In this document: in pieces, positions 1-64,000 of the stretch
Position numbering within the stretch: the first letter of the stretch is position 1
How the letters are laid out: each line of letters opens with the position of its first letter
NCBI RefSeq assembly: GCF_000212415.1
Contig: NC_015500.1
Location: 2,790,001 to 2,854,000, forward strand
Length of the DNA: 64,000 bases
From: Treponema brennaborense DSM 12168
GTDB lineage: Bacteria > Spirochaetota > Spirochaetia > Treponematales > Treponemataceae
Direction: 5' to 3'
Position numbers and translations under genes: made by a program
The notes under the pieces: model-generated
What the model was told of the DNA's origin: nothing
Seen by the model: the letters and a program-made list of their open reading frames with translations, nothing else
The model's database searches: none

Positions 1-692
1 GTTTTATGAACGTAAACTGCGGCATCATGGATCAGTTCATCATTGCGACGGCAAAAAAAGAAACCGCGATTCTGCTCGATTGTGCGACGCTTGAGTATCA
101 GTACGTTCCGCTAAAACTGGGCGACTACCGGTTCGTCGTCATGAACACGAATAAAAAGCGGCAGCTGAGCGACTCCAAATACAACGAGCGCGTCTCCGAA
201 TGCAAAATCGGGCTCGGCGTGATAAACGCGAAACTGACTTCGCTCGGCAAAAAAACGGTGCCGGATCTGTGTTCGCTCTCATCGCAGGATTTTGCCGAAT
301 TGCAGGACAGCGTCAAAGATCCGATCATTTTGAAGCGGATCCGCCACTGCGTTACCGAAAACGAGCGGGTTTATAAAGCCGTCGCCGCGCTGAAAGCGGG
401 AGCGCTCGCGGACCTCGGCGTGCTGATGAACGCGTCGCACGACTCGCTGCGCAACGATTACGAAACGACGGGAATCGAACTCGACACGCTCCATGAAGAA
501 GCGAACAAAACGGCGGGCTGCCTCGGTTCGCGCGTAACCGGCGCCGGATTCGGCGGTTGTGCGATCGCACTGATCCATAAAGACGGTTATAACGATTTTG
601 TCAAAAAAGTCGGCGCCGCGTATAAAGATAAAATAGGCTACGAAGCGACTTTTTTTGAATGCGGCACCGGCGGCGGCGCACATTCGATTTAA
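1..692 (+). CDS. galK: galactokinase, C-terminal part (gene starts before the window)
   Basis: This is the C-terminal ~230 residues of galactokinase, the ATP-dependent kinase making galactose-1-phosphate in the Leloir pathway. The reading frame is open to the left edge, so the ATG at 6 is internal. The sequence shows the GHMP-family segment NCGIMDQF, whose Asp is the catalytic base region of GalK, and near the C-terminus the glycine-rich motif TGAGFGGCAIALI typical of GHMP kinases. A complete galactokinase is ~390 residues, so about 40 percent is missing. galT follows 21 bp downstream on the same strand, which supports the call. Galactokinase is favoured over other GHMP kinases by both motifs and the neighbour. 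Confidence 0.93.
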   Translation, partial: FMNVNCGIMDQFIIATAKKETAILLDCATLEYQYVPLKLGDYRFVVMNTNKKRQLSDSKYNERVSECKIGLGVINAKLTSLGKKTVPDLCSLSSQDFAELQDSVKDPIILKRIRHCVTENERVYKAVAALKAGALADLGVLMNASHDSLRNDYETTGIELDTLHEEANKTAGCLGSRVTGAGFGGCAIALIHKDGYNDFVKKVGAAYKDKIGYEATFFECGTGGGAHSI

Positions 693-713
693 CGGTAATA
701 GGGAAACGGCATC

Positions 714-2219
714 ATGATATACCAATTGATTCAGGAACTTACGGAATACGGTCTCAGCCGCGCGCTCATACAGCCGCAGGACCGTATCTACACGGTAAAC
801 CGACTTTTCACACTGTTCAAACTTGCAGGCAGTAGTGAAGCGCTTCCCGCGCCGCGCCGGATTCCCGCCGGATCGAAAACGATTGCACTGGAACCGATTT
901 TGACCCGAATGCTCGATTATGCGTATGAACACGGACTCATAGAAGAAAATTCCGTTGTATACCGGGATCTCTTTGACACTCAGATAATGGCGTGCTTAAC
1001 ACCTCCTCCTTCTGCCGTTATCCGGGAATTCAACGAGCGATACAACGTATCACCCGAACGTGCAACCGAATGGTTCTATGAGTATTCGTGTAATACGGAT
1101 TATATACGGCGCTACCGCATCGCAAAGGATATCAAGTGGACCGTTTCCACCGAATACGGCGAGCTCGATATTACGATCAACCTTTCAAAACCTGAAAAAG
1201 ATCCCAAAGCGATCGCGGCGGCAAAGTCAAACCCGCAAACCGGCTATCCCAAATGCCAGTTGTGCGTTGAAAACGAAGGATACGGCGGCCGACTTGATCA
1301 TCCCGCACGCGCAACTCACCGTATCATTCCCGTCACCATCAACGGTTCGCAATGGGGATTCCAGTATTCGCCGTACGTATACTACAACGAACACTGCATC
1401 GTTTTGAACAGCGAGCATACGCCCATGGTCATCGACCGGGCGGCGTTTGTCAAACTGTTCGACTTTGTGCGTCAGTTCCCGCATTACATCGTGGGTTCCA
1501 ACGCGGATCTCCCCATTGTGGGCGGTTCCATTTTATCGCACGAACATTTTCAGGGCGGCAATTACGAGTTTCCCATGGCGCGCGCTGAAATCGAAACGCA
1601 ATTCAGCATGAAAGCTTTTCCCGACGTACACGCGGGCATCGTAAAATGGCCCATGTCCGTCATCAGACTGCGGCACGAAGATCCGGCACGGCTGGTGGAA
1701 GCCGCCGACTTGATATTGACCAAGTGGCGGAAGTACACCGACGCAGATGCGTTCGTTTTTGCCGAAACGGACGGAATTCCGCACAATACGATCACGCCCA
1801 TAGCGCGCCGTCGCGGTGCCGAATATGAAATAGACCTCGCGCTCCGCAACAATATCACGACGGAAGAACATCCGCTCGGCGTCTTCCATCCGCATCAGAA
1901 TCTGCATCATATCAAAAAAGAAAACATCGGGCTGATCGAAGTAATGGGTTTGGCGATTCTGCCGGCCCGTCTTGAACGGGAACTGGAACTGCTTGCCGAC
2001 TATCTTGTCTGCAAAAAGGACATACGCAGCAACGAAACGATTGCAAAACACGCCGACTGGGCGGAAACGTTTGCCGCCGAATGTACAGCAGCGAACGTAC
2101 GCGACGTTTTGAAGCGTGAAACCGGACTTGTTTTTAAACAGGTGCTGACCGACGCCGGCGTGTATAAACGGACGCCGGAAGGCAAAGAGGCGTTTCTGCG
2201 TTTTACCCGAACGCTGTAA
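714..2219 (+). CDS. galT: UTP/UDP-hexose-1-phosphate uridylyltransferase, type 2 GalT
   Basis: This is a galactose-1-phosphate uridylyltransferase of the long type 2 class found in Firmicutes and spirochetes (501 residues), moving UMP from UDP-glucose to galactose-1-phosphate. It resembles that class along its whole length, starting MIYQLIQELTEYGL. Conserved segments include GGSILSHEHFQGG and GVFHPHQNLHHIKKENIGL, which carry several His residues. In type 1 GalT the nucleophile is in an HPH motif; here the FHPHQNLHH segment is the comparable His-rich site, which is an inference. It follows galK by 21 bp, so the two are probably one operon. Its last 17 bp overlap the convergent Nudix gene. No galE is seen in the window. 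Confidence 0.95.
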   Translation: MIYQLIQELTEYGLSRALIQPQDRIYTVNRLFTLFKLAGSSEALPAPRRIPAGSKTIALEPILTRMLDYAYEHGLIEENSVVYRDLFDTQIMACLTPPPSAVIREFNERYNVSPERATEWFYEYSCNTDYIRRYRIAKDIKWTVSTEYGELDITINLSKPEKDPKAIAAAKSNPQTGYPKCQLCVENEGYGGRLDHPARATHRIIPVTINGSQWGFQYSPYVYYNEHCIVLNSEHTPMVIDRAAFVKLFDFVRQFPHYIVGSNADLPIVGGSILSHEHFQGGNYEFPMARAEIETQFSMKAFPDVHAGIVKWPMSVIRLRHEDPARLVEAADLILTKWRKYTDADAFVFAETDGIPHNTITPIARRRGAEYEIDLALRNNITTEEHPLGVFHPHQNLHHIKKENIGLIEVMGLAILPARLERELELLADYLVCKKDIRSNETIAKHADWAETFAAECTAANVRDVLKRETGLVFKQVLTDAGVYKRTPEGKEAFLRFTRTL

Positions 2220-2661
2220 CCGACGACGCCGTATCCGCAGCAGTCGCCCGCAAACGGCGGATGAGTTCTTCGTCCGCCGGCGCCCAATCGAGTTCCGAAA
2301 GCCGTTCCGGCGGAAGCCATACCGCTTCCGAATGTTCTTTCAGTACTAAATTTCCCGACTGCACGGTGCAAAAATACACGTGCATGGTCAAATCGAACGT
2401 CCGATACGCGTATTCGACCGTCATGATAAAATCGTCAACCGAAACCTGCGTATCGAGTTCTTCGCGGATTTCACGTTCAAGCGCCTGTTTCGGCGTTTCT
2501 CCGGCTTCAATCTTGCCGCCGGGAAATTCCCATTTTTTAGCCGTTTCGCCTTTATCGGGACGGCGCGCGCAAAACAGCTCGCAGCCGCCGCCTTTTTTGG
2601 GGCGGGTAATGACCCCGGCGGCAACGTAATAATGGGGTTTTATACTTTCTGGCATACTCAC
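2203..2661 (-). CDS. Nudix hydrolase, MutT/8-oxo-dGTP diphosphatase-like
   Basis: This 152-residue protein has a complete Nudix box at about residues 46-68: GGKIEAGET, then REIREEL, matching GX5EX7REUXEEXGU. The flanking architecture (YYVAAGVI at the N-terminus, then FCARRPDKGETAKKWEFPGG) is that of small MutT-type pyrophosphatases which remove oxidised nucleotides such as 8-oxo-dGTP. Substrate cannot be fixed from sequence; a general (d)NTP pyrophosphatase is the alternative. The gene converges on galT with a 17-bp overlap of coding ends, and a terminator hairpin separates it from the upstream PFOR gene, so it is probably a single-gene transcript. Confidence 0.9.
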   Translation of the reverse strand: MSMPESIKPHYYVAAGVITRPKKGGGCELFCARRPDKGETAKKWEFPGGKIEAGETPKQALEREIREELDTQVSVDDFIMTVEYAYRTFDLTMHVYFCTVQSGNLVLKEHSEAVWLPPERLSELDWAPADEELIRRLRATAADTASSVTAFG

Positions 2662-2716
2662 TGAAAACTCCTTAGTGAAACGGCTATGGTACGTGCAGTT
2701 TCCCGGATAAATAAAA

Positions 2717-2751
2717 AAGCCGCCGTTACCAAACAGGAACGGCGGCTTTCG
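2717..2751 (-). terminator. Rho-independent terminator after the PFOR gene
   Basis: A perfect inverted repeat (AAAGCCGCCGTT / AACGGCGGCTTT) with a ~10-nt loop sits between the PFOR stop at 2829 and the Nudix start at 2661. Read on the minus strand, the stem is followed by TTTTTTATTT, a good U-tract for ending PFOR transcription. The other side is less T-rich. Confidence 0.85.
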
Positions 2752-2828
2752 TTTCTTTAAACGGACAAGACTGAAACGCCGCGCACGCTAAGCGTTATGC
2801 GGCGTTTCCGAACTCAACTGTTCGTCAA

Positions 2829-5800
2829 TTAGAATTCCCGTTTTGACAGGTATTCGTATTCTTTCCACTGGCGCTTCGCTTTCGCCACGGCTTTTTCAAG
2901 CAGCATGGCCGCGCGTTCCGGGTTTGCAGCTTTGAGCGACTTGAAGCGGACTTCTTTGTACATAAAGTCTGCCAAATTGTAGTCGGGTTCTTTGCTGTCG
3001 AGCTGGAACGGATTTTTGCCCTGATCGGCCAAGCGCGGATCATAGCGGTACAGCGGCCACAGACCGCAGCTGACGGCCTCTTTCTGGTTCGTCAAACCGT
3101 TGGACATATTGATACCGTGGTTGATACAGTGCGAGTATGCGATGATGATCGAAGGACCGTCGTACGCTTCCGCTTCGCGGAACGCCTTGATAACCTGATT
3201 CATATTCGCACCCATCGAAACGCGCGCGACGTATACGTAACCGTAGCTCATGGCGATTGCACCCAAGTCTTTCTTGCTCATCACTTTACCGGACGCCGCA
3301 AACTTTGCGACGGCACCGATCGGCGTTGCTTTGGACATCTGTCCGCCGGTATTTGAATATACTTCCGTATCCAGAACCAGAATGTTGATATTCCGTCCGG
3401 AAGCGAGCGTATGATCCAATCCGCCGAAGCCGATATCGTAGGCCCAGCCGTCGCCGCCGATAATCCAGACCGACCGTTTAATCAGGTGATCAGTCAGGGA
3501 GGCAAGCTCGGCCGCAACAGTGTCGGACGATTTTGCAAGTTCCGCTTTCAGTTCGGCAACGTAACCGCGCTGAACGGCAATCGCCGCATCGTCTTTCTGT
3601 TCGTTGGCAAGAATCTTACCGATAACGTCTTTGGCAATACCTTTTTCCGCAGCGGCGTCGGCGACTTCACGCGCATACTGGGCGAGCTTGTCGCTGGTCA
3701 TGCGCATACCGTAACCGAATTCCGCGGCGTCTTCAAACAGGGAGTTCGACCATGCCGGACCGCGACCGTTCGCGTCTTTTGCATACGGAGTTGAAGGCAG
3801 GTTACCGCCGTAAATGGAAGAACAGCCGGTAGCGTTCGCAATGACCGCGCGGTCGCCGAACAGCTGGCTGAGCAGTTTGATATACGGCGTTTCACCGCAG
3901 CCGGCGCACGCACCGGAGAACTCGAACAGCGGGCGTTTCATCGCGAGCCCTTTCGGCGTACCCAGGTTGAGGGTTGAAGCGTCGGCTTCAGGCAGCGCCA
4001 TGAAGTAATCCCAATTCTTCGATTCAACGGCACGCAACTCTTCGGTAAAGTGAACCAAGTTGATGGCTTTTTTGGTTTCGTCAGCCTTGTTCTTTGCAGG
4101 ACAGACGGCCACGCACAAACCGCAGCCGGTGCAGTCTTCGGTGGAAATCTGCAGCACGACTTTCTTTCCGGCTTCCGCTTTGGGTTTAAGGTCGGCAGAT
4201 TTGAAACCGGCCGGAGCTTTTGCCGCAGCGTCGTCGGACAGCGTCTTCATGCGGATAACGGCGTGCGGACACACGACCGTACACTGACCGCACTGGATAC
4301 AAACTGACGGATCCCACTCGGGTACCTTTTCGGCAATCGCGCGTTTTTCAAACTGAGTCGTCGCGGTCGGGAACGTTCCGTCTTCGGGCAGTTTGCTGAC
4401 CGGCAGCTTGTCGCCGTTCTGAACGGCCATCGCGCCCAGCACGTCGCGCACGAACGCGTCTTTGGAAGCTGCCATGGCAGGCTTCATGTGCATGTCGCCG
4501 GAAACGGCAGCGGGCACGGCGACTTTTTCAACTGCGTTCAAAGCCGCGTCGATCGTCGCGAAGTTTTTCTGTACGACGTCCGCACCTTTTTTGCTGTATG
4601 ATTTTTCGACGAATTTCTTCATGTATTTGACGGCAACGTCTTCGGGCAGAACGCCTGAAATCTTGAAATAGGCCGCCTGCATGACGGTGTTGATGCGCGT
4701 ACCCATTCCGGTCGCTTCGGCAATCTTAAACGCGTCGATAACGTAGAAGTTCAGTTTTTTGTCGATAATCTGTTTCTGCGCTTCAACGGGAATGTGATTC
4801 CACACCGTCTTCGCATCGTACGGGCTGTTCAAAAGGAACGTCGCGCCTTTTTTAGCGGCGGCGAGCATGTCGTACGTTTCCATGTAGGTGAACTTATGAC
4901 ACGCCAAAAAGTCGGCAGCCGTGATCAGATACGGACGGCGGATAGAACCTTTGCCGAAACGCAGGTGAGACACGGTGAAACCGCCGGATTTTTTGGAGTC
5001 GTAGCTGAAATACGCCTGAGCGTTCAGTTCGGGCTTCGCTTCACCGATGATTTTGATCGAGTTTTTGTTCGCGCCGACCGTACCGTCGGAACCCAGACCG
5101 TAGAACATCGCTTCGTTCATGCCTTCTTCTTCAAGATAGAAGGATTCATCGTACGCGAGGCTCTGACCCAACACGTCATCGTTGATACCGATGATAAAAT
5201 GATTGAGCTTTTTGCCGGACAGATTGTCGAAAACGGCTTTGACCATCGCGGGCGTAAATTCTTTTGAACCCAGACCGTAACGGCCGCCGAGTACGACCGG
5301 ATAATTTTTGAACGGGCAGGTTCCCGCAGCCTGCATTTCACCGATCGCTGTGCGTACGTCTTCATACAGCGGTTCGCCGAGCGCGCCCGGTTCTTTCGTA
5401 CGGTCGAGAACGGCGATCGATTTAACGGTAGCGGGAATGGCTTTTACGAACGCTTCCGCGCTGAACGGGCGGTACAGGCGAACTTTCAGCACGCCGATTT
5501 TTTCGCCTTTTTTGTTGAGCGTTTCAACGGTTTCTTCGCAGGTTTCGGCACCCGAACCCATGATGATGATAATTTTTTCGGCGTCTTTCGCACCGAAGTA
5601 GTCGAACAGATGATACTGGCGGCCGGTCAGTTTGGCGTATTTATCCATTTCGTTCTGAACGATTTCGGGAACCGCGTTGTAGTATTTGTTCACCCCTTCG
5701 CGGCTCTGGAAATACACGTCCGGATTCTGGGCAGTTCCGCGGATAACCGGATTTTCCGGCGTCAAACCGCGAGCGCGGTGAGCGCGCACCAGTTCGTCGT

Positions 5801-6389
5801 CAACCATTTTCTGCATGACTTCGTATGAAACTTCTTCAACTTTCTGAATTTCATGCGACGTGCGGAATCCGTCGAAAAAATGAACGAACGGAACGCGGGA
5901 ACGCAGCGTCGAAGCGTGGGAAATAACGGCCAAATCCATAACTTCCTGAACGCTGTTTGAAGCGAGCATCGCCCAACCGGTCTGGCGGCACGCCATAACG
6001 TCCTGATGATCGCCGAAAATGGACAGGGAACTGGTCGCAAGCGCACGGGCCGCGACGTGGAAAACGGTGCTGGTCAATTCGCCGGCAATCTTATACATAT
6101 TCGGGATCATGAGAAGCAGACCCTGAGAAGCGGTAAAAGTCGTGCTGAGCGCACCTGTTGTCAACGCACCGTGAACGGCACCGGCAGCGCCTGCTTCCGA
6201 CTGCATTTCCACAACGTCGGGAACGGTACCCCAAATGTTTTTCTTACCTTTTGCCGAATATTCATCGGCAACCTCTCCCATCGGACTGGATGGAGTAATC
6301 GGGTAAATGGAGATTACTTCACTCAGTGCGTGGGCAACGTGACCGGCAGCGGTATTTCCGTCGATCATGACCATGTTCTTGTCAGCCAT
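2829..6389 (-). CDS. nifJ: pyruvate:ferredoxin (flavodoxin) oxidoreductase, single-chain
   Basis: This 1186-residue enzyme oxidatively decarboxylates pyruvate to acetyl-CoA, passing electrons to ferredoxin or flavodoxin; it is the anaerobic link from glycolysis to acetyl-CoA. All fused domains are visible. The N-terminal domain has IYPITPSSPMGE; the gamma-type domain follows. Two 4Fe-4S motifs occur at roughly residues 695-760 (CIQCGQCTVVCP and CTGCGLCVAVCP). The TPP-binding C-terminal half has CAGCGETPY, GGDGWAYDIGFGG and EVYSNTGGQMSKATP. Length is normal for the homodimeric form. An AAGGACGGAACT ribosome site precedes the ATG and a TATAAT-like box (minus strand, 6427-6432) lies upstream. 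It is monocistronic, ending at the hairpin at 2717-2751. Confidence 0.97.
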   Translation of the reverse strand: MADKNMVMIDGNTAAGHVAHALSEVISIYPITPSSPMGEVADEYSAKGKKNIWGTVPDVVEMQSEAGAAGAVHGALTTGALSTTFTASQGLLLMIPNMYKIAGELTSTVFHVAARALATSSLSIFGDHQDVMACRQTGWAMLASNSVQEVMDLAVISHASTLRSRVPFVHFFDGFRTSHEIQKVEEVSYEVMQKMVDDELVRAHRARGLTPENPVIRGTAQNPDVYFQSREGVNKYYNAVPEIVQNEMDKYAKLTGRQYHLFDYFGAKDAEKIIIIMGSGAETCEETVETLNKKGEKIGVLKVRLYRPFSAEAFVKAIPATVKSIAVLDRTKEPGALGEPLYEDVRTAIGEMQAAGTCPFKNYPVVLGGRYGLGSKEFTPAMVKAVFDNLSGKKLNHFIIGINDDVLGQSLAYDESFYLEEEGMNEAMFYGLGSDGTVGANKNSIKIIGEAKPELNAQAYFSYDSKKSGGFTVSHLRFGKGSIRRPYLITAADFLACHKFTYMETYDMLAAAKKGATFLLNSPYDAKTVWNHIPVEAQKQIIDKKLNFYVIDAFKIAEATGMGTRINTVMQAAYFKISGVLPEDVAVKYMKKFVEKSYSKKGADVVQKNFATIDAALNAVEKVAVPAAVSGDMHMKPAMAASKDAFVRDVLGAMAVQNGDKLPVSKLPEDGTFPTATTQFEKRAIAEKVPEWDPSVCIQCGQCTVVCPHAVIRMKTLSDDAAAKAPAGFKSADLKPKAEAGKKVVLQISTEDCTGCGLCVAVCPAKNKADETKKAINLVHFTEELRAVESKNWDYFMALPEADASTLNLGTPKGLAMKRPLFEFSGACAGCGETPYIKLLSQLFGDRAVIANATGCSSIYGGNLPSTPYAKDANGRGPAWSNSLFEDAAEFGYGMRMTSDKLAQYAREVADAAAEKGIAKDVIGKILANEQKDDAAIAVQRGYVAELKAELAKSSDTVAAELASLTDHLIKRSVWIIGGDGWAYDIGFGGLDHTLASGRNINILVLDTEVYSNTGGQMSKATPIGAVAKFAASGKVMSKKDLGAIAMSYGYVYVARVSMGANMNQVIKAFREAEAYDGPSIIIAYSHCINHGINMSNGLTNQKEAVSCGLWPLYRYDPRLADQGKNPFQLDSKEPDYNLADFMYKEVRFKSLKAANPERAAMLLEKAVAKAKRQWKEYEYLSKREF

Positions 6390-6599
6390 AGTTCCGTCCT
6401 TACAAAATATAAAATAAACTTACAATATTATAGTAATATACAGTACTAGCATACATCTATATGGAGATTTTTGCAAGCGGATTCAAAATGAAACGATGTT
6501 TTATTTTCTACAGCAATACTGCGGAGCCGTGCTTTGCGGCGCACGTTCAGTCCGCCCGGCCGATTTACACAACCGCCGATCTCTGGTATTACTATACGT

Positions 6600-9029
6600 A
6601 TGAAAATAACGGATATGCTTTACAAACGCGCGCTTACGCTGCTTTTTATAACGTGCGCTCTGGCGCGCACGATTCCGGCTCAAACCGCCGCCGAAATCGA
6701 ACCGACCGGCAGACCGTCGGTTGCGCTCGTTCTTGCCGGCGGAGGAGCAAAAGGATTCGCGCATATCCCCGTGCTGGAACTGCTTGAAGAACTCGATATT
6801 CCGATCGATATGGTAATCGGCAACAGTGCCGGCGCCATTATCGGCGGATTGTACTGCGCGGGCTATTCTCCGGCGGAGATTGCGAATGAACTGCTCGATT
6901 TGAACTGGGCGCAACTGTTTCAGGACGAACCGGTGTCGCCGTTTGAATCCCTGCTCGGCAACAGGAGCACGTTCGCCAGTCCGGTTTCGGTTCGGCTCGG
7001 AAAAAACTTTTCGTTCGATATGGGCGCCGGTCTTTCCACCGGGCAGAACGCGTACATGAGATTCAAACAGCTGACGGCAAAGATTCCGTCGTACATCGAC
7101 TTCGACAGCTTACCCATACCGTTCCGTGCCACGGCGGTAAATCTGCTCACCGGCGACTTGGACATAATCGGCACCGGCGACATTGCCGAAGCCATCCGCT
7201 CCAGCATGAGCATTCCGGCGGTGTTCCAGCCGTTTCCCGTAGACGGCAAACTGTACGTGGACGGCCTCGTACGGAACAACATGCCCATTCAGCCCGTCGC
7301 CGATCTGGGATACGACATTATCATCGCGATTGAACTGGGCGACGAACTGATCGACAATCCGTCCAAATTCGCGTCCACACCGCTGACGACCGTTTCTCAG
7401 GTAATGACGATTTTTATGTATTCGGGAAATAAGGAGCAGTACAAACTTGCCGACATCGTGCTGTATCCCGACGTTGCCGAATTTTCAACTTTCGATTATC
7501 CCAAATCGCGTCAAATCTACGAAAAGGCAATCAAAGATAAAGAACGGTTCAGGGAACCGCTGCGGGAACTCCGTAAAAAGATTTTTCCGGAACAATACGC
7601 GGCAGACGGCGCCGGCAAAACCGGCAGTTCCGATGACGGCGGTTCCAACGGTGCGCAGCTTAAAACGGCGGAGAGAACGTCCGCCGGCGGCGGTTCCTTT
7701 GCGTTCACGCCGATTCACAAAGGAGCCGTGGAGCCGGACAGAAACGGTGTCTACGACGATCTGCCGTATCTGATACCGGAAGTACTGGTTACCAGCGGTG
7801 CCGCCGTACAGGATATGGATTATATAGAAACGTATTTTGAAAAAATCAGGAATAAACCGCTTACGCCCGACGCGCTGAACGATTTCATTTCCGCAGTGTA
7901 TCATACCGGAAACTATACGCTCGCCATTCCCCGGATCGACACGCGCTACGCGCAGACACGGCTTGAACTGCGGCTGCATCAGATAGAAAAGGAAAACTGG
8001 CTCATCATTCCCGGAGCGGCTTTCGAGGGCACCGTTTCGGATCAATCCGTCAGCAAACTGACTTTTTCACTCGATATCCAGTTCCGCGGGCTCACCGGCA
8101 CGGGTTCCGTTCTTTCCGTAAAATCGACGATGATAAACAATCTCGGCGCGGCGCTGATGTACATGCAGCCGATCGGAGCGCATTCGTACGTGCAGCTGTC
8201 GGCGGACGTAATTGTCGAGCAGGAATTCGTTACGTCCGGCTTTCAGCGGCACGAGCTGCAGGGTAATCGTTTGTCCTACTCGTCGACCGGGCTGCTGTTC
8301 GGCGTTAAATTCGGCTCGTATCATCGAATGCAAATCGGCGGTTCCATCTACTGGATGGACACCGACGGCAATGCCACCGAAGAGTTGGAAATCCAACAGA
8401 ATAAATACCGGCAAACGTCCGCATCGATCGCCGCGCCGCTCAACATCGGCTATACGTTCGACACGTTCGATTATCCGTCGTTTCCGACGCGCGGCTTTTA
8501 CGTCAAATTCGACGATACGGGCGTTTTTCCGCTGCTGGCGACCGAGGCGCCCGTCGCGTTCAATCTGTGCCGCGTGGACTTTACCGCGGCGGTGCCGCTT
8601 GCCCGAAACTTCAGCATCATTTTCAACGTATTCGCCGGGTCAGACATTTCCATGCAGCTCGCCAAGATTCCGTCTTTTATTCCCCTGTTCGGCTACACGC
8701 TGGGCGACCGGACGTATTTTCCGCAGATGGCCGGAAAACAGCAATACGGAACGCATAAAGCGGCGGCTCAGATCGTATTCCAATTTCAGCCGTGGCAGAA
8801 TCTGACTATCATGGGCGGACAGATGTTTTTTTCGGTTTCCGGGTCGATCGGAGAAGTCGCGATGGAATACACGGATTTTACCGTCAAAGACATCAAATGG
8901 AACGCGTCGTTCAATACCGGAATACGGATAAGCAAGACGTTCAGCGTGATGTTCCGATTGGGCGCCGGTACCACGAAAAACACGATCATACCGTTTATAT
9001 CGGTGGATTTCGGCACGATACGGTATTGA
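6600..9029 (+). CDS. type Vd autotransporter: patatin-like phospholipase with POTRA and outer-membrane barrel
   Basis: This 809-residue protein combines a patatin lipase and a BamA/TamA-type barrel, the layout of type Vd autotransporters such as PlpD. From the chosen ATG a signal peptide runs to about residue 23 (ending IPAQ). The patatin domain (~38-330) has the oxyanion loop GGGAKG, the nucleophile elbow GNSAG with Ser at ~76, and the catalytic Asp in DGLVRNN at ~221. A low-complexity linker leads to a POTRA-like segment (~387-470), then alternating beta strands to a C-terminal Tyr. An upstream in-frame ATG at 6534 would put a non-signal stretch before the leader and is rejected. Family knowledge predicts surface delivery or release of a phospholipase; that is inference here. 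Confidence 0.9.
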   Translation: MKITDMLYKRALTLLFITCALARTIPAQTAAEIEPTGRPSVALVLAGGGAKGFAHIPVLELLEELDIPIDMVIGNSAGAIIGGLYCAGYSPAEIANELLDLNWAQLFQDEPVSPFESLLGNRSTFASPVSVRLGKNFSFDMGAGLSTGQNAYMRFKQLTAKIPSYIDFDSLPIPFRATAVNLLTGDLDIIGTGDIAEAIRSSMSIPAVFQPFPVDGKLYVDGLVRNNMPIQPVADLGYDIIIAIELGDELIDNPSKFASTPLTTVSQVMTIFMYSGNKEQYKLADIVLYPDVAEFSTFDYPKSRQIYEKAIKDKERFREPLRELRKKIFPEQYAADGAGKTGSSDDGGSNGAQLKTAERTSAGGGSFAFTPIHKGAVEPDRNGVYDDLPYLIPEVLVTSGAAVQDMDYIETYFEKIRNKPLTPDALNDFISAVYHTGNYTLAIPRIDTRYAQTRLELRLHQIEKENWLIIPGAAFEGTVSDQSVSKLTFSLDIQFRGLTGTGSVLSVKSTMINNLGAALMYMQPIGAHSYVQLSADVIVEQEFVTSGFQRHELQGNRLSYSSTGLLFGVKFGSYHRMQIGGSIYWMDTDGNATEELEIQQNKYRQTSASIAAPLNIGYTFDTFDYPSFPTRGFYVKFDDTGVFPLLATEAPVAFNLCRVDFTAAVPLARNFSIIFNVFAGSDISMQLAKIPSFIPLFGYTLGDRTYFPQMAGKQQYGTHKAAAQIVFQFQPWQNLTIMGGQMFFSVSGSIGEVAMEYTDFTVKDIKWNASFNTGIRISKTFSVMFRLGAGTTKNTIIPFISVDFGTIRY

Positions 9030-9066
9030 GGCGGATCGAAAACCGCCTTACGTTACAGGAGTATGC

Positions 9067-9972
9067 ATGAATTGTATTGAATTCAATGATATCAGGTTCG
9101 CCTATCCGCCGGTTCCGGACGATACGGACGAAAACGGAAACCAACTCGTTCCCGCGCCGGTGTTCGATCATTTTACCGCCGCACTGCCGGAAGGATTCGT
9201 CAGTCTCGTGGGACCGAACGCAGCGGGCAAATCCACGTTTATGCTGCTCGCCGCGGGGCGGATGCTGCCGCAGCAGGGAACGGTTTCCTTATTCGGAAAA
9301 AACACCGCACGGCTTTCCGAAGCCGAGCGGGATGCACTCGCTTCGTTCATATATCAGAATATGGAATTTGAAACGGACGATACGGCGGGAAATCTGCTTG
9401 CATACGTTTTCACGCACGGTCTTTTCGGCGGCTCGGCGGCAGCAGTCGGCAACGGTAAAATCGCCGGTGCATCGGACGAGACCGCACCGGATATTAGCGC
9501 GAACGGCGGCGATTCACTGCTTGAACAAATCGTCTCAGTGCTGGAACTCGGTTCCGTGCTGCACCGCAAACTGACGGGCCTTTCAAAAGGTGAAATGCAG
9601 CGGGTGATTATCGCGTTTGCCCTTTTATACGGCAGCAAAAGCATTTTTATGGACGAACCGCTGTTCGCTCTGGAAGACCGCCAGAAGCGGACGGCGCTCG
9701 CATATCTCAAAAAATACGCGGCAACGTTCGGCGTAACCGTGTACATCTCCATGCACGTACTGGAGCTCAGCCGTGCGTACGCCGACAGCGTGCTGCTGTT
9801 TTATCCGAACAGGGACATGGATTTCGGCACGCCGGAAGAAGTGTTGACCCCCGAGGCGCTCGAAAAAGCATACGGCGTACCGGCCGCGATGCTCAAAGAT
9901 TCGGAAGCGCTCACCCGTAAAACGCTGAAAGAACAAGCGGAAGCAATTTCCCGTCTGCCGCACGAACACTGA
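9067..9972 (+). CDS. ABC transporter ATP-binding protein
   Basis: This 301-residue ATPase carries Walker A (GPNAAGKST), a Q-loop region (IYQNMEFE), an ABC signature (LSKGEMQRV, a variant of LSGGQ), Walker B (SIFMDEPLFALED) and a switch His (MHVLEL). An insertion of about 45 residues before the signature is rich in Ala and Gly. No permease is adjacent, so its membrane partner must be elsewhere or it acts in a soluble role. It follows the patatin autotransporter by 37 bp with a clear ACAGGAG ribosome site, which suggests co-transcription. Subfamily cannot be set from sequence; siderophore or metal importers of the FepC type and lipoprotein exporters are both possible. Confidence 0.88.
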   Translation: MNCIEFNDIRFAYPPVPDDTDENGNQLVPAPVFDHFTAALPEGFVSLVGPNAAGKSTFMLLAAGRMLPQQGTVSLFGKNTARLSEAERDALASFIYQNMEFETDDTAGNLLAYVFTHGLFGGSAAAVGNGKIAGASDETAPDISANGGDSLLEQIVSVLELGSVLHRKLTGLSKGEMQRVIIAFALLYGSKSIFMDEPLFALEDRQKRTALAYLKKYAATFGVTVYISMHVLELSRAYADSVLLFYPNRDMDFGTPEEVLTPEALEKAYGVPAAMLKDSEALTRKTLKEQAEAISRLPHEH

Positions 9973-10000
9973 AACTTGGCGGGACCGAACCGCAATCGCT

Positions 10001-10366
10001 CTATACGGCAGGTTCCGAACGCGCCACGTGCAGTACTCCGCCGGGAAGTACGTTCGGAGCCCGAATCGATTCGGCGGGAGCGGGTTCTACGGTTCCGGTT
10101 ATCCGGAGGCGGCTTCCCTGCTTGTCACGCAGTTCCCGCAGTACGTTCTCGGCGGCGTCAAGCGTATACGCCGTTCCGTCGTCGGTAACGAATCCCGCGA
10201 ACGTATGCGGTTCGCTTCCGTAAACACGAACGAATCCTTCAATTTCCACAGTCTGCGTTTTCAGGGACTCGACTTTTTTTCCGCCGGAAAAGCCCGTAAC
10301 GGGAAACAGACAGCAGCACACCGCGCAGGCGATCACCGCGCGGCGTGCGATACGGACAACGTTCAT
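10001..10366 (-). CDS. small exported protein of unknown function
   Basis: I do not recognise this 121-residue protein. It begins with a signal peptide (MNVVRIARRAVIACAVCCC, then a cut near FSGG), and the mature part is ~95 residues with a beta-rich pattern: VEIEGFVRVYG, then FVTDDGTAY, then RLRITGTVEP. This resembles small OB-like periplasmic folds, but that is a guess. It is 9 bp downstream of the M30-like peptidase gene and so is probably co-transcribed. The ribosome-binding region is occupied by a run of nine G residues directly before ATAC-type spacing to the ATG, which may make its translation sensitive to tract length. Confidence 0.65.
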   Translation of the reverse strand: MNVVRIARRAVIACAVCCCLFPVTGFSGGKKVESLKTQTVEIEGFVRVYGSEPHTFAGFVTDDGTAYTLDAAENVLRELRDKQGSRLRITGTVEPAPAESIRAPNVLPGGVLHVARSEPAV

Positions 10367-10367
10367 A

Positions 10368-10376
10368 CCCCCCCCC
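10368..10376 (-). repeat. homopolymeric G9 tract at a ribosome-binding site
   Basis: Nine consecutive C on the given strand (G on the coding strand) fill the space between the TAG stop of the peptidase gene, whose final G is the first of the run, and the ATG at 10366. The run takes the place of a Shine-Dalgarno sequence. Such tracts are prone to slipped-strand length change. Confidence 0.8.
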
Positions 10377-12130
10377 TACGCACGCGGACGAACCATCACG
10401 TAGATTTTTTCAGCCGAAGAAATCGGCTGTGAAAACTTCAGCTCAATCGTACCGGCCGATGTCGTATGACCGACTGCGTGCAGCGTCAAGCCGTACGGAC
10501 GCAGCGTGATCCGCCCCTCAGAACCGACTTTAAACATAGCAGGTCCGATGTAAACCGTACCGGAAGAACTGTCCGACCACCGCAATCCCAGCAAATCGAT
10601 AGCCGTCATCGGATACGTATACCCGCTGAACGCCGACGCGGCGGAAACGGACTTGTTGAACGACGGATAACCGGCCGGCGGATCCGTGAACACAAGCGCA
10701 CGGGCAAATTTCGTAAATACCGAATTGAAGCTTTCGGCAAAACCGGCACTTTGAAGCGCTTCGGTAACGGAGGCTTGGTCAACGGAAGCGTTTTGCGCAA
10801 TCGCCTTCACCAAATCGGGACCGCCGTAATTGCGGGCGAGATACGCACCGAACGCAAACGCGTTCGCGTACGACTGCAGCACGTTATTGCCGGACAACCA
10901 GTCGGTAATGCCTGAAAGCGGATAGGCCGCGCAAAACTGTGCCAAGCGGGATTTCGGTGATTTTTCGTCGCCGATGCCCAAATGGGACTGCATCATGTCT
11001 TCACACAGCATGGAAAGCATTTCGTTATACCAGGTTTCGGATATCGCACCGCTGCCGGCACCGGTCGCTTCCGGCGTCAGTGCCTTTACGCCGAAATGGA
11101 TCATATGCTGGAACTCGTGCGCAAGCGTGGAATATATCATATCGGGTTGCTCGTTTGCAAAATACGAGTCGACGTAAAAATATTTGCCTTCGTTCGACTG
11201 TGCCACCGGCGCGTCGGCGGAGAATCCCCGCACGTAATAATCTTTCGCCCAAAAATAACCGAACGTACCGCTCATCTGTCCGGCCTTATAATCACCTTCA
11301 ATATCGTATAAAACGATATTCACCTTGGAACCCGTATCGCTGACTTCCGTCATGACGGCGGGAGTCGGATTTTGACTCGTTCCGGCAACCATATGCTCGG
11401 CTTCATTGCCGAACACGTTCCGAATCAGCGGATACATGGCGTCGAACTTGCCTTGTACGGCCGTCGCCGTCGCCGAAGAAACGCGCGCATCGGATGCAGA
11501 CACCGCGTAATAACCGTCCACGATCCATACGTAACAATGCGTACCGGCAGCCCGCAACGTCGCCCGCTTTTGCAGCAGATACGACGTGCCGCTTTGTACG
11601 CTGCCGGCAGTTCCCGCCGCGACGTCTACCCACACGTCTTTCTTCGTAACGTCGACGTTCGGCGTAATCTGCGTTACGGCGCGCTGCGGTTCACTTACCG
11701 CGAAACGGGCCGAACCGTTCAAATCGAGCTGCGGAACGAACTGCTGCGCAGGTTCAAAATCACGCCGGATGAATTCCGCAGACGAACCTTCAAATTCGGA
11801 AAAATCCGGCGTTCCGGAAATCGAACCGATTACGTCCGCACTGCGACTTACCGCAGATGAAAGGTATCGGGTTTTCAGACCGTCGACGACGGCGGAGGAC
11901 GGATTCATCCGGGCAAAAAAGATGTCAACCGGTGTGCTCGCTGAAAACGAAACCGTTTCCACATTCTGCGGAAGTTCGTACACCGGATCCGATGCCGAAT
12001 AATTCCATGTAACCGAATCCGCAGACCAAGGAGCAGATTCTGCCTTATCAAGCGGGCAGGAACACAATGAAATAACCGCGCATACTGCAAAAAACGCCGC
12101 AGCGGCTTGCTTTCTACAAAACATAATCAT
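10376..12130 (-). CDS. M30-like (hyicolysin-type) zinc metallopeptidase lipoprotein
   Basis: This 584-residue protein starts with a lipoprotein signal (FAVCAVISLCSC, Cys at ~25), so it should be lipid-anchored outside the cytoplasmic membrane. The catalytic core is HEFQHMIHF at about residue 338, the HExxH zinc motif, followed ~30 residues later by SETWYNEMLSM, which supplies the third ligand Glu in gluzincins and closely resembles the hyicolysin family M30. The N-terminal ~250 residues are probably a prodomain or an adhesion module, and the C-terminal ~100 residues look beta-rich. The small exported protein follows 9 bp downstream. M30 is an inference from the spacing and the QHMI pattern; a general gluzincin is the safe call. 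Confidence 0.8.
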   Translation of the reverse strand: MIMFCRKQAAAAFFAVCAVISLCSCPLDKAESAPWSADSVTWNYSASDPVYELPQNVETVSFSASTPVDIFFARMNPSSAVVDGLKTRYLSSAVSRSADVIGSISGTPDFSEFEGSSAEFIRRDFEPAQQFVPQLDLNGSARFAVSEPQRAVTQITPNVDVTKKDVWVDVAAGTAGSVQSGTSYLLQKRATLRAAGTHCYVWIVDGYYAVSASDARVSSATATAVQGKFDAMYPLIRNVFGNEAEHMVAGTSQNPTPAVMTEVSDTGSKVNIVLYDIEGDYKAGQMSGTFGYFWAKDYYVRGFSADAPVAQSNEGKYFYVDSYFANEQPDMIYSTLAHEFQHMIHFGVKALTPEATGAGSGAISETWYNEMLSMLCEDMMQSHLGIGDEKSPKSRLAQFCAAYPLSGITDWLSGNNVLQSYANAFAFGAYLARNYGGPDLVKAIAQNASVDQASVTEALQSAGFAESFNSVFTKFARALVFTDPPAGYPSFNKSVSAASAFSGYTYPMTAIDLLGLRWSDSSSGTVYIGPAMFKVGSEGRITLRPYGLTLHAVGHTTSAGTIELKFSQPISSAEKIYVMVRPRA

Positions 12131-12155
12131 ACGAATAAGTATATCATAAATCCGC

Positions 12156-12184
12156 TTGAAAACAAGTTGAATCCGCTATATAAT
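12156..12184 (+). promoter_or_regulatory. sigma-70-type promoter of rsmE
   Basis: TTGAAA at 12156-12161 and TATAAT at 12179-12184 are spaced by 17 bp. The expected transcription start, about 6-7 bp beyond the -10, is only ~5 nt before the rsmE ATG at 12196, and no Shine-Dalgarno is visible, so the message looks nearly leaderless. Confidence 0.75.
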
Positions 12185-12195
12185 TTTGCCGGTAC

Positions 12196-12969
12196 ATGAA
12201 TATCGTCCTTTTTACGCCGGAAGAAATACGCGCGCCGCTCCCGCTTTCAGACGAACGGGCAAAACACATTACGGTCGTTCTGCATAAAACCGCGGGCGAC
12301 ACGTTCGAGGCGGGAATCGTCAACGGGCGGGCCGGAACGGCGCGGATCGAATCGATACGCAGCGACGGAATCGAATTTTCCTTTGAAGCGCAGTCGGACG
12401 GCAAACCGCTGTATCCGCTCACGATGATCATCGGATTTCCCCGCCCCATCCAGCTGAAACGGCTGCTGCGCGACGTTGCAAGTTTAGGGGCGGCGGCGGT
12501 TCATTTGACCGGCACGGAATTGGGTGAAAAATCGTATATGAAATCATCGCTCGTGGAACGGGGCGCCGCCGCTCGAATGCTGCAGGACGGCTCGATTCAG
12601 GCAAAAAGCACACACGTGCCGGAACTGTACCTGCATACGTCCCTCGGCGAATGCCTTATGGCGCTGAGTTCCCGGAACGCAGCGGGCAAAACGTCCGGAG
12701 CGCAGCCGGTACGGGCGGCGCTCGACAACGTACGCCCCGAATGCAGTCTGACGGATCATCCCGAAATCAAAAACGCCGGAGCGGCGGGGCTTCGGGAGCG
12801 CGGCGTGATAGCAGCCGTCGGCAGCGAACGGGGCTGGACGGATAACGAGCGCACGCTGCTTACGGACGCGGGATTTACGCTGTGCGGAATGGGCACGCGT
12901 ATTCTGCGCACCGAAACGGCGGCAACGGCTGCGGCGGCGCTCATTCTCGCGCAAGCCGAATTTTTATAA
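12196..12969 (+). CDS. rsmE: 16S rRNA (uracil-1498-N3)-methyltransferase
   Basis: RsmE methylates U1498 of 16S rRNA at the decoding centre of the small subunit. The 257-residue protein shows the family layout: a PUA-like N-terminal domain with RAKHITVVLHKTAGD, followed by a SPOUT methyltransferase domain. That domain carries MIIGFPRP, the SAM-knot segment VGSERGWTDNE (usually GPEGGFxxxE) and the C-terminal signature MGTRILRTETA. An Ala-rich insertion of ~40 residues lies in the middle of the SPOUT domain. It is first in a five-gene run ending with rsmG, another 16S methyltransferase. A near-consensus promoter abuts the start codon. Confidence 0.93.
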   Translation: MNIVLFTPEEIRAPLPLSDERAKHITVVLHKTAGDTFEAGIVNGRAGTARIESIRSDGIEFSFEAQSDGKPLYPLTMIIGFPRPIQLKRLLRDVASLGAAAVHLTGTELGEKSYMKSSLVERGAAARMLQDGSIQAKSTHVPELYLHTSLGECLMALSSRNAAGKTSGAQPVRAALDNVRPECSLTDHPEIKNAGAAGLRERGVIAAVGSERGWTDNERTLLTDAGFTLCGMGTRILRTETAATAAAALILAQAEFL

Positions 12970-12987
12970 GAAGCGGCAGGAGACACA

Positions 12988-13791
12988 ATGAATCAGGATC
13001 AAATAAAAGACATGCTGCTGCAAATTGAAGGCAGCGAATTGGATTTTACGGTTACTTTCACCGGAAAAGAAAGCAAAAAAGTAAACGGTTTATATAAGCC
13101 CGATACGTATGAAATTCTGCTGCACAACAAGAATTTCAAAGCGGACAACCAGTTGATATACACCGCCATTCACGAATATACCCACCATTTACTGAACGAA
13201 GCGAAACTTGCCGAAACGGGCGGGCTGAAACCGTCTTACGCGCGGGTGCACACGAATGAATTCTGGGCGCGATTTCACGGTCTGCTCGAAACGGCCGAGC
13301 AAAAAGGCTTTTACGTGATCGGATTGGAAAATTCGCCGGAACTGGCGCAGCTGACCGAAGAACTCCGCGTCAACTATCTTGAACAGAACGGACGGCTCAT
13401 GCAGGAATTCGGGCGGCTGCTTGCCAAAGCGCACCGGCTTTGCCAGGAAGCGAACATCCGCTACGAAGATTACATAGATCGGGTACTCAAACTGCCGCGC
13501 ACCGCCGCAAAAACGATTGCGAAAGTCGCAGCCGTCGAAGTGAATCCCGCAATCGGATTTGAAAACATGAAACTGGTCGCTTCCCTGCCCACTCCGGAAA
13601 AACGCAGCGCTGCCGAACAGCAAATTCTTGAAGGCCACAGTCCCGATTCGGTCCGGTCGCTCATGAAGAAAAAATCGGAAGAAACCGACGCGCGCACCCG
13701 CCTTGAAAAAGAAAAACAGCGGCTCGAAAAAACCATCACCCAACTCACGTCCCGCCTTGAACTGGTGGAGGAAAGCCTTGCACAGCTTTAG
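12988..13791 (+). CDS. uncharacterised HExxH protein with C-terminal coiled coil
   Basis: I cannot name this 267-residue protein. At about residue 60 it has IHEYTHHLL, an HExxH zinc-peptidase-type motif (HEYTHH), followed by TNEFWARFHGLLE with a Glu that might be a third ligand. No signal peptide is seen, so it is probably cytoplasmic. The last ~50 residues (from ARTRLEKEKQRLEK) form a clear coiled coil. It sits 18 bp after rsmE, with a GGCAGGAGA ribosome site, and its end overlaps the next gene. It could be a SprT-like or ImmA-like zinc protein, but the match is only to the short motif. Confidence 0.75.
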   Translation: MNQDQIKDMLLQIEGSELDFTVTFTGKESKKVNGLYKPDTYEILLHNKNFKADNQLIYTAIHEYTHHLLNEAKLAETGGLKPSYARVHTNEFWARFHGLLETAEQKGFYVIGLENSPELAQLTEELRVNYLEQNGRLMQEFGRLLAKAHRLCQEANIRYEDYIDRVLKLPRTAAKTIAKVAAVEVNPAIGFENMKLVASLPTPEKRSAAEQQILEGHSPDSVRSLMKKKSEETDARTRLEKEKQRLEKTITQLTSRLELVEESLAQL

Positions 13792-14698
13792 ACGCACCGC
13801 CGCGTTCCGATTTGCAGCCGCGTGCGCGCTGCTCGCCGCGGCTAAAACGGCGGCTGTCGATTTTCCGACCATGCCCGCCGTTACGGCGCCGTCCATGCCG
13901 GAACTTTCGGATTCCTCGCCGTTTCAGCAGACGAAGCCGACCGGAACCGACGCCGCGGAAACGGATAAAAAAAAGACTTCACCGAACGTAACCGCGCTGC
14001 AAATTGCAAATCTCGGCGGATTGAACGCTCTGGGCTCGTTCGATTCGCTCTCGTCTTCGGGGGCGCTCGGCTCGCTCGATTCTCTTGAATCGCTCACCGG
14101 CAGCGGCCGGCTTACGGACTATCTTTCCGCACTGACCGAACTCACCCGGAAGACCGCGGCTGCCGCCGGCAGTACCGCGGACACCGGCAAAACGGCGCCG
14201 GACACCGCAGCGGCAACTGCATCCGCAGCCTCCGCTGCAAAGACAGCAGCAGCCGCTTCCCCGGCAGCCGTTTCCGCCGCGACCGGAGCGACGGCGACAC
14301 TTGTACCCGAAACGTCAGCCCAGCCGCAATCGCGCGTGCTGCGATTCAAAGTAAACGGCGCCGACATCCTCGGCACGTGCAGCACGCTGTATTTTTCGGA
14401 ACCCGCGGCTTCCGGCATTTTTCTGCTTACCGGCGACCGCACCGTCGTTTCACGCAACCGAAAGTACGCCGAAACGTTTTATCTGCTGTTCAAGCCGCAG
14501 GAAACCAGCGGCGGCGCCATACGCTACGACGTTGAAGCCGACATAATGCAGGAAACGGATAATTCCGCTTCGTATCTGTATCTTATGACGCAAAAATCGC
14601 CGTTTACCGCGCTGCGCACCGGAAATCTCGTCAGTCTCAGGGCAAACGACGCCGACTGGAAGCTTGACTTGCTTATCGACCTGCGGGAAGACAAATGA
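13778..14698 (+). CDS. exported protein of unknown function, TTG start coupled to the upstream gene
   Basis: I place the start at TTG 13778, preceded by GGAGG with 6-7 nt spacing inside the end of the upstream gene, a 14-bp overlap that implies translational coupling. This start gives a clean signal peptide (HSFRRTAAFRFAAACALLAA), whereas an ATG at 13703 would add a charged stretch before it. The mature protein has a Ser/Leu/Gly repeat-like stretch (GSFDSLSSSGALGSLDSLES), an Ala/Thr-rich low-complexity linker and a C-terminal ~115-residue beta-rich domain from SRVLRFKVNGADILG. No family is recognised. It is probably periplasmic or envelope-associated. Confidence 0.7.
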   Translation: MHSFRRTAAFRFAAACALLAAAKTAAVDFPTMPAVTAPSMPELSDSSPFQQTKPTGTDAAETDKKKTSPNVTALQIANLGGLNALGSFDSLSSSGALGSLDSLESLTGSGRLTDYLSALTELTRKTAAAAGSTADTGKTAPDTAAATASAASAAKTAAAASPAAVSAATGATATLVPETSAQPQSRVLRFKVNGADILGTCSTLYFSEPAASGIFLLTGDRTVVSRNRKYAETFYLLFKPQETSGGAIRYDVEADIMQETDNSASYLYLMTQKSPFTALRTGNLVSLRANDADWKLDLLIDLREDK

Positions 14699-14741
14699 AC
14701 GCCCCGTTCTTTCAAAACCGACTGTCGGCGTAAGGAGTTAA

Positions 14742-15332
14742 TTGATGATCAGATTCGTACGACCCGAAACGGACGCTCCGCGCATTCTTTCCATATATAA
14801 GCCGTTCATTACGGACACGGCGGTATCGTTTGAGTATGAAATACCGACGCTCGAAGCTTTTACCGGCCGCATCCGCTCCATAAGCAATGAGTTTCCCTAC
14901 CTCGTGTGGGAAGAAGACGATGCGGACGAGCCGGGCGCAAAACGCATCGGCGGATATGTGTACGCGTCGCGCCACGCAGCGCGCGCAGCGTATCAGTGGG
15001 GTGCGGATCTTTCCGTATACCTTGCGCCGGAAAGCCGCGGCAAAGGCATCGGACGGCAGCTGTACGAGGCGCTGTTCCGGCTGCTTCAGCGGCAAGGCTA
15101 CTTGACCGTGTACGCGGCCGTCGCCGTTCCGCATCCGGCAAGCGAACGGTTTCACGAATCGCTGGGGTTCAAACGGATCGCGCTGTTCCCCGCCGCCGGC
15201 TGCAAATTCGGCGTCTGGCACGACTTGCTCTGGCTCGAAAAACCGCTGTACCCGGAAACCGGAATCAAACCCGTTCCGACGGCGGCGCCCGTACCGGTAA
15301 CAGAACTCGGACTCGGCGACGCCGATTTATAG
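14742..15332 (+). CDS. GNAT N-acetyltransferase, phosphinothricin/YncA-type
   Basis: This 196-residue acetyltransferase resembles the PAT/YncA branch of GNAT: MIRFVRPET, then IYKPFITDTAVSFEYE, then the acetyl-CoA loop YLAPESRGKGIGRQLYEAL (motif A RGKGIG) and the tail region FHESLGFKRIA. Members acetylate small amines or amino acid analogues; the substrate here is unknown. The last ~30 residues are a Pro/Val-rich tail beyond the usual domain. It has a strong AAGGAG ribosome site and sits 43 bp after the exported protein and 12 bp before rsmG in the same operon. Confidence 0.88.
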   Translation: MMIRFVRPETDAPRILSIYKPFITDTAVSFEYEIPTLEAFTGRIRSISNEFPYLVWEEDDADEPGAKRIGGYVYASRHAARAAYQWGADLSVYLAPESRGKGIGRQLYEALFRLLQRQGYLTVYAAVAVPHPASERFHESLGFKRIALFPAAGCKFGVWHDLLWLEKPLYPETGIKPVPTAAPVPVTELGLGDADL

Positions 15333-15344
15333 TGAGGAGACGAC

Positions 15345-16019
15345 ATGCCGCAGACGATACTGGCACAAGGATTGGCGGAGCTCGGATTTGAACCCGAAGC
15401 GACGGCCGCGCTGGAACGGAAATTGGACGCGTACGTCCGGGAACTCGAAATGTTCAACGCCGCGTACGACCTATGCGGCGCGGATACACGCGACGATATC
15501 GTCGTAAAACACGTACTCGACAGCCTTTCCGCCGCAAACCGCGTAAAAAAATTCGCGGACGCCGTTCAAGCCGAAGCGGGCCGCAGCGCGCTTATCGCGG
15601 ACGTCGGTTCCGGCGGCGGTCTGCCCGGCATTCCGTTAGCCGCGGCGCTCTCCGGGCATCGGTTCGTCCTGATCGAACGGATGAGCAAACGCTGCGCTTT
15701 TTTGGAAAACTGCATCGCCATTCTCGGCCTGACCAACGTATCAGTTGAAAACACCGAAGCCGAACGGGTTTTTCCCGAAACCGCCGACATCGCCGTGTTC
15801 CGCGCGTTCCGACCGCTCGACAAAAAAATGATCCGCACGCTGCTGCGCATCGTAAAACCGGGCGGCATACTCGCCGCTTATAAAGCGAAACGGGAAAATA
15901 TCACAGCTGAAATGGCGGGCATTGCGGATATCGTGCCCGAATACGGCGTCGAACCGCTCGCCGTTCCGTTCATGCCCCAACACGAACGGAATCTGGTTAT
16001 CATCGGGAAACGTCCGTAA
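15345..16019 (+). CDS. rsmG: 16S rRNA (guanine-527-N7)-methyltransferase
   Basis: RsmG (GidB) makes m7G527 in 16S rRNA. The 224-residue protein contains the family core: LCGADTRDDIVVKHVLDSL, the SAM loop DVGSGGGLPGIPLA (~residues 86-99), then LIERMSKRCAFL and the FRAFRPLDK segment. Length is normal. It is last in the rsmE operon and converges with the TPR gene, with 50 bp between stops. Ribosome site GAGGAG lies 6 nt before the ATG. In many bacteria loss of this gene gives low-level streptomycin resistance. Confidence 0.94.
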   Translation: MPQTILAQGLAELGFEPEATAALERKLDAYVRELEMFNAAYDLCGADTRDDIVVKHVLDSLSAANRVKKFADAVQAEAGRSALIADVGSGGGLPGIPLAAALSGHRFVLIERMSKRCAFLENCIAILGLTNVSVENTEAERVFPETADIAVFRAFRPLDKKMIRTLLRIVKPGGILAAYKAKRENITAEMAGIADIVPEYGVEPLAVPFMPQHERNLVIIGKRP

Positions 16020-16069
16020 CGGAGCGCCGTCTCGGCAACTACCGGTAAGCGCCGCCGGAACGCATCGTT

Positions 16070-17425
16070 CTACACGGAAGAAATCGAATCGACCCGTTTC
16101 AAAACGGATACGAGCCGCTCTTTTTCAATCAGATCGATCGGGCGCCCTTCGGTATAATTACGGGCTTCCGCCGTAAACGTTCCCGCCGTAAAACAGATTC
16201 CGCGGCCGGCCTTCGTATCCCGGATACGGGCGTGAAAATCGCGCACGTACAATTCGCCGATGGAACCCGTCGTCCGATAAAATCGGAACACCACGGTGTC
16301 TTCCCATTTCGTCGTTTCGATTTCGGTGAACACTTCCGCGCACTCGGCGGTTACCGACAGATCCAATATTTTTACGAACGCTTTTTCATAAAAAATGGAA
16401 ACGATTTTCCGGCACAACGCGACGAAGTCGCTGTTTCCGGCGCTCAAATAGATTTGCAGATTCGCATTCTGTTTCAATTCCTGATACCGGTTTATCAGCG
16501 TTCCCACGTCGCGGTAATTCTGATTTTCGGCCTGAATTTCACGCAGCAGCGCAAGTCCGCGGTCAATATTCCGAGTTTGCAGATAACAGTGGGCTAACCG
16601 GTATTTAACTTCTACCAAAATATCCGCCGGAACGCCGCTGTGTTTCAGCGCGATTTCAAAATCCGTAATCGCTTTATCCAGCTGATTCGCGTTCATGTGC
16701 ATGATTCCCGCCGCCAAGCACGACTTCGCGCCGAACTGCGGATCGGGACGCAGATGCATGAACACTTTCATCGCTTTGTCTCCGAAACCGCTCTGCTGCA
16801 TCGAATCGGCCATAGCGAACAGCACTTCCTTATTTTCGGGGTTTTCATTCAGCGCACGCTTCAGATACGGCAGCGCGTCGCGGAATTTTTTCAAATTGTA
16901 AAAAGACAGTCCGAGCAGTCCGTACACGTCGGAAGCCTCGCGGTTCAGCATCAGCGCCTTTTTCAGCAGCGGTACGGCTTTTTCAAATTCGCCGCACTGA
17001 TAATACGCCTGCGCCAAATTATAGTTGACTTCAAAATTTTCGGGCCGCATTCTCAAAGCGGGAAGCAGCCCGCGCAACGCATCCTGCGGCCTATTCAGTT
17101 TGAGCGCACAGATTCCCTGCCGCAAAGACGTTTGCTGCAGATCGATTTCACGATGCACTTCCGCAATATTCAGCATGAGTTCGAACAGCGGCAATGCCTT
17201 TTCCCACGCATGATCGCGGTAATACAAATCCGAAAGGACGTTCAGCGCGTGCGCGTTATGCGGATCCTGCGCCAGCCTTTTAACCGCGTCGCGGATCGCC
17301 GCCGTTTTGTTTTTGGGTGCCGAATTTTCGCCCTTTTTCTTTTTCAGAGCCGATAATCCGTACAAAAAAGCACTAAAAAATATGATAACAACGACGACGA
17401 CCAAAACGGAAAATAACGTATCCAT
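16070..17425 (-). CDS. membrane-anchored TPR protein with degenerate Mrr-like C-terminal domain
   Basis: The protein (451 residues from ATG 17425) has one N-terminal membrane helix (FSVLVVVVVIIFFSAFLYGL), a basic linker, and about seven tetratricopeptide repeats (~55-330, for example GLLGLSFYNLKKFRDALPYL). The final ~100 residues resemble the Mrr/type IV restriction endonuclease fold: ELYVRDFHARI, then GRGICFTAGTFTAEAR, then GRPIDLIEKERL. Where Mrr enzymes have a catalytic QxK, this protein reads FRFYR, so nuclease activity is doubtful. A longer upstream frame to 17623 exists, but ATG 17425 is set by a near-consensus promoter ending 7 bp before it. It is divergent from the LysM gene. TPRs predict a protein scaffold role. 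Confidence 0.85.
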   Translation of the reverse strand: MDTLFSVLVVVVVIIFFSAFLYGLSALKKKKGENSAPKNKTAAIRDAVKRLAQDPHNAHALNVLSDLYYRDHAWEKALPLFELMLNIAEVHREIDLQQTSLRQGICALKLNRPQDALRGLLPALRMRPENFEVNYNLAQAYYQCGEFEKAVPLLKKALMLNREASDVYGLLGLSFYNLKKFRDALPYLKRALNENPENKEVLFAMADSMQQSGFGDKAMKVFMHLRPDPQFGAKSCLAAGIMHMNANQLDKAITDFEIALKHSGVPADILVEVKYRLAHCYLQTRNIDRGLALLREIQAENQNYRDVGTLINRYQELKQNANLQIYLSAGNSDFVALCRKIVSIFYEKAFVKILDLSVTAECAEVFTEIETTKWEDTVVFRFYRTTGSIGELYVRDFHARIRDTKAGRGICFTAGTFTAEARNYTEGRPIDLIEKERLVSVLKRVDSISSV

Positions 17426-17431
17426 TCTTTT

Positions 17432-17460
17432 ATTATGCCGTCCAATCGAAAAGGTGTCAA
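17432..17460 (-). promoter_or_regulatory. promoter of the TPR gene, leaderless arrangement
   Basis: On the minus strand TTGACA (17460-17455) and CATAAT (17437-17432) are 17 bp apart. Only AAAAGA separates the -10 from the ATG at 17425, which falls where transcription should start, so the mRNA is probably leaderless. Confidence 0.7.
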
Positions 17461-17512
17461 GAAAAACCATCAGGAGCAGCCGCATTATAAAATACGGTCG
17501 CTGCTGAAACCG

Positions 17513-17541
17513 TTGACAAGAATGCATATCAATAATAACAT
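17513..17541 (+). promoter_or_regulatory. promoter of the DnaK-SBD/LysM gene
   Basis: A perfect -35 TTGACA (17513-17518) is followed after 17 bp by TAACAT (17536-17541), a 4/6 match to the -10 consensus. The start codon is at 17604 behind AAAGGGATG, giving a ~55-nt leader. The TPR promoter lies 53 bp away, pointing the other way. Confidence 0.6.
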
Positions 17542-17603
17542 ATATGAGAGGTATGGCGTCTACCCGAAAATTCGTTTTCAGAGTAGCCTCGTAAAGGGAT
17601 GAT

Positions 17604-19370
17604 ATGAGTAAACAAATCGGCATAAAGCTGGCTGACGGAACATTTTATCCGGTCTTGGAAGAAGGTTTGCCCAAACGGAAAATACTCGATTTAACGACGG
17701 TGCAGGACAATCAGACAACCGTAATGGTCGATCTGTACCGCTCGGAAACGGGAACGATGGACGACGCAGAATACGTAGACACGCTGCAGATTTCGGGGCT
17801 GAATCCGCATCCGAGCGGAGAGCCCGATTTGAGTCTTTCCGTAAAATTGGATGAAAACGACACGCTTTCCGCCGAAGTTATCGACGCGGAATCCGGCCGC
17901 CACAGCGGTACGACCGTCCGGCTGATATCGCGTACGCCCGAAGAGCGTTCCGAAGCACCCGATTATACCTTAAACGAAACGGTTGACACCGACGGCGAAC
18001 TGCCGCCGCGGGAAGACGACACGACCGTCATAGACACTTCGGCCTTTGCCGACGACGTGTTCCCCGCCGAGTTCGACACAGCCGAATTCGATACCCCCGA
18101 CTTCGACACCGCCGGCGATGACCCTGAGAACGCCGTTCCTGCTGCCGAATTTACCGAAACGGACGATGCGGAGCTGCCGCCGATGCCGGACTTCACCGAA
18201 TCCGTTCCCGACGACTTTTCTCCGGAAGATTTTGAAATTGCAGCGATACCCGATACGGTTTTTGAAAATGCCGAGCCGGAACCCGCGGAAACGGACACGG
18301 ATATGGAAGCAGATATGGGTACGGAAGCGGATGCCGATAAACCTGCGGACGGCGATTTCCCGGCCGCCGGCGACGACGCACGGCTCGACGCTGACACTTT
18401 CACCGTTACCGACGATCCCTTTGCTGCAGAAGATTCCGCTGCGGACGGCGATTTTCCGGCCGCCGGCGATCCGGCTGCCGAATTCACCGAAACGGACGAT
18501 CTGGATCTGCCGCCGATGCCGGACTTTACCGAATCCGTTCCCGACGAACCCGGCGAATACGACGCCTTCCCTGTAAGCGCTGACGCCGCCGCCGAAAACG
18601 CTGACGACTTTCCTACAAGCACTGACGCTGACAGCGCATCGGACGAACCGGCCCTGCACGAAGACACGCTGCCGGATTTCAGCAAATTTGAACTCCCCGA
18701 CTTTGATGAACTGCATAAAACCGAAGAGCCGCAGCACACGCCGCTGTTCACCGACGACGACTTCGACGACCCGGCGTTCCACACCGATTTTGCCGCGGCA
18801 GACGGAAGCGGCGGCGAACTCGATTTCAGCGGATTATACACCGATGAATTTCCCGAAGGGGAACGGGAACCCGAGCGTAAAAAGAAAAAGCTCACCGTTC
18901 CGGTCATCATCTGCATTATCTGCGCAATCATCTGTTTAGGCGTGCTGGCGGGTATTCTGCTGTACGTGCCGTCGCAGATCAGTATTCAAATTACGCGGAA
19001 GAGCGACGCGGAACTGCAAAGTCACGAACCGGCGGCGCCCGTAACGTCGCTGCCGGAACAACCCGTGCGGATAGAGCCCGTACCCGTGCAGCCGGAACCG
19101 GAACCCGCACCGCTGCCTGAAGCGCCGGCTGCTGAAGAAAACCGCATCGTCGTTGCGGACACACCGGCGGTAATTCCCGCACCGCCGCCGGAGCCGGCCA
19201 AAGAACCGGAACCGGTACGCTATAAGATCAAATGGGGCGACACCTTATGGGATCTGGCGGATTCATACTACAACAATCCGTGGCTGTACAAGAAAATTGC
19301 CAAAGCGAACGGTATCCGTAATCCCGATTACATCATTTCGGGAACGTATATCATGATTCCGCCCAAATAA
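17604..19370 (+). CDS. DnaK substrate-binding-domain-like / acidic linker / membrane helix / LysM protein
   Basis: The 588-residue protein has an unexpected N-terminus. Residues ~5-115 follow the beta-sandwich substrate-binding domain of Hsp70/DnaK: IGIKLADGTFYPV, GLPKRKILDLTTVQDNQTTV, LQISGLNPHPSGEPDLSLS and LDENDTLSAEVIDAESG line up in order with DnaK. The ATPase domain is absent. Next come ~310 very acidic, Pro-containing residues with an internal 74-bp duplication, a Lys-rich stop, one membrane helix (~432-454), a Pro/Glu linker and a C-terminal LysM (~538-587, KWGDTLWDLADSYY). Topology by positive-inside rule: SBD in the cytoplasm, LysM on peptidoglycan. The lytic transglycosylase gene follows 8 bp later. 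Function is unknown. Confidence 0.88.
   Translation: MSKQIGIKLADGTFYPVLEEGLPKRKILDLTTVQDNQTTVMVDLYRSETGTMDDAEYVDTLQISGLNPHPSGEPDLSLSVKLDENDTLSAEVIDAESGRHSGTTVRLISRTPEERSEAPDYTLNETVDTDGELPPREDDTTVIDTSAFADDVFPAEFDTAEFDTPDFDTAGDDPENAVPAAEFTETDDAELPPMPDFTESVPDDFSPEDFEIAAIPDTVFENAEPEPAETDTDMEADMGTEADADKPADGDFPAAGDDARLDADTFTVTDDPFAAEDSAADGDFPAAGDPAAEFTETDDLDLPPMPDFTESVPDEPGEYDAFPVSADAAAENADDFPTSTDADSASDEPALHEDTLPDFSKFELPDFDELHKTEEPQHTPLFTDDDFDDPAFHTDFAAADGSGGELDFSGLYTDEFPEGEREPERKKKKLTVPVIICIICAIICLGVLAGILLYVPSQISIQITRKSDAELQSHEPAAPVTSLPEQPVRIEPVPVQPEPEPAPLPEAPAAEENRIVVADTPAVIPAPPPEPAKEPEPVRYKIKWGDTLWDLADSYYNNPWLYKKIAKANGIRNPDYIISGTYIMIPPK
18141..18214 (+). repeat. internal direct repeat copy 1 in the acidic linker
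   Basis: This 74-bp unit encodes AAEFTETDD, then LPPMPDFTESVPD, and recurs at 18474-18547 with a few substitutions. Confidence 0.85.
18474..18547 (+). repeat. internal direct repeat copy 2 in the acidic linker
   Basis: Second copy of the unit at 18141-18214, in the same frame, encoding the same LPPMPDFTESVPD block. A shorter DGDFPAAGD motif is also duplicated around it. Confidence 0.85.
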
Positions 19371-19378
19371 CGGGGTTT

Positions 19379-21538
19379 ATGAGACGTTCATTCGCCCCGA
19401 TCGTATGGTTTCTGACGATAGCAGTCTGTTTGGCAGCCGGATGCACCGATGCGTCCGGCGCCGATTCTCCGCACATTTCCGGTAAAAACGCGTATTATTT
19501 CCTCGGTGAAAAAAATCTCCGTGCAGGAGACGTCGTTTCCGCGCGCCGTTTTTTTGCCAAGGGCGCAAAAAAATCGGATCCGCCGCTTGCGCGCATGTGT
19601 GCGGAAGCCCTGACGAAAACCGGAACGCTCAAGGAACGCCTTGACGCTGCCGGCAAATACGCGGCAGTCTATTCAGATCTGCCGGCAAAATTGCGCGCGG
19701 CGCAGGAATTTGACGCGGCAAAAGAATACGCCGCCGTCCTGAAACTGACCGAAAACCTCGAAGCCGGTGCGCCGGATGAACTGATCAGATTGCGGCTTAC
19801 CGCGCTCGAAGCCAAACGCTACGCGGCCTTTGCAGCGGAAACCGAAAACTGGTTTTTCTCCCGCCCCGTTTCGCAGGAACACCGCACGTTTTTCGACACG
19901 ATCGGCGTACAGGCGCTTACCGATGCCCTCGGCGACGCCGACGTGCAACTTATCAAATTGCGCCTCAGCGTATACCGCAGGGATTACGCAGGCGCGTTTC
20001 AAATCGTAACGGAACTGCGCGGCGCGCAGGAAGACGGCGAAAGTCGGCTTGCTTCGCTGCCGGAGCAACTGCTCTCAGACGTCGGCAAAACGTTTTTATA
20101 CGGCAGCACCGATTATGCGGCGAACGCGGCTTTTTTTGACAAGGCCGCCACAGCTGCCGAAAAAGCTGCCGCCGAAAAAACCACGGCCGCACGTTCTCGG
20201 CCGGACGCCGCTTCGACGGATAACCCCGTACACGCGCTCTTTTTTACCCGTTTTTACGCGGGACGCCTATACGACCGCGCTTCCGCAGGAAACGTGCGCA
20301 CCGCGGCGGAACGGTATCTGCAGGCAATGCAGGCCGCTCCCGATGCCGACTATTACGACAACGCGCTGTGGTATTATTTTTCCGTTCAACTGAAAATCTC
20401 ACCGGACGCGGCGGAGCGCGCGCTTGCCGAATTCATCGGCACCGTGAACGATCCGTCCTATTACGCGGACTTTTTCGACGCACTGTGCGTTACGCTTTTT
20501 TCCGGCAGAAAATGGCAGCAGCTCTATCGCGTCTACCGCCTTATCGAGCCGTACGCCGACGCGGAAACTGTCTCCAAATACGCATACGTATGCGCCCGCC
20601 TTATCGAAGAAAAGCGGCTGATCCCGGAAGACGCCGCGGCGGCGAAGCCGCAGAATCCGGAAACACTCGCGCGCACGCTGTTTGAACGGGCGTACCGGCC
20701 CGGCGGCGCACCGTATTACCGAATGCTTGCCGGATATCGCCTCGGCACCGGCGCGCAGGAAAATCGGGAAACCCTGTATCGGACGGAGCTCGAGGCGCTT
20801 TCCGCACCCGATGAAAAACGGGAACTCCTGCTTTCCGGCTACGCCGCGTACGGACTGCCGGAACTCATTTACACTGAGTGGCAAAAAGATCCGCTTTCCG
20901 TCCGCATCACGGCAACCGCGCAGGCTGCGGATTTTCTTTCAAGCTGCGCCGATCCCGAATACCGCTCGCAGGGACTCAGAATGATGTCGAACGCTTTATA
21001 CCATGCGGATACGCAGCCGACCGAAGCGATGTATGAAACGGCGTATCCTCGGCTGTATCGAGATGAAATAACGGACGCGGCGGCGCAGTACGGATTGAGC
21101 GAATACGTGCTGTACGCACTTATCAGAAGCGAAAGCTTTTTTGATCCGCTCATCATGTCTCACGCCGGAGCAATCGGCCTTGCGCAGCTTATGGCACCGA
21201 CCGCAACCGATATCGCACGGAAATTGAAACTGAGCGAATACGATTTGGAAGACGCGCGCACGAACATACGGTTCGGCGCGTTTTATCTTGAAGAATTAAT
21301 CCGCCGACTCGACGGTTCGGTGCTCGACGCACTGTTCGCCTACAACGGCGGCATCACGCGCGTGCGCAATTGGAAAAAGGACTCGGGCGGACTGCCGCCG
21401 GATCTGTTTCTTGAAACGATTCCGTTCGCCGAAACGCGCGAATACGGCCGCAAAGTTACGTCGGCGGCAGTCTGGTACGGCATACTGTACTACGACAAAT
21501 CGGCTGCCGACGTAATCCGGGAAATCATGTCATTTTGA
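19379..21538 (+). CDS. soluble-lytic-transglycosylase-type lipoprotein (Slt, GH23)
   Basis: This 719-residue protein is a lytic transglycosylase that would cleave the glycan strands of peptidoglycan. The N-terminus is a lipoprotein signal (LTIAVCLAAGC, Cys ~22). Residues ~35-560 are a helical, TPR-like superhelix as in Slt70. The catalytic SLT domain is at ~565-700: ALIRSESFFDP, with the catalytic Glu in SES; then AGAIGLAQLMAPTA; DARTNIRFGAFYLEEL; and AYNGGITRVRNW. The gene starts 8 bp after the LysM gene, so the two are co-expressed, pairing a peptidoglycan binder with a peptidoglycan hydrolase. The stop overlaps the convergent cyclase gene by 9 bp. Confidence 0.92.
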   Translation: MRRSFAPIVWFLTIAVCLAAGCTDASGADSPHISGKNAYYFLGEKNLRAGDVVSARRFFAKGAKKSDPPLARMCAEALTKTGTLKERLDAAGKYAAVYSDLPAKLRAAQEFDAAKEYAAVLKLTENLEAGAPDELIRLRLTALEAKRYAAFAAETENWFFSRPVSQEHRTFFDTIGVQALTDALGDADVQLIKLRLSVYRRDYAGAFQIVTELRGAQEDGESRLASLPEQLLSDVGKTFLYGSTDYAANAAFFDKAATAAEKAAAEKTTAARSRPDAASTDNPVHALFFTRFYAGRLYDRASAGNVRTAAERYLQAMQAAPDADYYDNALWYYFSVQLKISPDAAERALAEFIGTVNDPSYYADFFDALCVTLFSGRKWQQLYRVYRLIEPYADAETVSKYAYVCARLIEEKRLIPEDAAAAKPQNPETLARTLFERAYRPGGAPYYRMLAGYRLGTGAQENRETLYRTELEALSAPDEKRELLLSGYAAYGLPELIYTEWQKDPLSVRITATAQAADFLSSCADPEYRSQGLRMMSNALYHADTQPTEAMYETAYPRLYRDEITDAAAQYGLSEYVLYALIRSESFFDPLIMSHAGAIGLAQLMAPTATDIARKLKLSEYDLEDARTNIRFGAFYLEELIRRLDGSVLDALFAYNGGITRVRNWKKDSGGLPPDLFLETIPFAETREYGRKVTSAAVWYGILYYDKSAADVIREIMSF

Positions 21539-23638
21539 CGTCGCAACCCATACGCCGCGCCATGCGGCCGGGTCGGGCGGCTCGGCAATCAGTTCCGCAC
21601 ATTTGCGTACGTAATGGTCGGCGGCGGCGTCCGTTTGCCGGATACTTTTGAACAGCGCGGCGGAATCGGTAAAGCGCCCCTCGTAGAACAGCGCAAGCGC
21701 TTCGGCAAAAACGGTAAAATCGCCCGAACGCCCGTCGTATTCGGCGGCGGACATCGGTTCGTATACGGTAACCGCTTCCGATTTGCCGACGACAGCCGCA
21801 CGCGCCAATTCCCGGAACCGCAAAGCGGTTCCCGCCGCTTCGGCTTCAGTTTTCGCCGCTTCCGTGCACATGCAATATGTCCCGAACTGTTTGTTCAAAC
21901 CTTCCAGACGGGCCGCCAGGTTAACCGCGTCGCCCAGCATCGTGTAGTCGAACCGACTGTGGGAACCCATGTTGCCCACGACAGCTTCACCGGTATTCAA
22001 TCCGATACGCATGAAAAACGGCAGCCCCGCACGCTTTTCGAGTTCAGGGCGCAGCTGCGCAAGTTTTTCCTGACAGGCAACCGCCGCTTCAAGCGCACGC
22101 CGCGCGTGATCGGCCTGCGCCACCGGCGCGTTCCAAAACGCAATGACGGCGTCGCCTTCGTATTTATCGATCGTGCCGCCCGATTCCAGAATAATCGCGG
22201 ACATTGCCGAAAGGTAATCGTTCAGCAGCGAAGTTAACGAAGCAGGATCCAGCTTTTCCGAAATGCCGGTAAACCCCTGCACGTCGGAAAAATACATGCT
22301 GATGCGCCGCCGCTCGCCGCCCAGCTGGAGCCGTTCAGGATGCGCAATCAAATCTTCTATGACGACGGGACTCAAATACTGCCTGAACGCCGACTTCAAG
22401 TACCGGCGCTGCCGGCCTTCCTGATTGTAGCTGACGACGACCGAAGCGCCGAATCCCGCAGCCAGCGCGGCCAGCGGCGGAACGAGCGGTATCAGCACAC
22501 CCGCGGCAAAAGCCGCGTATGCCGCCGCCGTATACGAAGCGGCTTCCGCAGCGAATAAAACGGAAGCGGCGTACACACCGAACCGGCGTGACGAAACGGC
22601 TTCGGACGCGAACACCGGAACGGTACCTAAAATCGCGCACAGCAGAAGCAAAAGTGCCGAAACGCCCGCAGGCACCGGACGGATAAACGAATTCTGCAGC
22701 ATGTTGTCGAGCTGCGTAACGTGAACGCCGACGCCCGGATATACGGATGAAACCGGCGTCGTACAGATATCGAACAAACCCGGCGCATAAAAGCCGAAAA
22801 ACACGTACGCGCCTTCAAATTGTTCGGGATCCAAAAGCGGCTGCTCACCGGCGAGCACCGCGTCGTAACTTTGCAGAATCTGCGCCGCGCTGTACGGTAC
22901 GTACGCGTCCAGACCGGACTGAAACCGCAGCAGTCGGCCGGATTCCGGTTCGGAATCCGCCGGAGGCAGCGCGGCGCCGGCAGCCTGCAGCGCCGCCGCG
23001 CCGAGCGCCGGCACGTTATACGAACCGTACCGGTAATAAACGGCGGCGCGGCGTACCGTTTTATCGGCGTCGCTCGAGCCGGTGATGCTTCCCAGCACCG
23101 CCGCGGATCGGCACAACGGATCAATCGGAAACAACGCGGGAGTGCTGCCGGGCGTGCCGTCTCCCGTATCGGCGGGCAGCGGCGCGCCGTCTTTCCAACC
23201 GGAAACGTTCCCCTGCACCGAATCGAAATACACCGTCTGCACGACGCGTCCGTACGACGCGCACGCGGCAGCGAACGCATCGTCGTCGGAAGCGCCGTAA
23301 ACGGACGGTTCGGTGTACAGAACGTCGAACGAAACGGACGCGGCGCCTGCCGATTCAAAAAAACGTACGATGTCGCCGTACGCCGCGCGCGCCCAAGGCC
23401 AGCTCCAGCCGCGCTCGCGCGCCGCCCAGTCGAGACTGTCCTGATCCAGCAGAATCAGCACGATCTCATCCGCCGGACGCACCGAAGACGCGGTAACACG
23501 CATCCGGTGATCGTACAGGGCGTTTTCCGCCGAGCGGAACACACCGGCGGCAGACAACACGGCGGCGAGCGCGAACGAAGCGGCCGCGATAGCGAGCGAA
23601 CGCAGTATCAAATTTCTGCGAGTACTTTCTTCCGCCAT
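21530..23638 (-). CDS. CHASE2-domain class III adenylate cyclase
   Basis: The 702-residue receptor has an N-terminal helix, an extracytoplasmic CHASE2 sensor (~35-330; SFDVLYTEPSVYG), three further membrane helices (~340-420) and a C-terminal class III cyclase domain. Metal-binding Asp residues are in MYFSDVQGFT and KYEGDAVIAFW. The purine-contacting Lys (DKYEGD) and the position before MLGDAVN, a Thr in DYTMLGD, form a Lys/Thr pair as in known bacterial adenylate cyclases, and the transition-state Asn/Arg are in NLAARLE. It should therefore make cAMP rather than cGMP. It is last in an operon with M48 peptidase and SH3 protein genes (11 bp gap). The CHASE2 ligand is unknown. Confidence 0.92.
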   Translation of the reverse strand: MAEESTRRNLILRSLAIAAASFALAAVLSAAGVFRSAENALYDHRMRVTASSVRPADEIVLILLDQDSLDWAARERGWSWPWARAAYGDIVRFFESAGAASVSFDVLYTEPSVYGASDDDAFAAACASYGRVVQTVYFDSVQGNVSGWKDGAPLPADTGDGTPGSTPALFPIDPLCRSAAVLGSITGSSDADKTVRRAAVYYRYGSYNVPALGAAALQAAGAALPPADSEPESGRLLRFQSGLDAYVPYSAAQILQSYDAVLAGEQPLLDPEQFEGAYVFFGFYAPGLFDICTTPVSSVYPGVGVHVTQLDNMLQNSFIRPVPAGVSALLLLLCAILGTVPVFASEAVSSRRFGVYAASVLFAAEAASYTAAAYAAFAAGVLIPLVPPLAALAAGFGASVVVSYNQEGRQRRYLKSAFRQYLSPVVIEDLIAHPERLQLGGERRRISMYFSDVQGFTGISEKLDPASLTSLLNDYLSAMSAIILESGGTIDKYEGDAVIAFWNAPVAQADHARRALEAAVACQEKLAQLRPELEKRAGLPFFMRIGLNTGEAVVGNMGSHSRFDYTMLGDAVNLAARLEGLNKQFGTYCMCTEAAKTEAEAAGTALRFRELARAAVVGKSEAVTVYEPMSAAEYDGRSGDFTVFAEALALFYEGRFTDSAALFKSIRQTDAAADHYVRKCAELIAEPPDPAAWRGVWVATSK

Positions 23639-23648
23639 ACGGAAATCC

Positions 23649-24533
23649 CTAATCCGAAAAGGCCGCGGCCGTAAAACGGTCTCTGCGCGCGGCGGGTATC
23701 GTTACAGCCGGATATTTTTTTACGTCCTGTGAAACTTCCCTGATACGCGACGATGCCGACGGATGCGTGGACGCGAATCCTCCGGAAGAATGCGGCTGCT
23801 TTTCTTTCAGCATCTGCAGCATATCGGTCATTGCCGACGGATCGTATCCGGCACTGCTCATGAGCGCGAGCGCCGTTTTATCGGCGTCGTATTCCTGCGA
23901 TTTTGAATAACCGGTATTGACGAGCGTCGTAACGATTTCATTCACGGATTCGTCCAGCGTATTGGCAAGCTCTGCCAGATCTTTACTTCCGGTAAACGCC
24001 AAAGCGGCACCCGTCGTCGCCAAAAGCGCGCCCGAAATTCGATTCGTTTTTATGGCCTTTATACTGTGCTGCAGCTGGATATGCGCAATCTCGTGAGCAA
24101 GAACGGCGGCGAGCGCGTCTTCACTGTCGGCGCACGCAAGCAATCCGCGCGTAACCAGAATATGACCGCCCGACGTTGCGAACGCGTTGATTTGATCGGT
24201 GTCGAGAATTCCCACCCGATATCCGACGAACAATTCGGGCCGGGCGGAATTGACGACGAGCACTTGGCAAACCGAGTTGACGTACCGTTCCTGCGGTTCA
24301 CTGCGGTACAAATCGTAGGATTCCAGAATGGTAGCGGCAACGGCGCGCCCGATATAATATTCCTGTTCGGGAGTGATATCTTCGGCAGCTTTCGCAATGG
24401 AAACGCCCGCGTTCATTCCGTGATAAACGGCGTCGAACACCGTATCCGACGTGACGCATGAAAAAAACGTAAAAACCGCACCGCAAAGCGCGAATCCGGC
24501 CGCGGCGAAACGTTTGGAAAAAGAGCGGTTCAT
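23649..24533 (-). CDS. M48-family zinc metalloprotease lipoprotein
   Basis: This 294-residue protein has a lipoprotein signal (CGAVFTFFSC, Cys ~26) and an M48 catalytic core: VLAHEIAHIQLQHS at ~145, with a downstream Glu-containing helix SKSQEYDADKTAL, where EYDAD supplies the third zinc ligand. The end STHPSASSRI matches the Oma1/BepA/LoiP group of short periplasmic M48 peptidases (HPxxxxRI). These act in envelope protein quality control. It overlaps the SH3 gene by 4 bp (ATGA type) and precedes the cyclase gene by 10 bp, so the three are translated together. Confidence 0.92.
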   Translation of the reverse strand: MNRSFSKRFAAAGFALCGAVFTFFSCVTSDTVFDAVYHGMNAGVSIAKAAEDITPEQEYYIGRAVAATILESYDLYRSEPQERYVNSVCQVLVVNSARPELFVGYRVGILDTDQINAFATSGGHILVTRGLLACADSEDALAAVLAHEIAHIQLQHSIKAIKTNRISGALLATTGAALAFTGSKDLAELANTLDESVNEIVTTLVNTGYSKSQEYDADKTALALMSSAGYDPSAMTDMLQMLKEKQPHSSGGFASTHPSASSRIREVSQDVKKYPAVTIPAARRDRFTAAAFSD

Positions 24534-25009
24534 TCTGCGCCTCCCGCAAGATTACCTTCGACGATAAAAGCATACAAAAGTTCGGGATCTATTTGCCGGT
24601 TTTCCACCACATCGACCAAATCATAACGCAGCGCGTTATTTCCGCTGCGGAACGCACCTTCCACGTCCGCCGAGAATCCCTTTCCGGCGAGCGCAAGTTC
24701 GTCGGCTGAAGCGGAAACGCTGTTTTTACCGTCCCGTACGACGATCTTTTTCTTTGTCAAACTGGAAACCGGAATCCATCCGCGCACCTGCGGCTGCGTA
24801 CCGGAGACGATTTCCACCCATTTGCCTTTTTCGGAAACGACGGTCACTTGTTCGCCGTACGAAACGGATCCGACCTCCGCAGCGAACATTCCCGTTCCGG
24901 AGCGTACCGCAGACTCCTGTACGTTTACGTACATTTTGTCACCGGTTTTTGCAAAAATTCCCGGCACGCACGCAAGAATCAGCACGCACAAAAACGCACC
25001 TTTTTTCAT
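24530..25009 (-). CDS. exported SH3-domain protein
   Basis: From ATG 25009, preceded by AGGAGGACGATC, the protein is 159 residues with a signal peptide (KKGAFLCVLILACVPGIFA). An ATG 18 bp earlier lies before the ribosome site and is rejected. Residues ~27-85 form a bacterial SH3b domain: MYVNVQESAVRSGTG, then YGEQVTVVSEKGKWVEI, then GWIPVSSL. Such domains bind cell-wall peptides or proteins. The C-terminal half is helical and unassigned. It is first in the SH3-M48-cyclase operon and overlaps the next gene by 4 bp. Confidence 0.85.
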   Translation of the reverse strand: MKKGAFLCVLILACVPGIFAKTGDKMYVNVQESAVRSGTGMFAAEVGSVSYGEQVTVVSEKGKWVEIVSGTQPQVRGWIPVSSLTKKKIVVRDGKNSVSASADELALAGKGFSADVEGAFRSGNNALRYDLVDVVENRQIDPELLYAFIVEGNLAGGAE

Positions 25010-25104
25010 GATCGTCCTCCTCGTCATATGGTTATCAGTATAACATCCCGAACGGCGTTTTTCAATAAAATATTCATATTATAGAACAAAAGACAGTTTT
25101 GCGT

Positions 25105-25110
25105 TATAAT
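25105..25110 (+). promoter_or_regulatory. -10 box upstream of the antiporter gene
   Basis: A perfect TATAAT lies here with no clear -35. It overlaps an in-frame ATG at 25109, which therefore cannot be the translation start, supporting GTG 25172. Confidence 0.45.
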
Positions 25111-25171
25111 GGGGCAAAAAGACGGGACCGTTCACCGCGAACGCAACCGGCCGGTTTATAGGGGTTCAATC

Positions 25172-26896
25172 GTGAATATTTTTGCCGAGTTTTTACCCGA
25201 GTTCATGCACTTTTCAAAGCTGGAAAGTGCGAATCTGATTCTGCTTTTCGGATTAATCATGTTTTTAGGCGCACTCGGAGGGCGTCTGTTCCAAAAATTG
25301 AAAATCCCGCAAGTCGTCGGCTATATCGTGATCGGTATAGTGATAGGTCAATCAGGATTTCAAATTCTGAGTTCAAACGTGATCACGGCGTTGGAACCGG
25401 TAAGCAGCATCGCACTGACGCTCATCGGATTTCTGATCGGCGGAGAACTGAAATCCTCCGTCATAAAAAAATACGGCAAGCAGTTCGTCGGAATTCTGCT
25501 GTTCGAGTCGATCGTGCCGTTCTTCGTCGTGTCGATCGTCGTTACCGGCGTGTCGTATCTGGTTACGAAAGATTTAGGCACTTCGATTGCTTTCGGTTTG
25601 CTGCTCGGTTCGATTGCGTCGGCGACGGCTCCGGCGGCAACGACGGACGTGCTGAAAGAAAACCGGACGCGCGGACCGCTGACCGTTACCGTTTTGGGCA
25701 TAGTCGCCATGGACGACGCGGTGGCGCTGATTCTGTACGCGATCACATCGTCCATAGCGGCGTCGCTGCTCGGCGGACAAGGCGGCAACGTCGGAGCACA
25801 ACTGCTCGGCGTATTGTACGACGTGGGCGGTTCGATCGCGATAGGTTCGCTCGTGGGATTTCTGCTCGGAAAATTCGTTCACAACGTCATGACCGACGAA
25901 GGGCGCATTTTGTCGTTTTCACTCGGTGCGCTGCTTTTAACGACCGGAATCTGCCAGTTTCTTGACTTGGACAACATTCTCGCCGCCATGTCGATCGGAT
26001 TTTTTATGGTCAACTTTGCACCGGTAAAAATACGGCCGACGTTTTCCATGGTGGAAAAATTCACGCCGCCCATTTACGTTTTGTTTTTCGTACTGGTCGG
26101 CGCCAAACTTAACATTTGGAACGTTACCGCGTTCGTCGGCGTGCTCGCACTGGTGTATATCGTCTGCCGTACCGTCGGTAAATCGGTCGGCGCACGGTTC
26201 GGCGCCTGGCTTACGAAAGCGCCGCCGACCGTCGGAAAATATCTGCCGTTCTGTCTGCTCAGTCAGGCGGGCGTCGCCATCGGCCTTTCGATCGCGGCAG
26301 GGCAGGACTTCGCCGCGACTATCGGACCGACGATCATGCTCATCGTTACCGCGACGACGTTCGTCGTGCAGCTGATCGGGCCGGTCTGCGTAAAACACGG
26401 TGTGCAAAAAGCGGGTGAATGCGGACTCGACATAAACGAAGAAGATCTGATGAAGCAGACGAGCGTCGCGGACGTTACCTGGAGCGGTCAGTCCATCTGT
26501 TCGGCCGAATCGCCCGCAATCGTTTCGGAGACGACGACGCTGAACCATATCATCGATTCGTTCAGCCGGAACGGAAATCTGAATTACGCCGTAAAGGACG
26601 CCGACGGGAAACTGATCGGCGTCATCACGATTGAACATTTGAAAGAATGTCTGCTCATAAGCGAATTATCGGAAAGTCTCGTTGCGTTCGACGTTATGGA
26701 GCCGGTAAAGGTTACCTGTACCGGTGAAACGCCCGTTCCCGATATCTACCGGCAGTTTACCGAACACGACACGGAAATGATTCCCATAGTTGCAGCCGGC
26801 GGAAAAGCCGACGGTGTTGCCGAAAAATATGCGATCGATCATTATCTGCATACAAAAATAATCGAACTGCACAAAAAAGTCGAAGCGTTGGGATAA
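25172..26896 (+). CDS. CPA2-type monovalent cation:proton antiporter with C-terminal CBS-like domains
   Basis: The protein (574 residues from GTG 25172, ribosome site AGGGG) has about 12 membrane helices in the Na+/H+ exchanger fold (~15-410). Typical parts are GGRLFQKLKIPQVVGYIVIGIVIGQ, split here as its first half GGRLFQKLKIPQVVGYI, then SIASATAPAATTDVL and VAMDDAVALILYA, where the paired Asp are likely ion-binding. The C-terminal ~130 residues form a CBS-pair-like regulatory module (YAVKDADGKLIGVITIEHL), which often binds adenine nucleotides. It would exchange Na+ or K+ for H+; the ion cannot be set. It converges with the TauE gene across a hairpin. Confidence 0.9.
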   Translation: MNIFAEFLPEFMHFSKLESANLILLFGLIMFLGALGGRLFQKLKIPQVVGYIVIGIVIGQSGFQILSSNVITALEPVSSIALTLIGFLIGGELKSSVIKKYGKQFVGILLFESIVPFFVVSIVVTGVSYLVTKDLGTSIAFGLLLGSIASATAPAATTDVLKENRTRGPLTVTVLGIVAMDDAVALILYAITSSIAASLLGGQGGNVGAQLLGVLYDVGGSIAIGSLVGFLLGKFVHNVMTDEGRILSFSLGALLLTTGICQFLDLDNILAAMSIGFFMVNFAPVKIRPTFSMVEKFTPPIYVLFFVLVGAKLNIWNVTAFVGVLALVYIVCRTVGKSVGARFGAWLTKAPPTVGKYLPFCLLSQAGVAIGLSIAAGQDFAATIGPTIMLIVTATTFVVQLIGPVCVKHGVQKAGECGLDINEEDLMKQTSVADVTWSGQSICSAESPAIVSETTTLNHIIDSFSRNGNLNYAVKDADGKLIGVITIEHLKECLLISELSESLVAFDVMEPVKVTCTGETPVPDIYRQFTEHDTEMIPIVAAGGKADGVAEKYAIDHYLHTKIIELHKKVEALG

Positions 26897-26910
26897 CGGC
26901 GCTGCCGGAA

Positions 26911-26949
26911 ACGAAGCACGGCGGGCAAACGCTGCGCCGTGCCGTTCGT
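26911..26949. terminator. bidirectional hairpin between convergent antiporter and permease genes
   Basis: GCACGGCG (26916-26923) pairs with CGCCGTGC (26935-26942), and ACGAA/TTCGT extends the stem. It fits the space between two convergent stops but lacks a strong T tract on either side. Confidence 0.45.
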
Positions 26950-27743
26950 TATACGGATTTGACGATATTCAGCACGCAGATTATCGTTATTAAAACCTGC
27001 ACCGCGTTGAACAGCCGGGTTACCGTTTTGCTGCGCACTTTATTTTTTATCCAGGTGCCTAAAAATCCGCCGGCAATCGCCGCGCAAATCATAAAAGGCG
27101 CCAGACGCAAATCGTATACGGAAAATCCCGTTGAGAACGCGACGGTCGCGAGTTTTGAAATTTGCGCGAAAAGGATAATGACGATGCTGACGAACGTCGC
27201 CGTTTTGATGGGAAACGCAAACAGAAACATCAGCGCGGCAACGTTGATCGGTCCGCCGCCTATCCCCAAAAAAGAAGACATGCACCCCAAAAAGATACCG
27301 GTCGCGGCGTAGATACTCCAATGCCGGAACGAAAGGTTTTTTACTTTTTCCGAATTAAGCATATACACGAAAACGACGCAAATGATTACGAGCAACACGG
27401 CGTTTTGCACGACGGTAACGAGTCCGTTGTCGTTCACGGCCGTGCATAATTTTTCAAACAGAAACTGTCCGATAAAACCGCCGGTAACGGCGCCGGTTCC
27501 CAGCAAAACGGCACCGGCAGCGGAAACGTTCTGCGTACCCGTACCGCGCGTGCTTTTCAGCAACGATACAATCGACATGAAAAAGACGGTTATGCAGCTG
27601 AGCAGTCCGATATCGGCCGCCGAATATTGCCCCAGCAAATCCATGACCGTCTTCATGATTACTCCGCCGCCCATGCCGCTGATGGCTCCGAGCGTCGTAG
27701 CGCCTAACGCCAAAAGCGTGTATATAATGGTAGAATATACCAT
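26949..27743 (-). CDS. TauE/SafE-family membrane permease
   Basis: This 264-residue protein has about eight membrane helices and the two glycine-rich half-signatures of the TauE/SafE (DUF81) family: LGAISGMGGGVIMK near the N-terminus and SSFLGIGGGPINVAALMFL in the second half. Members export sulfite, sulfoacetate or related anions; the substrate is unknown. The ribosome site GGGAGGGCAAG lies inside a 104-bp sequence that is repeated 154 bp further upstream. It is probably transcribed alone, after the divergent space to the PFK stop. Confidence 0.9.
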   Translation of the reverse strand: MVYSTIIYTLLALGATTLGAISGMGGGVIMKTVMDLLGQYSAADIGLLSCITVFFMSIVSLLKSTRGTGTQNVSAAGAVLLGTGAVTGGFIGQFLFEKLCTAVNDNGLVTVVQNAVLLVIICVVFVYMLNSEKVKNLSFRHWSIYAATGIFLGCMSSFLGIGGGPINVAALMFLFAFPIKTATFVSIVIILFAQISKLATVAFSTGFSVYDLRLAPFMICAAIAGGFLGTWIKNKVRSKTVTRLFNAVQVLITIICVLNIVKSV

Positions 27744-27845
27744 CTTGCCCTCCCATAAAAAGCCACTGAGGAAATGTCAATTTCCGATTTGGCTTTTTAA
27801 GCCGTTTCGCAACGCAGTGAGAAACGGCAGTTAATCCGCAGTTTG
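27742..27845 (-). repeat. 104-bp direct repeat, copy 1 (leader of the TauE gene)
   Basis: This copy carries the ribosome site of the permease gene and two hairpins: AAAAGCC ... GGCTTTT with an inner GGAAAT/ATTTCC, and GCCGTTTC ... GAAACGGC. It is repeated at 27896-27999 with a single difference (TTTTAAGCC versus TTTTGAGCC). Confidence 0.9.
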
Positions 27846-27895
27846 CAGCGCAAACTGATAAAGATAAAAACCGGCGCCATTTTAAGCCGATTTTT
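27846..27895. other. structured spacer between the two 104-bp repeats
   Basis: The 50-bp spacer completes GTTTGCAGCGCAAAC and contains most of AAGATAAAAA ... TTTTTATCTT with inner GGC/GCC pairing, so the whole 27742-27999 region can fold as a series of stem-loops. No convincing coding frame is present. Confidence 0.5.
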
Positions 27896-27999
27896 ATCTT
27901 GCCCTCCCATAAAAAGCCACTGAGGAAATGTCAATTTCCGATTTGGCTTTTTGAGCCGTTTCGCAACGCAGTGAGAAACGGCAGTTAATCCGCAGTTTG
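27896..27999 (-). repeat. 104-bp direct repeat, copy 2
   Basis: Near-identical to 27742-27845, in the same orientation. It holds the same GGGAGGG motif and hairpins but is followed by AT-rich sequence rather than a start codon, so it looks like a duplicated leader. It ends 28 bp before the PFK stop codon. Confidence 0.9.
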
Positions 28000-28027
28000 T
28001 GCGCCGCGCGTATATCACGCCGGCCGC

Positions 28028-29263
28028 TTATCGGGCGAACGGCGGCAGTTCGTCGCCGATGAGCGGTTCACACCAGTTGACGAACGCTTCCGACGGAATC
28101 GTGCCTCCGGCGGTTGCAGTTGCGATTCCGGTGGCGGATCCGGCGGTCCCGGTTGCAATCGCGGTCCCGGTTGCGGTTCCGGCGGTTAAAAACTCCGCAG
28201 GAAGCGTGCGCTCGTGAAGCATTACTTCTTCAACGGGGATCAGAACGGTTTCACATCGATACGGCCGCGTCGATACGCGCTTAAAGCCCACCATCACGGC
28301 GGTTTTTCCGGCGAGCGCGGCCTGAACGGCGCGAGTACCGGCTTCTATAGCCTCCGCGCGGTCAACCGAAGATTGGTAGGCCGCCGCACAGCGCCCGATC
28401 AGGCCCGGCTTTTCACTGCGCGCCTTGATTCCCAGTTTCCGTATCACCAGATTACACAAATGCGCGGACACGTCTCCGTAATACACGGAGCGGCCGACTT
28501 GAAAAATGGGGTCTACGATGGGTTTCCCCGTCTTATCCCGCAAGCCTTCACTGGCAACGACGACCACGCCGCCGTACGCATCGTACAGCGTTTTGGCGTT
28601 ATCCAAAAAAGCTTCTTCGTCGAAAGCGATTTCCGGTACGTATATCAGATGCGGACCGGTTTTTCGGGAACCGCCGGCCAAAGCGGCGGCTGCGGTCAGC
28701 CATCCGGCGTTCCGCCCCATAGTTTCCACGACGCACACGTGAATCGGCAGCGACGCGACGTCTGCACAGATATCACGAACGGTTGCAGCCACGTAGCGCG
28801 CCGCGCTGCCGAACCCCGGCGCGTGATCGGTAACCGCAATATCGTTGTCTATCGTTTTCGGAATACCGGTAACGCAGATTCCCTTTCCGGGAGCTTTTTT
28901 TGCAACGCATTTCGCTATTTTACCGCACGTATCCATAGAGCCGTTTCCGCCGGTAAAGAGAAGCCATTGTATATCTTTTTCGACAAGAACGTCCACCATC
29001 CGTTCGTAATCGGACTCCGTAACCTGATAGCGCGAACTGCCTATAAACGAAGCGGGCGTTATGGGAAGCAATTCGACCGTTTCTTCCGGAAGGTTTCCCA
29101 AATCGATAAAATCTCCCGTCAAAACGGCGTGGGAACCGCCTCTCGCCCCCCAGATATGATTCACCATCCCGGATTTCTTCGCCTGTTTTATCGCGCCGTA
29201 TAAAGAAGCATTGATGACTGCGGTGGGAGCACCGCCGTGGACGATCAGCATGTTTTTTTTCAC
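28028..29263 (-). CDS. 6-phosphofructokinase, pyrophosphate-dependent type
   Basis: This 411-residue enzyme phosphorylates fructose-6-phosphate. It has the PFK fold motifs FTGGNGSMDT and GIPKTIDNDI. Lys in PKTIDND, and Asn/Met/Asp in the GGNGSMDT loop instead of the GGDGS-plus-Gly pattern of ATP enzymes, point to pyrophosphate as donor, as known for spirochete PFKs. ETMGRNAGWL is the substrate-binding MGR motif. The GTG start at 29261-29263 follows AAAGGAGCG. Near the C-terminus a ~30-residue Ala/Gly/Thr low-complexity stretch is inserted before the conserved-looking tail. nagA lies 63 bp upstream on the same strand, so the two could be co-transcribed. Confidence 0.92.
   Translation of the reverse strand: MKKNMLIVHGGAPTAVINASLYGAIKQAKKSGMVNHIWGARGGSHAVLTGDFIDLGNLPEETVELLPITPASFIGSSRYQVTESDYERMVDVLVEKDIQWLLFTGGNGSMDTCGKIAKCVAKKAPGKGICVTGIPKTIDNDIAVTDHAPGFGSAARYVAATVRDICADVASLPIHVCVVETMGRNAGWLTAAAALAGGSRKTGPHLIYVPEIAFDEEAFLDNAKTLYDAYGGVVVVASEGLRDKTGKPIVDPIFQVGRSVYYGDVSAHLCNLVIRKLGIKARSEKPGLIGRCAAAYQSSVDRAEAIEAGTRAVQAALAGKTAVMVGFKRVSTRPYRCETVLIPVEEVMLHERTLPAEFLTAGTATGTAIATGTAGSATGIATATAGGTIPSEAFVNWCEPLIGDELPPFAR
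28100..28189 (-). repeat. low-complexity in-frame repeat in the PFK gene
   Basis: Degenerate GC-rich hexamer-type repeats (units like GCAACC/GGAACC) encode an Ala-Thr-Gly run, TAGTATGTAIATGTAG and onward. It is in frame, and probably a flexible insertion generated by slippage. Confidence 0.75.
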
Positions 29264-29326
29264 AAGAACGCTCCTTTCATTCGTTTTTTGCCGAAAACGT
29301 TCAAGAGCCGAAGCTTCCGAACTTTT

Positions 29327-30499
29327 CTACAATGCATTGTAAAGTCCGATTCCTTTCGCATACGTACACACGCACGTATCGCGTTCGTCCAGCACCGCAA
29401 AATCGGCGTATTTACCTACGTCGATCGAGCCGGTCAGATCATACATACCGTTCAATTTGGCCGGATTCGCAGTGAACAGCGGAAGCACGGTTTCCGCGGG
29501 CAGCCCCGTAAACCGCAGCACGTTTTTCAGCGCGGCGTTCATCGTCAAAGTGCTGCCCGCACGCACGCCGGTTTCGGTAAGCGTGGCGTCGCCGTCTTTT
29601 ACGGTAATCGCATTGACGCCGAGTTCGTAATTGCCGTCCGGGCAGCCGGCGGCCATAATGCTGTCGGTAATGCCGATCATTTTATCGAGACCCTTTATTT
29701 TCAGCAGCAGCCGGACGATCGGCGGATGCAAATGCAGCCCATCGCAAATCATTTCGGCAAAGATATCCGATTCGAGCACGGCGCTCAGGATTGCCGGATC
29801 GTGCATGTGCAGCAGCTTCATCGCGTTCATTATGTGAGTCGCGCTCGCGGCTCCCGCCTTGATTGCGGCCGTCGCCTGTTCGTATGAAGCGCCGGAATGC
29901 CCCAAAGAAACCCTGACGCCGCAGCACGTAAGCTGTTCGATCAGTTCGGCGGCGTGCGGCAGTTCGGGAGAAATCGTTATCAGTTTTATCCGCCCCCGCG
30001 CAGCATCCTGCAGTTCCCGAAACAGGGCGAAATCGCACGGCTGCAAAAGTTTTTCGGGCATCGCTCCTTTATAGAGCGGACTCAAAAACGGCCCTTCAAG
30101 ATGGATTCCGCGAATCTTCGGATAGGTTTCAGTTACGAGCGGATCGGAAAGGATATCGAGTTTTTCTTTCATCGTTTCAACGGCATCCGTCATGACGGTG
30201 GGGAAAAAACAGGAAACGCCGCACGAAGCAAAGTAGCGGCACACGGTGTCCAGATCGGCAGTCTGCACGTGGTTAAAATCGACGAACATTCCGCCGTGCG
30301 TGTGCTGATCGAAAAATCCGGGAATCACCCGTTTTCCGGCAGCGTCCAGCAGCGGGCAACCGCTTTTCGTTTCAGCGGCGGAAACGGAACCGATGCGGCA
30401 GAATTTGCCGTCTTGAATCATCACGTCCGTTTTGTGAAAAGAACCGCCGGTATAGACGTTTCCGTTCAAAAGAATCAGCGAATTGCGCGTGTGTTTCAT
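29327..30499 (-). CDS. nagA: N-acetylglucosamine-6-phosphate deacetylase
   Basis: NagA converts GlcNAc-6-phosphate to glucosamine-6-phosphate, used in wall recycling and chitin or mucin sugar use. The 390-residue amidohydrolase has the family markers: FDQHTHGGMF near residue 60, HLEGPFL with the metal Glu at ~125, VSLGHSGASYEQA, THIMNAM and the catalytic Asp in ITDSIMAAG at ~270. I start at ATG 30499 behind GAAGGAACTTAT; an ATG 51 bp earlier lacks a ribosome site. nagB is not adjacent. A truncated lacI-type gene lies 140 bp upstream, which may once have controlled it. PFK follows 63 bp downstream. Confidence 0.94.
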   Translation of the reverse strand: MKHTRNSLILLNGNVYTGGSFHKTDVMIQDGKFCRIGSVSAAETKSGCPLLDAAGKRVIPGFFDQHTHGGMFVDFNHVQTADLDTVCRYFASCGVSCFFPTVMTDAVETMKEKLDILSDPLVTETYPKIRGIHLEGPFLSPLYKGAMPEKLLQPCDFALFRELQDAARGRIKLITISPELPHAAELIEQLTCCGVRVSLGHSGASYEQATAAIKAGAASATHIMNAMKLLHMHDPAILSAVLESDIFAEMICDGLHLHPPIVRLLLKIKGLDKMIGITDSIMAAGCPDGNYELGVNAITVKDGDATLTETGVRAGSTLTMNAALKNVLRFTGLPAETVLPLFTANPAKLNGMYDLTGSIDVGKYADFAVLDERDTCVCTYAKGIGLYNAL

Positions 30500-30639
30500 A
30501 TAAGTTCCTTCTAAATGAAGCGCCGGATCGAAGCATTCCCCGGCACTCACCTTACAGTGCCCGGCGCCACCATACAGCGCTCTTTACGAGGCAAGCCGCT
30601 TCGTATATCCGATAACCCGGCGACGCTCCGCCGCCCGTT

Positions 30640-30897
30640 TTAAAACTTCCGGCAGCTTTCCCGTTCTATGATTTTAAACGGAAGGAACACCTGTATGGAA
30701 TACGTCCGCTCCGTTTCCAATCTGTCCAGCAGCACTTTTACCGCCAGCCGCCCCAACTCCAATTTAGGCACGTCGACCGTCGTCAGCGCGGGTTTTACAT
30801 ACGCAACCGTTTCGATATTGTCGAATCCAATAATCGAAATATCCTGCGGCACGGCTATGTGCCGTTCGTCGAGTGCTTTCATAACGCCCAGCGCGAC
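30640..30897 (-). pseudogene. remnant of a LacI-family regulator (C-terminus only)
   Basis: About 85 codons match the end of a LacI/GalR effector-binding domain: VALGVMKALDERHIAVPQD, then ISIIGFDNIE, then KPALTTVDVPKLELG and an ERES tail. In-frame homology continues 5 codons before the ATG at 30882 and then meets a TAG, and the darA gene begins only 55 bp further on. The DNA-binding domain and most of the sensor domain (~250 residues) are therefore absent from this place. A short expressed peptide cannot be excluded but would not bind DNA. Its position upstream of nagA suggests a former sugar-operon repressor. Confidence 0.85.
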
Positions 30898-30951
30898 AGG
30901 CGCGCGCTACATTCTGACCCCCGCGGATGCCGATTCCCGGTTTCGTGCGGA

Positions 30952-31290
30952 TTAATCTTTTATGAACTGCTCCACCGGCAGCACGAATATCGTACAGCCG
31001 CCCACGGTAACCGGCTGCGACACGAGCGGAGTCAGCGCGGGATTTATCATACCGATTGCGTTGAACGGCATTGTATACGATATCGTGCGCCGCGTACGAG
31101 CAGTCGCTTTTATACAGGCGATCGCCTGATCCAATTCACCGTCTTCCACACCGACCATCAGCGTAACGTTTTTTTCTTTCAGAAAACCGCCGGTAGTGGC
31201 GAGTTTCGTTACGTAAAATCGATTCCGATTGAGTTCGTCGACCGTTTCGATTTCATCTTTTTCCTGTATAATCGCAAGGATCATTTTCAT
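30952..31290 (-). CDS. darA: cyclic-di-AMP receptor of the DarA/PstA (PII-like) family
   Basis: This 112-residue protein matches the DarA/PstA family (DUF970), trimeric PII-like proteins that bind c-di-AMP. Visible features are the N-terminal KMILAIIQEKD strand, the KLATTGGFLKEKNVTLMVG core carrying the ligand-binding Gly residues, and the final strand GGCTIFVLPVEQF. The loop regions typical of PII-like folds lie between. The ribosome site GGGAGGTG precedes the ATG. Its partner pathway is unknown even in studied bacteria. It sits 54 bp upstream of the lacI remnant on the same strand; this neighbour probably arrived by deletion and gives no functional clue. Confidence 0.9.
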   Translation of the reverse strand: MKMILAIIQEKDEIETVDELNRNRFYVTKLATTGGFLKEKNVTLMVGVEDGELDQAIACIKATARTRRTISYTMPFNAIGMINPALTPLVSQPVTVGGCTIFVLPVEQFIKD

Positions 31291-31405
31291 GGGGACACCT
31301 CCCGTACACCGGATGCCGGAACAGCCGCCGCCATCCGAAACGATTCTGTATATATAATACCACTATCGGCGTAAAAGAGGTGTAAAAAATGATATGTATC
31401 CGTAT

Positions 31406-32098
31406 CTATTTATAGTAAAAAAACAGCAGCACGTACAAAACGGCGGGTAGCAGAACCGCCGCCGCCGCTCCGGCAAACTTCGTCCCGCCGGACTTTTCCG
31501 GAGCCTGCGGAGAATCTGTCACGGCAGCTGATTCCGTATCCGACACGGTATCCGTCTCCGCAGTATCCGTCTCCGCAATGCCGGTGCCGTCGTATACCGC
31601 ACACAACCGGGCGTCTATCGCCTCTATCACTTGCCCGCGCTTGAACGGCACGCGAACGCTGCTCAGTTCGTCAAGATAGGAAAACATCCGGGAAAGGAAC
31701 GCCCCCGCTTTCCCCGGAAGCATCAGGCGAGGGGAAACTGCCAGCTGCGACAGGAACACCATTCCGGCGAGCATCAGGCCGCGCCGAAGTCCGCCGTCCA
31801 GCGCTCCCGCAGTAACAGTGAAATCACCGACTCTGAACAGAACTTTACCGTACGGCGACAGAAGCGAAAAAAACGCCACTCCCGCTACGACCAGTATCGG
31901 CGGCAGCAGCCGGACGCTGCCGCGCTTCGTCAGTGCAAGGACAAAAAACACCGCCGCCTCACACGCAAGCACCACCGTATTCTGCTGAAAGAGAAACGCC
32001 GGAAAACAGCACAAAGCCGAAACGAACAAAACGCGCGCACTCAGCCGCGTCTCCCAAAACCGCGCGCACGCACGGGCCACCCGTACCGGAAGTTTCAC
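31406..32098 (-). CDS. integral membrane protein, CbiQ/EcfT-like
   Basis: I start this 230-residue protein at GTG 32098, which overlaps the Gx gene stop as GTGA; the open frame continues upstream but there it only shadows Gx. There are about four to five membrane segments (ARVLFVSALCCFPAFLF, VVLACEAAVFFVLALT, LPPILVVAGVAFFSLL, GLMLAGMVFLSQLAV) and a C-terminal helix. GGLRRGLMLAGMVFLSQL resembles the T-component (EcfT/CbiQ) of energy-coupling transporters, but the Ala-Arg-Gly coupling motif is not evident. A Thr/Asp-rich low-complexity loop precedes the last helix. It probably works with Gx. Confidence 0.75.
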   Translation of the reverse strand: MKLPVRVARACARFWETRLSARVLFVSALCCFPAFLFQQNTVVLACEAAVFFVLALTKRGSVRLLPPILVVAGVAFFSLLSPYGKVLFRVGDFTVTAGALDGGLRRGLMLAGMVFLSQLAVSPRLMLPGKAGAFLSRMFSYLDELSSVRVPFKRGQVIEAIDARLCAVYDGTGIAETDTAETDTVSDTESAAVTDSPQAPEKSGGTKFAGAAAAVLLPAVLYVLLFFYYK

Positions 32099-32649
32099 GC
32101 TCGGCTCCTTTCGGCCGGAACCGACCCGTACCAGTTTGAAACGGCGGTAAACTTTTCGGCGAACAGGCCGAGCAGCAAACCCGTTACGGCACCCGTACAC
32201 AACAGCACCGGCGCAACGTACCGCACCCCCTCGCCGAACAGCACGAACCGCGCCAGCAGAATTTGCGCGGCGTTGCTGCACAGTGCACCGCACAGACTGA
32301 TGCCGACGAACCCCGCGTACGGACGCGTCCGCCTGAAAATGAGCGCGTAATAGACCAGCGACATTCCGAATGCCGACGCGGCGGAACCCGCAGCGGAAAA
32401 CAGGAAAACGTAAGAAAACAACGTACCGGAAATGAACCCCTGCCCCACCGTTTTGAGCAGCACCAGAACACACACGCTGCGGAAACGCAATTTGGGAAGC
32501 GCAAGCAGGATCGGCAAATTCGCAAGCCCCAACCGCAGAAACGGCAGCGGCTTGGGAATTGCATATTCGATCGCCGACAAAAACAGACACAGAGCGGCAA
32601 AGAAAGGTACCGTCCGCTCGTCCGATTGCCGCAAAATACGTTCACTCAT
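32095..32649 (-). CDS. Gx transporter family membrane protein (heptaprenyl diphosphate synthase component I-like)
   Basis: This 184-residue protein matches the family annotated as heptaprenyl diphosphate synthase component I or Gx transporter (PF07456): PFFAALCLFLSAIEYAIP, then PFLRLGLANLPILLAL, then GISLCGALCSNAAQILLA. It has about five membrane helices and looks like an S-component-type membrane protein. The prenyl synthase label for the family is doubtful; a small-molecule uptake role is more consistent with the fold and with the CbiQ-like gene overlapping its stop by 4 bp. The ATG at 32649 has only a weak ribosome site. Confidence 0.82.
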   Translation of the reverse strand: MSERILRQSDERTVPFFAALCLFLSAIEYAIPKPLPFLRLGLANLPILLALPKLRFRSVCVLVLLKTVGQGFISGTLFSYVFLFSAAGSAASAFGMSLVYYALIFRRTRPYAGFVGISLCGALCSNAAQILLARFVLFGEGVRYVAPVLLCTGAVTGLLLGLFAEKFTAVSNWYGSVPAERSRA

Positions 32650-32712
32650 GCCGCCAGTATACCCGTGCAGCCGGCAAAACGCAAGCGTATGACAGCCGGC
32701 CATGCATACCAG

Positions 32713-32787
32713 ACGAACCAATCGAATACGCGCGCACTGCAGCCGACGGGTTCCGCTGCGGTTGGCAATCGATCGAACGTACCGCAA
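32713..32787 (+). repeat. 75-bp direct repeat, upstream copy
   Basis: Identical to 33408-33482, 695 bp away, which is coding sequence inside the next gene. Here it lies between the divergent Gx start and the membrane-protein start, 80 bp before the ATG. Confidence 0.92.
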
Positions 32788-32866
32788 CGAACATTTGCCT
32801 TTACAGCACGGAAAATCGGATATATCATAGTATGTATATTTATTTGTAAACCAGGAGAGAATCATC

Positions 32867-34132
32867 ATGCCGAAAACGACGAGTACGCTGCGCGTACAGG
32901 CGCGGTTTTCAAAACCGACAGAAACACAACTGCGAAGGCGCTACGCCGTGCCGAAAGATGAACGGTTGCAATGCGAAATCCGCTTTGCCGGACAGCGCGG
33001 GAGCGCGTTCCTGCTTACCGAACAAGCAATTTATTGGACCACTGAAAGCAAATACACGGAAAAGAGTTCCATTGAACGGATAAAAACCACCCTTCCGGCG
33101 CACGTGTCCATACGGGAAGTAACACGCATACGTGCGGAAACGGAACCGTTTACCGATCGAAACGAACCGAACGCTTCGGCGCAACCGGCCGGCGAAGCAG
33201 CACAGGCTTCAAAAGAAACGATGCAATCCGCGCAAACTGCCGCCGGAAAACCGGCGCGCCGTATCAGGATCGATACTGCGGATCGGATAATAACGATATC
33301 CGCTGATTTTTTGCCGGAAAAGGACACCGAAGTGCTCGCCGAAATTCTATGGAAACACAGCACGCAGGACGCAGCGTTTGCGGAAGCCGTATCGACGTAT
33401 AAAACGAACGAACCAATCGAATACGCGCGCACTGCAGCCGACGGGTTCCGCTGCGGTTGGCAATCGATCGAACGTACCGCAAAACGTGTGCACCTCAAAA
33501 CGGTAACGTTCCTGCGCGGAACACAAGAAGAAGCACGCACGGCTGCTGCTGCCGGGAAAAAACAGGCAACCTCGTTTTTTATCAGCGTCGGTCACGGGCT
33601 GCGACATATATTCGATCTTTTCGCCGACCTCGTTTTCATAGCCGCAGTCATAGTTGTCGGTAAACAGGAACTTATCATCAATTGGTTCTCCAAAAAACAG
33701 TTTCATTTTCCCGATATACAGCTAGACCCTCTTTTTCGATTAGACAAAAAACCTGCATTCGTATTTTGTATACTCACAGCCGGCTTCATTATACTCAAGC
33801 TGATAATTCTGTTTTCATGCCACCGAAAAAGCAATGCCATTTCGATTTTGTTGCTGATACTCACGTTACTTTCATGCCTGCTCATACAGACGCACTTTTG
33901 GCTGTTCATTTTGTTTTCCGTGTTGCTGTACATATGCTTTCAACTCAGCTGCGGATTTTCATCTGTGGTAATAAAACTGAAAATGCTTCTACTGATTCTG
34001 CTGGCAATAAGTCTATACGCAACGGCAAATATCGTTTTAAACGACAATATGAAGGACGCCGTGAAAATACTAATGACGGAACTGAAATTTCCCGCCGTAC
34101 CGAAAGTTCAGGGATACGAAGCAGGATTCTGA
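32867..34132 (+). CDS. membrane protein of unknown function with possible PH-like N-terminal region
   Basis: I cannot assign this 421-residue protein. The N-terminal ~240 residues are soluble and hold two stretches resembling bacterial PH-like repeats (AFLLTEQAIYWTT with SSIERIKTTL, and RRIRIDTADRIITISADFL with EVLAEILW). From ~245 there are four to five membrane helices (FIAAVIVVGKQ, AFVFCILTAGFIILKLIILF, AISILLLILTLLSCLLI, WLFILFSVLLYICFQL, LLLILLAISLYATAN). The start follows CCAGGAGAG. Base use shifts to AT-rich in the membrane part. Codons 182-206 carry the 75-bp sequence also found upstream of the gene. No neighbour suggests a role. Confidence 0.75.
   Translation: MPKTTSTLRVQARFSKPTETQLRRRYAVPKDERLQCEIRFAGQRGSAFLLTEQAIYWTTESKYTEKSSIERIKTTLPAHVSIREVTRIRAETEPFTDRNEPNASAQPAGEAAQASKETMQSAQTAAGKPARRIRIDTADRIITISADFLPEKDTEVLAEILWKHSTQDAAFAEAVSTYKTNEPIEYARTAADGFRCGWQSIERTAKRVHLKTVTFLRGTQEEARTAAAAGKKQATSFFISVGHGLRHIFDLFADLVFIAAVIVVGKQELIINWFSKKQFHFPDIQLDPLFRLDKKPAFVFCILTAGFIILKLIILFSCHRKSNAISILLLILTLLSCLLIQTHFWLFILFSVLLYICFQLSCGFSSVVIKLKMLLLILLAISLYATANIVLNDNMKDAVKILMTELKFPAVPKVQGYEAGF
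33408..33482 (+). repeat. 75-bp direct repeat, coding copy
   Basis: Encodes NEPIEYARTAADGFRCGW and onward inside the 421-residue membrane protein. It is identical to the noncoding copy at 32713-32787. Confidence 0.92.
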
Positions 34133-34262
34133 ACGGAGTGTGCCGGGTATGCCCCGCTGTTCTGCGTGATTCCCGTGACATAATCCGTTACGGAATCATG
34201 CGCACAAATTCGGTTTAAATCGGTTTAAAAAGGCGATTTTTATAGTACACAACCGGCTTTGT

Positions 34263-34345
34263 TTACAAAGACGTATTTTTTTCCATTGATTCGAGCGTCG
34301 TATTTACCAGTTCCCGAATGTTCTCGATGACCTTCTGCCTTGGGG
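34263..34345 (-). pseudogene. possible 3' gene remnant
   Basis: A minus-strand frame ending at 34263 reads PRQKVIENIRELVNTTLES and MEKNTSL, an amphipathic helical tail typical of real proteins. Upstream of about 34345 the same frame runs antisense to the other fragment and loses coding character. Source gene not recognised. Confidence 0.35.
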
Positions 34346-34501
34346 ACGACTCGTTATCAAACAAGAGAAAACTTATACGAAAATCCATTAGTGTGGGAGA
34401 ATTTTTCCGAGAAGAGCCGCCAACTGGCCGAAGAGCACTATATGTGGCAGGATGAAATCTCGCGATTCGACACTTTGATGAAATCTCTGGAATCAGAGTA
34501 A
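34340..34501 (+). pseudogene. possible 3' gene remnant (53 codons)
   Basis: The frame reads TRYQTRENLYENPLVWENF, then SEKSRQLAEEHYMWQDEIS, ending MKSLESE and a stop. The composition is that of a real protein C-terminus, but an in-frame TGA at 34328 and no start or ribosome site make it a truncated remnant. Family not recognised. Confidence 0.4.
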
Positions 34502-34848
34502 CTTCAACCATTGTAGATATTTCCTATATTGCGTAAAGGAATTTCTCTTCTATATTGACTTTAGTATCTATCCCCGGAGTTTCCGCACCGTCTGCATAGG
34601 CTCAAAAATACTCGGTTTTTCCCGTGCTAAAACAGTCATACCGGGCTTTCAGCGTGTCCTGCCGAAAGACGAACGGCTGCTCGACAATCTTATTTGCCTA
34701 CAGCAAATTTTCAGTATAACCTAAAGCAATCAATCAGCCGCCCACAGCGGAAGGCGAGCCTATATAAAAACGCCGGCCCTTATAGTCGGGAGCAAACAAC
34801 TCAGGGAATCCCGCACGATTGTTGGCACCTGGACAATAATTCGCAGAA

Positions 34849-34880
34849 AAATCGCCTTTTTTACGCAGTACGAGGCGATT
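34849..34880 (-). terminator. terminator of the exported-protein gene at 34879
   Basis: AATCGCCT and AGGCGATT form an 8-bp stem around a ~15-nt loop, directly at the stop codon; on the minus strand the stem is followed by TTTTTCTG. Confidence 0.65.
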
Positions 34881-35886
34881 ATTTTATTTTTGCCGATTCT
34901 ATCATTTTCTTATACATTTCCATATTTTTTTCTATAAATTGAGAATATCCGTTTATTTTTAAGATATTAAATTCATTTCCATCATTCGATAAAAGACATA
35001 CAATGCACGTATTTAATTCATAATATTCGTAATCCATGACTTTATAAATCAAGCATACAGAATTTCCCATTTTTTGTATTTCAACCGAATCCGGAATTAC
35101 AATTGCGTTTACATTTAACAACTCGATCATAAAATACGTCCAAAAATCTGCAAGCTGCATTGCATCGAGCCGGATTATATCGGACCAAATTATAGAATCA
35201 CGTTTCGTCGTGTCCGACAGAGCATAACAATTTTCCTGCTCTAAATGAAAGTTTTCCGGCAAAGAAATTTCTATATTCCCGATTTGCGTATTTTTCGTTT
35301 TTCCGACTTTTACCGTATTCATTTCACGAATTACGGCAGCAGGTAAAATATCAGAATTCAGAAACGGACCAATTTCATCGGGTGATAAACTTCCGAATCT
35401 GTCACATTTTATGACCACAGTACCGTTTGCATCAGATTCACTTATCAAATTTGTAATGGGAACATAAAAATCTATCACGGCTGAACTTATGAGATTTCCA
35501 TTTAAATCATTCCTTTGAGAAATAAACGCCGACGGGAGATTTTCTCTTAGCCCCAAGTCAGTATATGAAAATATATTTACAAGTTTCGGCTTTACGATAC
35601 TTTCAAAATCGTCTTTTGAACCTTCGACAGCTTCCAGAAATTTAATCTCCGTATAAAAAGCTTTTTTTATGCTGATTTTGCTCGTAATGCCGTCTTCCGT
35701 ACCGGCAGGTCTGTAACGTACATAAAAACAATCCTGCGCGTTGACCAGATTGATTCGATTCCCATCCTTATCGGAATAAATGACACAGGCCCCCGGCATA
35801 TCACTTAAAAAATCAGTATCCAGTTTTTGTGCGAACAGATTTACTGCAAGAAACGACAATACCAATAAAAACAACTGCTTTTTCAT
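34879..35886 (-). CDS. exported protein of unknown function
   Basis: This 335-residue protein has a classic signal peptide (KKQLFLLVLSFLAVNLFAQ) and is otherwise unrecognised. The mature part is mixed alpha/beta with few Cys and no membrane helix; segments such as GNIEISLPENFHLEQENCYAL and YEYYELNTCIVCLL suggest a soluble periplasmic protein. Base composition is clearly AT-richer than the housekeeping genes on either side, hinting at different origin. It lies 26 bp after the flavodoxin-like gene and could be the last gene of the TetR operon, but no overlap couples it. Confidence 0.72.
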   Translation of the reverse strand: MKKQLFLLVLSFLAVNLFAQKLDTDFLSDMPGACVIYSDKDGNRINLVNAQDCFYVRYRPAGTEDGITSKISIKKAFYTEIKFLEAVEGSKDDFESIVKPKLVNIFSYTDLGLRENLPSAFISQRNDLNGNLISSAVIDFYVPITNLISESDANGTVVIKCDRFGSLSPDEIGPFLNSDILPAAVIREMNTVKVGKTKNTQIGNIEISLPENFHLEQENCYALSDTTKRDSIIWSDIIRLDAMQLADFWTYFMIELLNVNAIVIPDSVEIQKMGNSVCLIYKVMDYEYYELNTCIVCLLSNDGNEFNILKINGYSQFIEKNMEMYKKMIESAKIK

Positions 35887-35912
35887 TTTCTTCCTAAATA
35901 ACTCGGTATTTT

Positions 35913-36473
35913 CTAGATCAGCGTTGCGGCTTTTCGTTCGATTTTCTGCGGAAGTATTTCCATTCCTTTCGTTCCCGGCAGCACAATTTTTCCTTTGAGT
36001 TTAAATCCTGAAGCTGCAAGAACTTCCTTTACGGCAGCGACAGCTTTTGTGCTTTGTCCTGCAAGAATATTGAAAGGAAACGGCGTCGTGCACGTTACAA
36101 CAATATATGCTTTTTTACCTTCATGCAACGGTTTCGGTATTCCGAGCTTTGTCTCTGCCATAAGAATACCCACCAGACGGTCAAAAAGCCTTTTCAAATC
36201 TCCGTTCATATTTCCCCAGTACACGGGAGTTCCGACAACAACCGCATCACACGTTCGGATTTCTTCCGCAATCTTGTGCGCGTCGTCTTTTTGCAGAACA
36301 CACAACCTGTTTTTTCTGCAAGCCATGCAACCGATGCATGATTTAAATGCAAGATTGCTGACAGTATAAGAACGGACTTCATCATTCCGTTTTGCGCTTT
36401 CCTCAATAATACGCAGTATCTGAGACAACCTTCCGCCGTTTCGCGGAGAGCCGTTTAACAGCAGTATTTTCAT
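35913..36473 (-). CDS. flavodoxin-like NAD(P)H-dependent FMN oxidoreductase
   Basis: This 186-residue flavoprotein has the NADPH-dependent FMN reductase pattern: MKILLLNGSPRNGG (phosphate-binding loop), a Cys-containing segment CIGCMACRKNRLC, then VVVGTPVYWGNMNGDLKRL (isoalloxazine-contacting loop) and YIVVTCTTPFPF. The CxxCxxC-type cluster is as in iron-sulfur flavoproteins, so it could bind a 4Fe-4S centre, or the Cys may be structural. The start codon overlaps the stop of the DUF2271 gene by 4 bp. It should be an electron carrier or reductase in that system. Confidence 0.87.
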   Translation of the reverse strand: MKILLLNGSPRNGGRLSQILRIIEESAKRNDEVRSYTVSNLAFKSCIGCMACRKNRLCVLQKDDAHKIAEEIRTCDAVVVGTPVYWGNMNGDLKRLFDRLVGILMAETKLGIPKPLHEGKKAYIVVTCTTPFPFNILAGQSTKAVAAVKEVLAASGFKLKGKIVLPGTKGMEILPQKIERKAATLI

Positions 36474-37111
36474 TTTTCAGCCTGCTTTGCGGCAACGGCA
36501 ATACATTTTACAATTTTATTTGCAGTTGTAAGCTGCGAAAAATCTTCTGAAATATTTCCGGTCTTCCCGTTCACATCGCCGGTTCCGGCAAACCGCAGAA
36601 CAATTTCCCCGTTTAGTTCAGCGGGTAATTCGGCTTCATAAATAACGGAAGGCTGACCGTTAACTCCCGAGTTTTCTTTCGTATAAAAATCATTGTAGTC
36701 AAAACTGTTGTTGAACTCTGCTTTGATAATGTACGGGTTTTCATCAATATCCGCCGAAAAAACGATTCCCCTTTTGGGAGTTGCAGATGTTACCGCATCA
36801 ATCTGCAAATCCGAATCATTCCGGGTTCCCGTTGATTCTTTATTGCTGTCGAATTTTGCAGCGTGATACCAGACCGGCAATGATTCAGGGCGGCCTTCTT
36901 TCGGACTGAAGACCCAAGTTTTTTTACTTGCACGGTTTGTCACATACAATGTTTTTACATAATTGCCTTTTGCATCTTCCAGCCAAACTGCAACTTGCGG
37001 ATCGCGTTTTTCTTTCCAGTTTTCACCGGCGTCTATAGAAATAGTAATCCCTTTTGCCGATAGCATCGAGCAAACAATTGTTGATAGAATCAATGCTGAT
37101 ATCTTTTTCAT
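36470..37111 (-). CDS. DUF2271 periplasmic protein
   Basis: From ATG 37111 the protein has 213 residues with a signal peptide (KKISALILSTIVCSMLSA). The core matches DUF2271: VAVWLEDAKGNYVKTLYVT, then RPESLPVWYHAAKFDSN, then the conserved DAVTSATPKRG near residue 110. DUF2271 proteins often accompany ApbE flavin transferase and membrane flavin electron-transfer systems. Interestingly DAVTSAT resembles an ApbE flavinylation site (D-x-x-[ST]-[GS]-A-T), here DAVTSAT, so the Thr before Pro may carry FMN. That is an inference. It overlaps TetR (4 bp) upstream and the flavodoxin-like gene (4 bp) downstream. Confidence 0.85.
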   Translation of the reverse strand: MKKISALILSTIVCSMLSAKGITISIDAGENWKEKRDPQVAVWLEDAKGNYVKTLYVTNRASKKTWVFSPKEGRPESLPVWYHAAKFDSNKESTGTRNDSDLQIDAVTSATPKRGIVFSADIDENPYIIKAEFNNSFDYNDFYTKENSGVNGQPSVIYEAELPAELNGEIVLRFAGTGDVNGKTGNISEDFSQLTTANKIVKCIAVAAKQAEK

Positions 37112-37710
37112 TTTTCTTCCTCCGTAAAAACGGTATCCAGCCAGATTTTTATGAATCTGTCCGTAAATAAATTTCCTTTTTCCCAATATTCCGTATCCGC
37201 TCTTTTCAAAAGCACAGACTCTATACAGCCCCAAAGTCCCGAAACAAGGATACCGACATCAAGTTTCGGATTCGCAGATTTCGCGATGCCTTGTTCTATG
37301 CAGCGTTCCAACAGCTCGGTTCCCGTTCTGTTGCACACATAATACTTTTCAATAGTCGATTCGTCCGCGTCATCTGCCGGTTTTATTCCCTGCATGACAA
37401 TCAGCGCTTTTCTCGGATTGGAAAAACACCAGTCCCGGTACGAATTAATAGCACGGAGGATCTGTATTTTAGAAGTTTTGCCCTTTTTTGCATTTTCAGA
37501 AATGACCTGATTAAGCTCGTTCAAGCAGTCGAGACTGATTTCCTGAAAAAGCGTATCTTTATCTTTGTAATAATGATAGATGTTTGCAGCTGTTATCCCG
37601 CAGTTTGCAGCTATATCACGCATACCGATTTCATCAGGATTCTTCTTCATAAGAAGTGCAAGCGTTTTTGATTTTATTGCCGTTATAATTTCCGTATTCG
37701 CAGTCCGCAT
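37108..37710 (-). CDS. TetR-family transcriptional regulator
   Basis: The 200-residue repressor has a TetR N-terminal helix-turn-helix (IAANCGITAANIYHYYKDKD, ~33-52), with YHYYKDKDTLF being the typical recognition-helix end, and a variable helical ligand domain. It is the first gene of a three-gene block, overlapping DUF2271 by 4 bp. An inverted repeat in its promoter suggests autoregulation and control of the redox genes. The ligand is unknown; a flavin-linked or xenobiotic signal fits the neighbours, but is speculation. Confidence 0.92.
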   Translation of the reverse strand: MRTANTEIITAIKSKTLALLMKKNPDEIGMRDIAANCGITAANIYHYYKDKDTLFQEISLDCLNELNQVISENAKKGKTSKIQILRAINSYRDWCFSNPRKALIVMQGIKPADDADESTIEKYYVCNRTGTELLERCIEQGIAKSANPKLDVGILVSGLWGCIESVLLKRADTEYWEKGNLFTDRFIKIWLDTVFTEEEK

Positions 37711-37730
37711 ATTTTCCCGTTTTATTGAAC

Positions 37731-37765
37731 ATTGATAATTTAACAGTGTTTAACAATAAAGTCAA
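37731..37765 (-). promoter_or_regulatory. promoter and candidate TetR operator
   Basis: On the minus strand TTGACT (37765-37760) and TAAATT (37742-37737) are spaced 17 bp. Overlapping them, ATTGATAAT and TTTAACAAT (37731-37757) form an imperfect inverted repeat (7 of 9 bp) around a 9-bp centre. This fits autorepression by the TetR protein. Confidence 0.5.
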
Positions 37766-37831
37766 GAGGCTGAATCACCGATTGCAAAATCGGTACGGAG
37801 ATTAAGCACACGTAACTGAACGTCGGGCAGC

Positions 37832-37869
37832 AGTTCAGGACGTCCGCCTGGCAGCGGCCGTCCTGAACT
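37832..37869 (-). terminator. strong stem-loop after tex
   Basis: An 11-bp perfect stem (AGTTCAGGACG / CGTCCTGAACT) with inner CCGC/GCGG pairing lies 26 bp past the tex stop. No T tract follows, so it may be an mRNA-stabilising or Rho-assisted end. Confidence 0.5.
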
Positions 37870-37895
37870 CGCGCTTTCTCAGCGCAACGTGCCCT

Positions 37896-40337
37896 TTACC
37901 GCTTGTTCTTCAGCAAAGCGGCGAACGGGTTGTAGCTCATGCCGTCGTCGTCGCGGGAAGAGCGGCCGTACGAATCTTGCCCGCCGCGGCGTTCGCGGCC
38001 GCCGGAACGCTCACCCGACGGCGAATTTACCGAACTTCCGACGCCCACCGCTCGGCGGTCGTCCGGACCTCGCCTTTTTCCTTCCGCAGAACCGGGAGCG
38101 CCCTTTTTGGCAACGACCACGCGGCGAACGCCGCCTTCGGTTTTACCCGAAGCGCTTGCTCCGCCCTGACCGACGCGCGAAGCTGCGTCGCTTTTGAGCG
38201 AAAGACTGATGCGGCGCCGGTCCGCGTCGAGTCCGATAATCGTGCATTCTTTGATGTCGCCCACTTTGAGCACTTCCATCGGATCGGTCACGAACGAATC
38301 GCTCAATTCCGAAATATGCAGCAGCGCCGTTTCCTTGATTCCCAAATCTACGAACGCGCCGAAGTCTACGACGTTTTTGATTTTGCCGGTAACTTTCATA
38401 CCCTCTTTCAAATCTTCGAACGTTACGACGCCTTTCTGCATGATCGGTTTGGGATATCCGTCGCGCGGGTCACGGTTGGGTTTTTGCAATTCTTCTATTA
38501 TATCGCTCACCGTCTGGTCGCCGAGCGAATATTTTTCTTTCAATTCCTTTTTGACTGCACCGGGAATATCCGACTTCTGCTGTACGAGCGGCAGCACTTC
38601 GCGCGCAGCCTGATAGTTTTCCGGATGCACCCAGGTGTTGTCCAGCGGATCGGCACTTTCGGGAATCTTCAAAAATCCCGCGCACTGCTCGAACGTTTTT
38701 GCGCCCATGCCGCCCACTTTCATCAACTCGTCGCGGCTGGTAATTTTACCGTGCTCGTCGCGATACGCGACTATTTTCTTTGCAAGCGAACCGTTGATGC
38801 CAGAAACGTATTTCAAAAGCGAATACGACGCCGTGTTCAAATTGACACCGACGTTGTTTACGACCGAACCGACCACTTCGTCGAGCATTTCCGAAAGCTT
38901 TTTCTGGTTTACGTCGTGCTGATACAGTCCGACGCCGATCGACTTGGGATCAATCTTAACCAATTCCGCAAGCGGGTCCTGCAATCTGCGCCCGATGGAA
39001 ATCGCACCGCGGATAGTCAAGTCAAGATCGGGGAATTCTTCACGCGCCGTATCGCTCGCCGAATACACGGACGCACCGTCTTCATCCACTACCGTATACA
39101 ACACTTCGGGAAAGTTTTCGTTTATCACGCGCGACACGATTTCCTGCACTTCGCGCGTTCCCGTACCGTTGCCTACGGCAACCAGCTGCACGTTATACTG
39201 CATGATCGCCTTGCGGATAGCGGCGGCCGCACCGTCGGGGTCGGCAACCTGCTTAACCACAAAATACCCCAAATATTTACCCGTTTCGTCCAGTGCGGCA
39301 CACTTGGTTCCCGTGCGGATACCCGGGTCAACGCCCAGAACGCGCGTACCTTTAATCGGCTGCTGCATCAGCAGATTTTTCAGGTTTTCGCTGAAAATGC
39401 CGATACCGTGTTCGTCCGCCTCGTCGGCCTGATCGCCGCGGATTTCGCGCACGACGGCCGGCGACAACAGACGCACCAGTCCGTCTTCAATCGCTTCCGC
39501 GTGATATTTATTGTTGATCACGTACTTATGCTTTATCACGTCGATCGCGCCGTCCACGTCCACGTCGATGGTAACCTCAAGCTGACTTTCGCGCTCGCCG
39601 CGATTTATCGCCAAAATGCGGTGCGGCTTGATTTGATTCAGCGGCTCCTCGTAATCCCAGTACATCTGATACACGGACGTTTTTGCCGCCGATTCGTCGC
39701 CCACACCTTTGACGATAATTTTACCGGTTCGCAGATAGAAACCGCGCACGTCGGAACGGTTTTCACTGCCCTGCGCCGTACGCTCGGCAAGAATGTCCTT
39801 TGCCCCGGAAATCGCGTCTTCCGCCGACGCAACCGACAATTCCGGCGCCTCCGCGTTTTCGCACACGAATTCGGCCGCCTTCGCCAGTACCGCCGCATCG
39901 TCCAGTTCAAGCATCGCGTCGGCAAGCGGATCGAGTCCTTTTTCGATCGCCGCCATACCGCGCGTCTTCTTTTTCTTTTTGAACGGCGCCCACAAATCTT
40001 CAAGCTCGGTCAGCGTCTTCGCATTCATAGCCGCTTCGTACAGGGACTCGGTCAATTTATTCTGGCCGAAAATCCCTTTTACAATCTCAAGCCGCCGCGT
40101 TTCAAGATTTGAATAACTTTTAAATAAGTGATCCGTGTCGCGAACCTGCACTTCATCCAAAGACCCGTGCGCTTCCTTACGATAGCGCGAAATGAACGGG
40201 ATGGTACACCCTTCGTTAATCAGCGAAATAACCGCGCTCACCTGCGCAACGCGGATCGAAAGCTCATCCGCAATCCGTTTCATGATGTCAACTTCATTCA
40301 CCGCAAGCGCGTCAATGTTTTCCTGTGTCAATTCCAT
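37896..40337 (-). CDS. tex: Tex-family S1 RNA-binding transcription accessory protein
   Basis: Tex is a conserved nucleic-acid-binding protein thought to act with RNA polymerase and RNA. The 813-residue protein shows the full order: N-terminal helical region (FISRYRKEAHGSLDEVQ), YqgF/RNase H-like domain (VLGVDPGIRTGTKCA), helix-hairpin-helix (LNTASYSLLKYVSGINGSLA, GKITSRDELMKVGGMGAKTFEQ in part), and a C-terminal S1 domain at ~640-715 (VTGKIKNVVDFGAFVDLG). Beyond S1 a ~90-residue Arg/Gly/Ser-rich tail is longer than in enterobacterial Tex. I start at ATG 40337; an ATG 48 bp earlier is less conserved. It stands alone between the TetR block and the PF06541-like gene. Confidence 0.95.
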   Translation of the reverse strand: MELTQENIDALAVNEVDIMKRIADELSIRVAQVSAVISLINEGCTIPFISRYRKEAHGSLDEVQVRDTDHLFKSYSNLETRRLEIVKGIFGQNKLTESLYEAAMNAKTLTELEDLWAPFKKKKKTRGMAAIEKGLDPLADAMLELDDAAVLAKAAEFVCENAEAPELSVASAEDAISGAKDILAERTAQGSENRSDVRGFYLRTGKIIVKGVGDESAAKTSVYQMYWDYEEPLNQIKPHRILAINRGERESQLEVTIDVDVDGAIDVIKHKYVINNKYHAEAIEDGLVRLLSPAVVREIRGDQADEADEHGIGIFSENLKNLLMQQPIKGTRVLGVDPGIRTGTKCAALDETGKYLGYFVVKQVADPDGAAAAIRKAIMQYNVQLVAVGNGTGTREVQEIVSRVINENFPEVLYTVVDEDGASVYSASDTAREEFPDLDLTIRGAISIGRRLQDPLAELVKIDPKSIGVGLYQHDVNQKKLSEMLDEVVGSVVNNVGVNLNTASYSLLKYVSGINGSLAKKIVAYRDEHGKITSRDELMKVGGMGAKTFEQCAGFLKIPESADPLDNTWVHPENYQAAREVLPLVQQKSDIPGAVKKELKEKYSLGDQTVSDIIEELQKPNRDPRDGYPKPIMQKGVVTFEDLKEGMKVTGKIKNVVDFGAFVDLGIKETALLHISELSDSFVTDPMEVLKVGDIKECTIIGLDADRRRISLSLKSDAASRVGQGGASASGKTEGGVRRVVVAKKGAPGSAEGKRRGPDDRRAVGVGSSVNSPSGERSGGRERRGGQDSYGRSSRDDDGMSYNPFAALLKNKR

Positions 40338-40477
40338 ATAAATACATACTCCTGCGGGCCTGTGCCCCACCGCTTCCAAAATCAAAAAAAGCGGGTAATG
40401 CTTATTCTACTGAAAAACGGCACCGGAAGCAAGGCGCGCGGTTTCGGGAAACGCAAACCTGAGCGGATGCATTTTGC

Positions 40478-40516
40478 GGGGGAAAGCCTTCCCCCTGGCC
40501 CGCACGCTGTTGCGGG
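40478..40516. repeat. pair of GC-rich hairpins between tex and the PF06541-like gene
   Basis: GGGGGAA-AGCC-TTCCCCC (40478-40495) is followed by GCCCGC ... GCGGGC (40498-40516), and more C/G blocks follow. No U tract is present. It resembles a dispersed intergenic hairpin element; here there is one copy. Confidence 0.5.
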
Positions 40517-40567
40517 CACCCCCTTCTGCGGGGACGAGTGCGCAAACGCCCCGCAACGCCCCGAACG

Positions 40568-41329
40568 TCATCGTTCCGTACGCTGCCGTGCAGCAGTAGC
40601 CGGCGAACGGCGGATAAATTCTTCAAACTTATCGACGCGCTCGCTCAAATAGTCGCCGTTATGCACGGTAAAAAACCGGACGCGGCCGGCAAGTTTGAGT
40701 TTGCGCTGCAGCGTCTGAAAATCGATCGGAACGGAGCGGTCAATTTCGGCCGCCTTTTTACGCAGCACCGTACCTAAATGGAACGAAAACGCACCGTCAA
40801 CGATGAACAGTCCGAAACCTATTCCCACGACGAACGAAAACCACGGGTGCGCCGTAAACCATATCACCAGCCGCTGAATCGGCGGAAACAGAAAAAAGTA
40901 ATACACGGCGGAAAGTACGCCCCAAATAACCGTAAATTTGGGACAGATCACGCCCTGCACGTTTCCCCACTCGCCCGAATAATCCCACAGCTTGATGTGC
41001 ATCCCCTTGACGAACAGGATACCCGCGATATATTCGATCAGCGTCATCGCGAGCGCCATAATCGCGAACATACACGCGTAATGCAGAACACCGCCGTTAT
41101 CCACGCTCAGCAGCTGCGATTCAAACAGCGACAGCACGTACAGCACCGCCACGCCGAAGCCGTACAGCGGCAGACACGGTCCGGTCAGAAATCCGGGATT
41201 CAGCCATTTGCGCTCGGGGTTCGCTTTGGAAACGAACCGCCGGAACAGCAGTTCCAACACCCATCCCATCGTGCCGCCGAAAAAAAACAGAAACACGATA
41301 ACGATAAAACGCTGATACAAACCGAACAT
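40568..41329 (-). CDS. PF06541-type membrane protein (putative ABC permease, CmpB-like)
   Basis: The 253-residue protein has about six membrane helices and matches the family often named putative ABC transporter permease CmpB (PF06541): FFGGTMGWVLELLFRRF, then WLNPGFLTGPCLPLYGFG, then WDYSGEWGNVQGVICPKF. The family label as ABC permease is uncertain because no ATPase gene accompanies it here. The C-terminal ~50 residues are a charged cytoplasmic tail. No regulatory site is seen. Confidence 0.85.
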   Translation of the reverse strand: MFGLYQRFIVIVFLFFFGGTMGWVLELLFRRFVSKANPERKWLNPGFLTGPCLPLYGFGVAVLYVLSLFESQLLSVDNGGVLHYACMFAIMALAMTLIEYIAGILFVKGMHIKLWDYSGEWGNVQGVICPKFTVIWGVLSAVYYFFLFPPIQRLVIWFTAHPWFSFVVGIGFGLFIVDGAFSFHLGTVLRKKAAEIDRSVPIDFQTLQRKLKLAGRVRFFTVHNGDYLSERVDKFEEFIRRSPATAARQRTER

Positions 41330-41475
41330 TCATACCTCCAAAGTAATTCAAACGGACGCGCCGCGTCTGCAACACGTCAGCCCGCGGCGATTCGGCTCCG
41401 GCGGACTTGCCTTGCGTACATATCCAAAGGACGTCCCAAACAATATGCCCCGTGAAGCACACTTCGGGATGACAC

Positions 41476-41504
41476 CCGTGAATACCTCATCGGGCAATTC
41501 ACGG
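41476..41504 (-). terminator. hairpin after the exported-protein gene
   Basis: CCGTGAAT/ATTCACGG, an 8-bp perfect stem with a 13-nt loop, 15 bp past the stop at 41520. No T tract follows, so termination is uncertain. Confidence 0.35.
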
Positions 41505-41519
41505 CAGGGCCGAAAAAAG

Positions 41520-42197
41520 TCAATACGGAATACACGCCGCAGGTATTTCAGGCAATCCGCCGGCTCCCCATGAAACCGTTTTTGAAAATTTCACGCAGAC
41601 GGTAACCGTTTCACCGAAAAGGATATGTTTTAAACACAGTTTCGTTTGAGGTTCAATATACGACACGGAATACACGATATCGTCAATTCCGTATGACTTA
41701 TATTCATCGCAAACGACGCCCGCTATTTTAAGCGTTTTTCCGGTTCTTTCCATTCGCTTAATGGAACCGTCGTCAAACTCTTTCCAAAGCTTGCGCAGCA
41801 GCATTTGATCCGCATATCTGTTATCGTACTCGTCGTTCATCAGCGTGTCTCGCGGATCCGCATCACCCGTTCCGTAATCGTAAAAACAGGCATCTTCAAA
41901 CGAATAGGAAAGATCTCGCCATTGTCCGTTTTCAAAAATATAGAATTGTTCTTCAGGAAATTCTCCCGTCTGACTGAAATAGTAATCGTTTCCCTTCTTT
42001 GCAATAGTGAAAACTTCTTTCGCGTCTTCACTGTCAACGGCTTTTTCAACCGTTATATGATAAGTATCCGGAAAGGTGATTTTAAACGCATCCTTTTTCC
42101 CCGTTACATCTTCGGCAAAAACGGAAAGTGCCGGAAACGAAACCAGCACCCCCAAAAACACGCCCAGCGGTAATACGTTTCGAAAAATCTTTTTCAT
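41520..42197 (-). CDS. exported protein of unknown function
   Basis: This 225-residue protein has a long signal peptide (to ALSVFAED) and no recognised family. The mature protein is rich in Tyr, Asp and Phe (FYIFENGQWRDLSYSFEDA, YSVSYIEPQTKLCLK), with four Cys that could form disulfides. The pattern of a query sentence such as YYFSQTGEFPEEQFYIFENG recalls outer-membrane lipoprotein carrier-like beta proteins, but this is not secure. The ribosome site AAGGAGAAATGG precedes the ATG. Confidence 0.72.
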   Translation of the reverse strand: MKKIFRNVLPLGVFLGVLVSFPALSVFAEDVTGKKDAFKITFPDTYHITVEKAVDSEDAKEVFTIAKKGNDYYFSQTGEFPEEQFYIFENGQWRDLSYSFEDACFYDYGTGDADPRDTLMNDEYDNRYADQMLLRKLWKEFDDGSIKRMERTGKTLKIAGVVCDEYKSYGIDDIVYSVSYIEPQTKLCLKHILFGETVTVCVKFSKTVSWGAGGLPEIPAACIPY

Positions 42198-42366
42198 AAA
42201 CCATTTCTCCTTTGCTGATATGTTTTATAATAACACGGCGAATGTCCCGTGTAAACCTGAGCGCTGCACTATAAAATCTGAACATATTCCGCCACGTCAG
42301 TACGACACGACACACTGGAACAGAGGCCGCGGATATGGTATCATGTCATGTATCAAAGGAATCGCC

Positions 42367-42741
42367 GTGAAAAGAGAATTGGGAATCGCAAGATGCGGCC
42401 TCGCCTGCTGCTTATGTACCGAAAACGACCGGTGCGCGGGCTGCAATTCGGGAGACTGTCCGGATAAAAACTGGTGCGAAAACCGGAACTGTTCGCTCGA
42501 TAAAAATATCGGGCACTGCTTCAGCTGTACGGAAGAATGCAGGAAAGGATTGCTGAAAAAAATCAAACCGTATGCATTCACGTTGTTCGTAAAAAGATAC
42601 GGAGAAAACGCGCTGCTGGATCGGCTGGCCGAAAATGAAAAAAACGGCGTCGTCTATCACCGCAAAGGGATAACCGGCGACTACGACGATTTTGACGACG
42701 CAGAAAAACTGATAGAATTCATAAAAACGGGCAAACGGTAG
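42367..42741 (+). CDS. small Cys-rich protein, DUF3795-like
   Basis: I start at GTG 42367, preceded by AAAGGA at good spacing; an ATG at 42343 lacks one. The 124-residue protein begins RELGIARCGLACCLCTEN and has about ten Cys in the first 60 residues (CAGCNSGDCP, CENRNCSLD, CFSCTEECRKG), the DUF3795 pattern. These Cys could bind zinc or an iron-sulfur centre. The C-terminal half is helical. It is a lone gene between an exported protein (minus strand) and the next plus-strand gene. Confidence 0.78.
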   Translation: MKRELGIARCGLACCLCTENDRCAGCNSGDCPDKNWCENRNCSLDKNIGHCFSCTEECRKGLLKKIKPYAFTLFVKRYGENALLDRLAENEKNGVVYHRKGITGDYDDFDDAEKLIEFIKTGKR

Positions 42742-42892
42742 GTTTCAGGTTGCCGCACGGGCAAGCGGTTTAGCCCTTATCCGTTCCGCATACCACCGCA
42801 TGTACGCGTCAACGCATTGTCTCCGAAAATACCGCAGAAATATCGGCGTATTTTATAGAAAAAAAAGCGTACGTCAGGTTATACTTCATGGT

Positions 42893-43480
42893 ATGAACAT
42901 ACCTTTTTTTATCTGCATTATCGCCGCAATACTGTGTGTCGCAGTGGTATCAAAACGGCGCGGCGCGAACGGTTCCGCCCGAAACACCGAAGGGAACGGA
43001 AATGAAACCGCCGGCACCGCATATACAGAAGTCGGCGAACCTGCCGCAACCGACGAATCGGGCGATGCCGACAAAGAGCAATTCTCCGCGAAGTTCTTCG
43101 AGCGGATACGAAACGGTGAAGAATCCCAAACGTTTTTGACCCTTTCCTATCAGGGAGACTGTGCGGTAATTCAAAGCCTGCTGCAAAGTGCGGACATCCC
43201 GTCATTTACGGAATTTGAACACTTCAATCTGGTTAAAGGCGGCGGACTGTGGGGAGGCGGAGCGGGAACGGATATAAAACTTTCAATACTGAAAAACGAC
43301 TACGACACGGCGTTTGAAATCGTCGATCAGTTTATCCGAAACAAAAGCGAAACGCTGCAGCACCGCGATTCCGCCGGAGCGGAAGCCGCCAAGACGACCG
43401 CCGCGCTGCTGGCAGGAAGCCCGGTAACTCCGACACAGCGTATTTTAGGTATTACCGTCTATCCCAAACACGACGAATAG
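42893..43480 (+). CDS. membrane-anchored DUF2007-type protein
   Basis: From ATG 42893 the protein has 195 residues: an N-terminal membrane helix (IPFFICIIAAILCVAVV), a variable linker, and a ~70-residue domain (FLTLSYQGDCAVIQSLLQS, then SILKNDYDTAFEIVDQF) that resembles DUF2007, a small ferredoxin-like fold called a putative signal-transducing protein. The C-terminal ~25 residues are a separate tail ending ITVYPKHDE. The last 28 bp are part of a sequence repeated 3.7 kb downstream. Confidence 0.68.
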   Translation: MNIPFFICIIAAILCVAVVSKRRGANGSARNTEGNGNETAGTAYTEVGEPAATDESGDADKEQFSAKFFERIRNGEESQTFLTLSYQGDCAVIQSLLQSADIPSFTEFEHFNLVKGGGLWGGGAGTDIKLSILKNDYDTAFEIVDQFIRNKSETLQHRDSAGAEAAKTTAALLAGSPVTPTQRILGITVYPKHDE

Positions 43481-43544
43481 CGTCCTCTGTGCAAGCAGCG
43501 TCCATTACGCGGGCGTGTCCTCTGCGCGGCGCGAAACGTGGAGC
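43453..43544 (+). repeat. direct repeat, left copy, with 18-bp insertion
   Basis: Shares its two ends with 47192-47266: TACCGTCTATCCCAAACACG, then a block of ~40 bp ending GCGCGAAACGTGGAGC. It includes the final codons of the DUF2007-type gene. An extra 18 bp here (TCTGTGCAAGCAGCGTCC) interrupts the otherwise matching sequence. Confidence 0.88.
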
Positions 43545-43574
43545 ATACACGCAGCGCGCGGGCGTGTCCTCGGT

Positions 43575-43994
43575 TCACTGAACGGCGGTTACCGCAAGCG
43601 TTTTTGTCCAGACGGCGGAAGCCTCGGTAAGGATACCGGTAACGGTAACGCTCGCTTCATTTAATGTGCTGAAGAACCCTTCCAGTTCAGCGGGAACTAT
43701 CAATATGAACGTTACGCGGCTTTTACTTTCCGGATTCTCAAGCAAAGTCCACTTGCCGTCGGAACCTCGCAAGAATCCCGTAACGGAGAGAACTTCACCT
43801 ATATTGTTTTCATTCAAATACGAATGCGAAGCAGCCGGCACCAAAACGCTTCCTGACGCAGCCGTAACGGTCTGCACGGAGACAGCCGTTTCCGTTCCTT
43901 TGTTCCCGTTTTTATCGGATTGACATCCCGAAAAACATAAAAACGCGCATATCGCGCAGACACCCGGCACGGCTATATACGATGAATATTTCAT
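43575..43994 (-). CDS. small lipoprotein of unknown function
   Basis: This 139-residue protein has a lipoprotein signal (AICAFLCFSGC, Cys ~24). The mature part is beta-rich (GEVLSVTGFLRGSDGKWTL, ESKSRVTFILIVPAEL, then NEASVTVTGILTEAS) and resembles an OB-like fold. It lies 105 bp downstream of the C11 peptidase lipoprotein gene but after a terminator, so it has its own promoter or depends on readthrough. Confidence 0.72.
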   Translation of the reverse strand: MKYSSYIAVPGVCAICAFLCFSGCQSDKNGNKGTETAVSVQTVTAASGSVLVPAASHSYLNENNIGEVLSVTGFLRGSDGKWTLLENPESKSRVTFILIVPAELEGFFSTLNEASVTVTGILTEASAVWTKTLAVTAVQ

Positions 43995-44041
43995 GTGCAG
44001 TTTCCTTAAAACATACGGAATCGATTTAACGTAAAAAGTAC

Positions 44042-44080
44042 AGGGCTGCCGGAAAAACGGTTAATTTTTCGGACAACCCC
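44042..44080 (-). terminator. terminator of the C11 peptidase gene
   Basis: An imperfect 15-bp stem (GGGCTGCCGGAAAAA with TTTTTCGGACAACCC, 12 pairs) lies ~20 bp past the stop, with TACTTTTTAC following on the minus strand. Confidence 0.55.
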
Positions 44081-44099
44081 TACGATGTTCCGTATTATA

Positions 44100-46982
44100 C
44101 TATAAACTACCGAACCATACCGCAAGTAAATCAGCCCAAGAAGACTCAGCTCCGAAGGCAAGATCCTCTTTATAGAAGGACGGAATAACGCCCGGCTGTA
44201 TAGAGCTGCCGTTTATATTCACCGTCTCACCGCTGATTGTCAAACCGAACGGATTCGCCGTCCTGTTCAGGACGGGATACAATCCCGTTTCCGCCGCAGG
44301 AGGCGCGGGCGCGTCGCGCCAAGATGAAACGACGGCAGCGTCCAGCGCGGTAATCACCGCGGCACTCGCCGTATTCAGTTCCGGCCAGGCGTTTACATTA
44401 TTGGAACCCTGTGTTGCGGCGGAAACGTATTCCATATTGCTTGCCATGTAGCCGATATCGAACAGCCAGGAAAACGATCCCAGATAATACAGGCTGTTCC
44501 CCGAAAATCCGCTGAATCGAACGTAATCTTTCAATACCTCCAAATACGTTACCGGTTCGGTATTTTCATTTGCGGTCGATACGTACGTATTTTCTACCTT
44601 ATCGAAATACACTCCGTCAAAAACTTTCGTCATATTGCTCAGCAGCAACGTTGCAAGCGAATCAACGGACGTTTTTACCGCGTCGATTTTCGTCAAATCG
44701 ATAAACGAAAAAGTCGGGATACCGAGATGGGAAAGCCACATGACTTTTTCTAAGTTTTCATTCATTGCACCGCTGGTCAGACCTGCAGTTGAAATCATTG
44801 TACCCCATTCGGAACCGCTCAGTTTATAAGAAGTCTTATAATCGGCTACCATTTGGGTCCCCATGCTTTCAAGCGTTGCCGAAGCGGTGCAGGATTTCAT
44901 CATGGCAACGTAATCCATTCCCATACCGGGAATATTGTTCGGCGAAGCTGCAAAATACTCCGCGTAATCCTTAAACTGATACGAATCTTCAATGGAAGCG
45001 CCCAAACAAACGTCCATCAGGATCATACCGAGTTTATTCGTCGTACCGTAACCGGCGGCGGCAAGCGCCTCGGAAACGTCTTTCGTTTTAAGGAACGCGC
45101 TCGCACTGCCTTCGTCCCAGCACAACGCTTTCCGACCGAAATCTCTGTTCAGTACAATCGTGCTGCCGTCTTCAAGCGTCGCGGTTACCGGTGCGCTGCG
45201 CGGACCGCCGCCGTGATTCGAAAATTGCAGCACGACGTTCTTTGCGTCGTATCGCTCTTGTGCCCACTGAAGAAAGTTTATGAGCGTTTGCTTATCGCCC
45301 ATATTGACTTCACCGCAAGAAAGAGCCGTTACGTCCGCAATATTGCTGCCTCGCGGAACTACCCAATCTGCCGTATAGGAAAGATTTTTTGTATCGGAAG
45401 AAAGTACGCATCCGCGGGAATCGATATATGTGTTTTCATTGGAATCATCGGTTCCCAATTCATACAGATAGCTGCCGGACTTTCCGATTTGCGGCGTCGT
45501 CTGAGCGTCGCCGGCAAAACCGTCCCATAAACTGACAACGTTTACGGAACCGTATCCCGTTTCTGCAGAGCCGTCCGCCTTCCGTATATTATACAAACCG
45601 TATTCTACTTCATTTAAATCGAGAAAAATCGGATCGTTCAGGTTGTTGTCTCCGTCCATATAAAGCAGGAAAAGCCAGTCCGACGTTTTTCTTGTTATTT
45701 TAGGAGTCGCGGAAACGGAAACCGATTTATCCGTTCCGGTCGTCGTTACTTTGAACGTATACTCGGTATTATTGGTGAGTCCGTATATCGAAGCCGATGC
45801 TCCTGATACGGTAGCCGTATACACGACGGAATCACCGGCTTTACATTCAACATCAAAGGAAGAAAACCCATCAGGTTTCACCCATGACAATACGATCTTT
45901 GAATCCTCCGCAGAAGCGCTCAAGCCGGAAACCGGAGCCGGCAGTACGACTTTCAAAGTATTTGTTTTAGTTTCATATCCGTTTGTTACTGAAATTGTAT
46001 AGGTTTCCAACGCTGCGGAGTCAAATGCCGGAAACGTATACGTAACAAATGAACCACTTTGACTTTTATACGTAAGAGCCAGCGGCTGCGAATCAGCAGG
46101 ATTTGTCGCCGTCGTGTACGTCGCGGTAATGCATCCGTCGGACACGTTCGGAGACGACGACAAATACTCGACGGTAAGAGAATCGTTTGAAACGTTTTTG
46201 AGGCTATACAGTTTCGGACTCCACAACGCATACAACGTAAGAGATTTTGTTACCGAAGATGAAAAATCGTATTCCGTTTTTTTATCTTCAGACCAAAATC
46301 TGAAATAATGAAAGAGTAATGAAGGTGTTCCGGACGGTTTGTCAATCGTTTTACCGCTTATCGCAGAGACAGACGAAAACTTTTCCTTTCCGCCGTTAAC
46401 ATCGAAAGAAACGGTAAACACATCTTTTTCAGTCCATACCGCGTACAGAGTTACCGGTGAAGTGGCGGAACCACTTGTAAGATCGAATCTATCATCCGAA
46501 AAACTGGCTTCCGTTGCGGTTTGTTTTTCCGACCATCCCAAAATGTGGTACGTTTTTCCGGCAGCAGTCTGTTCCACTTCAGGAGCGGAAAAAGGGGCGC
46601 CTTTATCAAAGTAAGATTCTTTTGTAACATCCGCAGAACTTTTCAGCGTTCCGCCGTTTGCATCGAACGTTACGACAACTTGCCAATTCGCTTTTAATGT
46701 TATATTACCGGAAACCGGCAGGGAAAAATCATAGGCCTGCCCGTCATCGGTCAGCCATCCGCCGAAATGCCAACCGTCTTTTCGGGGAGAGGCAGGTTTC
46801 TCGGCCCGAGCCCCCGATTCAACCGTTTGTGCCGAAACCGAACTGCCGTCGTCACTATTAAACGTCAGGGTATACGTTACCACCGGCTTGGGATCCGCCG
46901 GAGACGGACATCCCGTCAGGATAACGCCGGCTAGCGCGGCAAAAAACAGAAAGGGCAGCATAGTGCACACATTTTTCTTCAT
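44100..46982 (-). CDS. C11 (clostripain-family) peptidase lipoprotein with InlB-type repeats
   Basis: From ATG 46982 (ribosome site GGAGG) the protein has 960 residues and a lipoprotein signal (ALAGVILTGC, Cys ~25). Residues ~30-270 contain three to four Listeria-Bacteroides (InlB B/Flg_new) repeats, for example WHFGGWLTDDGQAYDF and VTFDANGG. Then comes a fibronectin-III-like domain (~345-430) and the C11 domain (~440-900): LFLLYMDGDNNLN, the catalytic His in FSNHGGGPR (~587) and Cys in MDVCLGASIE (~657). It should be a surface cysteine protease specific for Arg or Lys ends, by family. It is bracketed by direct repeats at 43453 and 47192. Confidence 0.9.
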   Translation of the reverse strand: MKKNVCTMLPFLFFAALAGVILTGCPSPADPKPVVTYTLTFNSDDGSSVSAQTVESGARAEKPASPRKDGWHFGGWLTDDGQAYDFSLPVSGNITLKANWQVVVTFDANGGTLKSSADVTKESYFDKGAPFSAPEVEQTAAGKTYHILGWSEKQTATEASFSDDRFDLTSGSATSPVTLYAVWTEKDVFTVSFDVNGGKEKFSSVSAISGKTIDKPSGTPSLLFHYFRFWSEDKKTEYDFSSSVTKSLTLYALWSPKLYSLKNVSNDSLTVEYLSSSPNVSDGCITATYTTATNPADSQPLALTYKSQSGSFVTYTFPAFDSAALETYTISVTNGYETKTNTLKVVLPAPVSGLSASAEDSKIVLSWVKPDGFSSFDVECKAGDSVVYTATVSGASASIYGLTNNTEYTFKVTTTGTDKSVSVSATPKITRKTSDWLFLLYMDGDNNLNDPIFLDLNEVEYGLYNIRKADGSAETGYGSVNVVSLWDGFAGDAQTTPQIGKSGSYLYELGTDDSNENTYIDSRGCVLSSDTKNLSYTADWVVPRGSNIADVTALSCGEVNMGDKQTLINFLQWAQERYDAKNVVLQFSNHGGGPRSAPVTATLEDGSTIVLNRDFGRKALCWDEGSASAFLKTKDVSEALAAAGYGTTNKLGMILMDVCLGASIEDSYQFKDYAEYFAASPNNIPGMGMDYVAMMKSCTASATLESMGTQMVADYKTSYKLSGSEWGTMISTAGLTSGAMNENLEKVMWLSHLGIPTFSFIDLTKIDAVKTSVDSLATLLLSNMTKVFDGVYFDKVENTYVSTANENTEPVTYLEVLKDYVRFSGFSGNSLYYLGSFSWLFDIGYMASNMEYVSAATQGSNNVNAWPELNTASAAVITALDAAVVSSWRDAPAPPAAETGLYPVLNRTANPFGLTISGETVNINGSSIQPGVIPSFYKEDLAFGAESSWADLLAVWFGSL

Positions 46983-47374
46983 AAAACAACCTCCGATGAT
47001 GAGCAACGTTTTTTCGCAGTTCATGCCATTTACGCTAAATATGCATAAAATACGTATTTGCTAAGTGTATAATACAAATGCCACGAATTCAACTTAAAAA
47101 TTATTTTATTTTGAATAATATCAGCTTTTTTATTTAAGCCTGATTTTTTTAATGAAAATGGAGAATTTTAAGTTTTGTCCGAACGGTGCCGTACCGTCTA
47201 TCCCAAACACGCCGAATAGCGTCCATTGCGCGGGCGTGTCCTCTGCGCGGCGCGAAACGTGGAGCCGCGGAACATATACGCAGCACGCGGCTGGTCGGGA
47301 AAAGCGCCTTGCAGAACGGCGGCGACTGTGTTACAGTACCGGTAGTACGGCAACGATATACAGGAGTTTTCCCT
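46983..47374. other. 392-bp intergenic region with repeat copy
   Basis: This stretch holds the leader of the C11 gene, an AT-rich patch (about 47040-47160) that should contain divergent promoters, and the repeat copy at 47192-47266. It ends with CAGGAG before the next ATG. No intact coding frame is supported. Confidence 0.6.
47192..47266 (+). repeat. direct repeat, right copy
   Basis: Matches 43453-43544 without its 18-bp insertion. It contains a stranded copy of the DUF2007-type gene end (VYPKHAE and stop in the original frame), showing the direction of duplication. Confidence 0.88.
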
Positions 47375-48034
47375 ATGTTGAAAAGAAATACGCTACCTAT
47401 TTGCATTCTTGCGGCGGGCCTGCTGTCGCTTTATTCCTGCAAAAGTACCGAAGTTCCCGTCGGCGGCGAACAGGTTCTGCTTTCCACCTTTACGACCGAC
47501 TGGGCCGAAAATTCGTTTTCTGACGAGTCGCAGCTCGGCTACTTTTTTACCACGCCGGAACTGGGCTCTTTTTCCATGATCCAAGGCGAATTCAATAAAA
47601 CCGGCGGATACGAAAAAAGCGCCTTCGGCTTCGTATTCTCCTATACGGCGGATGAGAAAGGGCGATTGTCAAATTATATCCGCTTTGAAATCAACACTGC
47701 GGGTGAATACGCCGCATACGCGTACGACGGCCGCACGTATACCGATCTGATCGAAGCACAACCTGAAAACACCGCGTACCTGTACCCGTCCGCCGCAATC
47801 AAAAGCGGCTACGACAGCATCAACACGCTGAAAATCGCCGAAACGTCTGCCGGGTACGATTTGTTCATCAACGGAACGAAAACCGCATCGATAACCGTTC
47901 CTTCCGGATTTGACGGCGGAACCGGCGTCATGGCGTTTTTTTCCGTCGGAAAGAAAGACCAGGAACAATTTCCCGGTGCTCCGGTTCGCGTAACGTACCG
48001 AATCACGGATTCAAAAGCGGCGATGCAAAAATGA
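47375..48034 (+). CDS. lipoprotein of unknown function
   Basis: From ATG 47375 (ribosome site CAGGAG) this 219-residue protein has a lipoprotein signal (LAAGLLSLYSC, Cys ~22). The mature domain is beta-rich with features of a lectin-like or concanavalin-like sandwich: FGFVFSYTADEKGRLSNYI, YAAYAYDGRTYTDLIE, DLFINGTKTASITVPSGF and GVMAFFSVG. Carbohydrate binding would fit, but no family is certain. It overlaps the acetyltransferase gene by 4 bp and starts a three-gene operon. Confidence 0.75.
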   Translation: MLKRNTLPICILAAGLLSLYSCKSTEVPVGGEQVLLSTFTTDWAENSFSDESQLGYFFTTPELGSFSMIQGEFNKTGGYEKSAFGFVFSYTADEKGRLSNYIRFEINTAGEYAAYAYDGRTYTDLIEAQPENTAYLYPSAAIKSGYDSINTLKIAETSAGYDLFINGTKTASITVPSGFDGGTGVMAFFSVGKKDQEQFPGAPVRVTYRITDSKAAMQK

Positions 48035-48582
48035 AACTACGGAAGGCGAAACCGACCGACATCGGCGTTATCATGAAAATAGAACGAAGCGCGTTTATTC
48101 CCGCCGTCTGCGAAACGGAAACGACGTTCGCCGAACGCATCGCCGTATTTCCCGACGGCTTTTTGCTGCTGGAAGACGACGGCGGAACAGTCTGCGGCTA
48201 TTTCGCGTCGGAACGATGGCGGAACGTCCGTATGGAACGCGCGTTTTTCGAGCTGGGACATTCCGCCGCCGCCAGCCACGAACCGGACGGCAGCGTGCTG
48301 TACGTTTCATCCATGGGGATACTCCCGTCGCACCGCGGTACCGGGTTGGGAACGTATCTGTTCAACACTGCCTGCCGAACGATATGCGATTTCTGCAGCC
48401 GCGGCGATCCCGAAAAGGCTGCCGTTTCCGCGATCGCACTGCTGGTCAATGAAGCGTGGAAAAGCGCGCGCCGTATCTACACGCAGGCGGGCTTTACCGA
48501 AACGGCGCGGTTTGCGGGCTTTTTCCCCGCACCGGACGGCGGCAGCCCTTCCGACGGAATCGTCATGGAGCGCGCCGTATGA
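48031..48582 (+). CDS. GNAT-family acetyltransferase
   Basis: This 183-residue protein begins KLRKAKPTDIGVIMKIERSAF, typical of GNAT, and has the acetyl-CoA loop GILPSHRGTGLGTYLF (motif A, RGTGLG) and AWKSARRIYTQAGFTE near the end (motif B). The substrate is unknown. It overlaps the lipoprotein gene upstream and the UDG-like gene downstream by 4 bp each, so the three are translationally coupled. Confidence 0.88.
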   Translation: MKLRKAKPTDIGVIMKIERSAFIPAVCETETTFAERIAVFPDGFLLLEDDGGTVCGYFASERWRNVRMERAFFELGHSAAASHEPDGSVLYVSSMGILPSHRGTGLGTYLFNTACRTICDFCSRGDPEKAAVSAIALLVNEAWKSARRIYTQAGFTETARFAGFFPAPDGGSPSDGIVMERAV

Positions 48583-49391
48583 CCGAAACACAATGGAACA
48601 GTTTTGCCTGCTTCCGCAGCGAGTTCAAAACGCAGTGCGCCGTCTGGAACGAACGATTTCAAACGGCACTGCAGCCGCTGCAAGCCGCGGCCGCGGCAGC
48701 GGACACGCCGTCGTATCCGCTTGAAACGGCCGTCGTATACAACACGGCGCTCGATGAAGTTACCGCGCAGGACGACATTCGCCTCATCGTCATCGGCGAC
48801 AATCCGGGAAAAGACGAGCAGCGCGCCCAAAACAGACGCTACCTGGTGGGGCAATCGGGCAAAATTGCCGACGGTTTTTTCCGCCGGGAACCGGAGCTGC
48901 GCATCGACTTCCGCAAAAACGTCGTCATATTAAATAAAACGCCGGTTCACACCGCAAAAACGGCGCATCTGAAATACGTGCGCAAACACGGTTCGCCGGA
49001 AATAACGCAGCTGCTGCTCGAAAGCCAGTTGTGGATGGCGCGCAGCACCGCCCGGCTGCATCAAACCCTGTGCTCCGCGGCCGCACCGGGTGAAACGTGC
49101 GCACTGTGGCTCGTCGGATACGCGGAACTCAAAGGCAACGGCATCTTTTTGCCGTACCGAGACGAACTGCACGGCGCGTACCGTACCGATACGGAGACGA
49201 GCGACGCGTGGCGGCACGTGTTCGTGTTTCAGCATTTTTCGATGAACCGATTTTTGATCGATCTGAAAGACTACCGCAGCCGCACGGCCGCGGCTTTTCC
49301 CTGCGAAGCGACTGCTGAAAACGGACACACACTGGCGCACGACCTCGCCGCGCTGGGAACGCTGCACCGGACCGAAATCTTCGGCGCGTAA
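48579..49391 (+). CDS. uracil-DNA glycosylase superfamily-like protein
   Basis: From ATG 48579 this 270-residue protein has a motif resembling the active-site loop of uracil-DNA glycosylases: LIVIGDNPGKDEQ at ~70, followed by YLVGQSGKIADGFF and NVVILNKTPVHTAKT (NKTPxH is like the NxxxH downstream motif of family members). The C-terminal HVFVFQHFSMNRF contains a His that may correspond to the second catalytic region. It differs from the known UDG families in detail, so the activity may be altered. A 4-bp overlap couples it to the acetyltransferase gene. It could repair uracil or serve a different nucleic acid or base. Confidence 0.6.
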   Translation: MTETQWNSFACFRSEFKTQCAVWNERFQTALQPLQAAAAAADTPSYPLETAVVYNTALDEVTAQDDIRLIVIGDNPGKDEQRAQNRRYLVGQSGKIADGFFRREPELRIDFRKNVVILNKTPVHTAKTAHLKYVRKHGSPEITQLLLESQLWMARSTARLHQTLCSAAAPGETCALWLVGYAELKGNGIFLPYRDELHGAYRTDTETSDAWRHVFVFQHFSMNRFLIDLKDYRSRTAAAFPCEATAENGHTLAHDLAALGTLHRTEIFGA

Positions 49392-49395
49392 CGCC

Positions 49396-49429
49396 GCAAC
49401 TCCATACACGGCGCAACTCCATACACGGC
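49396..49429 (+). repeat. 17-bp tandem duplication
   Basis: Two adjacent copies of GCAACTCCATACACGGC (49396-49412 and 49413-49429) lie between the UDG-like and dehydrogenase genes. Confidence 0.85.
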
Positions 49430-49482
49430 GCGCGCTGTGCGAACCGATTGTCTTATCCCGGATCTTGAAGTATACTGTACGC

Positions 49483-50898
49483 ATGGACAGTCAAACCGTT
49501 TCAGCCGTACTGGAAAGCCAGCGCGCGTTTTTCGCCTCGAACATCACGAAAGATATCGTTTTCCGCCGCAAGCAATTACTGGCGTTAAAAAACGGCATCA
49601 CCGAGCGCGAACAGGATATCCTCGACGCATTGCGCCGGGATTTGGGCAAATCATCGTTTGAAGCCTATTCGACCGAAATCGCGATGGTGCAGGAAGAGCT
49701 TTCCTTTATGCTCAAACATCTGCGCTCCTGGGCAAAACCGCGGAAAGTCAAAACACCGCTTATCAATTTTCCGTCCGAAAGCGTCGTCTACCCCGAACCG
49801 TTCGGCTGCGTCCTCGTCATGGCGCCCTGGAACTATCCGTTTCAGCTCGCACTGGCACCGCTTGCGGCGGCGCTGTGCGCCGGAAACTGCGCGATCGTAA
49901 AACCGTCGAATTATTCCCCGTCCGTGTCCGCCGTCGTCGAATCCCTGCTGAACGACGTGTTTCCGCCCGAATACGTCGCCGTCGTTACCGGCGGGCGGGA
50001 GGCGAACGCGTCGCTGCTCGAGCTGAAATTCGACTATATTTTCTTTACCGGCAGCCCTTCCGTGGGTAAAATCGTCATGCAAGCCGCCGCCGCGCATTTA
50101 ACGCCGGTCAGCTTGGAACTCGGCGGCAAAAGCCCGTGCATCGTGGACGCGTCCGCCTCCGTCGAACTCGCCGCAAAACGTATCGTCTGGGGCAAATTGC
50201 TCAACGCCGGGCAGACGTGCGTCGCCCCCGACTACGTCCTTGCCCACGAATCGGTTAAAGACGCACTCATCGCCGCGCTGCGCCGCCAAATCACCGCGTT
50301 TTACGGTTCCGATCCGGCGCACTGCGACTATTATCCGAACATCATAAACGAAAAACATTACCGGCGGCTCGCCGCGTTCTGCGACGGCTCCGATCCGGCA
50401 AACGGCACGGTACTGCGCGCAGACGGTGCGGACGATTCTGCGGAAACGGCGTTCAACGATGCCGAACGGAAAATAGCGCCGGTCGTACTCGACGGCCCGG
50501 CACCCGATTCGCCGGTCATGAGTGAAGAAATATTCGGGCCGGTGCTGCCCGTCTTGAGCGTCGCCTCCATTGAAGAAGCGGTTTCGTTCATCAGGGAACG
50601 GCCGGAACCGCTGGCGCTCTACCTGTTTACCGGCGACGTAAAAGCCGAAAAATACGTACTGCGCAGCGTCAGGTTCGGCGGCGGCTGCGTGAACGACACG
50701 ATCATGCATTTGACGTCTTCGTATCTGCCGTTCGGCGGCACCGGCAACAGCGGCATCGGCAGTTATCACGGCAAAGCCGGATTCGACACGTTCACGCATT
50801 ACAAAAGCGTGTTGTCAAAATCCGTACGCATCGACGTTCCGTTCCGGTATCCGCCCTACACCGGAAACCTGAATCTGATAAAACGCTTCATGAAATAA
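49483..50898 (+). CDS. aldehyde dehydrogenase, class 3-like
   Basis: The 471-residue enzyme oxidises aldehydes with NAD(P). Motifs are MAPWNYPFQLALAPLA (~110-125), KPSNYSPSVS, FFTGSPSVGK, the catalytic Glu in ELGGKSPCIVD, and the catalytic Cys in NAGQTCVAPDY (~252). The membrane-tail end (VPFRYPPYTGNL) and length match class 3 (YwdH, fatty aldehyde) enzymes. I start at ATG 49483; a TTG at 49465 is also possible. It sits 91 bp after the UDG-like gene, with no clear ribosome site. Substrate range is probably broad. Confidence 0.93.
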   Translation: MDSQTVSAVLESQRAFFASNITKDIVFRRKQLLALKNGITEREQDILDALRRDLGKSSFEAYSTEIAMVQEELSFMLKHLRSWAKPRKVKTPLINFPSESVVYPEPFGCVLVMAPWNYPFQLALAPLAAALCAGNCAIVKPSNYSPSVSAVVESLLNDVFPPEYVAVVTGGREANASLLELKFDYIFFTGSPSVGKIVMQAAAAHLTPVSLELGGKSPCIVDASASVELAAKRIVWGKLLNAGQTCVAPDYVLAHESVKDALIAALRRQITAFYGSDPAHCDYYPNIINEKHYRRLAAFCDGSDPANGTVLRADGADDSAETAFNDAERKIAPVVLDGPAPDSPVMSEEIFGPVLPVLSVASIEEAVSFIRERPEPLALYLFTGDVKAEKYVLRSVRFGGGCVNDTIMHLTSSYLPFGGTGNSGIGSYHGKAGFDTFTHYKSVLSKSVRIDVPFRYPPYTGNLNLIKRFMK

Positions 50899-50916
50899 GC
50901 GCCGCGCTTGCCCGTC

Positions 50917-51372
50917 ATGCAGGATTTGTTAACCGTCATCGGAATCGCCGCGGCAGTCGTGCTGTTCGCGGCGGCGTACCGTTTGTATATCCGCTGGAAA
51001 AAACCCGTTCCGCACGATTACGAAGCGGCGGCACCGCGATCCGCTTCCCGGCGGAGCGATGCGGCAAGCAGCCCTCAAGAATCCGGTTCCGCTACGTGTC
51101 CGCTCTGCGGAACGCGCCTCGCGCGCGGAGAAAATCTCGTTTCAAGAGTATTCCGCGAAATTGAAAAAGCCGGCGACGGCGAACAGCGCTGCACCGTCCT
51201 CGGCTGCCCGCACTGCTACCCGGCGTGCGAACCGGACGTGCGCCGGACGTGTCCCGTGTGCGGAAAACGGGTACCGCCGGACGGCTGGCTTATTGCCAAA
51301 CTGTATTCGCGCACCGGCGGAAAGCATCACGTCCGCATCACCGGATGCACCGAATGTCATAAAAAACCGTAA
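50917..51372 (+). CDS. membrane-anchored zinc-ribbon protein
   Basis: From ATG 50917 this 151-residue protein has one N-terminal membrane helix (VIGIAAAVVLFAAAYRLYI) and a linker, then three Cys-pair knuckles: CPLCGTRL, CPHCYPAC and CPVCGKRV, with a final CTECHKKP. These should form two zinc ribbons facing the cytoplasm. I know no family. It lies 18 bp after the dehydrogenase. Its stop codon TAA at 51370 forms the start of the flaB sigma-28 promoter. Confidence 0.75.
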   Translation: MQDLLTVIGIAAAVVLFAAAYRLYIRWKKPVPHDYEAAAPRSASRRSDAASSPQESGSATCPLCGTRLARGENLVSRVFREIEKAGDGEQRCTVLGCPHCYPACEPDVRRTCPVCGKRVPPDGWLIAKLYSRTGGKHHVRITGCTECHKKP

Positions 51373-51396
51373 AGTCTTGCCACGGATCTCCGATAG
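51370..51396 (+). promoter_or_regulatory. sigma-28 (FliA) promoter of flaB
   Basis: TAAAGTCT (51370-51377), N11, TCCGATAG (51389-51396) matches the flagellar sigma-28 consensus TAAAGTTT-N11-GCCGATAA at 13 of 16 bases. It starts at the stop codon of the upstream gene and gives a leader of ~65 nt before the flaB ATG. Confidence 0.88.
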
Positions 51397-51468
51397 TTAA
51401 ATATCAGGCAAATACCTGAAGCGAATAACGCAGACAGTTCCGACTGACTGGATAAATGGGAGAATACG

Positions 51469-52329
51469 ATGGTCATAAATCACAACATGAGCGCTATGTT
51501 TTCACAGCGCACGACGAACGCAACGAACGGCGCAACGCAGAAAAACATGGAAAAACTTTCTTCAGGCATGAAGATCAACCGCGCCGGTGACGACGCGTCG
51601 GGACTTGCCGTATCTGAAAAAATGCGCAGTCAGGTTCGCGGTTTGAATCAAGCCGCGACCAACGCACAGAACGGTATTTCTTTTATTCAGACGACCGAAG
51701 GATACCTGCAGGAAACAACTGACATCGTACAGCGTATTCGCGAACTTGCCGTCCAGTCGTCGAACGGTATTTATACGGACGAAGACCGTATGCAGATCCA
51801 AGTTGAAGTTTCCTCGCTCGTTGCGGAAGTCGACCGCATCGCGAGCACCGCGCAGTTCAACGGTATGAACATGCTCACCGGACGGTTCGCCCGGCAGGCG
51901 GGAGACAACACGGTTACCGCTTCAATGTGGCTGCACATCGGCGCGAATATGGATCAGCGTTCGCAGGTGTTCATCGGCACCATGACGGCGACCGCGCTGA
52001 ACCTGCGCAATTTCGGCGACGAATCCATCATTTCCCTGGAATCACCCGACAGCGCAAACCGCGCGATCGGTACGCTCGACGAAGCGCTTAAAACGATCAA
52101 CAAACAGCGAGCGGATCTGGGTGCGTATCAGAATCGCCTCGAATATACGGTTACCGGCTTGAGCATCGGCTCCGAAAACCTTCAGGCCGCCGAATCGCGC
52201 ATTCGCGACACGGACATGGCCAAGGAAATGGTCGATTTTACCAAAAATCAGGTGCTGCAGCAGGCCGGTACGGCGATGCTCGCGCAGGCGAATCAGTCCA
52301 CGCAGAGCGTCCTGAGTCTGCTCAAATAA
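51469..52329 (+). CDS. flaB: periplasmic flagellar filament core protein FlaB
   Basis: This 286-residue flagellin forms the core of the spirochete periplasmic flagellum. The N-terminal D0/D1 region ([32 protein letters not shown]) and C-terminal D1/D0 region ([18 protein letters not shown], then [21 protein letters not shown]) are highly conserved, while the central D2/D3 domains are absent, as usual for FlaB. Ribosome site GGGAG precedes the ATG. It is monocistronic, behind a sigma-28 promoter, with no other flagellar genes in the window. It converges with recR with 9 bp between stops. Confidence 0.97.
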
Positions 52330-52338
52330 AACGGGAAT

Positions 52339-52926
52339 TTAAAACGCCGCCCGTCCGCGAAAGCTGCGGGCGAGCGTCAATCGGTCGGCGTATTCAAGAT
52401 CACCGCCGACCGGCAATCCCGACGCAAGGCGCGTTACGGTTACGCCGGTTTTGGCCAGCAGTTTCTGTAAATACAGCGCCGTCGTGTCGCCTTCAACCGT
52501 CGGGTTCGTTGCGATGATAACTTCGGTAACGGAACCGTCGCCGAGGCGTTCCATCAGCTTTCCGATCGAAAGCTGTTCCGGCCCCACGCCGTCGAGCGGC
52601 GCGATCACACCGCCGAGTACGTGAAACAAGCCGCGGAACTCGCGCGACGCTTCTATGGTCTGCACGTCCTGCGGCTGTTCAACCACACACAGCAAATTTC
52701 GCTCCCGCAGCGGATCCGAACAAATCGCACACGGATCTTCTTCCGTATACGAGCCGCACACGGAACACGGTTTTATTTTATCCTGAAGCACCGCTATCTG
52801 CTGGGCAAAACGCAGCATGAATCCGCGGTCCGCTTTGAGCAGATAATTGGATATCCGGGACGCACTTTTTTTTCCGATCCCCGGAAGCCGGGAAAAGGAT
52901 TCCGTCAACTCTTCAAGCGCATTCAT
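52339..52926 (-). CDS. recR: recombination protein RecR
   Basis: RecR acts with RecO/RecF to load RecA at gaps. The 195-residue protein shows the N-terminal HhH (LPGIGKKSASRISNYLL), the C4 zinc finger (CSVCGSYTEEDPCAIC, ~57-72), the Toprim domain (LCVVEQPQDVQTIE) and the FHVLGGVIAPLDGVGPEQL segment. It is last in dnaX-ybaB-recR, 8 bp after ybaB, a gene order conserved in many bacteria. Confidence 0.97.
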   Translation of the reverse strand: MNALEELTESFSRLPGIGKKSASRISNYLLKADRGFMLRFAQQIAVLQDKIKPCSVCGSYTEEDPCAICSDPLRERNLLCVVEQPQDVQTIEASREFRGLFHVLGGVIAPLDGVGPEQLSIGKLMERLGDGSVTEVIIATNPTVEGDTTALYLQKLLAKTGVTVTRLASGLPVGGDLEYADRLTLARSFRGRAAF

Positions 52927-52934
52927 AAAAGCCT

Positions 52935-53252
52935 CTACAGATTCAAGCCGGGAATATTCAATCCGTTCGCCAGAGGGCCGAGTTTGTCTTTGACTGCATC
53001 CTGAACGCGGCTCACCGCGTCCCGGCTCGCCGCCGTAATCAAATCTTGCAGCATCGGAATATCGCGCGGATCGACGGCAATAGGATCAAGTTCCACCCGC
53101 TGCGTCTCGAATTGACCGTTCACCGTTACTTTTACGATTCCGCCGCCCGCCGAGCCGGTTACTTCTATCAGCTTCAATTCTTCCTGAATTTTTGCAAATT
53201 GTTCTTTCATGCTCTGCGCGTTTTTCAGCAGTTCGAACGGATTCATATTCAT
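52935..53252 (-). CDS. ybaB: YbaB/EbfC-family nucleoid-associated protein
   Basis: A 105-residue DNA-binding protein with the YbaB pattern: QSMKEQFAKIQEELKLIEV, then GGGIVKVTVNGQFE and DLITAASRDAVSRVQDAV. Homologues form tweezer-shaped dimers that bind DNA; the spirochete EbfC is a known member. It overlaps dnaX by 4 bp and precedes recR by 8 bp. Confidence 0.95.
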   Translation of the reverse strand: MNMNPFELLKNAQSMKEQFAKIQEELKLIEVTGSAGGGIVKVTVNGQFETQRVELDPIAVDPRDIPMLQDLITAASRDAVSRVQDAVKDKLGPLANGLNIPGLNL

Positions 53253-55267
53253 TTTTTTACTCCTACGATAGATCCTTTAAACATTCTGCACACGGCTTCA
53301 ACCTGTTCGGGAATAACGTTTTCTTCTTCTTTTACTTCAGGTACGTACGCTTCAGGCTCAAACAGAACGGTTCTCTTATAGAAGGCGGAAATGAGTTCGG
53401 CAATCAGCGCCGCGTCTTTGCGCAACTGATTGAACATAAAAGAACCGGCGACGCCCGCGCGTATGACCGATCCGTCCAAAACCCACGGCTGCGTATCCAT
53501 AAGGGCCGAAGCGGTCAGCGCGTTTGAAACGGACAGCTCCCGGATCACCAGTTCCCGCAGTTCACCGAGCGGAATTGCCGGTTCAGCAGGTTCAGCCGCT
53601 TCAGCAGGCACGTTGCCCGGCAGCGGTGAGTTTCCCGGCACGGTTTGCCCGGCTGACGGCGAACCCACCTGCGTCTGATTCTGCATCTGCGCCGGAAATT
53701 CGGGTTCAGGCTGCTGCAAGGCAGCGTCATGCCGATCCTTCATCGATTCCGCCACGTCGGAACGCAGCGGCTGAGTTTCGCGCCGGGGTTCAGGCGGCAC
53801 GGCTCCGCCATCAGCTAAAGGGCGCTGTTCACCTCCGCCCTGTCCGAATACCGAAAAACGCGGAACGTTCGGATTAGGCGCCGCAGCCGCAGCCGTATTC
53901 GGTATGGGCGCGTTCAGCGCGGATACGTTCGGAGCTGCCGAACTTGCCGGCAGACCGCCGAAGTTTGCCGGCTGACCGCCGAAGTTTGCCGAACCGGCCG
54001 CCGAACTTGCCGGCAGACCGCCGAAGTTTGCCGAACCGGCTGCCGCGTTTGCCGGCTGTCCGCCGAAGTTTGCCGAACCAGCCGCCGTGTTTGCCGGCTG
54101 AGTGCCGGCACTTCCCCCGGACGATCCGGTCAGCGCGATGCGCGCCGTCTCGATCGCAGCTTTCACCTCCGCCGAGGAAACGAACGAGGTCAAACCGCAC
54201 AAACGCGTAACGGCGAGTTCCGTCTCGTAACGCGGATTCAGGGAATAACGTATGTCCCGGTATAAATTCAAAAACAGCGAAAGCGCGCGTTCAAGCTGCA
54301 CCTGATTCCACGCCGCCAGCACCGCCTGCGAATAACGTTCCGCAGACTGCCCGAGCAGCGCTTCTTTGGTAATGCCCGTTTTTATGAGCAGCAGACTCCG
54401 CACGTAATCGGCAACGTTTGAAATGAATTGTTCTATTGAAACGCCGCTTTGCAGTATTTCGTCAAGCCGTTCTATCGCCGCCGATGCATCCGCGGCAACG
54501 CAGATTTCACATAATCCGTTGAGCCGGTCGACACCCACCAAGCCGAGCTTTTCCCTGATTTTGTCAAACGTAATATGCCCGTCGGAAAAGGACGACACCT
54601 GATCGAACAGCGTGTACGCGTCGCGGATACTGCCGGTCGACTCGCGTGCAATCCAATACAGCGCCTCGTCGTCCGCCTGCACCTGTATCTCCGCCGCCGC
54701 CTGCGCCAGCAGTTCTTTTATCTGCTCCACGGCCACCAATCGGAAATGAAACTGTTGGCACCGGCTTTTAATCGTCGCGGGCACCTTATGCAATTCCGTC
54801 GTCGCAAAAATGAAAATGACGTACGGCGGCGGCTCTTCTATCGTTTTCAGCAGCGCGTTGAACGCGCTCGTAGAAAGCATATGCACTTCGTCTATGATGT
54901 AAATCTTATACCGGCACGAATTCGGCGGGAACAGCACTTCGTCCTTGATCTGGCGCACGTCGTTTACACTGGTGTTCGACGCACCGTCTATTTCGATAAC
55001 GTCCAGACTCGAACCGCGCGTAATTTCACGGCACGCCGCGCACTCTCCGCACGGAACGGCGGCGGGTCCTTTCTCGCAGTTCAGAGCTTTCGCAAGGATG
55101 CGGGCCGACGATGTTTTTCCGCAGCCGCGCGGACCCGCGAACAGATACGCGTGAGCTATTTTACCCGATTGTATTGCGTTTTTGAGCGTTGCCGCAACGA
55201 ATTCCTGTCCGACCAAATCGTCGAACCGCTGCGGACGGCGCCGGGTTGCAGTTACTTCATATGCCAT
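53249..55267 (-). CDS. dnaX: DNA polymerase III subunit gamma/tau
   Basis: DnaX is the ATPase of the clamp loader and links polymerase to helicase. The 672-residue protein has Walker A (GPRGCGKTSSA), the zinc module (LNCEKGPAAVPCGECAAC), Walker B (IYIIDEVHML) and sensor 1 (IKSRCQQFHFR), then the collar (to ~360). Residues ~385-450 contain an unusual repeated Ala/Asn/Phe/Gly region, then a Pro-rich linker and a C-terminal tau-like domain (~570-672). Only the full-length form is evident; no slippery frameshift site was recognised. It is first in dnaX-ybaB-recR. Confidence 0.96.
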   Translation of the reverse strand: MAYEVTATRRRPQRFDDLVGQEFVAATLKNAIQSGKIAHAYLFAGPRGCGKTSSARILAKALNCEKGPAAVPCGECAACREITRGSSLDVIEIDGASNTSVNDVRQIKDEVLFPPNSCRYKIYIIDEVHMLSTSAFNALLKTIEEPPPYVIFIFATTELHKVPATIKSRCQQFHFRLVAVEQIKELLAQAAAEIQVQADDEALYWIARESTGSIRDAYTLFDQVSSFSDGHITFDKIREKLGLVGVDRLNGLCEICVAADASAAIERLDEILQSGVSIEQFISNVADYVRSLLLIKTGITKEALLGQSAERYSQAVLAAWNQVQLERALSLFLNLYRDIRYSLNPRYETELAVTRLCGLTSFVSSAEVKAAIETARIALTGSSGGSAGTQPANTAAGSANFGGQPANAAAGSANFGGLPASSAAGSANFGGQPANFGGLPASSAAPNVSALNAPIPNTAAAAAPNPNVPRFSVFGQGGGEQRPLADGGAVPPEPRRETQPLRSDVAESMKDRHDAALQQPEPEFPAQMQNQTQVGSPSAGQTVPGNSPLPGNVPAEAAEPAEPAIPLGELRELVIRELSVSNALTASALMDTQPWVLDGSVIRAGVAGSFMFNQLRKDAALIAELISAFYKRTVLFEPEAYVPEVKEEENVIPEQVEAVCRMFKGSIVGVKK
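53935..54096 (-). repeat. in-frame tandem repeats in dnaX
   Basis: About three and a half units of ~45 bp encode GSANFGG, QPANxAA or LPASSAA. The units are similar but not identical, and lie in the flexible region after the clamp-loader core. Confidence 0.82.
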
Positions 55268-55368
55268 ACGTTATAGAATATCCGAAAAGACGCCTTTCCG
55301 CAAGCATACCGAACGGAACGTTCCGAACGAAAAAATATCCTGAAAATCGTTTTTTCTGCCGAAAATCG

Positions 55369-55377
55369 TGCTATAAT
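55369..55377 (+). promoter_or_regulatory. extended -10 promoter of the barrel protein gene
   Basis: TGCTATAAT matches the extended -10 (TGnTATAAT) exactly, with no good -35. The start codon at 55413 is preceded by AGGAG. Confidence 0.6.
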
Positions 55378-55412
55378 GGCAATACGAACGGGCTTTTTCA
55401 ATAGGAGAATAC

Positions 55413-56054
55413 ATGCGTACATTGTTTTTAGCGGGAATGACTTTCTGTATACTGTCCGCCGCAGCCTTTGCGTCCGGCAGAATCGAAGCGACCGGCGGCT
55501 ATCCGGTGCAGTCTTCGTTCGGAGAAGAAAAAGTTACCACCGGCGGATACAACGTTACCGCCAACACCGAACGCTTTTTGGCAGGTCCGTCGGCGGGAAT
55601 CAATTACATCAATATGAACGAAGCCACGGCCGTCGGCTTCGGCTTGTTCCTGAACATGCAGTTTCCGCTCAACGCGGAATCGGAAATAAAATCGAACCGC
55701 GGAAACGTTTCCGAACGGATATCCGCCAAAGACGCGTACGATTCCTATCATTCGTTCGACGCGCTGCTCGGCGCCGTGTTCAACGTCGTATCCGGTTCGG
55801 TAATCGAGATTCCGGTAACGTTCGGCGGACACCTCAGATTCGACCGCTATCAGACGAAAGGTGCCTCATCCTCCCGCTCGGACGTATATCTGGGTTTGGG
55901 CGGCAGCGCCGCGGTAAACCTGTTCTTTGCCCGCCCCGTATATCTTACGGTAAAATGCCAAATCGCCTACGATTTTCTGGTACTTTCCAAAAATGAAACG
56001 GTAAAATCGGCCGTATCCGTCGTTCCGGCAATCGGTCTCGGCTTTAAATTGTAA
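55413..56054 (+). CDS. exported beta-barrel-like protein of unknown function
   Basis: This 213-residue protein has a signal peptide (RTLFLAGMTFCILSAAAFA). The mature part alternates polar and hydrophobic residues (TAVGFGLFLNMQFPL, IEIPVTFGGHLRFDRYQ, VYLGLGGSAAVNLFFARP) and ends in GLGFKL, features of a small outer-membrane beta barrel of ~8-10 strands. Treponemes have many such proteins without close relatives. It stands alone, converging with hrpB (36 bp between stops). Confidence 0.78.
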   Translation: MRTLFLAGMTFCILSAAAFASGRIEATGGYPVQSSFGEEKVTTGGYNVTANTERFLAGPSAGINYINMNEATAVGFGLFLNMQFPLNAESEIKSNRGNVSERISAKDAYDSYHSFDALLGAVFNVVSGSVIEIPVTFGGHLRFDRYQTKGASSSRSDVYLGLGGSAAVNLFFARPVYLTVKCQIAYDFLVLSKNETVKSAVSVVPAIGLGFKL

Positions 56055-56090
56055 TCCGCAGCGTAAACGCCCGCCGGAACGAAAATACCG

Positions 56091-58499
56091 TTATTCAAAG
56101 CGGCGGTAATCCCAGTTATGTTTGGGATACCGCCCTTTCATCTCCTTGCAGACGTCGGGCCAGGTGTTTTCCCAAAACCCGGCAAGATCACGCGTAACCT
56201 GCAGCGGGCGGCGCGCCGGAGAAAGCAGCCTGAGCAGCACCGGTTCGCCCGAAACGAGCGGCGTTTCAAAACAGCCGAACAATTCCTGCACGACCGCTTC
56301 AAGCACCGGCGTAACGGTTCCCGCGATGCGTTCGTACCGCAGCTTCCGTTTTTTCCCGTTCGCGAGCGTCAGCAGAACCGGCACCGCTTTGTCCACCGCC
56401 GCGCCGCCGCAATACCAATACAGTGCGTCGTACAGCAGTTCCGCCGTTACCGTTCCGTCGGGCGGCAGGAACGGAACGAGCCACCGCTCCAAAGAAGCAA
56501 GCAGCGCTTCGTCGGAAAACGCCCCTCGTTCTCCGTCCGCGGCGGGACGATCCGGCGCGCGGGCTTCAAGAAACCGAACGCGCAGCAGAAACGAACGAGC
56601 CGCGTCGTTCCACGGCAGCGTTTCCAATCCGTTTTTGCGCACGGCGCCGCACACGGCGGCAGCGGCGTCCGCAGGTTCGGTTTCGACGCGGCGGCTTGAA
56701 AGTTCCAGTTTGCCGTAGCGGACGTATTCGGTTTTTCTGACTTTGCGGACGGAACCTTTTCCGCGCTCTTCAAATTCGACTTCATACTCGACGCGCGCGC
56801 GGTTCGCGAGCCACGCTTCGGCAAAATCGGCCGGAAGCGGATGCCACGCGTAAATGCGGCCGGTGCGTTCACCCGCGTCGGCGTCGGGCGCTACGATCCA
56901 GGCGGGAAAAACGGCGTGCTGTCTGCATTCGTCGTCGGAAAGCGACGCGACGCGGCCCGACGGAAACCGATACGTTCCGCCGCCGAGTGAAGCGCATAAT
57001 CTGTCGGGAAACCCTGCAAGCAGCGCCGCCTCGATTCCGTAAGCGGGCGCGGCGGGAACCGGATATCCGCACGTTTTGAGCCGCCGTTCCAAATCGAGCG
57101 CAAGCCGTCTTTTTTCGGCAACGGCGCGTTCGTCCAGTCCGGCATACGAAACGGCGGCAGCGATTGCTTCACGGCCTCCGCTCAGCGCCGTGCACGCAAT
57201 CCGCGGATGTACGCCCAATTTTAAAGCCGCCCGCCCTTTAGACGTAATACGGAACGATTCGTCAAGACATTCCATCGTTTGGAGCAGATCGCGGGCGGCG
57301 TTCCAGGCACCGGACGGCGGCGTGTCGAGCCAGGAAAGGGACGCTGCGTCCGTTACGCCCCACTGCGCGCATTCGAGCACGACCGGCATCAAGTCGGTCC
57401 GCAGTATTTCGGGCGGCGTTTCAGTCACGCGCACTTCATGTTCGTTCCATAAACGCACGCACCGTCCCGCGCGAAGCCTTCCGGCGCGTCCGGCGCGCTG
57501 CTCCGCAGAAAACGCGCTTTCGGGTTCGGTCGAAAGCCGTCCCATGCCGGAACGCGGATCGAACCGGCTGATTCTTGACAAACCGCTGTCTACGACGACG
57601 GTAACGTCGGGAACGGTAAGAGAAGTTTCGGCTATTGCAGAAGAAAGAATGACCCGGCGCTTTTCAGGTACCCCCGTACCGGGATCGAGTACCGCCCGCT
57701 GTTCGTCGAACGGAACTGAACTGTGCAGTATGAGAATTTCGGCAAAACGCTCCGCACCGGCGGCGGCAAGTTCCCGCGCACAGCGCCGGATGTCGGCTAT
57801 TCCCGGCAGGAACACCAGCACGGCGCCGTCCGACGGCGTGCCCGCTCCGGATTTCGTATTTTCCGCAGTTCCGCTCAGTTCGTCCATAACGGCTGCGGCG
57901 GCGCTTCGCGCTCCTGCATATTCAATTTTCACCGGAAATCGCCGGCCGGGAACGGACAGAACGGGCGCGGGAAGCGTGGGTTCCAGAAAAAGGGACAGCT
58001 TTTCAACGTTAATCGTCGCCGACATTACCAGCACGAACAAATCGTCGCGCAGCAGCATCGCTTCCTTCAGAAAAGTCAGCGCAAGATCGGCGTGCACACT
58101 CCGTTCGTGGAATTCGTCTATCACGACCACGGAAACACCTTCGAGCGACGGATCGGCTTGCAGCATATTGATCAGGATCGCCTCGGTCAAAACCTCAAAA
58201 CGGGTACGCCCGGAAATTTTGGTTTCAAAACGGAGCCGGTAGCCGGCAGTTTCTCCAGGCTGTTCCCCCAGCAGCGGGGCGACGCGCGACGCGACCGCGC
58301 TGACTGCAAGCCGTCGCGGTTCAAGCAGCACGATTTTTCCCGGAAAATGATCGAGCAGCGCGAACGGCACCGCCGTCGACTTTCCGGCAGCCGTTTCCGC
58401 CGTCAGTATCAGAAAACGGGAAGCGGACGACTCGAGCCGAGCGGCGATGTCGTCCAAAAACGGAAAAATCGGTAAACCGGAAATTTCAGGCGGATACAC
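56091..58499 (-). CDS. hrpB: ATP-dependent helicase HrpB
   Basis: This 802-residue DExH helicase has Walker A (AETAAGKSTAVPF), DEFH box (VVVIDEFHERS), motif III (VMSATIN), motif V (SSAIAETSLTVPDVTVVVDSG) and motif VI (QRAGRAGRLRAG), then the HrpB-specific C-terminal region (~500-800; PVLLRLLSPARRPLQVTRDL near the end). In bacteria the HrpB group is poorly understood, probably acting on RNA. The start follows the stop of the methyl-accepting protein gene by 14 bp, so they may be co-transcribed. Confidence 0.95.
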   Translation of the reverse strand: MYPPEISGLPIFPFLDDIAARLESSASRFLILTAETAAGKSTAVPFALLDHFPGKIVLLEPRRLAVSAVASRVAPLLGEQPGETAGYRLRFETKISGRTRFEVLTEAILINMLQADPSLEGVSVVVIDEFHERSVHADLALTFLKEAMLLRDDLFVLVMSATINVEKLSLFLEPTLPAPVLSVPGRRFPVKIEYAGARSAAAAVMDELSGTAENTKSGAGTPSDGAVLVFLPGIADIRRCARELAAAGAERFAEILILHSSVPFDEQRAVLDPGTGVPEKRRVILSSAIAETSLTVPDVTVVVDSGLSRISRFDPRSGMGRLSTEPESAFSAEQRAGRAGRLRAGRCVRLWNEHEVRVTETPPEILRTDLMPVVLECAQWGVTDAASLSWLDTPPSGAWNAARDLLQTMECLDESFRITSKGRAALKLGVHPRIACTALSGGREAIAAAVSYAGLDERAVAEKRRLALDLERRLKTCGYPVPAAPAYGIEAALLAGFPDRLCASLGGGTYRFPSGRVASLSDDECRQHAVFPAWIVAPDADAGERTGRIYAWHPLPADFAEAWLANRARVEYEVEFEERGKGSVRKVRKTEYVRYGKLELSSRRVETEPADAAAAVCGAVRKNGLETLPWNDAARSFLLRVRFLEARAPDRPAADGERGAFSDEALLASLERWLVPFLPPDGTVTAELLYDALYWYCGGAAVDKAVPVLLTLANGKKRKLRYERIAGTVTPVLEAVVQELFGCFETPLVSGEPVLLRLLSPARRPLQVTRDLAGFWENTWPDVCKEMKGRYPKHNWDYRRFE

Positions 58500-58513
58500 G
58501 GAGCGGCCCGCCG

Positions 58514-60364
58514 TTACAGTTTAAATTTATCGACTTTCTCATTCAGATTATTCACGACACCGGAATTCTGCGCGGCCGAGTCGGTAACGAGACCAAGCGC
58601 CTGCGTAATAAAACCGGTGTCGCTCGCCATCGTTCCCATGGACGTATTGATGATTTCGGTCACTTCGGCAAGTTTTTTCATTTCCACGGACACTTCCCGG
58701 CTGCCCTGCAGCATCAGCGAAGCGCCGTCTTTTACCGACTGCGTAATTTCCTTGATAGTTTTCATCGCGCCGAGTACTTGAGAACTGCCGGTATTCTGTT
58801 CTTTCATCGCACTCATGATGACTTCTTCCTGATTTTTGACCGACTGAGCCAACTCGAAAATCATCAGGAATTGTTTTTGCACGTCCTGTGTATTGGCGGA
58901 TACCGCACCGATCGACGCTCCCAAATCTTTCAGGCGGGAGGTTATCATCAAACTCTGCGCGCTCGAATCTTCGGCCAATTTTCTGATTTCGTCGGCAACG
59001 ACGGCGAATCCCTTTCCGGCTTCCCCCGCGTGCGCCGCTTCGATTGCTGCGTTCATCGCGAGCATATTCGTCTGCTCCGCGATATGCTTGATAATCGAAC
59101 TCGCCTCGATCAGCCCTTCCGATTCTTCGTAAATGCGGCGGGACACGTTTACCGCACCCTCGACCGTTTTCTGGCCCTCAAGAGCCGCCGTATCCAAATC
59201 GTCAACCGACTTCGTATTTTTTGCAAGAATGTCCGTTACGGACCGGATGTTTGCGACCATCTGTTCGATCGCGGCTGAAGCCTGGGCAACGCTCGCAACT
59301 TGCGACTCGATGCTCGTATTCAGCGATTCTATCGTTCCCGAAATCTGATTGATCGTCGCCTGCGTCTGCTCAACGCCCGCGGCCTGATTGATCATCTCGA
59401 CTTTTACCGTCGACACCGAATTCACCACCTGCTGCACCCGACTGTCCGATTCCTTGATATTATCGGAAAGGGTTTCCGCCGCACGCTGCGAAATGTCCAC
59501 GCCCGTTTTGATATCGCGAATCAGTGACTGCGTATTCCGCAGAAAATAATTCAGATTCGTTACCAGAAGACCGAACTCGTCGCGACTGCGGACTTTCATC
59601 ATTTCCATGGAATAATCACCCACGGCAACCCGTTCGGCAATCACGGTGATTTCCTTGAGCCGCCGCGACGTTCCCTGCATTTGCGTGAAAAAATCGAGAA
59701 TCGCCACTACGACTCCGATAAAGCCCAGCGGCAAAGACATCCGAACGGCAAGATACAAAGTAGAAACCGATTCGGCGCGGGGAACGAATAACGGCGCGAT
59801 CGCCACGGAAAGCACGCTGACCGAACTGAAAAACGCCACCAACGACGATCTGATGATCAGCGGCATTGAACAATATTGCTTTTCAAGCGGTAAAAATTGC
59901 AGATAATCTTCAAACAACTGCAAAAACTTGATGTAACAAAAGAGGCTGAACAGGCAAACGCTGCCGAACGACTGCAGAATGATTGCAGTGAACACGGGAA
60001 CCGACACGCCCATAAACAAAAGGCCGGCAGCGGAAAACAGCAAATTGAGCAGAATGGGCAAATACATTGAAAGCTTCGGATACAACTGCGCCGTTTCATT
60101 CGCCTTCTTCAGGGAAGCCGACGAACCGTCGTACTGCCGGATACGCCGAATGCACACACAATACAACACGAGCGGAACGGCAATCGACGTCAGCAGAAAC
60201 GTGATAAAAATCGGAGAGCCGAAAAACTGCCGAACGGCGGCTCCGCTGAGGCTTTTCGTATATAAAATCTGAAAAACGAAAGCTACCAGCGGGGCATAAT
60301 AAATGAACAAATTAAGAACGAATACGCTTCGGGACAACCGGGGCACCGATACTTGTACAGACAT
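58514..60364 (-). CDS. methyl-accepting chemotaxis protein with six-helix membrane domain
   Basis: The 616-residue receptor has about six membrane helices in residues ~10-220 (instead of the usual two around a periplasmic sensor), a HAMP-like segment (~220-275) and a cytoplasmic signalling domain. The tip sequence is [38 protein letters not shown], seen here as [17 protein letters not shown] followed by [16 protein letters not shown], nearly identical to standard receptors. It should couple to CheA/CheW. The stimulus may be sensed in or near the membrane. It lies 14 bp upstream of hrpB. Confidence 0.93.
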
Positions 60365-60461
60365 GATATTCCTCTACACAAAACTTTATGCTATTAGTAT
60401 AGCAGTTTATCGGGAAAATTCAATGCTGCCGCTAAAAAAAAATGCGACTAAACCGATAATT

Positions 60462-61307
60462 TTATACCGGAATGGAATAATAGACTGAGAAAAAATGAAA
60501 CGCGCTGCCGGCAATCACGAACAGATGCCACACGGAATGCATCCATTTAATTTTTTTCAGCGCGTAAAAAATGCAGCCGACCGTATACGCAACGCCGCCG
60601 GTAATAAGCAGCACGAGGCTCAGCCACGGCAGAGTTTCGGACATAGGTTTGAACGCGACCACAACCAGCCAGCCCATCAGCACGTACGTTACGGCTGACA
60701 ATAAGCGCATTCTGCTGCCGAATATGGCGTAAAACGTCATTCCCGCAACGGCGAGCCCCCAAATAACGGCGAACAGCACCCAGCCCATCGTACCGCGCAG
60801 CACGGTCAGACAGAACGGCGTATACGTTCCGGCAATCAGCAAATAAATGGAAGAATGATCGAAAATGGCGAAAACCTTTTTTGCTCCGTACGGCGTCAGC
60901 GCGTGATACAGCGTGGACATCAAATATAACACGAACAGCGACGCGCCGAAAACGGCAAAACTGGTAATATAAAACCCTTTTCCGTCGTCGGGGGCGTACA
61001 CGACCGCCCTGACAATCAGCAGCACGATTGCTGCGGCCGCGAGGCCCGCGCCGATACCGTGCGTAACGGAATTGAATATTTCTTCACCGATTGAATAGCG
61101 CTTGGGAATGGCAGCTTCCGCCGCTTTCCGCTCCGCACGCAGCGCGGCATTCTGCGCTCGTTTTTCGGCTTGCGCGGGCCGAGCAGCGGCGTATTCGGCG
61201 GCTTTAAGCGCCTTGATTTCACGCGCCGCCCGTTCCCGAATGAGGCTGATTTCCGCTTTCGCAGACTGTTTTACCTCTTTTACCTGATTTGCAATTTTTT
61301 CCGACAT
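60462..61307 (-). CDS. hemolysin III/AdipoR-family membrane protein with N-terminal coiled coil
   Basis: From ATG 61307 (ribosome site AAAGGAG) the protein has 281 residues. Residues ~70-281 are the seven-helix HlyIII/PAQR domain: [18 protein letters not shown], then MSTLYHAL (first zinc His), [18 protein letters not shown] and [17 protein letters not shown] with HxxxH. The N-terminal ~65 residues are a charged Ala/Glu/Lys/Arg coiled coil not usual in the family ([38 protein letters not shown]). The three His/Asp sites suggest zinc-dependent hydrolase activity, as in AdipoR (inference). Confidence 0.93.
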
Positions 61308-61442
61308 GGATGCTCCTTTATAAAATGAGTACAGGCCGCTCCGCGGAAAACCGACTCCGTGTGCTTTGTCTGCACTTATTAGACACGCACAAAGCGCGGG
61401 CGGTTGCACATTCGCAGGAATCACGCTGCAGTTCCGCAGGAA

Positions 61443-62231
61443 TTACAAAGATTTTCTATATATATCGTACAGCAGAATACCCGCGGCAACGGACACGTTC
61501 AAACTGTCGAGCTTACCGCACGTCGGAATGGAAACGATCCGATCGCACTGCTCCGCAAGCAGTCGGGAAATACCGCTGCCTTCGCTTCCCATAATCAGCA
61601 CCGTTCGCGGCGGAAAATCGACGTCGGTCACGGGCGTACCGCCTGAATCCGCGCCGTAAATCCAAAAACCGGCGGCTTTGAGCTGTCCTACGGCCCGAAC
61701 CAAATTCGATGCGATCGAAATCGGAACCCAAGCGCTCGCACCCGCACTCGCCCGGCTGATAACTTCGCTGCCGTCGACGTTTTTAACGCCGCGGCGTTCA
61801 GGCAGAACCGCGAGCGACACGCCCAGCTGATCACAGCTGCGCAGAATAGCTCCGATGTTATGCGGATCCGTCACGGAATCAAGGACGACGACCGTCTGCC
61901 GTTCAGCCGCACCCGGTGCGGAAACGGACGCGACGTATCCGTCGAAATCGATTCTGTTCAGAGTCTCTTCCGCCGCGCCGCTGACGCGCAAAACGACGCC
62001 GCGGTGCTCCCGCGCGGTAACGCTCAGAGAAGCCGTCAGTTTGTCCAGTTCGCCGCTTTCCGTTTTTTTACAGGGGATGCCGGCTTTTTCTGCGGCGGCC
62101 AGTATCTTTTTGACGCGGGGTCCGGGCGCAGCGTAGAACAACTGCAGCGCGGCGGGCTGTTTTTCCTGCACCGCGGCGCGCCGAACGTATTCTTCAACGG
62201 CGTGAAACCCCGTTACGATTTTATCTGCCAC
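61443..62231 (-). CDS. rlmB: 23S rRNA (guanosine-2251-2'-O)-methyltransferase, TrmH/RlmB-like
   Basis: This 262-residue SPOUT methyltransferase has an N-terminal substrate-binding domain ([13 protein letters not shown]) and the three SpoU motifs: motif 1 [19 protein letters not shown], motif 2 [12 protein letters not shown] and motif 3 [16 protein letters not shown]. RlmB is the most likely member by size and N-terminus, though other TrmH-family 2'-O-methyltransferases are possible. Its start overlaps the YchJ-like gene stop by 11 bp. Confidence 0.9.
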
Positions 62232-62721
62232 AACACGCCTTGTATTTTTTACCGGAACCGCACGGACACGGCTCGTTGCGGCCGACTTTGCGGCCGTCGC
62301 GCACGACGGTCGTCGTTTTCAGATTGCCGCTTGAATACAGCCACTTACCGTCGATTTTCTTGAAGACGCCGGTCTCGTGATGTACGTCGCGGAGCCCTTT
62401 ACGGGTGTAGACGGCCTCGAATTCGACGACGCCTTCCGTGTCGGCGGCCGTGCCTTTTTCCGTCCGCAGGATTTTAAGCCCGTGCCATGTCGAGTCTTCG
62501 CTCCAGGTGCGGGTTGCGTCGCGGTCGATTTCGTTGACGTCCTCGCCGTGCTCGCAGCTGTTGATGATAAAATCGATTTCATGTTTTTCATACGCGGAAT
62601 AACGGGCGCGCATCAGTTCTTCGGCCGTCGCCGCAAGACGCGTTCCTTTTATGACCGGCTCGCAGCATTCACCGTACGTTTTGCCCGAACCGCAGGGGCA
62701 TACTCTATCAGATGTTTTCAT
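62221..62721 (-). CDS. YchJ-family SEC-C motif protein
   Basis: From ATG 62721 this 166-residue protein starts with a SEC-C zinc motif ([15 protein letters not shown]) and ends with a second ([15 protein letters not shown]), around a YchJ/NTF2-like central domain ([19 protein letters not shown], then [15 protein letters not shown]). This is the UPF0225 (YchJ) layout. Function is unknown; zinc binding and protein contact are likely. It precedes rlmB with an 11-bp overlap. Confidence 0.92.
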
Positions 62722-62797
62722 ACGGAAAGTATACCAAATTCCACCCAAACAGTACAGCGGAAAAAGAGCGCAGTCATTTGCGGCCGCCCGGCAGCCG

Positions 62798-63775
62798 TCA
62801 GCGTGCTTGCAGCATCCGTTCGATAAACGCGTTCGTCGCCGGATTCACGACCATTCGCGCCGGATCCGCCTCGAACCAGTCTACCGTTCTGCGGATTCCC
62901 TGACTGAACGGAATCGAACAGATAAAAGACGGCACCAGCCGTTTTATCTTGGTATTATCGAAAATAACGCTCCACGCTTTGTCGCCCAACAATTCGCCTT
63001 CATAGCGCGGATCGGCGGCAGCAAGCCGGTCGCTCGTAACGTGAACGATTTGGGGCACCCGATTGACGGCGGCACCGATCGCCTGATAAATTTGGTCCCA
63101 CGAGAGCACTTCGTCGGACGTGATGTGAAACGCGTTGCCGGTCGCCCGGACGTTACCGAGCAGCCCGACGAAGCCCTTCGCAAAATCCTCGGCGTGCGTC
63201 AGCACCCACAGTGACGTTCCGTCACCGTGACTGATCACCGGCAGACCCTTTTTTATCCGGTCGACGGCGGTATATTCGCGACCGCCGCCAATCGGCAGCG
63301 GAATTAGCTTATCGTAGGTGTGAGACGGCCGCACGATCACGGCAGGAAAGCCTTCCTTCCGGTATGCGTCCGTCAGCAGCTGTTCGCAGGCAATTTTATT
63401 GCGCGAATATTCCCAATACGGATTCGCCAGCGGCGTAGATTCCGTGATAAAACAGTTGACCGCCGGTTTCTGATACGCGCTCGCACTGCTGATAAAAACG
63501 TACTGCGCAGTCTTTCCGCGGAACAGTTCGACATCACGCCGCACCTGATCCGGAGTGTACGCAATCCAATCGACTACCGCATCCCAACTGCGCCCGTTCA
63601 GCAGCCGCCGCACGGCGTTTTCATCGGTTATATCGCACGCAACGGATTCCGCACCGTCGATGCCGGCCGCTCCGTTTCTGGTGAGCAGCGTCAGGCGGAA
63701 TCCCCGTTCCACACACAACCGGCTCACGCTCGTACTGATATTTCCCGTTCCCCCGATAAAAAGCACCCGCAGCAT
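62798..63775 (-). CDS. NAD(P)-dependent epimerase/dehydratase-like protein
   Basis: The 325-residue protein has an N-terminal Rossmann motif ([15 protein letters not shown]), the conserved [10 protein letters not shown] (Ser) and [13 protein letters not shown] (Tyr-x-x-x-Lys-type), typical of extended SDR epimerases or dehydratases. The sequence resembles the atypical group that includes the NAD-dependent reductases of chloroplasts. Substrate is unknown; a nucleotide sugar is a weak guess. It lies 25 bp downstream of the outer-membrane protein gene on the same strand. Confidence 0.87.
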
Positions 63776-63800
63776 ACCGCCTCCGTCTGCATTCGCTTTT

Positions 63801-64000
63801 TTAGAAACCGATTCTGACGCCCAATCCTGCGCCGAGCCCCGTTCCCGTAAAACTCTTTATAAAGTCACTGCTCTGGCTTGAAACGTGCGCGGTAAGTTCC
63901 AACACCCGCAAGTTCAAACCGATGGTCACGCGCTGTATCCAAACCGAATCTTCATAATTCATGGAAAAAGCCGCCGCCAACAAATGCCCGCCCATTTTAC
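63801..64000 (-). CDS. C-terminal end of an outer-membrane protein (continues beyond the window)
   Basis: Only the last ~65 codons are in the window. They read as alternating beta strands (WIQRVTIGLNLRVLELTAHV, then GLGAGLGVRIGF) and end in a C-terminal Phe, the usual signal for assembly of outer-membrane barrels by Bam. Homology to named treponemal barrels cannot be judged from this piece. Confidence 0.7.
   Translation of the reverse strand, partial: KMGGHLLAAAFSMNYEDSVWIQRVTIGLNLRVLELTAHVSSQSSDFIKSFTGTGLGAGLGVRIGF

Follow-up and report, generated by a model that had tools for sequence, protein, structure and literature searches.

The window analysed, a 64,000-nucleotide stretch of the Treponema brennaborense DSM 12168 genome, contains an ORF (17604–19370, forward strand) for a 588-aa protein, referred to here as the orphan protein, which combines an N-terminal domain of Hsp70 type with a long acidic tether, one membrane helix, and a C-terminal LysM domain (Table 1). 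The ATG of the downstream lytic transglycosylase (LTase) gene lies at 19379, leaving a gap of 8 bp after the orphan gene. An earlier note on this DNA had described ~310 acidic residues, one membrane helix, and a C-terminal LysM, a layout with which the composition and the Pfam LysM match agree. The lytic transglycosylase that it placed 8 bp downstream is also present and is specifically of the flagellar type, scoring 781.7 bits against NF047373 (flagellar assembly lytic transglycosylase; cut-off, 234). The stretch between the domain and the helix comprises 318 residues, including 101 D/E and 11 K/R residues, and the helix begins at aa 434, directly after ERKKKK. The intergenic region upstream of the orphan gene is likely to be the promoter region for both the TPR gene and the operon.

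Table 1. Features of the orphan gene and its flanking regions in the window
Feature	Position	Strand	Basis or remark
TPR protein, divergent, with one N-terminal helix followed by KKKK	16070..17425	-	start at internal ATG, MDTLFSV
Intergenic region between the TPR gene and the operon	17426..17603	.	putative promoter region
Orphan Hsp70 beta-substrate-binding domain, aa 1-116	17604..17951	+	profile, PDB, and structure matches
Acidic tether, presumably disordered and cytoplasmic, aa 117-421	17952..18866	+	composition
Basic stretch EPERKKKKLTVP ahead of the membrane helix, aa 422-433	18867..18902	+	translation
Single transmembrane helix with Cys, about aa 434-455	18903..18968	+	helix analysis
Pro/Glu-rich linker, aa 456-539	18969..19220	+	translation; predicted periplasmic side from LysM position
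C-terminal LysM peptidoglycan-binding domain, aa 540-586	19221..19361	+	Pfam, E 6.5e-8
Flagellar assembly lytic transglycosylase (BB0259/LTase family), N-terminal lipobox-like LAAGC	19379..21538	+	NF047373

Near-repeats were observed in the acidic tether (window positions 18140–18230 and 18345–18560: FTETDD.LPPMPDFTESVP; ADGDFPAAGD), suggesting that the tether grew by duplication. The TPR protein (16070–17425, minus strand) is membrane-anchored, and its C-terminal region matches Mrr_cat (E = 1.3e-7).

The N-terminal domain and its peptide groove

The standard picture of an Hsp70 module pairs an ATPase with a peptide clamp. The window protein aligns with only a part of this unit: aa 6–116 match positions 395–507 of the 599 positions in the Pfam HSP70 profile (E = 7.4e-7, above the curated cut-off), and aa 21–107 match the NCBIfam DnaK profile TIGR02350, with E = 4e-9 for the isolated domain (first 120 aa). 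Hsp70 substrate-binding domains (SBDs) were retrieved from PDB with E = 5.7e-10 in a single-sequence search, and Hsp70 matches reached E = 4.5e-14 when the family profile was used. The AlphaFold model of the domain, for which a class-wide alignment of 51 sequences served as input, contains eight strands (mean pLDDT, 75). In a Foldseek search of PDB, this model matched Hsp70/DnaK SBDs, many of which are peptide-bound (E = 1.9e-8, probability 1.00), with TM-scores of about 0.74–0.80 against the peptide-bound domains. The fold and the eight strands are shared with the beta-SBDs of Hsp70/DnaK (1DKX, 3H0X, and 6ZHI) at about 22–26% identity. These data indicate that the domain is almost certainly an Hsp70 beta-SBD in a protein with the architecture described above. 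The earlier note had assigned residues ~5–115 to the DnaK SBD and reported that the ATPase domain was absent; the profile, PDB, and AlphaFold/Foldseek results (aa 5–116) confirm the former, and the profile range together with the upstream in-frame stops described below confirms the latter. Two outcomes that the note had named as contrary to its reading, a structure prediction without an SBD fold and DnaK profile matches below significance, were both looked for; the fold was recovered and the matches were significant.

Profile searches revealed no N-terminal actin-like ATPase domain in the window protein: the match is confined to the range given above, and the beta domain begins at aa 1, just before the equivalent of DnaK L399. 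A VLLLD-type hydrophobic interdomain linker was not found in the window protein by sequence comparison, and the alpha-helical lid is absent, with the acidic tether beginning at its expected place. As judged from its sequence, the orphan protein would thus not be classified as a member of the Hsp70 chaperone family, three defining features (ATPase, linker, and lid) being absent, but it derives from one of that family's domains. Unlike Hsp70/DnaK, it is also membrane-bound and lies in a different gene setting. Two other explanations of the resemblance were rejected. All Treponema relatives have an in-frame stop at most 35 codons 5' of the domain, so the gene is not a misannotated or broken DnaK; a truncated gene or pseudogene is further ruled out by the constraint on the domain and by the intact canonical DnaK encoded elsewhere in the window's genome. 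Chance resemblance to Hsp70 is ruled out by the PDB, profile, and fold matches and by the existence of 55 close homologues and of homologues throughout the class.

Ten positions corresponding to the groove and arch of DnaK (1DKX) showed a mean conservation of 0.82 in the orphan domain, compared with 0.59 overall (p = 1.5e-4 against random sets of ten), and the corresponding values in a wider sequence set were 0.77 and 0.53, respectively. The four pocket-core positions (equivalents of I401, F426, V436, and I438, with F426 matched by L) are hydrophobic in every sequence, the Q433 equivalent is nearly invariant among family sequences, and the peptide-surrounding loop TTVxDNQ is retained. This conservation favours, without proving, retained peptide binding; the argument is weakened by the consideration that strands around a conserved hydrophobic core would stay conserved regardless. 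Almost all members have Leu/Ile at the position of DnaK T403, a substitution that could fill or narrow the pocket. On such comparisons, the chances that peptide binding has been retained appear about even.

The replacement at T403 and the loss of the lid and linker would also suit a beta-sandwich that no longer binds peptide and instead acts as a plain interaction fold, for dimerization or for a fixed partner, in the same flagellar scaffold role. This explanation gains from a strongly conserved new patch in Treponema (LYRS...MDDAEYVD), which maps to the L4,5 region and not to the groove, and from the single occurrence of a similar domain ahead of a membrane adenylyl cyclase, a setting that suits a fixed interface. 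Because the groove columns, including Q433 and the arch positions, are conserved above average and the TTVxDNQ loop is kept, we consider it rather unlikely. The cyclase fusion, a protein of 819 aa, is encoded in the window's genome near 132.8 kb (G000:C1; L163:894–3353, minus strand). Its N-terminal domain belongs to the same family (hhalign probability 96, E = 3.8e-9) and is followed in the same chain by a membrane helix, dCache, HAMP, and a class III nucleotide cyclase. The other 117 same-family genomes searched yielded no comparable fusion, the other matches being short open frames, two of which are orphan SBD genes.

Distribution, variable LysM, and topology

The genome scan identified 62 loci, i.e. 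55 in Treponema/Spirochaetaceae relatives and seven ordinary myxobacterial or deltaproteobacterial Hsp70s; the myxococcal matches (L059–L065) were rejected as orphan domains on the basis of their open frames upstream and a typical NBD–linker–lid translation. The domain, acidic tether, helix, and LysM are present in all 53 complete Treponema proteins, namely the window protein and those of 52 relatives with a strong membrane helix (the other three are cut by contig ends). Among these 53 proteins, the LysM passes a strict pattern in 40 and is evident by eye in the C-terminal sequences of 13. The tether varies from 145 to 692 aa among Treponema relatives, and thus its length is not constrained.

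Across Spirochaetia, the domain was matched in 207 of 395 genomes and in 91 of 133 genera at a threshold of E = 1e-9, mostly in frames sized unlike DnaK, and the same layout was identified in other spirochaete classes (L147–L150). The search for this architecture in other spirochaetes that the earlier note had proposed therefore extended it class-wide and beyond the class, with LysM as a variable part. A 1.14-Mb genome of T. pallidum size encodes an orphan protein of 310 aa with LysM (E = 7.5e-12); a literature search on T. pallidum locus names did not yield a gene name for this orthologue. In a genome of the Borrelia type, with a main contig of 917 kb, the product of the gene 5' of LTase has a divergent domain (hhalign probability 96, E = 4.6e-9; AlphaFold pLDDT, 87; Foldseek match to Hsp70 domains at E = 4.8e-5) followed by an acidic region and a helix, and differs from the window protein in having no LysM. 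By numbering, this gene corresponds to BB0260. The orphan domain protein may also be present in the agents of Lyme disease and syphilis. LysM as a universal part was ruled out, since it is missing in L116, L120, L121, L131, L139, L143, and L151; the proteins of L116, L120, L121, L139, L143, and L151 end shortly after the helix. Hence the Hsp70-like domain, the single helix (in most cases together with the acidic tether), and the genomic setting make up the constant part, and wall tethering cannot be the universal function, given the lack of LysM in the Borrelia-type and several other members.

The SBD is probably located in the cytoplasm and the LysM in the periplasm. The earlier note had reached this orientation by the positive-inside rule, an argument that fails across the family: K and R residues average 3.4 ahead of the helix and 3.2 behind it (p = 0.46), though ERKKKK precedes the helix of the window protein. 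Because the charge rule is undecided across the family, the predicted topology is based on the function of LysM, which binds the wall on the periplasmic side, and on the lack of a signal peptide.

Association with the flagellar lytic transglycosylase and flagella

The orphan gene is located immediately 5' of the LTase gene and on the same strand in 64 of the 66 class genomes carrying both genes on one contig. The two remain paired in nearly all Treponema loci that extend far enough, and the other neighbours change. Strict adjacency as a rule was rejected because two genomes of one genus carry a LysM-bearing copy far from LTase and a LysM-less copy beside it. In many class members, Treponema and the Borrelia-type genome included, and in spirochaetes of other classes, the upstream neighbour is the TPR gene. 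The gene downstream of the orphan gene in the window belongs to the same family as BB0259, the LTase of Borrelia burgdorferi, and the Borrelia-type locus contains an orthologous upstream gene. LTase (BB0259) is needed for periplasmic flagellar hook–filament assembly in B. burgdorferi, and BB0260 is unmentioned in the text of that study (PMC8517470).

When FlhA was compared with the orphan domain in 198 genomes, 110 contained both, 2 the domain only, 31 neither, and 55 FlhA only, the last group including Borrelia-type genomes whose divergent orthologue scores below the threshold. Co-occurrence was significant in a calculation that ignores the relatedness of genomes (Fisher p = 4e-11). Both domain-positive genomes without FlhA are fragmented assemblies (about 690 and 510 contigs), and both contain LTase. 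No match to the orphan domain was obtained in families f6, f7, f12, and f21, the main families of the listed FlhA-negative genomes. The orphan gene is essentially absent from flagella-less spirochaetes, and a standing association of this gene with LTase and flagella is very probable.

LysM and lytic transglycosylase are general wall functions, and no LTase match was found in 16 SBD-positive genomes. Both points accord with a general envelope scaffold or quality-control clamp, e.g. one acting at the wall-synthesis machinery on peptides or nascent membrane proteins, in which case the proximity of LTase would reflect wall remodelling rather than flagella. This explanation is improbable in view of the near absence of the orphan gene from flagella-less genomes of the four families, the flagellar type of the LTase, and the retention of an SBD without LysM beside LTase in the Borrelia-type genome.

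A proposed docking role at the cell wall

We propose that the orphan protein is a bitopic adaptor in the inner membrane, specific to spirochaetes, that serves the periplasmic flagellum in a docking or hub role (probability, roughly 0.35–0.5). The cytoplasmic SBD would hold, constitutively and without ATP control, a short stretch of extended peptide belonging to a cytoplasmic partner, which may be a flagellar basal-body, export, or placement protein or the tail of one, while the other end of the protein would be kept on the peptidoglycan by LysM in most members. The protein would thereby attach the cytoplasmic machinery to a single site in the wall, and the co-produced LTase would open the sacculus there for the hook and filament. 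Wall opening for rod and hook assembly is shared with the FlgJ/PG-hydrolase systems of flagellar wall penetration; unlike these, the orphan protein has no hydrolase domain and would serve as a docking part, not as a cutter.

The polar landmark protein FimV/HubP of gamma-proteobacteria combines a periplasmic LysM, one helix, and a long acidic cytoplasmic region of variable length with a client-binding end and a flagellar role, and its LysM is needed for wall binding and polar placement (PMC12918733). The orphan protein shares the LysM, the single transmembrane helix, and an acidic, predicted cytoplasmic region, but in reversed order, with LysM at the C-terminus. Unlike FimV/HubP, it has no C-terminal FimV/TPR domain (no TPR or FimV match was obtained in profile searches of the protein) and carries an Hsp70 module instead, and a TPR membrane protein is encoded next door. 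FimV_core gave no match in 60 genomes, but this search was uninformative because the control was also silent. The likeness appears to be one of analogy, not homology, and the orphan protein would not be a member of that family; the proposed layout would be that of a FimV/HubP hub turned around, in which the Hsp70 module forms the client-binding head. In its fullest form, the proposal is that a stand-alone, ATP-independent Hsp70 clamp heads a wall-anchored hub setting where and when the periplasmic flagellum crosses the peptidoglycan, conserved in Borrelia- and T. pallidum-type pathogens, which is possible but doubtful. If true, it would extend the Hsp70 module to a new use and give spirochaetes their own counterpart of FimV/HubP. 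In at least one bacterial class, the clamp persists by itself within a protein of the membrane and cell wall, one that accompanies flagella and a wall-cutting enzyme. This protein is a candidate for joining cytoplasmic flagellar machinery to one wall site, a motility question relevant to spirochaete pathogens, and the proposal offers a function for the hitherto unnamed gene beside BB0259. In the papers searched, nothing relevant was found on BB0260, orphan Hsp70 SBD proteins, or LysM–Hsp70 proteins, and an ATPase-less Hsp70 SBD with LysM had no prior description.

A second Hsp70 with an ATPase domain is encoded 5–7 kb from flhA in six spirochaete genomes (L131:11075–12586; G005, G025, G027, G089, and G112); that of the Borrelia-type genome has no lid. 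In B. burgdorferi, bb0264 is the last gene of the flgB superoperon (PMC11607428). These arrangements would be compatible with the orphan protein being a passive spacer or co-chaperone that hands clients to the resident DnaK or to this short second Hsp70. Such a role is very improbable, as the orphan protein has neither a J domain nor an NBD-docking linker and the window's genome keeps the orphan domain yet lacks this second Hsp70.

Two orphan-domain proteins coexist in family f11, one lacking LysM and encoded next to LTase, the other with LysM and encoded at a separate site (L139:5105–5716 and L140:6333–7340; L151:4745–5350; G033, G007, and G052), and the two copies suggest a division of roles.
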